Shown: positions 1-32,786 of the stretch, in pieces
Layout of the letters: each line of letters starts with the position of its first letter
Position numbering within the stretch: the first letter of the stretch is position 1
Source of the DNA: Domibacillus indicus
Lineage (GTDB): Bacteria > Bacillota > Bacilli > Bacillales > Domibacillaceae
NCBI RefSeq assembly: GCF_023715895.1
Contig: NZ_JAMBOO010000037.1
Coordinates: 1-32,786 of the forward strand
Reading direction: 5' to 3'
Length of the DNA stretch: 32,786 bases
Translations under genes and position numbers: made by a program
Notes under the pieces: generated by a model
The model's database searches: none
Seen by the model: only the letters and a program-made list of their open reading frames with translations
What the model was told of the DNA's origin: nothing

Positions 1-45
1 ACACCCTTAGCAGGGGCGCCTCTTCAGCCTCTTGAGTACTTCCCC
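1..45 (-). tRNA. tRNA-Ser (GCT anticodon), 5' part only
   Basis: The reverse complement reads as the 5' half of a class II tRNA-Ser: a GGGGAAG acceptor strand, the D arm, and an anticodon arm with CTGCTAAG (anticodon GCT), then the window ends at the start of the long variable arm. It lies 4 nt downstream of tRNA-Asn in the same direction. This matches the Asn-Ser order of Bacillus tRNA clusters that follow rRNA operons. The 3' half is outside the window. Confidence 0.85.
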
Positions 46-49
46 AGAT

Positions 50-124
50 TGGCTCCGCAGGCAAGACTCGAACTTGCGACCGATCGGTTAACAGCCGATT
101 GCTCTACCACTGAGCTACTGCGGA
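50..124 (-). tRNA. tRNA-Asn (GTT anticodon)
   Basis: The reverse complement folds as a complete 75-nt tRNA. The acceptor stem TCCGCAG pairs with CTGCGGA, the D arm is AGCTCAGTGGTAGAGC, the anticodon loop is CTGTTAA with anticodon GTT, and the T arm contains GTTCGAGTC. The 3' CCA is encoded. It is followed after 4 nt by tRNA-Ser, so both are probably cut from one transcript that continues beyond the window. Confidence 0.97.
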
Positions 125-151
125 ATAGTTTGTACTAACGACAGCTATAAA

Positions 152-180
152 ATAATATCATCTTAAAAAAATAAAATCAA
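152..180 (-). promoter_or_regulatory. Sigma-A-type promoter for the tRNA-Asn/tRNA-Ser transcript
   Basis: On the minus strand TTGATT (175-180) is separated by exactly 17 bp from TATTAT (152-157). The predicted start is near 145, about 21 nt before the mature tRNA-Asn. The tRNA cluster therefore appears to have its own promoter here rather than being read only from an rRNA operon. Confidence 0.6.
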
Positions 181-405
181 TACTTTTTCAAAAAAATTCT
201 TATTAACTTTCTTCTTTTACTGTTTTCTTTTCCAGCAAAGTGAAATATACCCCTTTAAGAAAACCGCTGTATAGAGTTTTGAATTCATTATGAAGAGTCA
301 TACTTATCAAAAGTAGAAAATATAAAATATGAATAAAGCAGAAGGTTAATAGATTGAAAACCCATGAGAGAACCTTAAGAAAAACTTTTTTAGAGACGTA
401 TTACT

Positions 406-436
406 GAGTAACCACTTGAATGGTGGTGCCTTACTC
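406..436. repeat. Imperfect hairpin in the 480-bp gene-free stretch after the tRNAs
   Basis: The stretch 181-606 holds no convincing gene. Its one structured part is this hairpin: GAGTAA and CCAC on the left pair with GTGG and TTACTC on the right, with four unpaired bases (TGCC) on the right arm. A GC-richer tail (440-475) with a direct repeat of the type GCACGCTCACGCT follows. There is no T-tract, so it is not an obvious terminator. A degraded end of an IS200/IS605-type element is possible but unproven. Confidence 0.3.
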
Positions 437-606
437 GTTTAGGCTTTGCTGCACGCTCACGCTGGGATTTTATATGACTTTTTTGACCCCCTCCTTTTCC
501 TTCTTTAACAAACATACCTATTAAGGAAAAAAATGTATTAGCACAAGCAGCCTGTATAATTCATCATGGAATACACATCCTATCTCTGCTTAGGAGGTGA
601 GATATC

Positions 607-843
607 ATGACTAATCAAAGAAATAATCAAAACCAACAAAATAACAAAGGTGTCGCAGAGAGCATTAAGAACACAGCAGGCTCTGCCTTTGAAACCGCGC
701 ATAATGCTTTAGAAGCAACAGAAAATGTTGCCATGAATGCGGTTGATGCTACGAAAAACGCTGCAACGAATGCAGTTGATGCTACGAAGAATGTGACAAA
801 CAATTTAACAGGCAACAACAGAAACAACCGAGGCAATCAATAA
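607..843 (+). CDS. Small repetitive LEA-like hydrophilic protein
   Basis: This 78-residue protein has no signal peptide, membrane segment or cysteine. It has an Asn/Gln-rich start and end (about residues 1-13 and 65-78) around an amphipathic Ala/Thr/Asn-rich core. The core repeats an 11-residue unit: NAVDATKNAAT is followed directly by NAVDATKNVTN, with a looser copy before it. Eleven-residue Ala/Lys/Thr repeats are typical of group 3 LEA and related desiccation- or spore-associated proteins, so a protective role is a reasonable inference but not shown. The start is fixed by TAGGAGGTGA 8 nt upstream. A TATAAT at 555-560 may be the -10 element, but no good -35 is visible. The gene is monocistronic and ends at a very strong terminator. 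Confidence 0.8.
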   Translation: MTNQRNNQNQQNNKGVAESIKNTAGSAFETAHNALEATENVAMNAVDATKNAATNAVDATKNVTNNLTGNNRNNRGNQ

Positions 844-846
844 GGA

Positions 847-886
847 ATAACGAAAAACGCCATTTATCTGGCGTTTTTCGTTATTG
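847..886 (+). terminator. Strong intrinsic terminator of the LEA-like gene
   Basis: A 17-bp perfect stem (AATAACGAAAAACGCCA / TGGCGTTTTTCGTTATT) with a 6-nt loop starts 4 nt after the stop codon. The arms themselves supply the A and T tracts. Confidence 0.9.
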
Positions 887-1103
887 CATACATTAATTAA
901 ATATCAAGAATCAAATAACGCTCATTTAGTATAAATACATATACTGCTTATTCATAACAGCATGCTTCACCTAACCGCTTCATTCGTTGAAGAACGATAC
1001 CTTTTATTTAAATAGAAATTTCACCGGTTATCAATTTTTTACAAATTATTCTAACAAAGAACAAATTCATCATTAAACAGGACTGTCTACTTTTTAGACA
1101 GCC

Positions 1104-1135
1104 AAAAACCAGTATCTGAATGGACACTGGTTTTT
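1104..1135 (-). terminator. Terminator of the lipoprotein gene
   Basis: AAAAACCAGT pairs with ACTGGTTTTT around a 12-nt loop, placed just after the stop codon of the minus-strand lipoprotein. A second smaller hairpin (CTGTCTA/TAGACAG, 1083-1101) follows it. Confidence 0.8.
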
Positions 1136-1146
1136 CAGTTTATGAC

Positions 1147-2406
1147 TTATCTAGGCAAAGTAAAAGCTGCGGTTCTGCCTTTAAACAACGCTTTGCCATC
1201 TGTTCCATAAAACGGGCCAAACTCTAAATCAAACTTCTTAAAGATCTCGAATTCATCTTTATTAAATAAAAATACATGTAATTTTTCGCCTTGCTGCCCG
1301 GCCGCAATCTCTTGCGGATCTTGCGGTTCAGCCATTCCTTCAGCAAAAGCTGTCCCCCTGTTTTCATCAATTCTTAATTTAGAGCCGATATTCCAAATAC
1401 TTACCGGTGCATCCGATTGGTTATCAATTTTCAGTTTAACCGTTAAAGCAACAACTCCACTGTCCCCAAAATTTTTGAAACGCTCGACGTTGGCTGCGGT
1501 TGGAATCACTTCTGCATACTGCACCCCTTCAAGGGTTACTTTCACATCGTCAATTTGTTTTGTTTCATTGATTCCGGATTTTTCAAAGATCATTTTCTTA
1601 TCGGCCATGTTATCAGTAGTCAGGCGATCTTGATAAAATTTTGGCTGACTGGCTGTTTGCGCACCTTGTTCAGTACTATAAATGAAATCATAAGCCGGCG
1701 ATTGCTGCGGGTTACTATTTTTAAATTGGTCGTTATCCGCAAGATCGCCTTCGATAATATATTTTGGTTTAACGGTTTTTAATTGATCAAATTCGGCATT
1801 AGTTAAAGTAAAGGTCATTAAGCCCGTTACCTTTTCGCCAGCTTCGAATAAAGAAATCTCATCTTTATTCTTTTTAATTTTGTTAATTTGCTGATCTTCC
1901 GGCACAAACGTTTTCCAATCGGACGGTATGTAATCTAAATCATTACTTAGCTGAATTTTATGTATGTTGTTATAATACATCGGTTTGCTGGTTCCATTTT
2001 CAATCGTCACTTTAGTCGAAACCACATATCCATCAATTTGGTCATCAAATGGGATCGTAGAATCTTCATTCATATCGGTAACTTTCACAATTTGATATTC
2101 ATCCACTGAAACCTTAAAACCGTTCATATCATGGGTGAATTTAGGCTCTTTATTCGTATAAACCACTTCAACATTTCCTTCTGTTTCTGCAGCGATATTT
2201 GGATTCAAGATCTCACTGGATTCAGAAGTTGATTTTTCTTCAGCGGAACTTGTTTCTTCCTTGGCACTAACCGCCTTGGCTTCCTCTGTTTTTGATTTAG
2301 GTTCGTCTTTTACTTCCGGTTCAGACGCTTTTTCTTCATTTCCACATGCTGCAAGCAATAGCAGGCCAGAAATGATTGTCCCTAACAAAACTTTTGATTT
2401 CCCCAC
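1147..2406 (-). CDS. Large surface lipoprotein of unknown function
   Basis: The product is a lipoprotein of about 419 residues. It has a short basic n-region (GKSK), a hydrophobic stretch and the lipobox LAAC, then an acidic Glu/Lys/Ser/Thr linker of about 60 residues, typical of wall-spanning tethers. The rest looks like two related beta-rich modules: the first contains KVTIENGTSKPMYYNN, the second LTVKLKIDNQSDAPVSIWN. The pattern resembles the DUF4352/DUF5068-like extracellular domains of Bacillus lipoproteins; this is by recollection of style, not alignment. I place the start at a GTG (2406) because AGAGGTG lies 9 nt upstream of it. A GTG four codons earlier overlaps that ribosome binding site. 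The gene is monocistronic, with an extended -10 promoter upstream and a terminator downstream. Confidence 0.85.
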   Translation of the reverse strand: MGKSKVLLGTIISGLLLLAACGNEEKASEPEVKDEPKSKTEEAKAVSAKEETSSAEEKSTSESSEILNPNIAAETEGNVEVVYTNKEPKFTHDMNGFKVSVDEYQIVKVTDMNEDSTIPFDDQIDGYVVSTKVTIENGTSKPMYYNNIHKIQLSNDLDYIPSDWKTFVPEDQQINKIKKNKDEISLFEAGEKVTGLMTFTLTNAEFDQLKTVKPKYIIEGDLADNDQFKNSNPQQSPAYDFIYSTEQGAQTASQPKFYQDRLTTDNMADKKMIFEKSGINETKQIDDVKVTLEGVQYAEVIPTAANVERFKNFGDSGVVALTVKLKIDNQSDAPVSIWNIGSKLRIDENRGTAFAEGMAEPQDPQEIAAGQQGEKLHVFLFNKDEFEIFKKFDLEFGPFYGTDGKALFKGRTAAFTLPR

Positions 2407-2447
2407 GTTTTCACACACCTCTTTAAATTGAATTGTATTACTATACG

Positions 2448-2456
2448 ATTATAACA
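2448..2456 (-). promoter_or_regulatory. Extended -10 promoter of the lipoprotein gene
   Basis: The minus strand carries TGTTATAAT, a perfect TGnTATAAT extended -10, about 40 nt upstream of the GTG start. No good -35 is seen at 17 bp. Confidence 0.5.
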
Positions 2457-2556
2457 TACATTTTTTCCCTGTAATCTTTTCGCATTTTTTATAAGTACTC
2501 TATATTTTCAATAGATACATACTAGTTCTCTTCAAAAGTAAGTAAAAGATAAAAAA

Positions 2557-2604
2557 TAAAAGCTGCCTCCGATCTTTGTGTTTAGACGGACGCAGCTTTT
2601 TTAT
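2557..2604. terminator. Bidirectional terminator-like hairpin
   Basis: AAAAGCTGC...CTCC pairs with GGA...GCAGCTTTTT, flanked by A and T tracts on both sides. No plus-strand gene leads into it. On the minus strand it lies about 100 bp beyond the transposon right end and may originally have ended the locus now interrupted by that element. Confidence 0.65.
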
Positions 2605-2680
2605 CTATTGTTTTTGGATTCCCGCCTTCTATCTTCGGTTCCAGATAAGATTTTCCTTCTTTTTGGAATTTTTTTCGAAT

Positions 2681-2870
2681 CTTTTAAGCTGGTTAAACGT
2701 TTGAATTACCCCCAGTTACTCACTACGTTCGTTGAACAAGGGGGATTCCTAAGTACAGGAACCTATCGGCCCCTAATTCATTAGGCTACACCCGTCACTC
2801 CGACGGTTGGCAGTACAAACGACCTTGCAGCAAGTCTCCTGCAGCAAATCAAATTGTGTGACTAAACAAT
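2681..2870 (-). ncRNA. Predicted TnpB guide RNA (omega/reRNA) with guide flank
   Basis: In this family the guide RNA spans the tnpB 3' end and right end, and its guide is the host DNA just beyond the right end. Here the scaffold would run from the tnpB stop region through several hairpins (for example GGAGACTTGCTGC and the GAATCCCCC...GGGGGTAATTCAA terminal hairpin) to 2701. The predicted guide is then minus-strand 2700-2681, ACGTTTAACCAGCTTAAAAG. The scaffold 5' end is an estimate. The assignment follows from known TnpB biology plus the visible terminal hairpin. Confidence 0.55.
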
Positions 2871-4140
2871 GGTTAAATCATGGATATTCCGGGAAGCATT
2901 GATGTCCGCGTTTTCGGAATGACCGCAGGAAACACAAATAAATGCCGCTTGTGTTCGACGGTTTTCTTTCGCTGTATATCCGCATGAATGGCACCTTTGG
3001 GAGGTGTAGCGAGGATCAACCGCAATCACCTTCTTGCCGTACCATTTCGCTTTGTATTCCAGCATCGTGCGGAATTCCGACCAGGAAACTTCGCTGATTG
3101 CTTTGGATAAGGTACGGTTCTTCAGCATGTTTGACACTTTCAGGTCCTCAATCCCGATGACATCGTGGTTTTTGATGATCTCGGTCGTGATTTTCTGCAA
3201 GTAATCAGTCCGTGCGTTCGCAATCTGTTCATGAATACGTGCCACTTTGATACGCTGCTTTTGCACATTTTTCGCTTCTGACAACGGTCTTTTTTGCTGA
3301 ATCGCCAGGTGCTGGCGGCGGGAAAGAATGCGCTGTGCCTTGGCCAGCTTCGCTTCTAGCGCTCTAAAAAACGTTGGATTTTTGTACACTTTCCCGTTCG
3401 AGAGAATGGCAAAGTCTTTTAAGCCAACATCAATCCCAACGGTGGAATCTGTTTTGGGCAGGTCTTTCACCTCTGTTTCAACAAGCAAAGAAACGAAGTA
3501 CTTTCCGGAAGGGCTTTTCCGTACCGTTGCATTTAAAATGCGGCCTTGCACGTCACGGCTGTTCGCAAAACGAACCCAGCCCAGCTTAGGCAGTTTCATG
3601 CGATTGCCTGCAATACTTACCTCTGGAAACTGGTTCTTTTTTTCAATATTCGTTGTGTAAGACTGAACCTTATTTTTCTTACTCTTAAATCGTGGAGCAT
3701 CGTTTTGCTTCTTGAGGAAACGGTCAAATGAGTCCGCAAGATGTTTCAAGGATGATTGCAGGGAATGTGAATCAACTTCCTGCAGCCAGCTTAATTCTTT
3801 CTTTAGCTGAGTAAGCTGGGAAGAACAGGCACTGTACGATAAGCCTTTTCCAGTTGTTTGATAGGTTTCGTTCCATAAGGAAAGAAAGCGGTTGAACACA
3901 AAACGCGAGCAGCCAATGGTTTTCGCAATCAACATTTCTTGTTTTTTGTTTGGATATAAGCGAAAACGGCAGGCTTTGTTCACCAGCATTCTACTCACCT
4001 CGTTTAGTAACTATAATACAAATTATACAAAAAAAAGACAGAACTAAAAACGTTTGCTCCGCAAAACTGACATTCACCCCACCGCTTATTTCTGGGCTGC
4101 GCCCTTGACGAAATGGAAGCGGGGGTACTCTTTCAGTAAA
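2701..4140 (-). mobile_element. tnpB-only IS200/IS605-family element
   Basis: The element consists of one tnpB gene flanked by subterminal hairpins, with no tnpA. The right end is read on the minus strand: a C/G-rich imperfect hairpin (CCCCC...GGGGG, 2706-2745) is followed by TAATTCAA, ending at 2701. The left end lies near 4085-4140. There ACCCCCGCTTCCATTTC pairs imperfectly with GAAATAAGCGGTGGGGT around an inner GGGC/GCCC stem. The exact left boundary and its flanking TAM cannot be fixed by eye. A TTTAC just outside the hairpin (about 4135-4140) is one candidate. Confidence 0.75.
2862..3989 (-). CDS. tnpB: TnpB RNA-guided nuclease (OrfB family)
   Basis: The protein has about 375 residues, a full length for the compact TnpB family. 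It opens with the usual helix-turn-helix/wedge segment (FRLYPNKKQ, then CSRFVFNRFLSLWN). The RuvC catalytic triad is intact: D187 in GIDVGLKD, E281 in IGIEDL and D362 in ADINASRN. The inserted zinc ribbon is complete (C333/C336 in CHSC, C352/C355 in CVSC). I place the start at the ATG at 3989 because GAGGTGAG lies 4 nt before it; a GTG three codons upstream overlaps that site. A TATAAT-containing promoter is visible at about 4025. The nuclease is expected to cut DNA matching the flank-derived guide next to a TAM and so promote retention of the element. No tnpA is present, so mobilisation would need one supplied in trans. Confidence 0.92.
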   Translation of the reverse strand: MLVNKACRFRLYPNKKQEMLIAKTIGCSRFVFNRFLSLWNETYQTTGKGLSYSACSSQLTQLKKELSWLQEVDSHSLQSSLKHLADSFDRFLKKQNDAPRFKSKKNKVQSYTTNIEKKNQFPEVSIAGNRMKLPKLGWVRFANSRDVQGRILNATVRKSPSGKYFVSLLVETEVKDLPKTDSTVGIDVGLKDFAILSNGKVYKNPTFFRALEAKLAKAQRILSRRQHLAIQQKRPLSEAKNVQKQRIKVARIHEQIANARTDYLQKITTEIIKNHDVIGIEDLKVSNMLKNRTLSKAISEVSWSEFRTMLEYKAKWYGKKVIAVDPRYTSQRCHSCGYTAKENRRTQAAFICVSCGHSENADINASRNIHDLTIV

Positions 4141-4179
4141 ATCTGATAGAAGGTTGAATTCATCTTTGGAGGAGATACT

Positions 4180-4266
4180 TTGAGCACTACAACATGGCTT
4201 TTCATCGTTATTTTTCTTGTGGCGGGACTACTTATTATTGACGATATCCGTAAAGAAAAGAAATAA
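4180..4266 (+). CDS. Candidate 28-residue single-span membrane miniprotein
   Basis: A GGAGGAG lies 5 nt before a TTG start. The frame encodes 28 residues: a short polar start (STTT), one hydrophobic span (about residues 6-20, rich in Leu/Ile/Val/Phe), then a charged tail (DDIRKEKK). This is the layout of many small membrane proteins of Bacillus, with a cytoplasmic lysine-rich C-terminus. It sits directly outside the left end of the tnpB element, so insertion may have separated it from its original promoter. No function is recognised. Support is the ribosome binding site and the clear membrane pattern only. Confidence 0.5.
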   Translation: MSTTTWLFIVIFLVAGLLIIDDIRKEKK

Positions 4267-4283
4267 CGGGATCGAAAAATTGT

Positions 4284-5384
4284 TCATCCGCCTTGGGCTT
4301 TTTTGTTTAACCGCTGTCTGATCCTATGCATATACACTTCGGCTGCAGCATACATCTGTTTCTTATCTCGCAGGCTGTTCCAAGTCATTTTCATTTTGCA
4401 AAAGATACATCGTTTTACATAAGATTTTTTCTTACTTTTTAAAATGTATATTTTCTTTTTTTCTTCGTTAACGAGAAGTTGAAATACGTCAGGCCGTGAG
4501 TAATGGCCCACCACATCAAAATCAAATTGGCTGTAAGCAATATCGTGCAGGTCCAAATCCGCGATCAGTATGTCTTCTTTTCCAAATACCGGCTCTTTTA
4601 TATAGTCTCCTAAAGGACCCACAATGGCGCTGCCGCCCGGGCACATCTCTTCTGGTGAATGCTCTAATTCCGCGTAGCCAGCCAGGTCTTTCGGATACAT
4701 TTCTTTGTTTACGTACTGGTTGCAGGATAGCACAAAGCATCTGCCTTCCGCGGCAATGTGGCGAATCGTCGACTGCCAGAGTTCCCGGGAGTCCGCAGTA
4801 GGTGCAATGTAAATTTGCACACCTTTTGCATACATCGCAGCTCGCGCCAGCGGCATATAGTTTTCCCAGCAAATCAGCGCTCCTATTTTTCCATATGGTG
4901 TATCAAAAACAGGAAGCGTGCTGCCGTCTCCTTCTCCCCAGATTAACCGCTCTGAACCTGTTGGTTTTAACTTGCGATGTTTGCCAAGCAGCGAGCCATC
5001 CGGACCAAAAAACAAAACGGAGCAGTAAAGAGTTCCCCCGCTGTATTCCGTGTCCCGCTCAATTAAGCCGATCACAAGGTACACTCCTGCTTCCCGTGCT
5101 GCTTCCCCCAGCCGTTTTGTTGTTTCACTGGGAACAGGTACGGCGTTTTCCCAGTAGCGAAGCCAGTCTTTTCTTCCTTCCGGTGAACGGCTGCCGACAA
5201 CCGCGCCAAAGCTCAGCCCTCGCGGATAAGCCGGAATAAAAGCTTCTGGAAACACAACCATATTGGCTCCTTTTTCTCCTGCTTCTTTTGTTAAGGCAAT
5301 CGCTTTTTCTGTGCTTGCCTCTCTATCCATAATCACAGAAGCCGCTTGGACAACAGCTACTCGTACGTTACGTTGATTTGTCAT
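4284..5384 (-). CDS. Nitrilase (carbon-nitrogen hydrolase superfamily)
   Basis: This 366-residue cytoplasmic enzyme has the nitrilase catalytic triad: E47 in VFPEAFIPAYP, K138 in GKHRKLKPT and C172 in ALICWENYMPLAR. The motifs match true nitrilases (R-CN to acid plus ammonia, EC 3.5.5.1) better than amidase or cyanide hydratase branches, and the HYSRPDVFQL segment near residue 300 is where most nitrilases end. Here a basic tail of about 60 residues follows, containing runs such as KSKKKS and a CIFCK motif. This is unusual and may be a fused extra segment or extended 3' coding by mutation of an old stop. The start ATG has GAAGG upstream. The gene is divergent from the SAM-riboswitch methyltransferase and appears monocistronic. 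Confidence 0.88.
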   Translation of the reverse strand: MTNQRNVRVAVVQAASVIMDREASTEKAIALTKEAGEKGANMVVFPEAFIPAYPRGLSFGAVVGSRSPEGRKDWLRYWENAVPVPSETTKRLGEAAREAGVYLVIGLIERDTEYSGGTLYCSVLFFGPDGSLLGKHRKLKPTGSERLIWGEGDGSTLPVFDTPYGKIGALICWENYMPLARAAMYAKGVQIYIAPTADSRELWQSTIRHIAAEGRCFVLSCNQYVNKEMYPKDLAGYAELEHSPEEMCPGGSAIVGPLGDYIKEPVFGKEDILIADLDLHDIAYSQFDFDVVGHYSRPDVFQLLVNEEKKKIYILKSKKKSYVKRCIFCKMKMTWNSLRDKKQMYAAAEVYMHRIRQRLNKKAQGG

Positions 5385-5581
5385 GAGACTCTGCCTTCTC
5401 TCTGTTTAAAGAATAGTTTGTATTTTCCCGCATTATTTATAGTAAGATAAAAAAATTGTTTTGTATCCATCCAATTTGACCGTTCGTTTCCGGTCCAATT
5501 TGTCCTTCTATCGCTTCCTTCCTTTAAATAATTGGAAACCCTTTCACTTTTTTCGTTTAAAATGAATTTTTTAAACTTTCA

Positions 5582-5610
5582 TTGACAAGGTGCTCGAACA
5601 AGTGTAATTT
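5582..5610 (+). promoter_or_regulatory. Promoter upstream of the SAM riboswitch
   Basis: A perfect -35 TTGACA (5582-5587) is spaced 17 bp from TAATTT (5605-5610), giving a start near 5617, about 30 nt before the riboswitch P1 helix. Confidence 0.6.
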
Positions 5611-5647
5611 AGTTTTTAGTTACATATTAGTTACATATTTTTGAATA

Positions 5648-5801
5648 TTCTTATCTCGAGAGGTGGAGGGACTGGCCCTAGGAAACCTCGGCAGCGGACT
5701 ATTAAAGTACTGTGCCAATTCCAGTAGCGATTTGCTTGAAGATAAGAAGAGAACCCGTTTTGACGATTACCCTCTTCTTATTTTTAAGAAGAGGGTTTTT
5801 T
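5648..5801 (+). promoter_or_regulatory. SAM-I (S-box) riboswitch with intrinsic terminator
   Basis: The conserved S-box core is present: AGAGGTGGAGGGACTGGCCC, then GAAACCTCGGCAGC and the later GTGCCAATTCC. P1 forms between TTCTTATC (5648-5655) and GATAAGAA (5741-5748). The expression platform is a terminator, CCCTCTTCTT / AAGAAGAGGG followed by TTTTTT (5770-5801). The 3' strand of P1 (GATAAGAAGAG) can pair instead with the 5' arm of the terminator as an antiterminator. SAM binding should stabilise P1, allow termination and turn the downstream methyltransferase off. Confidence 0.96.
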
Positions 5802-5830
5802 AATTTTGAAAGAAAGAAGGAAATAAAGTT

Positions 5831-6958
5831 ATGACAAACACATTAGTAAAAGCTCCATTTAAAGCGGATCACGTAGGGAGCTTTTTAAGAACCGCACCTC
5901 TTAAAGAAGCCAGAACAGCTTATACGAACGGGGAAATCGATAGAGCTGCCTTAAAAGCGGTAGAGGATCAAGAAATTGAAAAGCTTGTCCAAAAACAAAT
6001 TGAAACAGGCCTTAAATCGATTACCGATGGTGAATTTAGACGCGCGTGGTGGCATTTAGACTTTTTATCAGGCCTAGAAGGCGTAGAGGAGTTTGAAACG
6101 GAATACATCAGTCAGTTTAAAGGGGCTAAAACAAAAAACAAGGCCATTAAAGTAGTAGGTAAAGTAGCGTTTAATGATCATTATATGCTCGAACACTTCA
6201 CGTTCTTAAAAGAAGCGGTTGAAAAATACGGGGATGGAAGCCAGGTTGCTAAATTCTCCATCCCAAGCCCTAACATGTTGTTTACTAGAATCCAAGAGGA
6301 TGAGTATTACAACGGGAACAACGAGCAGTTTTATCATGATACAGTCGCTGCTTACCAAAAAGCGATTCAAGCTTTTTACGATGCGGGCTGCCGTTATCTG
6401 CAGCTAGATGACACTTCATGGATTGATTTTGTTTCCGAAGAGCGCATCAATGCTGTTGTTGAAAAGCTTGGCATGGACGTACAAGATATTATCAATACAA
6501 GAGTAAGCTGCTTAAATGATGCTATCGCTAAGAAACCAGAGGATATGTTGATCACGATGCATATTTGCCGCGGAAACTTCAGATCTACGTATATTACAAG
6601 CGGTGGCTATGATAATATCTCGGATGCAATTTTTGCGAACCTGCATGTAGACGGGCTTTTCCTTGAGTATGATGATAACCGTTCAGGTGACTTTGAACCA
6701 TTGAAAAACTTTACGCGTAGTGACCAAACGGTCGTACTGGGGTTAGTTACATCTAAATTCCCTGAATTAGAAAATCCAGAAAACATTAAAGAAAGAATTC
6801 AAGAAGCCAGCCAGTTTATTCCTTTAGAAAATTTATCATTAAGCCCTCAATGTGGATTTGCAAGTACAGAAGAAGGAAACGAATTAACAGAAGAAGAACA
6901 ATGGAATAAAATCCGTCACGTTGTTCAAATTGCAGAAGATGTCTGGGGAAATAAGTAA
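5831..6958 (+). CDS. YxjG/YxjH-like cobalamin-independent methionine synthase family protein
   Basis: This 375-residue protein matches the short (C-terminal-domain only) MetE-like family of Bacillus, YxjG/YxjH, about 378 residues. It begins with the typical KADHVGSFLR. Zinc-binding residues of the MetE fold are visible: H244 and C246 in TMHICRGNF, E279 in LFLEYD and C341 in LSPQCGFAS. A role in methyl transfer to a thiol in methionine synthesis or salvage fits both the fold and the SAM riboswitch in its leader. The exact methyl donor is not known from sequence. The ribosome binding site is AAAGAAGGAAATAAA. The gene is monocistronic, closed by a strong terminator. Confidence 0.93.
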   Translation: MTNTLVKAPFKADHVGSFLRTAPLKEARTAYTNGEIDRAALKAVEDQEIEKLVQKQIETGLKSITDGEFRRAWWHLDFLSGLEGVEEFETEYISQFKGAKTKNKAIKVVGKVAFNDHYMLEHFTFLKEAVEKYGDGSQVAKFSIPSPNMLFTRIQEDEYYNGNNEQFYHDTVAAYQKAIQAFYDAGCRYLQLDDTSWIDFVSEERINAVVEKLGMDVQDIINTRVSCLNDAIAKKPEDMLITMHICRGNFRSTYITSGGYDNISDAIFANLHVDGLFLEYDDNRSGDFEPLKNFTRSDQTVVLGLVTSKFPELENPENIKERIQEASQFIPLENLSLSPQCGFASTEEGNELTEEEQWNKIRHVVQIAEDVWGNK

Positions 6959-6973
6959 AAAGTAATTGAAAAG

Positions 6974-7008
6974 AAAAGACCTCTCCTCAGCTGCAGGAGA
7001 GGTCTTTT
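6974..7008 (+). terminator. Terminator of the YxjG/YxjH-like gene
   Basis: AAAAGACCTCTCCT pairs with AGGAGAGGTCTTTT around a short loop, 16 nt after the stop codon. Confidence 0.9.
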
Positions 7009-7015
7009 CCCGCTT

Positions 7016-7042
7016 AATCTTTGATTTTTAGTATCAAAGATT
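7016..7042. repeat. Perfect 10-bp inverted repeat between convergent genes
   Basis: AATCTTTGAT and ATCAAAGATT are separated by 7 nt. There is no T-tract, and the repeat lies between the plus-strand terminator and the minus-strand one. It could add to transcription blocking between convergent genes. Confidence 0.5.
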
Positions 7043-7053
7043 AAGAACTTACT

Positions 7054-7088
7054 AAAGGGCCGTTCCTTCATTTGTGGAATGGCCCTTT
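7054..7088 (-). terminator. Terminator-like hairpin of the symporter gene
   Basis: AAAGGGCCATTCC pairs with GGAACGGCCCTTT on the minus strand, about 30 nt after the symporter stop codon. The T-tract is short. Confidence 0.65.
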
Positions 7089-7120
7089 CATCGATTTAAA
7101 GTATTTTCTTTTTTTCTGAT

Positions 7121-8587
7121 TTAATTTGTCTCAGCTGTGTTATATTGCCCTTTTCGAGTAACAAAGCTGACAATCATCATTACGATAACGTTAACCGCCA
7201 GAGCAATAATACCAATATTAATATCTTTTAATGACTGCGGTAAAAAGGGCAACAAGGCCGCAATCGTCGGTTGACTAAGGGTAATATAAGCGACTGTCGC
7301 AAGTCCAGAGATGATACCAGCTGCTGCCCCATACTTTGTAACAACATTTTTCTTCATTAAACTAAAGTAAAGTGACGGAGCCAGCTGTGTCATTAAGCTG
7401 TAACCCATCAAAATAATATTCGATAAAGTCGTTCCGCCATTCAAAGTAAAGTAAACCGCTGTAAGAGAAACTGCAGGAACAAGAAGCTTGGCCAGCTTTC
7501 CGATTGTTTCATCCGTTGCCGAAGGTACGAAGACTCTATAGACGTTTTTGGACAATAAAGTGGCCGTGCTCATGACAAGCAGTGAACCAGGCACCAGCGC
7601 TGTTAATAATCCCGCTCCCCCTATGATCCCAATAACCCACGGGTCAAACGTTTCGATCGAAAGACGCAGTAAAGCAAGATCCACTTCTTCCCCTTCTAAT
7701 CCCGGCACCTTTAAAATCGCTGCTGTTCCGACAAAAAATACAAACAATAACATCAGTGTATACAATGGGCTGATCATCGCATTCTTGCGAAATACTTTTT
7801 CGTTTTTTGCGGTATAAGTGGAACTAAACACTTGCGGCCACATGTAAAAACCTAAGACAAGCAGCAGAACCGTAGAAATAAGCCAGGAAACGCTAAGGCC
7901 CTGCTCAGGGAACTTTAGTAATTCAGGTTTCGCTGCATAAACGGCCTCGAACATCGGCTGATATCCGCCATAATAATGAAGAGGCAAATAAATGCCAAGG
8001 AAGCCTATAATGCCTATCATCATAATGTCTTTAATGATCGCCGTCCAAGCTGATCCATGTATACCCGATACCATCACGTATATAGTAAGGCTTATAGCCC
8101 CCAGCCAAACAGCTGTATTCATAGAAATCGCTCCGTATGATGCCTGCGACACGATAATGCCCATTCCTTTCAGCTGAACGACGATTACAGGGATCATTCC
8201 GATTACACCAACCAGCGCAACCAGAACCCCTAAATACGGACTTTTATACTTACTTACAAAGAAGTCAGACTGTGACATCAACTGATGTTCTTTTGCATAT
8301 TTCCATATAACAGGCAGCAGCCAATACGATAAAACATACGACAGGGTGATATACATCAGAACGTACAAAGCGGGCGCCCCTTTTCCGTAAGCCCAGCCGC
8401 TGCCGCCCAGGAAGGAAAACGTCGTATAAATTTCTCCAGCCATCAAAAGAAAGACAAGCATCGCCCCAAATCCTCTTCCGCCGACTGTCCATTGTTCTAA
8501 ATTCATCTCTTTTCCTTTAGTAGACCGAATCCCTAAAAAAACAGACAGAAGTAAAAATCCTAAAATAATCAAAAGAGCCGTATTCAT
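7121..8587 (-). CDS. yhjB: Sodium:solute symporter family permease (YhjB-like)
   Basis: The 488-residue protein has about 13 hydrophobic spans and the LeuT-fold symporter signature. Conserved features include the early GGRGFGAMLVFLLMAGE segment, WAYGKGAPAL and GGAGLLTALVPGSLLVMSTATLLSKNVYR, close to residue 340, which is typical of the SSS/pantothenate-proline branch. It should import a small solute with sodium at the plasma membrane; the substrate is not evident. The start ATG overlaps the stop of the upstream DUF3311 gene by 4 nt (ATGA). This pairing is the same as yhjC-yhjB in Bacillus subtilis and implies translational coupling. Confidence 0.88.
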   Translation of the reverse strand: MNTALLIILGFLLLSVFLGIRSTKGKEMNLEQWTVGGRGFGAMLVFLLMAGEIYTTFSFLGGSGWAYGKGAPALYVLMYITLSYVLSYWLLPVIWKYAKEHQLMSQSDFFVSKYKSPYLGVLVALVGVIGMIPVIVVQLKGMGIIVSQASYGAISMNTAVWLGAISLTIYVMVSGIHGSAWTAIIKDIMMIGIIGFLGIYLPLHYYGGYQPMFEAVYAAKPELLKFPEQGLSVSWLISTVLLLVLGFYMWPQVFSSTYTAKNEKVFRKNAMISPLYTLMLLFVFFVGTAAILKVPGLEGEEVDLALLRLSIETFDPWVIGIIGGAGLLTALVPGSLLVMSTATLLSKNVYRVFVPSATDETIGKLAKLLVPAVSLTAVYFTLNGGTTLSNIILMGYSLMTQLAPSLYFSLMKKNVVTKYGAAAGIISGLATVAYITLSQPTIAALLPFLPQSLKDINIGIIALAVNVIVMMIVSFVTRKGQYNTAETN

Positions 8588-8784
8588 TTTCCGTCCCCCT
8601 CTTTGTTTCGGGGATCCAATTTATACATGATGCCTAGAATAAGAGAAGTAAGAAGTGTCCACATAACTACCCAAAACATCACAAACGGCATCGAAAAAAC
8701 AAAAGGCTCCACCCTGTTAACGAAAGGAAGAAAGCCCAGCATACCTATAAAAGGTATAATTGAAAGAATGTACATAACTTTCAT
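8584..8784 (-). CDS. yhjC: DUF3311 small membrane protein (YhjC-like), symporter partner
   Basis: The 66-residue protein has two transmembrane spans (about 5-24 and 31-54) followed by KLDPRNKEGD, the typical ending of DUF3311 proteins. These are nearly always encoded immediately upstream of an SSS-family permease and are thought to be small accessory subunits. The overlap with the permease start supports a two-gene operon. GGTGATG precedes the ATG. The upstream 360 bp is AT-rich with no other gene that I can support. Confidence 0.85.
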   Translation of the reverse strand: MKVMYILSIIPFIGMLGFLPFVNRVEPFVFSMPFVMFWVVMWTLLTSLILGIMYKLDPRNKEGDGK

Positions 8785-9146
8785 TGTGACATCACCATCC
8801 AGCTATCGGTTAGTAAACATGCAATCAAGGAATTCCTTTCAAGCAGTTTAAAACGGAATTTAAATTACAGTTCAATTATTGCTTTATATGGCTCAATAAT
8901 CTAGGTTTTTTTGTTTTTTTCATTAATCAGTTGATTAAAATTGCTCAGTAGTTTTTCAAAGGAATCTATTCACTGCCCCTTCTTCCTTTAAATTAGCCAT
9001 TTTATTTGCATAGAATACCCATATTCATGTTGAATTTTACTTAGACATTCTTATTAGTACTAACATTATGACTAATATTAACACCTATATTAAGAGAAAG
9101 ATCCACTGCGCAGAAAAGCAATATAAGATGGACTTGTTTAGCCTAT

Positions 9147-9269
9147 TCAACCAAGTAAGATAAGCAGGATACCCAAAAATAAAGCTATAAAGCCTACAAA
9201 TAGATCCATCAGATGCTCTAGCAGCGCCAGCCATTTTTCTTTTGTTGAGTTCACTTGTCTCACATTCAT
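9147..9269 (-). CDS. Candidate 40-residue membrane miniprotein
   Basis: The frame encodes a polar/charged first half (KEKWLALLEHLMD) and a strongly hydrophobic second half ending LLILLG. This looks like an amphipathic helix followed by one membrane span. Codon use looks coding-like, but no ribosome binding site precedes the ATG. It is the only gene candidate in the 630-bp stretch 8785-9414; the rest of that stretch is AT-rich sequence in which I see nothing. It could be a small gene or a remnant of a larger one. Confidence 0.3.
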   Translation of the reverse strand: MNVRQVNSTKEKWLALLEHLMDLFVGFIALFLGILLILLG

Positions 9270-9372
9270 AAAAATGAAGAAAACTTTTCGTAAACTTTTA
9301 TGCTATCTTCATCTGCTTATGGTATAACGGTAACCTGAATGCTAACCGAATAGAAGTTGCCTATCTAAAAGA

Positions 9373-9403
9373 AACGGCCTCTCTAGTATGCAGAGAAGCC
9401 GTT
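9373..9403 (-). terminator. Terminator of the NmrA-family gene
   Basis: On the minus strand AACGGCTTCTCTG pairs with the GAGAGGCCGTT arm and runs into TTTCTTTT, 12 nt after the stop codon. Confidence 0.75.
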
Positions 9404-9414
9404 GTCGATAAATA

Positions 9415-10290
9415 TTATTCGTTTGTTTGAGAAATTTCCATGATGATTTGCGGCAGTGCTTCGCTGACTGGCGTTGATGGACGTCCGAGCAGCTTGTCAA
9501 AATCATCGCTATCGGCCTCCAATGCGCCTTCGCGAATCCCCCGCTGGATTTCTACAAGAAATGGCAGAAAATCGTCTGGTACGCCTGCTTCTTTCATGAT
9601 ATCTGCATAAGCGGTATCATCGACTTGCTGAACTGGTATTTCTTTACCAAGTATGGTGCCAATATCGGATACCAGCTCTTCCTGGGTCATAGGCTTACCG
9701 GAAAGTTCATAAATGGTATTGGCGTGTCCTTCCCCAGTCAGTACAGCAGCGGCTGCCTCCGCATAGTCCTGCTGCGGCGCCCAGCCTACTTTGCCGGAAC
9801 CTGCTGAAGTGACCCAGGGTGCACCCGCGACTGCTCCTTGAATACTTGGAATTTCGTTTTCCAAGTACCAGTTGTTTCGCAAGAAAGAGTACGGAATGCC
9901 CGTTTTTAAGATCGCTTCTTCCGCAGCACGGTGCGGCGGTGCTAAAAACAGGGTGCTTTCACTTGCGTTCGTTAAGCTCGTATACGCAATAAATCCAACC
10001 TGTGCGTCTTGAGCTGCTTTTACTGCGTTTGTATGCTGGCGGATTCTTGTTTCATTATCGCCATCTGCAGAGATAATGAGCAGCCGGTCGATTCCTTGAA
10101 AAGCAGAAGTTAATGTTTCAGGAGAATCAAAGTCCCCCTGCCGGACTTCTACTCCCTGATTCTTCAATGCTTCTGCTTTTTCCGGATTGCGGACACTTAT
10201 AGCTAATTGGCTGGCTGGAACAGTTTTCAATAATGTTTCTACGACCTTCGTTCCTAATTTCCCTGTTGCACCTGTCACTAATATTTTCAC
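9415..10290 (-). CDS. NmrA/QorB-type NAD(P)H-dependent quinone reductase-like protein
   Basis: This 291-residue atypical SDR starts with a Rossmann fingerprint, VTGATGKLGTKV (residues 5-16), followed by QLAISVRNPEKA, where the arginine suits an NADP phosphate. The later SFLRNNWYLEN segment is characteristic of NmrA-like and NAD(P)H:quinone oxidoreductase type 2 (QorB/YtfG) proteins, which lack the YxxxK site. It may reduce quinones or sense redox state. A GTG start is used, with GGAGG 8 nt upstream. It lies downstream of azoR on the same strand with a 170-bp gap, inside a cluster of quinone- and azo-detoxification genes. Confidence 0.85.
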   Translation of the reverse strand: MKILVTGATGKLGTKVVETLLKTVPASQLAISVRNPEKAEALKNQGVEVRQGDFDSPETLTSAFQGIDRLLIISADGDNETRIRQHTNAVKAAQDAQVGFIAYTSLTNASESTLFLAPPHRAAEEAILKTGIPYSFLRNNWYLENEIPSIQGAVAGAPWVTSAGSGKVGWAPQQDYAEAAAAVLTGEGHANTIYELSGKPMTQEELVSDIGTILGKEIPVQQVDDTAYADIMKEAGVPDDFLPFLVEIQRGIREGALEADSDDFDKLLGRPSTPVSEALPQIIMEISQTNE

Positions 10291-10459
10291 GGCTTATTCC
10301 TCCAAATCTGTTTTAATTTTATCTTTCTTGCTATATTTCCCCGGTAAGATACTAAATAATCAAGCTGTCCGGTTTAATATAATTTGTGAGGATTGAACCA
10401 AGATCTTTTTAAGAGACATGAAGGAATGATTCATTCACGTTTACGCCCGTCTCCTGTCA

Positions 10460-11152
10460 TTAAAATTTCGCCGCTGCTTTTGCGGTTTTTTCCAGACCCT
10501 CTGCAATGATCACCTGTGAACGGTCCGTATACTGGTTATGCCCCTCTATGATGATTGTTTCAGGGTTGGTAATTCCCCAGAATGCAAGTAGATTGGTTAC
10601 ATAGTTCACGGCCATTTCCATGGAAGCCATTTGTTGAGAAGAGTAATCGGAGCCGCGTGCATTTAAGATGACCACTTTTTTATCTCCAGCTAATCCGACT
10701 GGGCCCTGTTCGGTATATTTAAATGTTTTCCCCGCCTGGGAAAGGTACGAAATATAGGTTACGAGCGGAGCTGGAATTGTAAAGTTCCATAACGGAAAAG
10801 CAATTACGACTTTTTCGGCCGCTAGAAACTGGTTTAAATATTGTTCTACTAGATCTGCCGCTTTTGCTTCTTCCGGTGTCAGCTCTAAGCCCTGGCTGCG
10901 CTTGTATCCAGCTGTAATCGTCGTGTTTCCGAAGTACGGAAGGTCAAGGTTGAACAGATCAAGTTCGGCTATATCAGCGTTTGGATTCGCTTCTTTAAAC
11001 GTCGTTAAAAAGGTATCATACATTTGTGAGCTGACAGCTTGTTCTGCTGGACGATCATTTGCTTTGACAAATAATACTTTCGCCGTTTTTGGCACTACCG
11101 CCGTAGTCATATCTTGTTCTTTACTTCCAAATAATTTATCTAAAAATCCCAT
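10460..11152 (-). CDS. azoR: FMN-dependent NADH-azoreductase
   Basis: The protein has about 230 residues and a flavodoxin-like fold. After an extra leader of about 22 residues (GFLDKLFGSKEQ...) it shows the AzoR pattern: KVLFVKANDRP, ELDLFNLDLPYFG, then VIAFPLWNFTIPAPLVTYISYLSQAGKTFKYT and a conserved NARGSDYS. AzoR enzymes use FMN and NADH to reduce azo dyes and quinones by two-electron transfer, which avoids redox cycling. Most are about 208-211 residues, so the N-terminal leader is an addition. The ATG at 11152 is chosen because AAAGGTG precedes it by 6 nt; a GTG three codons earlier is part of that site. It lies 66 nt after the flavin oxidoreductase gene and is probably cotranscribed with it. 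Confidence 0.92.
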   Translation of the reverse strand: MGFLDKLFGSKEQDMTTAVVPKTAKVLFVKANDRPAEQAVSSQMYDTFLTTFKEANPNADIAELDLFNLDLPYFGNTTITAGYKRSQGLELTPEEAKAADLVEQYLNQFLAAEKVVIAFPLWNFTIPAPLVTYISYLSQAGKTFKYTEQGPVGLAGDKKVVILNARGSDYSSQQMASMEMAVNYVTNLLAFWGITNPETIIIEGHNQYTDRSQVIIAEGLEKTAKAAAKF

Positions 11153-11218
11153 TTCTATCACCTTTGCTTTCTTTAAAATATGATTCAGCCGAATTCTGCA
11201 GTCGAGATCCGGATTTAT

Positions 11219-12283
11219 TTATTTACTTGTTTCTTTTTTAACAATTGGCATTACCCGCGTGGCTAACAGCTCGATTCCTTCAGCCACCTTTTGGAACGGC
11301 AAGCCGCCTATATCAATTTGTGCCAGAAAACGCTGATGTCCAAAAAGCTCATGCTGACGAAGAATTTTCTCTATGATTTGCTGCGGGCTTCCTACAAACA
11401 GAGCAGTATCCGGCGCTGTCATTTGTTCGAAATCTTCTCTCGATACGCTGCCTCCCATACCCCGCTGACGATTCACATAAGACCAATAATTTACATAGTA
11501 AGGGTAGAACTCTTCTTTGGCTTGCTGTGTCGTCTTTGAGATATAGCCGTGGCCGGTTACACCAATTTTAAGCTTTTCCGAAGCATGGCCTGCTTTAGCA
11601 CCCGCTTTGCGATATACATCCGCCAACGGCTTAAACCGTTCCGGGTCACCACCAAGGATGGCCATAGCCATGCCAACGCCGAACCTGCCAGCCCGCTCTG
11701 CACTTTCGAGCGTGCCTCCAACACCTACCCATATAGGCAGCTCCTTTTGCAAAGGACGAGGAGCAATTTCCGCATTTGTTAAAGCTGGACGAAAGCGTCC
11801 CTGCCAGGAAACTCTTTCTTGTTCATTAAGCTTTAAAAACAGCTCCATATGTTCAGAAAACAGAGCATCATTGTCATCGATTTGAAAGCCGAAAAGCGGA
11901 AATGATTCGATGAAAGCGCCCCGTCCGGCGATCATTTCTGCCCGTCCGTCAGAAACCAAATCCAATGTAGCAAAGTCCTCGAACAAACGAACAGGATCCA
12001 CTGTACTTAATACCGTTGTGGCACTTGTTAATTTGATGCGTTTTGTGGTTTGCGCAATCGCTGCTAGAACAACAGGAATAGAAGAAGTTGCATAGTCTAA
12101 CCGATGATGTTCGCCAACTCCAAACAGATCAAGGCCTGCTTCATCCGCAAGCTTGGCGGCTTCGATGATTTCTTTTATTCTTTGATGCGCACGAATGGTT
12201 TGGCCTGTATAAGGATCCGGGCATAAATCACCAAGCGTATAGAGGCCAATTTCTATTCCGGTATTTTTCAACTTTTCCTGCAT
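11219..12283 (-). CDS. LLM-class (luciferase-like) flavin-dependent oxidoreductase
   Basis: The protein has about 354 residues and a TIM-barrel luciferase-like fold. Signatures include LDLFGVGEHHRLDYATSS, KRIKLTSATTVLSTVDPVRLFEDFATLDLVSDGRAEMIAGRGAF and PIWVGVGGTLESAERAGRFG. The family uses reduced FMN or F420; in a Bacillus, FMN is the likely cofactor. The substrate is unknown. The start ATG at 12283 has GGAGGG 10 nt upstream. An upstream in-frame TTG lies on that site and was rejected. The gene heads a likely operon with azoR, which fits a role in oxidative or xenobiotic metabolism. Confidence 0.9.
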   Translation of the reverse strand: MQEKLKNTGIEIGLYTLGDLCPDPYTGQTIRAHQRIKEIIEAAKLADEAGLDLFGVGEHHRLDYATSSIPVVLAAIAQTTKRIKLTSATTVLSTVDPVRLFEDFATLDLVSDGRAEMIAGRGAFIESFPLFGFQIDDNDALFSEHMELFLKLNEQERVSWQGRFRPALTNAEIAPRPLQKELPIWVGVGGTLESAERAGRFGVGMAMAILGGDPERFKPLADVYRKAGAKAGHASEKLKIGVTGHGYISKTTQQAKEEFYPYYVNYWSYVNRQRGMGGSVSREDFEQMTAPDTALFVGSPQQIIEKILRQHELFGHQRFLAQIDIGGLPFQKVAEGIELLATRVMPIVKKETSK

Positions 12284-12413
12284 AACCGCGCTTCCCTCCA
12301 ATTAAAACCGTTACGATACAAAAAAGCGAAATCAAGCTCTGATTCTTCATTTAATGAGTAATCAAATTCGATTGCTTAAAAGGTTCTGTAGTTCTTTTCT
12401 TCAACTTTCTTTA

Positions 12414-12821
12414 TTACGCTTCTTTAGAGCGAAAAAGAACGTGATCCAAAGCGAATAAAGATTTTTTAGCCAGCGAAAGATAAATCGCGATTACGATGAG
12501 CGCTAAATCAAGCTCGTAGCCAGCCATTTGTCCGTTTCCAAGAAACCCAGCAGCCAATTTTACTTTCACAGTGGCCACAGCCAGAATGACCGCAAATAAA
12601 ATCGCCACTACCCGGGTCCCTAATCCCAGTACCATCGCCAGTCCGCCAACTAATTCAATGACGGCCACAACGTATGCAGTGAATGGAGGAAGACCGAGGC
12701 TGTCAAAAAATCCAGCCGTGTTCTCAATACCCCCTTGAAATTTTGCTAATCCATGTACAAAAAACGTGATTCCCAAAAATACTCTTAAAATGAATGTCCC
12801 TATTTCATTGCTTCTTTCCAT
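12414..12821 (-). CDS. DoxX-family membrane protein (CatD/MhqP-like)
   Basis: This 135-residue protein has four transmembrane spans and the DoxX start FILRVFLGITFFVHGLAKFQGG, followed by ELVGGLAMVLGLGTRVVA. In Bacillus subtilis DoxX proteins are encoded in the quinone- and catechol-inducible operons catDE (CatD) and mhqNOP (MhqP), controlled by HxlR- and MarR-type repressors. Here the gene is divergent from an HxlR regulator, and two TTAC-N5-GTAA sites sit on its promoter, the same arrangement as catDE. No dioxygenase (catE) follows; the next gene is a flavin oxidoreductase 130 bp away. The ribosome binding site is GGAAGGGG. Confidence 0.88.
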   Translation of the reverse strand: MERSNEIGTFILRVFLGITFFVHGLAKFQGGIENTAGFFDSLGLPPFTAYVVAVIELVGGLAMVLGLGTRVVAILFAVILAVATVKVKLAAGFLGNGQMAGYELDLALIVIAIYLSLAKKSLFALDHVLFRSKEA

Positions 12822-12895
12822 GTTTTTATGCCCCTTCCAAAATGATGTTGTCCCTAATCAAAACCACTGCAGTTTTAAATACGTTTAATTAGTGG

Positions 12896-12941
12896 CTTAC
12901 TTTATGTAAGTTATTATATTTACGTAATGTAATTCCGTCAA
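12896..12941 (-). promoter_or_regulatory. doxX promoter with two TTAC-N5-GTAA operators (CatR/YodB type)
   Basis: On the minus strand a near-consensus promoter, TTGACG (12936-12941), 17 bp, TATAAT (12913-12918), predicts a start near 12906. One inverted repeat TTAC-N5-GTAA (12920-12932) fills the spacer. A second, CTTAC-N5-GTAAG (12896-12910), covers the start point. TTAC-N5-GTAA is the operator type I recall for the Bacillus DUF24-family repressors CatR and YodB at catDE. The natural regulator is the divergent HxlR-family gene at 13013. Confidence 0.8.
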
Positions 12942-13012
12942 GTAAGTATTTGAAAAAAAATAATTTAATTATTTTTGAATCCGGTTATAATATAAATAAG
13001 GAGTGATAAAAA

Positions 13013-13321
13013 ATGGATAAGTCAATTTGTCCACGATTTGAAAAAGCCATGGGATTACTGAGCCAGAGATGGACAGGCATGATCATTTACCAATTGCTAT
13101 CCGGTCCACAGCGTTTTTGCAGCATTGAATCTTCCATCGGAGTCAGTGGCAGAGTGCTTTCGGAAAGATTAAAGGATTTGGAAAGCGAAGGAATTGTGAA
13201 ACGAGATGTTTATCCGGAAACCCCTGTTCGAATCGAATACTCACTGACTGAAAAAGGATTAGGATTAGAACCTCTGATGAGAGATATTGAGAAGTGGTCA
13301 CAGACCTGGCTGGAAGCATAA
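13013..13321 (+). CDS. HxlR/DUF24-family redox-sensing repressor (CatR/YodB-like)
   Basis: This 102-residue winged-helix regulator has the invariant N-terminal cysteine (C6 in SICPRFEKAMGLL) used by YodB, CatR and HypR to sense quinones, diamide or hypochlorite by thiol modification. The segments QRWTGMIIYQLLSGPQRF, SGRVLSERLKDLESEGIVKRDVYPETPVRIEYSLTEKG are typical of the family. It has no other cysteine at the C-terminus besides C39 in RFCSIE, so intersubunit C6-C6' disulphide or S-alkylation is the likely mechanism. The start follows AAGGAGTG; a TATAAT lies at 12986-12991. It is expected to repress doxX and perhaps itself through the operators in the shared intergenic region. Confidence 0.92.
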   Translation: MDKSICPRFEKAMGLLSQRWTGMIIYQLLSGPQRFCSIESSIGVSGRVLSERLKDLESEGIVKRDVYPETPVRIEYSLTEKGLGLEPLMRDIEKWSQTWLEA

Positions 13322-13404
13322 AGATTTCGCACAATATGGTTGCTTTTAAAAAGCAATAATTGAAATAACCACCGTTTTTATACACCTTCCAAGACTGCTG
13401 ACAA

Positions 13405-13445
13405 CAAAAAAGCTGATCCCCTGCCGGAATCAGCTTTTTCTTTTT
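13405..13445. terminator. Bidirectional terminator between hxlR-type gene and quinone reductase
   Basis: AAAAAAGCTGAT pairs with ATCAGCTTTTT, followed by CTTTTT on the plus strand and by an A/T tract on the minus strand. It serves the convergent genes on both sides. Confidence 0.85.
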
Positions 13446-13456
13446 AAAACGAATGC

Positions 13457-14047
13457 TTAATCTTGTGGGAAAAGAGCCGTAACCTGCTCTTCCACTTCTT
13501 TTAACATGCCTTCATACATATCCGCGCTTAAATAACCGATACTTCCAAAGAACAAATGCCCTGCTGGTTCAATGCCTGTAAACTCGAAAATCCCTGTATC
13601 GGATGTAACCTTCATTCCTGCCGTCATACCCATTTCATCATACACTTCACTCGGCGTGCCATGTGTATTAATGATAAAGCCTTTTTTACCTGTCAGCATT
13701 TTAACAATTCCCTGCTCACCAGCCGCATACGCAAAGCCGTAAGAAAATACGCGGTCTACATAGCCTTTCAAGATTGCTGGAAGACCCGTCCACCAAATCG
13801 GGTAAATAAAAGTAATGGCATCCGCTTCTGCGATAAATTCCTGTTCTGTTTTAATATCCTGCGGTGTCCGCCCTGCTTTCATGGCTTCTGTATCTTCTGG
13901 TTTCAGTACGGGCTGAAAATCCAAAGCATACAAATCACGTACAGCTACTTCATGGCCATTTTTCTTTAATGCTTCCACAGTCGTTTTGAGTATAGCGTGA
14001 TTTAAGCTTTCTTTATGAGGGTGGGCATAAACGATAAGATGTTTCAT
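13457..14047 (-). CDS. Flavodoxin-fold NAD(P)H:quinone oxidoreductase
   Basis: The 196-residue protein begins MKHLIVYAHPHKESLNHAI, the FMN/FAD phosphate-binding start of the NQO1/KefF/MdaB/YwrO family. It has ITFIYPIWWTGLPAILKGYVDRVFSYGFAY, the flavin ring-binding and quinone-site segment, and later INTHGTP. It should perform two-electron reduction of quinones or related electrophiles with NAD(P)H. GGAGG lies 8 nt before the ATG. A perfect 20-bp palindrome lies 40 bp upstream, matching the one over the promoter of the adjacent MarR gene, so the MarR protein probably controls this gene. The 75-bp gap also allows readthrough from marR. Confidence 0.9.
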   Translation of the reverse strand: MKHLIVYAHPHKESLNHAILKTTVEALKKNGHEVAVRDLYALDFQPVLKPEDTEAMKAGRTPQDIKTEQEFIAEADAITFIYPIWWTGLPAILKGYVDRVFSYGFAYAAGEQGIVKMLTGKKGFIINTHGTPSEVYDEMGMTAGMKVTSDTGIFEFTGIEPAGHLFFGSIGYLSADMYEGMLKEVEEQVTALFPQD

Positions 14048-14087
14048 GTGGATAACCTCCGATAATATAATTTTTTATTCTTTCCAC

Positions 14088-14107
14088 ATACATAGATATC
14101 TATGTAT
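14088..14107. promoter_or_regulatory. Perfect 20-bp palindromic operator upstream of the quinone reductase
   Basis: ATACATAGATATCTATGTAT is a perfect palindrome. The same motif with one central mismatch lies at 14554-14573 inside the promoter of the neighbouring MarR gene. Two near-identical long palindromes at both targets of one regulator are strong evidence for a MarR binding site. Confidence 0.85.
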
Positions 14108-14121
14108 TCCATTAAAAAAAT

Positions 14122-14544
14122 TTAAAACCTGTTCAAAATGGTTTCCAGCAGCCGTTCCAGCTGCTTTTTCTCGTCTTCCTGCAAACCGCCATACAGTTGT
14201 TCATTTAACCGCGCTGAAACGTCGCGGAAGATCGGTTCTAACTGCCTGCCTTTTTCCGTCAGGCAAATGAGCGTGATCCGCTGATCCTCCTCACTTTTTT
14301 TTCTTTCCACATAGCCTAAAGACTCTAATTTTTTCACCAGTACGGTAACAGTAGGCTGTGTGCGGTGGATTTTTTCAGCCAGTTCTTTTACCGAAAGCTG
14401 GTTTTCTTGATATAAAAATGACAGAATACCGCCATGCGAAGGAACAATTCCTTCAATGCCGTGCTGCCCGAGTTCTGAGACAATCATTTTATCGACTGCC
14501 TCTTTAATTTTTCCAATCATGGAAGCTGCATGATATTTCAACAT
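14122..14544 (-). CDS. MarR-family transcriptional repressor, predicted leaderless
   Basis: This winged-helix protein of about 140 residues has the MarR core: LSVKELAEKIHRTQPTVTVLVKKLESLGYVERKKSEEDQRITLICLTEKG. Helix-turn-helix, recognition helix and the basic wing with the DxR motif (EEDQR) are present. No cysteine lies in the N-terminal sensing region. Longer starts exist (an ATG at 14565), but those codons overlap the -10 element and the operator. The predicted start point, 7 nt after TATAAT, is the A of the ATG at 14544, giving a leaderless message. No ribosome binding site precedes this ATG or the next one (MIGKIK). It likely represses itself and the quinone reductase downstream. Confidence 0.88.
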   Translation of the reverse strand: MLKYHAASMIGKIKEAVDKMIVSELGQHGIEGIVPSHGGILSFLYQENQLSVKELAEKIHRTQPTVTVLVKKLESLGYVERKKSEEDQRITLICLTEKGRQLEPIFRDVSARLNEQLYGGLQEDEKKQLERLLETILNRF

Positions 14545-14550
14545 AGCCAC

Positions 14551-14579
14551 ATTATACATAGACATCTATGTAATGACAA
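14551..14579 (-). promoter_or_regulatory. marR promoter with operator in the spacer
   Basis: TTGTCA (14574-14579), 17 bp, TATAAT (14551-14556) on the minus strand is a near-consensus sigma-A promoter. The 18-bp near-palindrome TACATAGATGTCTATGTA occupies the spacer and overlaps the -10, so repressor binding would exclude polymerase. Confidence 0.8.
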
Positions 14580-14644
14580 GAAATAAATGAGTGTATTCAT
14601 GCAAATTTTGTCTGCCACCTTTATTTCTTTTCCTTCCCTATACA

Positions 14645-14697
14645 AAAACACCCTTTAAAGCGGAAGCTGCTGCTCATTCGCCTTAAAGAGTATTTTT
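14645..14697 (-). terminator. Terminator of the NCS1 permease gene
   Basis: On the minus strand CTCTTTAAGGCG pairs with CGCTTTAAAGGG around a 14-nt loop, then GTGTTTTTG. It lies 20 nt after the permease stop codon. Confidence 0.7.
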
Positions 14698-14717
14698 CGA
14701 TTTATGATTCCTGTTTT

Positions 14718-16118
14718 CTATTTCTTTTCAAAAATTGTGCCTTTTTTAAATGCCGAATTTTTAAATGTGAATTTCATCAGCAGCAGGTATGAAAGCCCGC
14801 CGACAATCACGCCGATAATCCAGCCCAAGTCTACTTGCATAAAAGCTGCGCCAGCCCCGATCAGCATGGCCAGGATGGCACACGGATTGAACCCGGCAAA
14901 CTGTCCGTTTTCTTCATACAAATGGGATACATCCACTTTCTGTTTCCGCAAAATATAGTATTCTACCAGCAAAATCGAAGCAATTGGCCCCAAGAAAGCA
15001 GAGTAAATCAAAATGAATGTATTTAAGCCTTGTGCAGATGAATCCTGTACTAAAATCCATGGGCAGGAGCAAAAAGCAAGCAGCCCGGTAATGACGACCG
15101 CTGGCTTGTACTTTAACTTTGTCAGCGATGTAATCACATACGTTGGCGGAATAATATTGGCCACCATGTTGACAGCAACTGCGCCGATTACGATAAATGC
15201 CGATACTGCAACGGTAATATAAGGGTTATCCACCACAACCGCAAAAGCTTTAACCGGATTAGAGATACCGGTAGCAGCCGCGAGCATCGCACCAATCGTC
15301 AGAACAAATCCGTAAGCAACCACAATTGGCGAGAAGTATAAAAAGCCGCGTTTTGCATCACTAATTCCTATTTTCAGCTCCCGTGAATAATCGGCTGCAC
15401 TCAAGAAAATAGCCGCATAGTTTCCGAGGAACACCATAATAAACGCAAAGAACGGCAAGCCCCATGAGCCTTCAGCATGAACCCATTTTTGAGCAATGAC
15501 ATCGCTATGGGACGCCATCAAAACACCAAATACATAAACAAGTCCCAGCATAATCACAACAGATGCCAAAATCTCCATCCACTTAATCGCATGAAAACCA
15601 AACATCGACAGAACAATTTGCAGGAGCTGGATAACTACAAAACAAATGGCTACATTATCAAAAGAGCCGCCCGATACAATTTTAGCAATTTCATTTAAAG
15701 CGGTTCCGCCCGTCCAGCTTTGAAATCCATACCAGACAATCGCCGGTATACCGCGCAGCAAGGAAGAAATCACAGAACCTTTAACCCCAAACGACATTCT
15801 CAGCTGCACCACATATGGAATTCCCGTTCGATATCCGAGCCGGTCATTCAAAGCGAAAAAGATTGAAATAATCCCAATTGCAATCGCTGCGGCCAAAAAA
15901 GTCTGTAAAAGGTTCAACGTCGCCACACCCGCTACAACCAAACTCGCCCCAAGTGTCATATTCCCCAAGTTTACGCCGTCACCAATCCACATAAACATAT
16001 AAGAAAAAGGCCCAACCGTTCGACTTTCTTTTGTTTTCGGTTTTAACGATTCATCGATCCCTGTTGAATAAGGAATTGATACCTCTTCTGTTGTCTGCCT
16101 GACTGCATTTGTTGACAT
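14718..16118 (-). CDS. NCS1-family nucleobase/hydantoin permease
   Basis: The 466-residue protein has 12 hydrophobic spans and NCS1 signatures: FMWIGDGVNLGNMTLGASLV near residue 40, NDRLGYRTGIPYVVQLRMSFGVKG near 90, RGIPAIVWYGFQSWTGGTALN near 125, and FLSAADYSREL near 245. These match the purine-cytosine/allantoin/hydantoin branch (PucI, CodB, Mhp1 relatives); which substrate is moved is not clear. It should act as a cation symporter at the plasma membrane. GAAGG precedes the ATG. The gene stands alone: no allantoinase, hydantoinase or cytosine deaminase is adjacent. The 385 bp upstream (16119-16503) is AT-rich and holds the promoter region only; I see no other feature there. Confidence 0.88.
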   Translation of the reverse strand: MSTNAVRQTTEEVSIPYSTGIDESLKPKTKESRTVGPFSYMFMWIGDGVNLGNMTLGASLVVAGVATLNLLQTFLAAAIAIGIISIFFALNDRLGYRTGIPYVVQLRMSFGVKGSVISSLLRGIPAIVWYGFQSWTGGTALNEIAKIVSGGSFDNVAICFVVIQLLQIVLSMFGFHAIKWMEILASVVIMLGLVYVFGVLMASHSDVIAQKWVHAEGSWGLPFFAFIMVFLGNYAAIFLSAADYSRELKIGISDAKRGFLYFSPIVVAYGFVLTIGAMLAAATGISNPVKAFAVVVDNPYITVAVSAFIVIGAVAVNMVANIIPPTYVITSLTKLKYKPAVVITGLLAFCSCPWILVQDSSAQGLNTFILIYSAFLGPIASILLVEYYILRKQKVDVSHLYEENGQFAGFNPCAILAMLIGAGAAFMQVDLGWIIGVIVGGLSYLLLMKFTFKNSAFKKGTIFEKK

Positions 16119-16503
16119 GATGCCTTCAACTCCATTTCTTTATCTGCATCATCCCTTCATTTAACTGTCTAGATAAAAGAATATTCAGTCAAATAAGGGT
16201 ATAAATTGCTTCTATTTCAACATAGTAAAACTGTTGCTCTTTTCTGATTTTCCTTCTCTTTTTTTATTGTTGAAAGGACAAAAGAAATCAATATTACACG
16301 GAAGATAACTTCTCATTCAATGTCATCAAATGTAACATAAGTAAAGTTTATAAAACTCTGAATAAAAAGTCATTGGGAGATCTGTACATTTTCTTACACT
16401 TTTTTAGATGCTTTGAATAAAACTAAAGGCAAACTCAATAAATAGAAGTGCGAATAAGGGATAATTTGTCGTATAAATGAGGGGTGGGTTCATTGGAAGC
16501 ATA

Positions 16504-16540
16504 AAAAAAGAAGCGGCTATTCAAACAGCCGCTTCTTTTT
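16504..16540 (-). terminator. Terminator of the GTP cyclohydrolase II gene
   Basis: AAGAAGCGGCT pairs with AGCCGCTTCTT around an 8-nt loop, with T7 on the minus strand. It overlaps the stop codon of the gene. Confidence 0.9.
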
Positions 16541-17294
16541 AATCGTTCGGGCAGGTCCCGTCTTCCTGCAGGTGTCCTGAACGTTTGATTTTTGTTTGCA
16601 GGTAGTTCTCGTTAAACTCTGAAATATCGCCCCAAAGCGGTTTACGGCTTGATACCTTTAAGCCAGCATTTTTAAGAGCTTCCAGCTTTTTCGGATTGTT
16701 GGTCATCAAGGTAACCGGTTTGGAGCGCAGCGTTTTAAGCACCAGAATGGCATCGTCGTAATTTCTGGCATCGTCAACAAAACCGAGGCTTTCATTGGCA
16801 TCCACGGTGTCATAGCCATTTTCCTGAAGAATATAAGCCATCGCTTTACTGAATAAGCCAATGCCTCGTCCTTCATGATTAGCCAGATAAAATAAAGCCC
16901 CTGTCCCATGTTTTACAATCATATCCATGGATTGTTTTAATTGATAGCCGCAGTCACAGCGTTTACTGCCAAAGATGTCTCCTGTGTGGCAGATCGAATG
17001 CATGCGAATAATCGCTTCTTCATTGTCCGAAAAGTCGCCGTACACGAGGACGCTGGATTGCTGCAGCTCCGCTAAATTCGCAGAAGACAGCTTTTCAATA
17101 ATCTTCCCATAATCTTCTGTTACTTCCTCATAATTCAGCCAGCAGTACCATTGAAACGCGACGGTTTCCCCGTATAAATTAACAGGCAGTTTAATGGGTC
17201 CGACTAAATAAATCGCTCCTTCTGTTGTTGGAATGAGCTGAATTTTATCTTTTAATACAGAAAGTACCTTTTGATCCAATACTGTTTGTTCCAT
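16539..17294 (-). CDS. ribA: GTP cyclohydrolase II (stand-alone RibA)
   Basis: The 251-residue protein has the catalytic zinc site of GTP cyclohydrolase II: RMHSICHTGDIFGSKRCDCGYQL with three cysteines (C103, C114, C116 approximately). It also has the substrate segment LANHEGRGIGLFSKAMAY and the C-terminal TNNPKKLEALKNAGL. The reaction converts GTP to a diaminopyrimidine, the first step of riboflavin synthesis. In Bacillus the main enzyme is a RibB-RibA fusion; this one is unfused and carries an extra N-terminal segment of about 60 residues, so it may be a second copy. No FMN riboswitch or other rib genes are nearby. The ribosome binding site is AGAAGGAAG. Confidence 0.93.
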   Translation of the reverse strand: MEQTVLDQKVLSVLKDKIQLIPTTEGAIYLVGPIKLPVNLYGETVAFQWYCWLNYEEVTEDYGKIIEKLSSANLAELQQSSVLVYGDFSDNEEAIIRMHSICHTGDIFGSKRCDCGYQLKQSMDMIVKHGTGALFYLANHEGRGIGLFSKAMAYILQENGYDTVDANESLGFVDDARNYDDAILVLKTLRSKPVTLMTNNPKKLEALKNAGLKVSSRKPLWGDISEFNENYLQTKIKRSGHLQEDGTCPND

Positions 17295-17456
17295 GAGTTT
17301 CTTCCTTCTTTCTCATTTGCATTTCACTGCTGTTTATTATAAACCAAAGGAAAACTGGAATGTAAAATAACTTGCTTATACAGCTAAAGCATTATGAATC
17401 AACACTTTATAAATAGTTATCTTTTTTCTGCTTTGTCGTTTCCTTTATTCTCCCCC

Positions 17457-17520
17457 CATATTTTAAAGAAATATGCGAGGGCCATTTACGTTTAGGTCAG
17501 CCGCTCCAAAAAGGACCCTC
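17457..17520 (-). promoter_or_regulatory. Two adjacent hairpins in the region upstream of ribA
   Basis: Read on the minus strand, a larger stem (GAGGGtCC / GGCCCTC, 17513-17520 with 17477-17483) encloses a 29-nt loop. It is followed directly by CATATTT / AAATATG (17457-17475). They lie about 160 nt before the ribA start in a 323-bp gene-free stretch. They do not match the FMN riboswitch. They could be a structured leader, or a late terminator of the upstream gene. Confidence 0.3.
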
Positions 17521-17602
17521 TCACATGGACTCTTTTTCTATTACTATTATATAACTTCGGCCTTCCTCAAGTTACAAATCATTCTTTTCAAATGAGAACA
17601 AA

Positions 17603-17635
17603 GAAAAAAGCAGCCTGTTAAACGGCTGCTTCTTT
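17603..17635 (-). terminator. Terminator overlapping a stop codon
   Basis: AAGCAGCC pairs with GGCTGCTT, then TTTTTCTTTG on the minus strand. The 5' arm encodes the last codons (Glu-Ala-Ala-Val) of the upstream gene. Confidence 0.85.
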
Positions 17636-17920
17636 TACTTCGTATTTTAAAGGTACAATAGCATCTTTCCTATTAGGAGGCTCTTCACCCTGCCTGTAAT
17701 ACGGATCTAACGCTGCAGCTTCTCCAGTCACAAATAGTTTCTCCTGTTCTCCAGACAAAGCGGCTGTATCCGGGTTAATCCCTAACATTTCTAAAATGTT
17801 TTCTGTGTCTTCTTCTTTTAAATAAATTTCCTCAAATACATGTTTTGGGTCGCGTATATCTACAAAGTCTACGACTTCAAACCCCTTTGCCACTAAATCT
17901 TTTACTAAATCTTTCTCCAT
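17618..17920 (-). CDS. Acidic protein of unknown function, 100 residues
   Basis: The start at 17920 is set by AAAGGAG 9 nt upstream of the ATG. The soluble product has no signal peptide or cysteine. It contains VAKGFEVVDFVDIRDPKHVFEEIYLKEEDTENILEMLGI, then an Ala-rich helix and PYYRQGEEPPNRKDAIVPLKYE. I do not recognise the family. The DPKHVFEEIYLKE segment suggests a folded alpha/beta domain. It is monocistronic, between ribA and the small-gene region, with a terminator built into its last codons. Confidence 0.75.
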   Translation of the reverse strand: MEKDLVKDLVAKGFEVVDFVDIRDPKHVFEEIYLKEEDTENILEMLGINPDTAALSGEQEKLFVTGEAAALDPYYRQGEEPPNRKDAIVPLKYEVKEAAV

Positions 17921-18067
17921 CGAACCATCTCCTTTCCTTAACATACATTCGCTAACAGGAGATCATTTCCTGCAAGATGAAATTGTTCGGACGGGATAAA
18001 CCATATGAAAACAAAACAGGAAATGAACTTAAATATCACTTACAATACCCATATTAGCAAGTTTTGA

Positions 18068-18184
18068 ATGTCTTTTTTCAAAGAGTGCCAGCTGCCGCAC
18101 AAAAAACTTTTTAGCAACATGATTATTTTTGACCTGGATCAAATGGATTGGTGGATACATAACAATCGAATAAAAGAACCATAA
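18068..18184 (+). CDS. Candidate 38-residue protein, or tail of a broken gene
   Basis: An open frame of 38 residues ends one base pair before a strong terminator. It contains FKECQLPHKKLF and IIFDLDQMDWWIHNNRIKEP, a composition that looks coding (two adjacent Trp, mixed charged residues). There is no ribosome binding site. The same frame is open upstream from an ATG at 18005 for 20 codons and is interrupted only by a TGA (18065-18067) immediately before this ATG. It is either a pair of coupled tiny genes or one decayed gene with a nonsense mutation. Confidence 0.35.
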   Translation: MSFFKECQLPHKKLFSNMIIFDLDQMDWWIHNNRIKEP

Positions 18185-18186
18185 TA

Positions 18187-18213
18187 GCCCCGCTTTTTAT
18201 AGCGGGGCCTTTT
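18187..18213 (+). terminator. Strong intrinsic terminator
   Basis: GCCCCGCT pairs perfectly with AGCGGGGC around a 6-nt loop, followed by CTTTT. It directly follows the candidate small frame at 18068, which supports that stretch being transcribed on the plus strand. Confidence 0.85.
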
Positions 18214-18327
18214 CAGCCAGTGGGCTTTGAATGAAACAGCGCCGCCCTGCGCGCATATCACGCTTTGATCTGCTCCCTGGTGGAGGCTGTCTCATCGATA
18301 GGCGTGAAATAAAGTAAGAAGAAATAT

Positions 18328-18346
18328 TTCGACATTTATCGACAAA
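18328..18346 (+). promoter_or_regulatory. Tandem Spo0A boxes
   Basis: TTCGACA (18328-18334) and ATCGACA (18338-18344) are, on the other strand, TGTCGAT-N3-TGTCGAA. One is a perfect and one a 6-of-7 match to the Spo0A box TGTCGAA, in the same orientation with the 3-bp gap used by a Spo0A dimer. They lie about 42-60 bp upstream of a predicted start point at 18388, a typical activator position. Confidence 0.55.
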
Positions 18347-18387
18347 TATCGAGTGCATCTCCATTTATAACATGATATAATGTAACT

Positions 18388-18442
18388 AGATATAGATCAC
18401 TTAACGTTCGCTCCGATATTTTATCAGCGGGCGTTATTTTTT
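18388..18442 (+). ncRNA. Candidate ~55-nt RNA under a Spo0A-box promoter
   Basis: A perfect extended -10, TGATATAAT (18373-18381), predicts a start near 18388. Only 14 nt later a 10-bp stem begins (AACGTTCGCT / AGCGGGCGTT, all pairs formed counting two G-U), with a 13-nt loop and ATTTTTTT. The transcript would be little more than a terminator hairpin with a short leader. No plus-strand gene lies between this promoter and the terminator. It may be a small RNA or an attenuator that sometimes lets transcription continue. The promoter and RNA are predictions. Confidence 0.4.
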
Positions 18443-18609
18443 TGTTCTTTTTTATATCTGCTCCCGGACAGGATGTGAAATCCAGCCGATTTCTTATGAT
18501 CGTTTGAGCTGCATTCAAAGAAGAATCTCCAGGATCAAAACAGTTCTTTTAGAAAGCCTAGGTTCGTGGATGAAAGTAAACGCGACCTTCGATTGGACAC
18601 GGGAAGGCC

Positions 18610-18810
18610 CTAATTTCCCCACCAGCCATAGCGATCATGACTACAATGAATTTCGTTTACTTTAAAGGTACAAAGCCTTTCATGACTTAGATCTTTTTTA
18701 ACCTCTTTGGCAACATCACGAATTCTGAGCCTAAAACATTTAAAAGCATGGTTTAAATATGGAGCTCTAGCCACGACTTTAGTGGGGACTTCTGTTTTTT
18801 TCATGATCAT
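18610..18810 (-). CDS. Possible small basic protein, weakly supported
   Basis: The frame encodes 66 residues, basic and with three cysteines: KVVARAPYLNHAFKC, RDVAKEVKKDLSHERLC, then HCSHDRYGWWGN at the end. Codon use looks plausible. However the ribosome binding site is poor (GGAAG, 12 nt from the first ATG), I do not recognise the family, and the 5' end overlaps the promoter of the divergent lipoprotein. It could be a remnant. Confidence 0.3.
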   Translation of the reverse strand: MIMKKTEVPTKVVARAPYLNHAFKCFRLRIRDVAKEVKKDLSHERLCTFKVNEIHCSHDRYGWWGN

Positions 18811-18819
18811 ACTGGGTAT
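18794..18819 (+). promoter_or_regulatory. Sigma-B-like promoter of the small lipoprotein
   Basis: GTTTTT (18794-18799), 14 bp, GGGTAT (18814-18819), compared with the sigma-B consensus GTTTAA-N12-14-GGGTAT. A TATAAT (18828-18833) just downstream could be a sigma-A alternative but lacks a -35. Confidence 0.5.
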
Positions 18820-18860
18820 GCTTCCTATATAATGAGTACTTAACCAAAGGAGAATTTACA

Positions 18861-19091
18861 ATGGGAGCTATGTTGAAAAAATACTTACTTCTTAGCGGAA
18901 TGGCTGTTATGCTGATTAGTGGACTAGCCGGATGTGGAAATCGCAGCGGAGAAGAAACCAGTACAAACGACGAACAGGAAGATTATCCTCAAGAGAACCA
19001 CAGTAATGTAGATGAAGAAAACGATCAAAATAAAGATATCAACAATGACGAAGATGGCGAAGTCGAAACAGATTCCGATGAAAAGAGCTAA
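18861..19091 (+). CDS. Small acidic lipoprotein
   Basis: The 76-residue precursor has a basic start, a hydrophobic segment and the lipobox LAGC (cleavage before the cysteine at about residue 25). The mature part of about 50 residues is almost entirely Glu, Asp, Asn, Gln and Lys, so it is intrinsically disordered and strongly acidic. It would be tethered to the outer face of the membrane. Its role is unknown. AAAGGAG lies 8 nt before the ATG. It has a sigma-B-like promoter and a terminator at 19157, so it is probably a single-gene general-stress unit. Confidence 0.82.
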   Translation: MGAMLKKYLLLSGMAVMLISGLAGCGNRSGEETSTNDEQEDYPQENHSNVDEENDQNKDINNDEDGEVETDSDEKS

Positions 19092-19156
19092 GGCATGAAA
19101 AAAGCCAAAGATAAACGGCTTAACTTTAAAGCCCCACCCTTTTACCATGTGAAAAG

Positions 19157-19186
19157 AAGTCTCGGTGCAATAAACCGGGACTTTTT
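19157..19186 (+). terminator. Terminator of the small lipoprotein gene
   Basis: AAGTCTCGG pairs with CCGGGACTT (one G-U pair) around a 9-nt loop, followed by TTTG. Confidence 0.75.
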
Positions 19187-19204
19187 GTTACGTATCCGGG
19201 GTTC

Positions 19205-19280
19205 GTCTTGTACGGCTTCTTTATCATCTTCGACGAGAACACCCCCACTTCAACCGTCAGGTAAGTGGGCGGTAGTTCAA
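19205..19280 (+). mobile_element. Orphan right end of an IS200/IS605-type element
   Basis: CCCCCACTT-loop-TAAGTGGGCGG (19241-19272) followed by TAGTTCAA has the form of an IS200/IS605 right end (hairpin then GGGTAGTTCAA). No tnpB or tnpA is left upstream; a terminator of the neighbouring gene lies only 20 bp before. It differs in sequence from the end of the intact element at 2701, so it comes from a different family member. The upstream limit is approximate. Confidence 0.6.
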
Positions 19281-19304
19281 AAAGCTGGTTTATTTGTTTT
19301 TCTT

Positions 19305-19445
19305 TCATACCTTGAATGCCTGCACTCCATATTTCACTCCGTCTTCTGCTTCTTTTATCCCCTCGTCGAAATCAAAATCGATTTTACCGTATTGGATAAC
19401 ACACAATCGACCACTTTCTGTCAGTTTTTTCGGTACCCTATTCAT
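19305..19445 (-). CDS. Candidate 46-residue protein
   Basis: A minus-strand frame encodes 46 residues with an acidic middle: LTESGRLCVIQYGKIDFDFDEG, then IKEAEDGVKYGVQAFKV. The composition and codon use look coding. The ribosome binding site is weak (AGGGA, 6 nt). A frame open upstream ends by overlapping this start (ATGA), which hints at a decayed two-gene unit cut short near the orphan transposon end. I do not recognise it. Confidence 0.35.
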   Translation of the reverse strand: MNRVPKKLTESGRLCVIQYGKIDFDFDEGIKEAEDGVKYGVQAFKV

Positions 19446-19557
19446 GAGCGGTCCCTGTCTACTACTAACACCTCTGTATAATGGTATACGTTTCTTGCCC
19501 CTCTTCTTAATGTTTCAGAACGATTACGATTCTTGCCTTTCTTTTAAAAATACATTT

Positions 19558-19600
19558 TTCGACAAAAAACGTTTCAATTTCAAGATAAGTATCCTATAAT
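19558..19600 (+). promoter_or_regulatory. Spo0E-family gene promoter with a perfect Spo0A box
   Basis: TTCGACAAA (19558-19566) is the exact complement of the Spo0A box TTTGTCGAA. It is followed by TTTCAA (19572-19577), 17 bp and TATAAT (19595-19600), with a start near 19607. The box is at about -49 to -41, next to a weak -35, the usual layout of Spo0A-activated sigma-A promoters. Confidence 0.55.
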
Positions 19601-19637
19601 TCACCTTATGTGTTAATTGTGATTTAGGAGGTACGTT

Positions 19638-19805
19638 ATGAATGACAAACAAGGCGCTTTTTGTGACTTACTTGCACGAATTAATAACCTTCGCCATCTA
19701 ATGATAAAAGCTGGCCAGCAGTACGGCTTTAGCAGCCAGAAAACGCTGCGTTACAGTGAACAGTTGGATGAGCTGATCCTTCAATATCAACTTCAAAATA
19801 GATGA
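19638..19805 (+). CDS. Spo0E-family aspartyl-phosphate phosphatase
   Basis: This 55-residue protein fits the Spo0E family: a first helix (LLARINNLRHLMIKAGQQYG), then a second helix with the catalytic SQELD-type motif in the form SEQLDELILQY. These two-helix proteins dephosphorylate Spo0A-P and hold back sporulation. The serine and the LD of the motif are kept; Gln-Glu is swapped to Glu-Gln. TAGGAGG lies 6 nt before the ATG. Its promoter carries a perfect Spo0A box, which suggests that Spo0A turns on its own antagonist. A strong terminator lies 120 bp downstream. Confidence 0.88.
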   Translation: MNDKQGAFCDLLARINNLRHLMIKAGQQYGFSSQKTLRYSEQLDELILQYQLQNR

Positions 19806-19928
19806 ATGATAAACCCGAATAGCTCCCCCGCTTTTTTATGTTGTTTGTATAAAACGTTTTAAAACAGTCCATACTGTTTGCATAAAGCAGTCCTACTCTT
19901 CTTGAGCTTATATCTCCGTTACTTCTGC

Positions 19929-19958
19929 ACAGCCAGAGCTTTCTCTGGCTGTTTTTTT
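19929..19958 (+). terminator. Strong terminator downstream of the Spo0E-like gene
   Basis: ACAGCCAGAG pairs with CTCTGGCTGT around a short loop, followed by TTTTTTT. Confidence 0.9.
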
Positions 19959-20115
19959 GGGTATATTTTTCATTAGAGATACCGTCCCTCCGGCTGCATT
20001 GGATAACGAGGCGTATACAACCAATAGCTGGTTCGCTGCCGACCTCACTTTCGAGCTATTATTGGGGCAGTTGTTCCTTTTGTTAAACATTCTTTCTAAA
20101 AAATCACAAATAATG

Positions 20116-20140
20116 GTTTAATATTCTTTAAGTTGGGTAT
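20116..20140 (+). promoter_or_regulatory. Consensus sigma-B promoter
   Basis: GTTTAA (20116-20121), 13 bp, GGGTAT (20135-20140): a perfect match in both hexamers and the spacing to the general-stress sigma factor consensus. The start lies near 20148, about 43 nt before the small gene. Confidence 0.8.
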
Positions 20141-20190
20141 ATAATTAATTCACCAATGAAAGCACTTACATAAAGGGAGGTTGTTTTAGC

Positions 20191-20361
20191 ATGCTGCCAA
20201 TTGAGCTTTTTGGATGGATTTTGTCCGTACTTTTAACAGTTAGTTTTGTTTTTTCATTAGTGTTTATATCAAAAAAGCCTGCGTTGCTTTCGAAATCCGA
20301 CTATCATTCTTTACAAAAGAATCCACAGCATATAAGTAGAAAAGGTAAACGAGTCTACTAA
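20191..20361 (+). CDS. 56-residue membrane miniprotein, copy A
   Basis: It starts MLPIELFGWILSVLLTVSFVFSL: one membrane span of about 20 residues after a conserved ML-IELF start. A basic cytoplasmic-type tail of about 30 residues follows (SKKPALLSKSDYHSLQKN...RKGKRVY). GGGAGG lies 9 nt before the ATG. It is monocistronic with a perfect sigma-B promoter and its own terminator, so it should be a general-stress protein. A second gene of identical length and layout follows at 20513. The function is not recognised. Confidence 0.75.
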   Translation: MLPIELFGWILSVLLTVSFVFSLVFISKKPALLSKSDYHSLQKNPQHISRKGKRVY

Positions 20362-20386
20362 AGCGCTTTCAGCGCTTTTTATTTTG
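20360..20386 (+). terminator. Terminator of miniprotein gene A
   Basis: AAAGCGCT-TTC-AGCGCTTT followed by TTATTTTG, overlapping the stop codon. Confidence 0.85.
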
Positions 20387-20435
20387 TCATTTCTCCCAAG
20401 AAACACGTCACGGTCTTGCATTTCACTTGTAAGAT

Positions 20436-20461
20436 GTTTTGCCTTGTTTAAAATGGGGTAC
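20436..20461 (+). promoter_or_regulatory. Sigma-B-like promoter
   Basis: GTTTTG (20436-20441), 14 bp, GGGTAC (20456-20461): four and five of six matches to the sigma-B consensus, about 50 nt before the second miniprotein gene. Confidence 0.5.
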
Positions 20462-20512
20462 TTAACATTCGATCTATTTGATTAGGCTTACTATCCTGGG
20501 GGTTCATTCACT

Positions 20513-20683
20513 ATGTTATCTATAGAACTTTTTATATTTATTGTATTAGTCATTTTAGAAATCAGCCTGTTTTTTTTATTAGGCTCTATCATAAAAAAAC
20601 TAAACTTATTTTCAGAATCAGAATCCAAACCTTCACAAAAGGAGAAACAAACGTTTGATTGGAAGAACAAACTATCTTCTTAA
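20513..20683 (+). CDS. 56-residue membrane miniprotein, copy B
   Basis: It starts MLSIELFIFIVLVILEISLFFLLG, sharing ML-IELF and the single N-terminal membrane span with copy A. A polar tail follows (KKLNLFSESESKPSQKEKQTFDWKNK). Length (56 residues), topology, sigma-B-like promoter and a terminator overlapping the stop are all the same as in copy A, so the two are probable diverged duplicates. The ribosome binding site is GGGGG, 10 nt upstream. The function is unknown. Confidence 0.7.
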   Translation: MLSIELFIFIVLVILEISLFFLLGSIIKKLNLFSESESKPSQKEKQTFDWKNKLSS

Positions 20684-20706
20684 AGCACTTTTTGTGCTTT
20701 TTTTTG
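20682..20706 (+). terminator. Terminator of miniprotein gene B
   Basis: AAAGCAC-TTTTT-GTGCTTT followed by TTTTTTG, overlapping the stop codon. Confidence 0.85.
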
Positions 20707-20887
20707 TTCTTTTTAAAGAAAACTCTACAGCTCCTTTTCAGTCAATGAACCGCCATGTTAGCGCCCTCCTCTTACTACAAAAAACCGTTAGCAGCAAACG
20801 TTTTTATGGTTTCTATAAACTAAAAAAGCATTTGTCTTCTAATGGAATGCAGCTTCACATCCAAACTTTAATCATGAGCCTGCATAT

Positions 20888-20912
20888 AAAAAAGCCACTC
20901 AAATGAGTGACT
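20888..20912 (-). terminator. Terminator of the 67-residue membrane protein gene
   Basis: AGTCACTC-ATTT-GAGTGGCT followed by TTTTTTA on the minus strand, overlapping the stop codon. Confidence 0.85.
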
Positions 20913-21114
20913 ATTGTAAAACGTTGAGCCAATACAGCCCGATGCCTAAACCAACAGCTGTAATGACAAAATTGATGATTTTGCCCGGTACTCGAAGTAC
21001 TTTTAAAATGAGCCCGACCACGATCATGGAAATAATAATCATGGAGAATAAGATGACTATTTTTAATGCCATTCCGTTGGCACTATTATTTAATATTGAA
21101 AAACCAAGTTCCAT
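20911..21114 (-). CDS. Small two-span membrane protein of unknown function
   Basis: AAAGGAGTG lies 5 nt before the ATG at 21114, which gives 67 residues. Two hydrophobic spans (about 15-38 and 45-64) are joined by LKVLRVPGKI. The in-frame upstream part overlaps the terminator region of the preceding gene and was excluded. It may be a stress or envelope protein. It stands alone between two terminators. I do not recognise the family. Confidence 0.72.
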   Translation of the reverse strand: MELGFSILNNSANGMALKIVILFSMIIISMIVVGLILKVLRVPGKIINFVITAVGLGIGLYWLNVLQ

Positions 21115-21157
21115 TTCTTCACTCCTTTTTCTTACATCATACAATGATTCGGGCAAA

Positions 21158-21183
21158 GAAAAAAGCACCCTGCCGGATGCTTA
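21158..21183 (-). terminator. Terminator of the 63-residue protein gene
   Basis: GCATCC-GGCA-GGGTGC followed by TTTTTTC on the minus strand, adjacent to the stop codon. Confidence 0.8.
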
Positions 21184-21372
21184 AACTTCATTTGTGTCTA
21201 TTACTTTAAATTTGTCTTCGGTTATAAAGGTTTTCTTACTTAACGCTTCATTCACCAGTTCACCTGTATCATCGTTTGGACCTGGATTAATGTCCACTAC
21301 TTCATGCTGCTCCGGACTGGTTGGCATGCCGTTCGGGCCCAGACGATAGTATGTGACTTTGACTTTCATCAT
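21181..21372 (-). CDS. Small soluble protein of unknown function
   Basis: The 63-residue protein begins MMKVKVTYYRLGPNGMP and continues with HEVVDINPGPNDDTGELVNEAL, KKTFITEDKFKVID. This suggests a small beta/alpha domain. AAGGAGTGAG lies 3-4 nt before the first ATG; the second ATG is also possible. It is a single-gene unit. The 270 bp beyond its start (21373-21644) has no gene; a short GCCGC-CATC-GCGGC hairpin is the only structure seen. Confidence 0.75.
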   Translation of the reverse strand: MMKVKVTYYRLGPNGMPTSPEQHEVVDINPGPNDDTGELVNEALSKKTFITEDKFKVIDTNEV

Positions 21373-21644
21373 ATCTCACTCCTTCTTCCCTCGCGTCAAA
21401 AGGATTTATTTTACCCTTCCCGTCTGCAAGTGACTTTAAGGGAAGTAATAAAAAAGAATACGTTTTAAGTGTTACCTATCCCATTCGAGATTATCCAAAC
21501 TCTAAACGCCGCCATCGCGGCATGCGCCATTAAAAGTCCGTATTTCCTTTGTGAGTGCTGTAACAAGAGCGATGGAACCGAACTAACAATTGTTTACCTA
21601 TGCGGTATACAGTGCTTCGTTATGGATGTTGACAGTAGTCCAGT

Positions 21645-22283
21645 TTAAGCTTCCGCTATTTTCACGCTGAGATATTGAATATCTTTTAAAGCTTTCCCAA
21701 TCAGGCTTAGTACACTTTCCCTATCCTCCTCGTTATTTGCAAAATCCAAATGATTTACACCAAGCAGGATCTTGGGCGAGTATTGATATCCTTGATACCA
21801 GGCTTCATATTTTTCATTCAACCGCTCCCAGTACTTCATCTCAACTTTGCTTTCCAGTCCTCGTCCACGACGGTCAATCCGTTCTTTTGCCCTTTCTGTG
21901 TCACACTGGAGATATACCAGCAGGTCAGGCGCTCTTGTCGTTTCAACAATAGCGGCAAGGAGTTTTTCATATATCCGATACTCCTCCGGTGTCATGCTGC
22001 CGTCTTCACTTAAAAGCTTAGCGAATATCTGATCCCCGAAAATAGAACGATCCAGGACACCACATCTTTGTTCAGAAATGTGTTTGATCATCTGCCAGCG
22101 CTCCGTCGCAAAATGAATCTGCGTTGTGAAAGACCAGCGGGAGCGTTCTCCATAAAAACGATCGAGCAGTTTTTCTGTGTCTGGATTTCCCAGCTCTTCA
22201 AAAACAGGAATGTGAAAATGATCGCTGATCAAGTGAGATAGTGTTGATTTACCTGCCCCAACTGTTCCCTCTACTACTATCAT
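21645..22283 (-). CDS. Deoxynucleoside kinase (Dck/Dgk family)
   Basis: The 212-residue protein starts MIVVEGTVGAGKST, the P-loop GxxGxGKS of deoxynucleoside kinases. It continues with FEELGNPDTEKLLDRFY, then the DRS motif (VLDRSIFGDQIF) of the base- and sugar-binding site, and an arginine-rich lid segment, CDTERAKERIDRRGRGLE. It should phosphorylate deoxyadenosine/deoxycytidine or deoxyguanosine to the monophosphate for salvage. The start is at 22283, with AAAGGAGAAGG upstream. The frame is open 62 codons further upstream, but that would make the protein far longer than the 207-217 residues usual in Bacillus. In Bacillus subtilis two such genes (dck, dgk) are paired; only one is here. Confidence 0.9.
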   Translation of the reverse strand: MIVVEGTVGAGKSTLSHLISDHFHIPVFEELGNPDTEKLLDRFYGERSRWSFTTQIHFATERWQMIKHISEQRCGVLDRSIFGDQIFAKLLSEDGSMTPEEYRIYEKLLAAIVETTRAPDLLVYLQCDTERAKERIDRRGRGLESKVEMKYWERLNEKYEAWYQGYQYSPKILLGVNHLDFANNEEDRESVLSLIGKALKDIQYLSVKIAEA

Positions 22284-22470
22284 GAGGTTTCCTTCTCCTT
22301 TATCATTTGTTTTATTTGAGCAGTAATCGCGTTCTTGCACAATTTTTAACAATTCGTTTGTACGTTTCATTTCTCCAATTTTGATGGAGAAACAACTTTG
22401 TCTCTTTTGCTTAACATCAATATATCCTTTTTCCTTTCTGTTCAATCCGCCATCAAACCTTGTAATCAAA

Positions 22471-22506
22471 TGAGCCGCTTCTGTTTGAAGGGGCTCACTT
22501 TTTGTA
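22471..22506 (-). terminator. Probable terminator of the pentapeptide-repeat gene
   Basis: GTGAGCCCC pairs with the GGCTCAT arm around a loop of about 14 nt on the minus strand, then TTTG. It lies 22 nt after the stop codon. Confidence 0.45.
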
Positions 22507-22527
22507 TTAGCGTCTTTTTTTTACTAT

Positions 22528-23355
22528 TTAAAGCCAGTGGTCCGGCTTTCGTACAGAAGCAGGCAGTTTCGTATACCGGTCGCCTTTAGCCGCATTCACC
22601 TGTGCCTGCGTTAAAAAAATGCTTCCCGTAAGATCCGCTCCTCTTAAATCAGCATCCCTGAAGTCAGCACCGATCAAGTCGGTCAGTCTCATGTCTGCTC
22701 CCCTCAAATCAACTGCAATAAAATGCGCTCCTCTTAAATCAGCGCCTTTTAAATCGGCTCCTTTTAATTTTGCACCAAAGAAATCTTTTCTGCCCGCTGC
22801 TTTCGATTTCTTTTTGGACCGGGCCTGTGACCGCACGTATGCACTTGATCGTAAAAGAAGCTCATTCACCCTAGCTCTGTGAACTGGTACGTCAAGTTTT
22901 AAAATCGCCTGGGGGCTTAGCTGTGTGAGAGCCTCTATATCGCGGGCCGCTTCCTGCAGTTCCTGTTGAATCGGCGCTGTTTCTTTCCATTCAAGCGCTT
23001 CTTCTACGTAACAAAGCATTTCATGGAGCTGCTGCATAATAGGGAATACATCGAACATTTCTTTTGCAGAAGCAGGATGCTCCCGCCAGCTTGCCCCTTT
23101 GTATGTAACCTGCGATACTTTCTGTCCTGCCCCAAAGCATTCATATACAGCGCAGCCGCGGAATCCTTTTTGTCTAAGGTTTTGATGAATCCCACAATAA
23201 AAATCTGCCATTAAATTTTGGCATGGGGTGCCGCCGTCTTTGTTCATCGCAAAATCAGCTGATTTTGCATAAGGCAGCGCCACACAGCAAAGGCCAAAAC
23301 AATGTTCACAGTCGGCACGCAGATGGCTCTTTTTACTTGCTAGTTGACTAGACAA
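22528..23355 (-). CDS. Pentapeptide-repeat protein with N-terminal cysteine cluster
   Basis: The protein has about 275 residues in two parts. The N-terminal third is cysteine-rich (CEHCFGLCC, CQNL, FYCGIH, GCAVYECFG), suggesting a metal site. A helical middle follows. From about residue 190 there are about 11 pentapeptide units of the A(D)LxG type (LKGAD, LRGAD, LIGAD, FRDAD), which fold into a right-handed quadrilateral beta helix. Such helices in Qnr/MfpA mimic DNA, but this copy is short and no gyrase role can be claimed. The TTG at 23355 is preferred because AAAGGAA lies 9 nt before it; the GTG three codons upstream touches that site. The C-terminus QAQVNAAKGDRYTKLPASVRKPDHW is typical for pentapeptide proteins. 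Confidence 0.85.
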   Translation of the reverse strand: MSSQLASKKSHLRADCEHCFGLCCVALPYAKSADFAMNKDGGTPCQNLMADFYCGIHQNLRQKGFRGCAVYECFGAGQKVSQVTYKGASWREHPASAKEMFDVFPIMQQLHEMLCYVEEALEWKETAPIQQELQEAARDIEALTQLSPQAILKLDVPVHRARVNELLLRSSAYVRSQARSKKKSKAAGRKDFFGAKLKGADLKGADLRGAHFIAVDLRGADMRLTDLIGADFRDADLRGADLTGSIFLTQAQVNAAKGDRYTKLPASVRKPDHWL

Positions 23356-23478
23356 TCTATACACTTCCTTTAATTATAAACTGCTTACAGATTCTTCATT
23401 TATTTGTATGCTCATGGAAGAAGTATACCGAGCCTTCATTTCATATGGAAGCGTAAATTCTTCCATTCTTACTTTTTT

Positions 23479-23503
23479 GTTTATTCTTTGAGAGACGGGG
23501 AAT
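23479..23503 (+). promoter_or_regulatory. Sigma-B-like promoter
   Basis: GTTTAT (23479-23484), 13 bp, GGGAAT (23498-23503): five of six in each hexamer against the sigma-B consensus, with start near 23511. Confidence 0.6.
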
Positions 23504-23542
23504 AGTACGAGAGTAAACTTATTACAAAGGAGAGTGCATACC

Positions 23543-23704
23543 ATGGCAACAAACAAAGCAATGATGACAACACTGGCGCTTGGAGCAGCTTATCTTCTTC
23601 GAAACGAAAAATCACGGACGAAACTTATGAATCAATTTAAAGCAATGGGTGGCAGCTCAAAAAGCAAAACAGCTGAACAACAGAAATCACTGACGCTTGG
23701 ATAA
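23543..23704 (+). CDS. 53-residue small protein, probable stress protein
   Basis: The frame encodes 53 residues. The N-terminal helix is moderately hydrophobic (MMTTLALGAAYLLRNEKSRTKLMNQF) and the tail is Gly/Ser/Lys/Gln-rich (GGSSKSKTAEQQKS). AAAGGAG lies 10 nt before the ATG. The pattern resembles short Bacillus proteins with a weak membrane anchor and disordered tail; no family is recognised. A sigma-B-like promoter lies 40 nt upstream, and a strong bidirectional terminator follows directly. Confidence 0.7.
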   Translation: MATNKAMMTTLALGAAYLLRNEKSRTKLMNQFKAMGGSSKSKTAEQQKSLTLG

Positions 23705-23705
23705 A

Positions 23706-23741
23706 CAAAAACATGGATCCTTTTCTGGATCCATGTTTTTT
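23706..23741. terminator. Bidirectional terminator between the 53-residue gene and the PTPS gene
   Basis: AAAAACATGGATCC pairs with GGATCCATGTTTTT around a 6-nt loop, with T-tracts on both strands. Confidence 0.92.
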
Positions 23742-23771
23742 CTTGTTCATCTTTAGTAAATATTGTTTTTT

Positions 23772-24590
23772 TTACTTGTTTTCCGGACCATGGTATTCAA
23801 AATAATTTTTTGCAGTCTCCCAAAGTCCTATTTTAGACAAACTTGGCAGAGACGGCTGAAGCAGTTCCCAAAAAACAACTGTCATAACCTCGGCAGTTGG
23901 ATTTAACCCGCTGAATTCTTCTGTATCTAAATTGAGATGCTTATGGTCAAATTTCTGAAGAATTTTCTGATCAACGATTTCATCGAGCTCTGCTAAATTG
24001 ATGATCATCCCTGTTACAGGATCAGCTTCTCCCTCCACCGTTACTTCAAGAATATAGTTATGGCCATGTCCATGAGGGTTATTACATTTTCCAAAAATCA
24101 TTTTATTTTCCTCATCGGATAGCTGATCACTGTGTAATCTATGCGCAGCCGAAAAGTGAAATTTTCTCGTTAATTGAATCATTGACTTTTCCTCCTTTTG
24201 AGAAAGCAAAAATGGATTTTCGTGTAGTTTTATACTTTGGAGTTCGCACTTATCAAACTTTTCATTTAGTTCATTCCATAGATAAGACACTATATTTTCT
24301 GTTGTGGGAATATGCTCTTTAAAGAAAGAATGTTCTCGATTGAGAAATTTGCCATCCAATTCTTCTAAAACTACTCCTTTAACGATACGGTCAATATCTG
24401 TAATGTTCACAACAATTCCTGATTTAGGATTAAGGTTTCCTTTTACAGTAACTTCTAACGTGTAATCATGGCCATGACCATTAGGGTTATTGCACAGTCC
24501 AAAAACTTCTTTATTTTTCTTCTCATCCCAAGTGGGAACATGATAACTATGAGCTGCTGAAAATTCTACTTTTCTTGTTAGCAAAATCAA
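23772..24590 (-). CDS. Tandem (fused) 6-pyruvoyl-tetrahydropterin synthase
   Basis: The 272-residue protein contains two complete PTPS domains (about 1-128 and 137-272). Each has the zinc histidines and the nucleophile cysteine in the C-x5-HGH form: H14, C33, H39, H41 and H150, C169, H175, H177. As I recall, this spacing marks true PTPS-type enzymes, while queuosine QueD has C-x3-HGH. The second domain keeps the catalytic Asp-His pair (D215-H216 in KFDHKHL); the first has D79-G80 (ELDGKFL), so it has probably lost activity. Both keep the pterin-anchoring Glu (HEN, WET). A TTG start follows GGAGGG. Inside the gene AAAGGAGG lies 8 nt before ATG 24182, which starts domain 2, so a free second domain may also be made. 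It lies 112 nt after a GGDEF-EAL gene, with a hairpin (24665-24693) in between. Confidence 0.9.
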   Translation of the reverse strand: MILLTRKVEFSAAHSYHVPTWDEKKNKEVFGLCNNPNGHGHDYTLEVTVKGNLNPKSGIVVNITDIDRIVKGVVLEELDGKFLNREHSFFKEHIPTTENIVSYLWNELNEKFDKCELQSIKLHENPFLLSQKEEKSMIQLTRKFHFSAAHRLHSDQLSDEENKMIFGKCNNPHGHGHNYILEVTVEGEADPVTGMIINLAELDEIVDQKILQKFDHKHLNLDTEEFSGLNPTAEVMTVVFWELLQPSLPSLSKIGLWETAKNYFEYHGPENK

Positions 24591-24702
24591 AGTCTATCCC
24601 TCCTTCGTTCAACCTATTCATTTAAGCACTGAATCTCACTAATTTTATTACCTTTTCTTTTATTGGATAGGAAAATTATTTTCTTATCCTATCTTTTAAA
24701 AA

Positions 24703-27252
24703 TCACTTATGTGTGTTATTGATTTTCATAAACGTCACTTCTTGAATTTCTTTAAATCTCTTGTTAAACTCCTCAACTGACAAAGGCTTACTAAATAAGT
24801 ATCCCTGTACTTCATGGCACTCTTGTTGCTGGAGGAATTTAAGCTGTTCATCTGTCTCTATCCCTTCTGCAATGACCTTAACATGCAAATTATGACCCAT
24901 AGCTATAATTGTTGTAATAATTTTGGTGTCTACAGAAGTATCCTCTATATCGTTCGCAAAGGATTTGTCGATCTTTAAGGTATGGAACGGAAACTTATTC
25001 AGGTAGCTTAACGAAGAGTAACCTGTCCCAAAATCATCTATCGCAATTTTCACACCTAAATCTTTCAAAGCATGGAGCTTATCAATTACATATTGTTCGT
25101 TGTACATGGCAATGCTTTCCGTAATTTCGATCTCCAAATACTTTGGATCCAGGTCCGTTTCATCTAATACTTCTTTCACAAGATCAACTAAGTTAGCTTG
25201 TTGAAACTGCTGAGGAGAAAGATTCACGGATATACCTATTTCATGCAGTCCAGATTTCTGCCATTCTCGAGTTTGTTTACAAGCAGTACGCAGCACCCAT
25301 TCCCCAATCGGTGCGATTAAACCAGTTTCTTCAGCTAACGGAATAAATTCTAAAGGAGAAATCATTCCTATTTGCGGATGAGGCCATCGAATCAAAGCTT
25401 CATTTCCCGTTATGACCCCTGTTTTCAAGTCAACCTTAGGCTGGTAGAACAAAGTAAATTCATCCCGTTCTAATGCCTGGCGCATACCTTTTTCCAAAAA
25501 TGCTCTCTTTTGAATAAGATCATTCATATCATGTGTATAGAACTGATAATTATTTCTTCCATTTTCTTTGGCACGGTACATAGCCATATCAGCATGTTTA
25601 ATGAGATTCTCGATATTATTGCTATCTAGCGGATACATGCTTATCCCTATACTTGACGTAATAAAGAGTTCATTGCCTTCGTAAATAAAAGGTTTCTCTA
25701 ATTTTCTCTGGATAGCTTGTACAAATTCGTTTGCTGTTTCACGATTCGTATTAGGCAGAAGCAAAAGAAATTCATCTCCTCCTATACGCGACATAATTTC
25801 TCCTTTTTTAAGAAGAGAGGAAATGCGGTTCGCAACAGACTTTATCACATAATCACCGGCCGAATGACCGAGCGTATCATTGATAAATTTAAATCTATCC
25901 AAATCAAGAAATAACAATGCAATAGGTTTTTTATCATGTAAGCCAGCTAGTTCTAATGCTTTTTCATGAAATAGCCGCGTATTAGGAAGCCCTGTCAGAA
26001 AATCATAATAAGCATAGTACTGTATTTCTTCACTTTTTCTCTTAAGCTCGTCCGTATAATTTAATAGATTTAATGACATTGAATTTACTTTATTAGAAAG
26101 CAAGCCTAATTCATCATTTCTTTCAATTGCTACTTTTGCCCCGAAATTGCCTTTAGCAATTTCATTCACTTTTTCAAGAATTCGATTTATCGGCTTAACG
26201 ATATATCCAGCTAGAAAGTAGCTAATAACCACTACAAAAATCAAAACAATAATGGAGATAACTAGACTATTTAATAACTGTTTGTTTAATACATCTTGAA
26301 TAACTTTATAGTCGATTACTACTCCAATTACATAAGGATTTTCAGAAGAGACAGGAATAAAACTTTTAAATACTTTTTTATTATTAACCTCACTCTGAAA
26401 ACTAACTAATTTCCCGGTTTCCATTGCTGTTTTAACTGCAGAAACATCCGCCTTTTTCTCTTGGTACTTATAGGTTCCGAATTGAATATCCTTATTCGCT
26501 AGCTCAATAAACTTCTCTCCATTTTGCTCCGTATAAACAGGCGGAGAGCCAAAAGTATTTGGGTTAAATCCAGTAATATTTAATAGCGTATTATTATTGC
26601 TTAAGGTTTTCTGTACAATGGCATCAGGACCAATTTCATCCTCAACATCTGTAATCTGACTGTCTCGCATATAAGGATTAATAATATAATTCGTAGTACC
26701 GTCATAATAATATCCCCACTTATCGACATGATTAGGGTTTGATGCCGAAACATTTATGGGGCCTGACCAATAATTTGGAAGTTTTTGACCTTCGGGAATT
26801 GTAACGCTCCTTTGTTCAAACAATTGCTGAAATGCGGTATACCAGTAACCCCATTCTTTCGTACTTAAATTTCTTTCATGTGGGTCAGAAGACTTCACGC
26901 CCCTAACATCATCTTTTTCTTTTACCATTAAAGTAATATGCGACACGCCTAGTTTTTTGCTCAGTTCAACTAATTGTTCATTCGTTACTTCTTTAATATC
27001 GGGACTAAGTACATTTTGTGCTGCAATAGCTGCAGTACGAAGCTCTTCTCCTTTTTGCTGTTCCAACGAACCTACTGTATACTGAGAATGCTCAATGGCT
27101 ATGCTGATTTCCTGCCCCAAGAGATCCATCTGCTTTTCTTGGTCTTTTATTAACAAATCTCTCGTATAGTAATAGAATAATATATTATTTAAAATTAATA
27201 TTATTGTTACAATTAGAGAAAATATAAAAGATAATTTCTTCTTTAAGGACAA
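24703..27252 (-). CDS. Membrane sensor GGDEF-EAL protein (c-di-GMP synthesis and breakdown)
   Basis: The 849-residue protein has, in order, a membrane span (about 8-29), an extracytoplasmic sensor region (about 30-328), a second span (about 330-350), a HAMP linker (about 350-403), GGDEF and EAL domains. The cyclase site is intact (GGDEF at 491-495, with [15 protein letters not shown] before it). The upstream inhibitory site that is normally RxxD reads KxxE, so product inhibition may be altered. The EAL domain keeps EALIRW (618-623), [28 protein letters not shown] and AEGIE, so phosphodiesterase activity is also expected. The sensor region is about 300 residues, of dCache-like size, with an aromatic cluster ([29 protein letters not shown]); its ligand is unknown. 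A TTG start has AAGGGG upstream. It lies between an SDR gene and a PTPS gene on the same strand. Confidence 0.93.
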
Positions 27253-27319
27253 ACCATCAACCCCTTGTTTAACCCTGCGTATTGAAAGATTTTTATAGTA
27301 TTATTTAGTTTCATTAAGA

Positions 27320-28000
27320 CTATAACACACCTTTTGGCGGAGTCACTGTCATTTCATCAATCCGAACGTGCAGAGGAGTCGTAGCCACGAATGAAGCGAC
27401 ACGTGCTACATCTTGAACATGCAACATGTCTTCAGAAGAAAAACCTTCAACATTTTTCCAGATGTCTGTATATGTGGCACCTAAGTGGATATTAGTAGTG
27501 AAAACGTTATCTTTGTACCATTCTTCTGCTAAAACACTCCCCATCCCGCTGACTGCATGCTTTGAAGCTGCATAAATAGAATTAAAAGGAAGGTTTCTTT
27601 TCGTTGCAACCGAGCTAATATTAATAATCCGCCCTCCTCTTTTCTTTAATAAGGGGAATGCCTGTTGAGTGCAGTGAAAAATACCAAATACATTAGTTTG
27701 AAAAATACCTTCCCATTCCGCAGGATCAAATTCTTCAAAGGCTTTGAATTCACCAACTCCAGCATTATTCACCAGGACGTCTAAGGCACCATACTGCTCA
27801 CTAATATGCTTAAACCCATCTTGTATTTCTTTTTCATTCCGGATATTTATTTGCAATGGAAATAGGTTTTCCACATTGGTCGCTACATTTTTTTCACGGG
27901 TTGTGGCATAGGTAATAAACCCTTTATCTACAAGATCGAGACTAATTGCCTTCCCTATACCTTTTAAACCACCTATAACGATGGCTATCTTTTTTTCCAT
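27320..28000 (-). CDS. Short-chain dehydrogenase/reductase, possibly a pterin (sepiapterin-type) reductase
   Basis: The 226-residue classical SDR has the cofactor motif GGLKGIGKAI (near residue 8), NNAG, the catalytic Ser in ISSVATKRN and the YAASK dyad. An Arg after the second strand (TTREKN) favours NADPH. The length and open C-terminus resemble sepiapterin and benzil reductases, but the classical SDR fold alone does not fix the substrate. The idea of a pterin substrate comes mainly from the PTPS gene two genes downstream. I choose the ATG at 28000, with AGAGGT 8 nt upstream, over an earlier GTG that precedes the ribosome binding site. It is 67 nt ahead of the GGDEF-EAL gene and is likely the first gene of that unit. 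Confidence 0.87.
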   Translation of the reverse strand: MEKKIAIVIGGLKGIGKAISLDLVDKGFITYATTREKNVATNVENLFPLQINIRNEKEIQDGFKHISEQYGALDVLVNNAGVGEFKAFEEFDPAEWEGIFQTNVFGIFHCTQQAFPLLKKRGGRIINISSVATKRNLPFNSIYAASKHAVSGMGSVLAEEWYKDNVFTTNIHLGATYTDIWKNVEGFSSEDMLHVQDVARVASFVATTPLHVRIDEMTVTPPKGVL

Positions 28001-28120
28001 TTTTGTACCTCTTTTCACCGGGTATTTTGTTAAGGATGTAAAAGAGAAAGTTTATTCCCTTCATTTATCTTAAAATAAAACCTAAGGATTTAATTCCAAA
28101 TTTTAACTAAAACAAACTAA

Positions 28121-28149
28121 CTTATAGCTCTTTAATTATTCGACAAAAA
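28121..28149 (-). promoter_or_regulatory. Candidate SDR-operon promoter overlapping a perfect Spo0A box
   Basis: TTTGTCGAA (minus strand, 28139-28147) is a perfect 9-of-9 Spo0A box. TATAAG (28121-28126) has a poor -35 (TTTTTG) at 17 bp, and the box covers that position. The predicted start is near 28114, giving a leader of about 110 nt. The rest of the 600-bp stretch 28001-28635 is AT-rich and shows no gene I can support. Confidence 0.4.
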
Positions 28150-28635
28150 CCGCTTATTTGAAGTATAACAGATTCAAAAGTCTTAGTACTATAGCAAATG
28201 ATTTAGACATTTTAATTTTCGGCTTATTGTTAACCTCATTAAAGAAAAAGAACTAAACAACGATCCATATTTCTTTTTTATTTGTTTTTACTTTTCTATA
28301 AGAAGCTTTATTCTGCATATCTTAAGCCGTTCACAACATCCATCCGTACATGTTTGTAGAGACATCAGTATTTAAAACTTTCATCCGTACTTTTATCTCC
28401 TAAGCACTGTTTATATTTTTATAATCCATCTTGTCCACTCCATATGGTCATACAGGAACCCTTGCTTGGGATCGATTTATTGTTTTTTATTTTGTTCTCT
28501 TTAATAATTCAGAGCTAGTCCTCTTTTTATCTGCATACACATAAAGAAACGGGATAATCGATTTGGCCGACTTGATCCAGCTACAGAAAGAACAGACATG
28601 AAAATGACGCAGGTAGAAGAGGTGGTGAAAACAAA

Positions 28636-28911
28636 GTGATTGTAGTGATTGAAAAAGCCCTGCTGCTTATGATTACCTTGCGCCTTATCTCTGGAAGTAT
28701 TGAAGTGACCGCTGCGCTTTTAATGCTGAAATTCAACAGCTTAGAAAAAGCCTTTTACATTAATAGCATGCTTGCCCTGGTAGGCCCGGTTGTATTGATC
28801 GTCACAACAGCCATTGGCCTGTATGGAATGGCGGGAAAAATGCCATTAACGAAAAGCATTGGGCTTGTGTGCGGAATTGTGCTTATTTTGTACAGCCTGC
28901 GATCGAGGTAA
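28636..28911 (+). CDS. yqhV: YqhV-family small membrane protein (DUF2619)
   Basis: The 91-residue protein has three hydrophobic spans and the family pattern: LRLISGSIEVTAALLMLKFNSLEKAFYINSMLALVGPVVLI, then GLYGMAGKMPL. It matches the YqhV family of Bacillus, in which the gene usually stands at the edge of the spoIIIA operon; here it stands alone. The function is unknown. A GTG start follows GAGGTGG. A terminator follows 20 nt after the stop. Confidence 0.85.
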   Translation: MIVVIEKALLLMITLRLISGSIEVTAALLMLKFNSLEKAFYINSMLALVGPVVLIVTTAIGLYGMAGKMPLTKSIGLVCGIVLILYSLRSR

Positions 28912-28932
28912 AAAAGGACAAGCTCTATTGAA

Positions 28933-28960
28933 AAGAAAAGCCGATTCGGTTTTTCTTTTT
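28933..28960 (+). terminator. Terminator of the YqhV gene
   Basis: AAGAAAAGCCG-ATT-CGGTTTTTCTT followed by TTTG. Confidence 0.75.
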
Positions 28961-29136
28961 GTTTTGCCCTGATTTCAGCTTTTTCATATAGGATTTTCTT
29001 TTTGTATGGGTTTCATGCAATGTACATAAAGAACCGCCCTTTTGTCAGAGGGAAGCCAATCCAGTTTTCCCACTCCCTTTTTTACATAAATGGCCCTTTT
29101 CGTGAGAATTTATTTCTATGGGGAGGTTATGTGTAA

Positions 29137-30498
29137 ATGGAACAAAAAACGTGCGGCGGCAGTAAAGATAATGAAAAGCTTGCCTGGTGGCAGCTCTCTC
29201 TTATTGGAGTAGGCTGTATTATTGGCACCGGTTTTTTTCTCGGGTCCAGTATCGCCATTCAAATGACGGGTCCTTCCGTTGTTTTTGCCTTTATCCTGGC
29301 TTCATGCGGAACATATATCGTCTTTGAGGCGCTGGCGAAAATGTCCGCTAAAGATCCGCAAAAAGGATCGTTTCGGTCATATGCCAAAAAAGCTTACGGA
29401 CGATGGGCCGGATTTAGCAGCGGCTGGGTGTACTGGTGCTCTGAAATGCTGATTATCGGCAGCCAGTTAACGGCCATTTCTCTTTTATCAAAATTTTGGT
29501 TTCCGCAAATTCCGTTGTGGATGTTTGCTTCTGTTTTTGCTGTTTGCGGGCTTTTGGTGCTTTTTATTGGTACAAAAGCATTCGGCAAACTCGAAACCGT
29601 TTTTGCGGTGATGAAGGTAGCCGCTATTTTTATGTTTATCGTAATCGCTGTCCTGGCTTTGACCGGGGTGATTAACGGTGATCCAAAAGCAGGAGTGCCG
29701 CGCTCTGTAAACGGCTTTTTTCCAAATGGCGGGATTGGGTTCTGGAGCTCTCTTTTATTTGCTTTTTACGCGCATGGAGGTATCGAAGTAATGGGTGTTA
29801 TGGCCATTAATCTGCGCAACAAAGAAGATGCACCGAAGTCAGGAAAAGTCATGCTTGGTATTCTAGGGCTCATTTATGTGACAGCTCTTTCGCTCGCTCT
29901 GCTGCTCATTCCATGGACTGCATTTCAGCCGGATAAAAGCCCGTTTGCGATGGCTTTGCTGAGCTATCATCTCGACTTTTTTCCTCATGTATTTAACGCA
30001 GCCATTATTATTGCCGGATTTTCAACCATGTCGGCTTCTTTGTTTTCCGTTACGACCATTCTCCTTACCCTGTCTGAAGAAGGAGATGCGCCGGCTATTT
30101 TTAGCAAACAAACAAAAAAGAAACGAAAAGTTCCACTCCCGGCTGTGGCATTGACATCGGTCGGCTTGATTTTATCTATTATTTCTTCTTTGTTATTGCC
30201 CAAAAATGTGTATGAATATGTAACGACCGCAGCCGGATTGATGCTGCTTTACAATTGGTTTTTTCTTTTAACGCTGTACCACCGGCTGATCGAGCCGACT
30301 GCTGGGGATAAAGTAAAAAGAGTGATCGGCATGATTCTTGTTTTTGCTGCCGTCAGTGGTACTCTTTTTCACCAGGCAAGCCGGCCGGGATTTTTTATCA
30401 GCTTAGCTTTCGTTACCGTAATTGCGGTGGTTGTACTCATCCTTCGAAAAAAATGGAAAAAAGAAGAAGCCCACCATCACAGTGGGCACACAAGCTAA
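29137..30498 (+). CDS. APC-family amino acid permease
   Basis: The 453-residue protein has 12 spans and the signature LSLIGVGCIIGTGFFLGSSIAIQMTGPSVVFAF in the first span pair, the unwound GxGIGTG-like turn that binds the amino acid backbone. FYAHGGIEVMGVMAINLRNKEDAP in span 6 is the second part of the site. It belongs to the amino acid transporter group of Bacillus (YbxG/RocE relatives); the substrate is open. GGGGAGG lies 11 nt before the ATG. The tail is EEAHHHSGHTS, unusually histidine-rich, because its codons overlap the terminator of the convergent LysE gene. The two genes also overlap by 4 nt at their 3' ends. Confidence 0.9.
   Translation: MEQKTCGGSKDNEKLAWWQLSLIGVGCIIGTGFFLGSSIAIQMTGPSVVFAFILASCGTYIVFEALAKMSAKDPQKGSFRSYAKKAYGRWAGFSSGWVYWCSEMLIIGSQLTAISLLSKFWFPQIPLWMFASVFAVCGLLVLFIGTKAFGKLETVFAVMKVAAIFMFIVIAVLALTGVINGDPKAGVPRSVNGFFPNGGIGFWSSLLFAFYAHGGIEVMGVMAINLRNKEDAPKSGKVMLGILGLIYVTALSLALLLIPWTAFQPDKSPFAMALLSYHLDFFPHVFNAAIIIAGFSTMSASLFSVTTILLTLSEEGDAPAIFSKQTKKKRKVPLPAVALTSVGLILSIISSLLLPKNVYEYVTTAAGLMLLYNWFFLLTLYHRLIEPTAGDKVKRVIGMILVFAAVSGTLFHQASRPGFFISLAFVTVIAVVVLILRKKWKKEEAHHHSGHTS
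30457..30487 (-). terminator. LysE-gene terminator lying inside the permease coding region
   Basis: On the minus strand GCCCAC-TGTGATG-GTGGGC is followed by TTCTTCTTTTTT, 8 nt after the LysE stop codon. The same bases encode residues near the C-terminus of the permease on the other strand. Confidence 0.8.
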
Positions 30499-31121
30499 AA
30501 CAAGACTTTGTAGGCTTCCATGCCAAAGTAAATACCAAAGCCAATCATGGAGAGAGAAGAAACAACAGAAATGCCTTTTAAAACCCCGGTAGATAAAAAT
30601 CGCCGGGCACCGCTTGAAAGGAAAGCCATCGTCAGGTCCCAGATTAAAATACCGGATATGACGGCCATGCTGTACAGCAGAATTTGATTTTGTGTAGAGG
30701 ATTCTGCTGTTTCAGCAAGAATGGATCCGTAAATACCGAGCCAGAATAAAATCGTAAGCGGGTTCAAAAGAGACATAAAAAAGCCGGAAATTAGTGATCT
30801 CCTCAAGGGAATGTTTCTGCCAAACCGCATGTCCAGCTCGATTTTATGAAGCGTCAACAGGTTTTCAATACCGGTATATGTTAAAACAAAGCAGCCAAAC
30901 AGCCAGAGAAGCGTTTTAATAAACGGCAGCTCAATTACATGAGCTACTCCTACATATACCATCACCATATAAATCGTATCAGCAGTCAATGCGCCGATTC
31001 CAAAAATCCATGCATGAAAAAATCCATTTTTAATACCCGTGTCTAATTGTGCCGCATTTACTGGTCCGACTGGTGCCGCCAAAGACAGGCCTAAAAACAT
31101 GTATGTAAAAATTGAGTTCAT
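30495..31121 (-). CDS. LysE/RhtB-family amino acid exporter
   Basis: The protein has about 208 residues and about six hydrophobic spans. It opens with the LysE signature MFLGLSLAAPVGPVNAAQLDTGIKNGF, and also has GADTIYMV-like and SLLNPLTILFWLGIYG segments that are standard for the family. It should export an amino acid or related metabolite; its position tail-to-tail with an amino acid importer is suggestive only. The start at 31121 follows CAGGGGG; an upstream in-frame ATG (31157) would add 12 residues before that site and was not used. Confidence 0.88.
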   Translation of the reverse strand: MNSIFTYMFLGLSLAAPVGPVNAAQLDTGIKNGFFHAWIFGIGALTADTIYMVMVYVGVAHVIELPFIKTLLWLFGCFVLTYTGIENLLTLHKIELDMRFGRNIPLRRSLISGFFMSLLNPLTILFWLGIYGSILAETAESSTQNQILLYSMAVISGILIWDLTMAFLSSGARRFLSTGVLKGISVVSSLSMIGFGIYFGMEAYKVLF

Positions 31122-31202
31122 CGCGCAGCCCCCTGAAAAATGATGTCTATGCATCATATTCAGATGAAAGGGCTTGTACGCCTAAAGAAAGGAGAATTTA
31201 TC

Positions 31203-31659
31203 GTGCATAAACGTTATTTTGTTTTGATCTACCTATCCGTGCATTTGTGCTATCTCGCTGCGTACCAGATAACGGACTCCAAAACAACCGCAATTTCGGA
31301 ATTTTAAAAAGCGCCTATTCAGCATCTTGTTTCAGCAAAGAACGGTGTACGGTGTGGCTCTAACCGTTGATCAAAAACAAGCTGAATCCCCTTTTAACGA
31401 AATGGTTATCACGATTGTAAATGAAAGCGATAATCCGCTTATTGATAGCAGACACTTTGCCCTCGAAAAATATGTAGAAGGCATATGGTATCCCTCGTTA
31501 AATTTTTGGGTGAATGGACGGATTCAAGGCCAAATGGTCAAAAAAATAAACTTGTCCTTGCTGTCCCCTTTAAAGTTGTGGAAAGCCGCTTATTTATTTC
31601 AGTTACCTGATGTGCTGGCTTTTTATCTACACAAAAAAGCCAGGCCTTGGCCTGACTAA
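31203..31659 (+). pseudogene. Frameshifted secreted Ig-like protein gene
   Basis: AAAGGAG and a GTG (31203) start a signal-peptide-like frame (HKRYFVLIYLSVHLCYLAAY) that stops at 31305-31307 after 34 residues. A second frame, open from 31273 and readable from 31327, encodes YGVALTVDQKQAE, MVITIVNESDNPLIDSRHFALEKYVEGIWYP and INLSLLSPLKLWKAAYLFQLPD. That is the pattern of a bacterial Ig-like domain found in secreted Bacillus proteins. It has no ribosome binding site of its own. The simplest reading is one gene broken by a one- or two-base shift near the A5 run at 31306-31310. Its end runs into the rpsN terminator, so the C-terminus may also be lost. Confidence 0.5.
31633..31656 (-). terminator. 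Terminator of rpsN
   Basis: CAGGCC-AA-GGCCTG followed by GCTTTTTTG on the minus strand, 20 nt after the rpsN stop codon. Confidence 0.85.
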
Positions 31660-31676
31660 AAAGATGACACATATAT

Positions 31677-31862
31677 TTACCAGCTTGCTTTTTTCACGCC
31701 AGGTACTTGCCCTTTATAAGCAAGTTCTCTGAAGCAAATACGGCACAGCTTAAATTTACGAAGAACGGCGTGAGGACGTCCACAGCGTTCGCAGCGGGTA
31801 TATTCACGCACTTTAAATTTCTGCTTATTCTTGTGCTTTACAATTAATGCTTTTTTTGCCAA
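31677..31862 (-). CDS. rpsN: 30S ribosomal protein S14, zinc-type
   Basis: The 61-residue protein is the short, zinc-binding S14 form: [43 protein letters not shown] with the C24/C27 and C40/C43 pairs. S14 sits in the head of the small ribosomal subunit and binds 16S rRNA. The zinc type is usually encoded inside the spc operon. Here it stands alone with its own promoter and terminator, next to an rRNA operon end, so it may be an extra copy. A TTG start follows GGGAGG. Confidence 0.95.
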
Positions 31863-31888
31863 CTAAAAGACCTCCCTTTTTTAAATGA

Positions 31889-31935
31889 GGGCAGGAGAGA
31901 TACTCTATTATAGTTCGGCCTGCCCCATAAGTAAA
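31889..31935 (-). promoter_or_regulatory. rpsN promoter with flanking inverted repeat
   Basis: On the minus strand TTTACT (31930-31935), 17 bp, TATAAT (31907-31912), with start near 31900. A 7-bp inverted repeat, GGGCAGG (31889-31895) and CCTGCCC (31919-31925), is centred on the -10. It does not resemble a Zur site. The arms could bind a repressor or pair only by chance. Confidence 0.6.
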
Positions 31936-32235
31936 CAAGCAGATAATGGGTTTAATTCCTTTAAAATCACATTTAATTCATGTTAAAGCAGGACACTACA
32001 GTGATTGTGTCTTTACCTTTGAGATTTCAGCATATACCTATGTTGTAATGCTTTTTATAGAATAGCAGAAAGCCTGTTGCAAGCTGTTAAAACTGCTAAA
32101 CCCTGAGACAGCGGGAATAGACTGATTTTTAATGCTGAGAAATCTATACATCTTCCTGTTCCAAAAACGAAGTGAGTAACGAGAGAATTCCAAGTCCTAT
32201 TTAAGTGCTATTGTGTATAAAAACCCTAAAAAACA

Positions 32236-32267
32236 GTAAAAAGCCAGCTCCTTATTAGAAACTGGCT
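32236..32267 (-). terminator. Terminator-like hairpin with no known gene upstream
   Basis: AGCCAGTTTC-loop-GGAGCTGGCT followed by TTTTTAC on the minus strand. The 780-bp stretch 31863-32614 has no gene, so this may end an untranslated transcript or an rRNA readthrough. Confidence 0.55.
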
Positions 32268-32317
32268 GACAGTTCAATTATAAAAGCCGCCTTTGCCGCT
32301 CGAAAAAAGAAAGTTTT

Positions 32318-32400
32318 AAACCACCACTCCTCAAAGTGGGTGTTCGCAAAATCCTCTCCTGCTTGTCCTCTAGGAAAAAGAGGCTTGTCATTCTGGATTC
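32318..32400 (-). other. Structured non-coding element between 5S rRNA and rpsN
   Basis: Read on the minus strand, CCTCTTTTTCCTAGAGG forms one hairpin. About 35 nt later ACCCACT-TTGAGG-AGTGGT forms a second (one bulged C), followed by GGTTTAAAAC. The second looks like an IS200/IS605 right-end hairpin but lacks the usual TTCAA. It could be a transposon relic or a small RNA. Confidence 0.3.
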
Positions 32401-32614
32401 ATTTTAAAACTCCCTATTACAGCTTAAAGGTTAAAACTTACATTCATAACGTACAATGCAGCTTATATATGTATGATACATTTATTTTTCTTTAAAAACA
32501 ATAGTAATGGTTTCCTCAAATGGCGCCAGGATATGCTCCTGTCTTATTCCTGCTTACCTGATCAGTTTAAAGTTGAGGAATAATAACTAAAAATAATAAA
32601 TGGTTTTAACAAAT

Positions 32615-32646
32615 AAAAAAGACAACCTGATTTCTCAAATTGTCTT
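32615..32646 (-). terminator. Terminator of the rRNA operon
   Basis: AAGACAA pairs with TTGTCTT around an 18-nt loop, then TTTTTT on the minus strand, 6 nt after the 5S rRNA 3' end. Confidence 0.8.
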
Positions 32647-32651
32647 AGCGT

Positions 32652-32767
<116 letters not shown>

Positions 32768-32786
32768 CTATGAAGTTTGAAAGAAG

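Follow-up and report, generated by a model that had tools for sequence, protein, structure and literature searches.

A Recurring Bacillota Gene Set Joins PTPS and SDR Genes to a GGDEF-EAL Receptor: A Possible Form of Pterin-Linked Signalling

Introduction

In Agrobacterium, a GGDEF-EAL protein is controlled by pterins, and the pteridine reductase of this PruA-PruR-DcpA system carries the motif TGX3RXG (PMC13259868). As far as the main text of this 2026 review goes, Proteobacteria are the only hosts in which pterin control of c-di-GMP has been described, and none of the words Bacillus, Firmicutes, Bacillota and Gram-positive occurs there (PMC13259868). Among the enzymes of the PTPS family, PTPS-II is marked by CxxxxxHGH, QueD by CxxxHGH and PTPS-III by ExxHGH, according to the available text of the respective report (PMC5041015).

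Here we describe a locus of Domibacillus indicus in which a tandem PTPS gene and an SDR gene flank the gene of a membrane GGDEF-EAL protein. We assign a probability of about 0.45 to the reading that these three genes represent one form of Bacillota pterin-linked signalling cassettes, with a pterin reaching the receptor and shifting c-di-GMP.

Results and Discussion

The window, i.e. the whole stretch of 32,786 nucleotides that was analyzed, contains the three genes in a row on the minus strand, and a check of the ORFs bore out this arrangement and the gaps of 67 and 112 bp given in the initial annotation. First comes the SDR gene (27320..28000, minus strand; assigned by ORF, Pfam and PDB match), encoding 226 aa from ATG 28000 behind AGAGGT and ending at 27320, with the longest ORF running from GTG 28018. 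It is followed by a membrane receptor of 849 aa (24703..27252, minus strand) that starts with TTG at 27252, ends at 24703 and has the order TM-outer domain-TM-HAMP-GGDEF-EAL by Pfam and by TM segments judged from sequence. The third gene, a tandem PTPS-II of 272 aa (23772..24590, minus strand) recognized by ORF, Pfam and its CxxxxxHGH motif, starts with TTG at 24590, preceded by AAGGAGGG, and ends at 23772; all ORF starts are mechanically assigned. Just 3′ of the PTPS gene lies a palindromic terminator-like stem-loop (23707..23740), which the scan lists on the plus strand; a T run is present on the minus strand as well. In neither intergenic gap of the set did the scan report a minus-strand terminator-like site, and the number of promoter-like matches around the genes does not exceed chance (16 found vs 18.8 expected). 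Neither an exporter nor a pterin-binding carrier was seen within the D. indicus gene set. The genes at 14718-17944, encoding an NCS1 permease and a GTP cyclohydrolase II-like protein, were considered as members and discarded, as they lie more than 5 kb downstream, past the terminator-like stem and other genes.

PF01242 matches the tandem PTPS in two stretches, and the earlier description of two domains of the C-x5-HGH type holds, since both halves carry the motif (CNNPNGHGH, CNNPHGHGH). The halves are not equivalent, as the Asp-His of solved PTPS is Asp-Gly in the N-terminal one. Residues were compared with the catalytic and zinc residues of rat PTPS, our reference for the PTPS-II check. In this residue alignment the N-terminal half (24186..24590, minus strand) keeps the zinc His, Cys33 and the Glu and has Gly80 in place of the catalytic His, while the C-terminal half (23787..24182, minus strand) has the full set of H150, C169, H175, H177, D215, H216 and E258. 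All 49 Bacillota sequences follow this pattern, with the full set in the C-terminal half (49/49) and an N-terminal half without the catalytic His (49/49; 48 Gly, 1 Ser). The C-terminal half may also be translated from an internal start, since AAAAGGAGG is followed by an ATG at 24182 (24180..24202, minus strand); a start codon is found at this site in 48/49 Bacillota genes, and a Shine-Dalgarno match of at least 5 bases precedes 35 of these 48, vs 37/629 background codons. With the whole protein, the QueD model of NCBIfam scores above its cut-off (124.2 vs 89.25 bits, in two stretches). We rejected a queuosine-type QueD identity despite this score, because both halves are C-x5-HGH, not C-x3-HGH, and because contig C93 of the D. 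indicus genome carries another PTPS-family match, which has a single domain. A folate-type PTPS-III is excluded by the motif alone, given as ExxHGH in the available text of PMC5041015. The PTPS tree was restricted to genes in which a single frame spans 230 or more aligned residues (90 kept), L066, L106 and L156 being of unsure placement on long branches.

The SDR matches Pfam adh_short (E 7e-49). Its role as a pterin-family reductase, proposed in the initial annotation, gains support from its C-terminal 173 residues, for which sepiapterin reductase 2bd0 of Chlorobium tepidum is the second-best PDB match (E 1.5e-20), and from a tree in which it groups with SDRs adjoining other tandem-PTPS genes, away from 21/26 own-genome SDRs. 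This tree omits two unrelated SDRs (L081, L134), L179, which repeats the D. indicus SDR, and own-genome frames of at least 330 aa (26/29 kept). Against that role stand the glycine motif IGGLKGIG, with Gly where pteridine reductases have Arg, and a TIGR01500 (sepiapterin reductase) score of 24.3 bits, far below the cut-off of 206.55, although this model passes in 0/14 control genomes as well. With the whole SDR as query, 2bd0 ranks 11th in the PDB, behind mostly FabG-type enzymes. Judged by its sequence, the SDR appears sepiapterin-reductase-like. The single FolE of the D. indicus genome lies between the SpoIVA and heptaprenyl diphosphate synthase genes, and none belongs to the set.

In the receptor, the cyclase and phosphodiesterase motifs are intact, as had been stated. 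HAMP spans residues 346-396 (26065..26217, minus strand; PF00672), the GGDEF diguanylate cyclase domain residues 414-568 (25549..26013, minus strand; PF00990, RIGGDEF) and the EAL phosphodiesterase domain residues 590-823 (24784..25485, minus strand; PF00563, EALIRW). The outer sensor domain, residues 28-330 (26263..27171, minus strand), is an undescribed domain of about 300 aa that is predicted to be dCache-like: its AlphaFold2 model (pLDDT 90.9) has a long N-terminal helix that bears two Cache/PAS-like lobes, a dCache feature, and Foldseek and VIA match it to Cache sensors. The domain belongs to no Pfam family; at E 0.01, Cache families were found neither in this receptor, whose one additional hit, to an unrelated family, stayed below the cut-off, nor in a receptor of the sister operons described below. 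The outer domain of Chlamydia RsbU (6mab) ranks 6th in the Foldseek list and uric-acid-bound McpH 8th, with many amino-acid sensors ranking alike; neither list singles out a ligand class, as amino-acid, choline, uric acid and uracil sensors are all present. In a plasmid search with the receptor, none of the 5000 matches listed covers 80 % of the query, and 8 of the matches listed align only from residue 351 on.

We refer to loci with a tandem PTPS and a dCache-GGDEF-EAL receptor as class A (the D. indicus type) and to sister operons with a partner switch as class B; class counts are raw and uncorrected for relatedness. A tandem PTPS is joined to a dCache-GGDEF-EAL receptor in 14 distinct loci from Domibacillus, Bacillus, Paenibacillus and relatives, with an adjoining SDR in 12 of them. 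The three-gene set is hence conserved beyond the strain, recurring in other Domibacillus, in Bacillus wudalianchiensis, in a record labelled Metabacillus fastidiosus and in Paenibacillus, and this recurrence across genera makes it more than a chance arrangement. The gaps are short in both gene orders, SDR-receptor-PTPS and, in Paenibacillus, SDR-PTPS-receptor. Among 397 sampled genomes of the order, the outer receptor domain is present in 22/22 with a tandem PTPS vs 34/375 without (Fisher p 3e-21, a value that ignores relatedness and physical linkage). The link between enzymes and receptor is firm, and of the pterin-linked c-di-GMP pathway suggested initially it is this conserved Bacillota link that stands, whereas pterin sensing itself is what we infer. 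That unrelated genes were kept together by descent is the least credible explanation: related genomes share the flanks, and the counts carry no phylogenetic correction, but it speaks against an incidental neighbourhood that class A shows two gene orders, that the contexts are several and that the linked genes fall into two separate parts of the receptor tree and into two or more of the PTPS tree.

Outside Bacillota, FolE and SDR are both near the tandem PTPS in 29/47 loci, FolE-PTPS-SDR neighbours occurring in Poribacteria-type MAGs, and a dCache receptor of this type was not found in these 47. Of the 80 loci in total, 4 appeared to have no PTPS frame under non-overlapping ORF picking; without that filter PTPS is found in 46/47 and 33/33. 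In one Poribacteria-type locus (L119), neighbours of 282 and 96 aa were considered as hydroxylase and dehydratase and dismissed, Pfam giving Rhodanese and nothing, respectively.

Class B, the commoner arrangement, has the order FolE-PTPS-SDR-HATPase-hydrolase-(ACP-AMP ligase)-receptor-STAS-phosphatase and thereby adjoins an RsbU/RsbV/RsbW-like phosphatase switch of SpoIIE-type phosphatase, STAS and HATPase genes. Its tandem PTPS is the same and its receptor outer domains are homologous to that of D. indicus; its SDR is another one, and a dedicated FolE stands inside the operon as in the complete tetrahydrobiopterin pathway, in contrast to the D. indicus set. The idea that the last two pterin enzymes were assembled uniquely here is not supported, since FolE-PTPS-SDR with a receptor exists in this sister operon and a second FolE adjoins some PTPS-less receptors. 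The latter are three receptor-GGDEF-EAL genes directly followed by FolE (L222, L223 and L224, the first two from one genus), and all three genomes have another FolE elsewhere. Class C comprises two loci (L060 and L061, with L108 as a named copy of L061) with PTPS, SDR, GGDEF-EAL, TM-GGDEF and a PilZ-like gene; the linked cyclases have no dCache domain, and both genomes carry a dCache receptor elsewhere. By eye, the class C GGDEF-EAL protein had been taken for a PAS protein, but Pfam found no PAS. Class B and C gene labels come from BLAST against a single reference each, and the families were verified in one member. Directly after the set, two genomes (G016 and G020) have an RsbQ-like hydrolase (Abhydrolase_1) and then a GGDEF gene whose PAS-like start scores slightly below the cut-off of Pfam.

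These neighbours raise the question of whether a different, e.g. acylated, pterin is made, with the alpha/beta-hydrolases and the AMP ligase/ACP of the sister operons as tailoring enzymes and the SDR acting on a group other than the pyruvoyl side chain. Various alpha/beta-hydrolases are found repeatedly next to the sets, ACP and AMP ligase are present in many class B loci, the adjoining SDRs belong to more than one lineage in the SDR tree, and Photorhabdus is known to make acylated pterins (pepteridines) with a pterin-NRPS-like cluster, as stated in the available text of PMC5384830. Still, ligase, carrier protein and hydrolase are all missing from the D. indicus set, and within class A an RsbQ-like hydrolase adjoins only L032 and L033. 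We regard a modified pterin as improbable.

For pterin signalling, we favour the following route. Housekeeping GTP cyclohydrolase I would supply dihydroneopterin triphosphate, which PTPS would turn into 6-pyruvoyl-tetrahydropterin, and the SDR might reduce this product to a tetrahydropterin of the biopterin type. The latter or a derivative would then exit the cell and bind the outer domain directly, without a PruR-type carrier, and the signal would pass through HAMP to shift the GGDEF/EAL balance and with it the c-di-GMP level. In class B, a pterin set and an outer domain of the same type may drive the RsbU/RsbV/RsbW-like partner switch instead. As the pairing of pterin enzymes and receptor recurs in related bacteria, cells may use a pterin, a vitamin-like compound, as a signal, and a pterin is a plausible ligand of the outer domain. 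Several findings count against this route: most receptor-domain places lie away from tandem PTPS, the D. indicus set shows no exporter, carrier or FolE, the SDR scores far below the sepiapterin reductase cut-off, and the linked class C cyclases have no dCache domain.

In the opposite direction, the receptor would respond to some unrelated cue from outside and, by way of its c-di-GMP or phosphatase output, control the pterin enzymes, the pterin being an output (redox protectant, pigment or cofactor); this seems unlikely to us, albeit a serious competitor. Receptor copies do occur without pterin genes: 39/61 receptor-domain places in the order sample lie away from any tandem-PTPS locus, and among 20 of these 39 that were fetched, 3 are FolE-adjacent, 6 have partner-switch genes with no PTPS/FolE match and 2 are histidine kinases. 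The residues kept family-wide (e.g. S130, K178, Y181, Y182 and D269) are moreover identical in PTPS-linked and unlinked receptors, and Cache folds bind many different ligands. Linked-specific residues were rejected as a signature, for those shared by both linked groups are only slightly more numerous than in control pairings (4 vs 1-2; 9 vs 3-4 at looser cut-offs). What such a scheme leaves unexplained, unless pterins are the target of control in every case, is why different pterin enzymes (tandem PTPS and SDR, or a second FolE) stand beside one receptor family in separate lineages; pterin-linked receptors fall into two separate parts of the receptor tree, which was built without identical rows and stretches below 250 aa.

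If the pterin served nitric oxide synthase as a cofactor, or an aromatic amino acid hydroxylase in hosts that have one, the c-di-GMP gene would only be co-transcribed. D. indicus has a NOS gene, as do 8/8 class A genomes searched, and Biopterin_H was detected in 3/39 genomes, all of them cassette carriers (G466 and G510 of class C, and G605). NOS does not track the cassette, however, being present in 16/25 genomes with it vs 11/14 without (G010, with broken frames, among the 11) and missing from, among others, G006, G011 and G517. The D. indicus genome gave no Biopterin_H match, for which reason a hydroxylase cofactor was dropped for this species, and the presence of the receptor would be left without a reason. 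We consider a cofactor role very unlikely and retain pterin-to-receptor signalling as the preferred reading.

A bolder version of that reading is a Gram-positive pterin pheromone system, in which the cell's own tetrahydropterin, made by PTPS and SDR, would be released and read by a fast-changing dCache receptor setting c-di-GMP (class A) or the phosphatase switch (class B), receptor alleles being swapped between strains by recombination like the ComQXPA pherotypes of Bacillus subtilis. Compared with a same-species genome (G061), 26001..28400 forms a block of allele replacement, in which the upstream region, SDR and sensor are about 70-89% identical and the flanks mostly 94-98%. Strict pherotype pairing of SDR and receptor is unsupported, as their pairwise identities correlate only at 0.25 (7 loci) and G008 combines an SDR of 97% with a sensor of 79% identity. 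The pheromone version is rather doubtful.

Conclusion

Such a cassette in Bacillota, equipped with enzymes of its own, a receptor domain not described before and more than a single output, would point to repeated origins of pterin signalling. It would also provide a receptor that needs no carrier and lends itself to binding and structure work, and would give a role to tandem PTPS genes that automatic models label QueD, as happens with the D. indicus protein.

With tetrahydrobiopterin synthesis (GTP cyclohydrolase I, PTPS-II, sepiapterin reductase) the locus shares the PTPS-II motif and a full catalytic set in one half, and FolE-PTPS-SDR neighbours are found in the sister operon and the Poribacteria-type MAGs; it differs by a degenerate PTPS half, a set without FolE, an SDR that is no clear sepiapterin reductase, and joined receptors. 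RsbU/RsbV/RsbW partner switching with Cache sensors, e.g. Chlamydia RsbU, is alike in that class B phosphatase, STAS and HATPase genes stand beside a dCache-like receptor, whereas the D. indicus receptor drives GGDEF-EAL and not a phosphatase. RsbQ-RsbP of Bacillus subtilis, an alpha/beta-hydrolase and a PAS sensor, is paralleled by the RsbQ-like hydrolase and PAS-like GGDEF gene of G016 and G020, but their output is GGDEF, not a phosphatase, and the pair is absent from the D. indicus locus. The pepteridine cluster of Photorhabdus luminescens also has homologues of FolE, PTPS and reductase together with carrier-protein chemistry and affects regulation; unlike here, no membrane receptor or c-di-GMP gene is described in it in the available text (PMC5384830).

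The closest relative remains PruA-PruR-DcpA of Agrobacterium tumefaciens, although three of its defining features are lacking and we therefore rejected membership. The D. indicus SDR has no TGX3RXG Arg, a PTPS is present and the hosts are Gram-positive. PruR, a small SUOX-like secreted protein, has no counterpart in the D. indicus set, the one PF00174 match of the genome being a 364-codon frame elsewhere. The DcpA-type outer domain comprises about 190 aa with WX7E vs about 300 aa of dCache-like type here, and WX7E occurs 0 times in receptor residues 1-345 of D. indicus and in 1/31 rows (set A3). Common to both systems are the linkage of a pterin enzyme with a GGDEF-EAL protein of the membrane, the D. 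indicus receptor carrying both GGDEF and EAL as the Pru-type receptor does, and, when the PruR-DTB kinases are included, one outer domain on several outputs: in Bacillota the dCache-like domain is also borne by HAMP-type proteins of the phosphatase switch and, in two PTPS-less copies, by histidine kinases.

Gene set and enzymes

Three genes follow one another on the minus strand of the window, which is contig 112 of a 5.08 Mb genome: an SDR gene (27320-28000, with an ATG start at 28000 and its end at 27320), a gene for a membrane receptor of 849 aa composed of TM, outer domain, TM, HAMP, GGDEF and EAL (27252-24703), and a tandem PTPS gene of two fused PTPS halves (24590-23772). With gaps of 67 bp and 112 bp, this is the row described in the initial annotation, and the cyclase and phosphodiesterase motifs claimed there are intact in GGDEF and EAL alike. 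Product inhibition of the GGDEF domain is doubtful, because the inhibitory RxxD site upstream of it reads KKGE. The PTPS was likewise correctly assigned to the C-x5-HGH type, as both halves carry the PTPS-II motif as defined in PMC5041015. Separate promoters and terminators had been named as evidence against a common unit. The terminator half of this objection found no backing, as the site scan listed nothing terminator-like on the minus strand in either gap, and a palindromic terminator-like stem lies directly 3' of the PTPS gene; promoter-like matches around the set stayed at chance level.

Against the solved PTPS 1b66, the whole protein aligns best by way of its C-terminal half (E 3e-37), with the N-terminal half alone reaching 9e-29. 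None of the catalytic and zinc positions examined is lost from the C-terminal half in any of 49 Bacillota sequences, and in the N-terminal half the catalytic His is replaced by Gly (48) or Ser (1). Non-Bacillota relatives differ in that residue loss is complementary between the halves: among the 41 compared (L110-L156, from the best 80 of 580 loci), 35 have no Cys in the N-terminal half and 20 have the C-terminal His changed to Tyr. Active sites mixed across the halves are conceivable in these proteins. At one locus (L034) sequence of the C-terminal half seems to have replaced part of the N-terminal half (RLH..LTDEENKEIFGRCNN), whose motif is two residues shorter; the pattern resembles gene conversion between the two halves of the gene.

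A conserved start codon preceded by a Shine-Dalgarno match lies just before the catalytic half (window 24180-24202, minus strand). Of 49 Bacillota genes, 48 have a start codon as the first codon of this half, ATG in 38 cases; where Leu or Val is encoded there, the codon is TTG for all six Leu and GTG for all four Val, against frequencies of 20% and 23% in the rest of the same genes. Shine-Dalgarno matches of at least 5 bases accompany 35/48 of these internal starts versus 37/629 other start-like codons, the corresponding non-Bacillota counts being 6/38 versus 26/648 (best 80 of 580 loci). Because of this enrichment, the Bacillota catalytic half may also be translated separately; some of the signal may stem from the Glu/Lys-rich linker for which this purine-rich stretch also codes.

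The SDR lacks the pteridine-reductase Arg and scores only 24 bits on TIGR01500, rank 23 of 30 matches in its own genome. The second-best PDB match of its C-terminal 173 residues is the sepiapterin reductase of C. tepidum, with a GA.YT..W stretch in common. In the SDR tree, class A and C enzymes (classes described below) form one lineage (support 0.997), and class B enzymes form another with 24 of 27 non-Bacillota SDRs (1.0). Both stand apart from 21 of the 26 SDRs of the window's genome, the other five branching on the side of class B, and the node that joins the two lineages has weak support. On a grouping with non-pterin reductases, seen beforehand as damaging to a pterin role, the picture is mixed: the cassette lineage and the PDB match speak against it, the missing Arg and the low score for it. 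FolE is single in 6 of 8 class A genomes searched; G008 and G605 carry a second copy within their class B operons. The only FolE gene of the window's genome lies between those for SpoIVA and heptaprenyl diphosphate synthase, its usual housekeeping place.

Distribution and gene contexts

At E <= 1e-30, tandem PTPS was found in 9/24 genomes of the window's family, 22/397 sampled from the order and 1/398 sampled from the phylum, the last being the window's own. A scan of named genomes, in which the best 80 of 580 loci were retained, gave 33 Bacillota loci (L077-L109) and 47 others, mostly from MAGs of Poribacteria, Latescibacterota, Armatimonadota and Planctomycetota. In the order sample, 22 of 24 places with tandem PTPS have the receptor, as do 30 of these 33 Bacillota loci (absent at L092, L098 and L108). 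Its model had no match at the 47 non-Bacillota loci, several of which were ended by contig edges, yet FolE lies <=2.5 kb from PTPS in 35 of them and FolE and SDR are both near in 29; the enzyme set is therefore wider than its receptor link.

Conservation of the gene order, which the initial annotation had proposed to check, is borne out by class A, in which the tandem PTPS adjoins a dCache-GGDEF-EAL receptor at 14 distinct loci, counted by different receptors. The order is SDR-receptor-PTPS in Domibacillus and Bacillus types and SDR-PTPS-receptor in Paenibacillus types and L073, with gaps mostly <135 bp (one of 233) and the SDR present at 12 of the 14 (missing from L066 and L106). In G016 and G020 an RsbQ-like hydrolase comes next after the set, followed by a GGDEF gene whose beginning is PAS-like; at L032 and L033 such a pair, the hydrolase being of the alpha/beta type, stands directly 3' of the set, and a DNA methylase-like gene (N6_N4_Mtase in L032) lies immediately 5' of the SDR.

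Class B operons, whose gene families were checked for one member each, begin with FolE-PTPS-SDR-HATPase-hydrolase, often with ACP-AMP ligase, and go on with a HAMP-type receptor bearing the same outer domain, STAS, a SpoIIE-type phosphatase and FapA; two loci (L085, L105) have no FolE nearby. The ACP and AMP-ligase genes sit between hydrolase and receptor in many of these operons, e.g. L036, and suggest an acyl or aminoacyl modification step. Class C, known from two loci, one of which has a copy in Bacillus timonensis (L108), comprises GGDEF-EAL, PTPS, hydrolase, TM-GGDEF, a PilZ-like gene (E 4e-4, just below the Pfam cut-off) and SDR.

Receptor outer domain

Class A and class B receptors can be aligned across the outer domain, class B rows being 22-25% identical to the window's. 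The domain matched no Pfam Cache family, and its AlphaFold2 model is confident and two-lobed (pLDDT 90.9, pTM 0.77). In Foldseek and VIA comparisons it groups with Cache sensors, with matches to MkcA, Tlp3, Mlp24, WalK, PctD, PscC, TlpQ and a uracil receptor, Chlamydia RsbU (6mab) ranking sixth and uric-acid-bound McpH eighth; these matches single out no ligand class. With low TM-scores of about 0.2-0.4 from Foldseek, it is safer to call the domain 'dCache-like'. Conserved residues of the outer domain (receptor residues 28-330) include S130, K178, Y181, Y182 and D269.

The domain occurs in 56 of 397 order genomes at 61 places, a few of them partial, and in 22/22 tandem-PTPS genomes versus 34/375 others (Fisher p 3e-21, relatedness ignored). 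From the 39 of these 61 places lying away from any PTPS locus, 20 were fetched. At three, the GGDEF-EAL receptor gene has a second FolE immediately behind it (L222 and L223 from one genus, and L224), another FolE being present in each genome; these loci, without PTPS, have a gene resembling pyridine nucleotide-disulphide oxidoreductase close behind (FolE and reductase families checked for L222 only). Six receptors lie among partner-switch genes with no PTPS or FolE match, and PTPS or FolE matches were not found near the remaining fetched ones. An alpha/beta-hydrolase gene stands just upstream of three (L218, L220, L224). At L219 and L225, both unlinked to PTPS, the domain is borne by PAS histidine kinases, a third output type of the family.

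Midpoint rooting of the receptor tree groups all 14 GGDEF-EAL receptors with pterin linkage in a single clade (99/91), whose sister clade (100/95) contains the 10 unlinked ones. The 31 linked class B receptors stand in another part of the tree, close to or intermingled with three unlinked ones, so pterin linkage is found in two separate parts of the family.

Probable allele replacement

The window was compared in 81 400-bp bins, counted if aligned over at least 250 bases. Against G061, of the same species, median identity is 96.8% (69/81 bins), and five consecutive bins at 26001-28000, covering sensor and SDR, drop to 74-80%. This drop in identity stops close to where the GGDEF domain begins, and the GGDEF-EAL and PTPS bins are at 94-98%. 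Against G008 (median 95.5%, 71/81 bins) the replaced block takes in the sensor, GGDEF-EAL and the greater part of PTPS, while the SDR protein is 97% identical. The blocks of 70-80% DNA identity are sharp, at 26001-28400 (G061) and about 23900-27400 (G008), with flanks mostly at 94-98%; the only other counted bins <88% are singles at 8801 and 31201 (G061) and at 2401 and 31601 (G008). That the outer domain lies inside the block in both comparisons suggests swapping of receptor alleles by recombination. The nearest known pattern among those compared is the ComQXPA polymorphism of B. subtilis, where comQ shows 65-70% nucleotide identity between clusters (PMC4408185). A strict SDR-sensor pherotype pair is not supported, since SDR and sensor identities do not co-vary (r 0.25, 7 loci).

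Neither G061 nor G008 matched bins 2801-3601 in the parts retrieved, as would be expected for a recent insertion; an IS605 OrfB/TnpB-type transposase gene lies at 2862-3998 on the minus strand (OrfB_IS605 and Cas12f1-like TNB match).

Proposed mode of action and known systems

We propose, with a probability of roughly 45%, that a locally made tetrahydropterin, directly or after modification, is the ligand of the dCache receptor, which sets c-di-GMP. What is observed in this reading is the gene set with its conservation, the enzyme motifs and the fold prediction. A pterin product would have to be formed, exported and bound by the receptor, and binding would have to direct the output. On this direction of control the main rival, in which the receptor controls pterin output, departs; we regard it as the less likely of the two. 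The pterin could also possibly serve as cofactor supply; Biopterin_H occurs in 3/25 genomes with the cassette versus 0/14 without, but NOS does not track the cassette (16/25 with, 11/14 without).

The initial annotation knew of no such system in Firmicutes, and our literature search likewise returned no title on a Bacillota module of this kind among the matches listed, an absence that is no proof given the thin coverage of subscription papers and preprints. The set may work like the Pru/DcpA pathway of Agrobacterium (PruA-PruR-DcpA). It does not belong to that system, as it has no PruR, no WX7E domain and no PTR Arg. The likeness is nevertheless striking in that one outer domain is placed on either GGDEF-EAL or another output, just as the Pru outer domain occurs in DcpA and DTB (kinase) forms according to the review PMC13259868.
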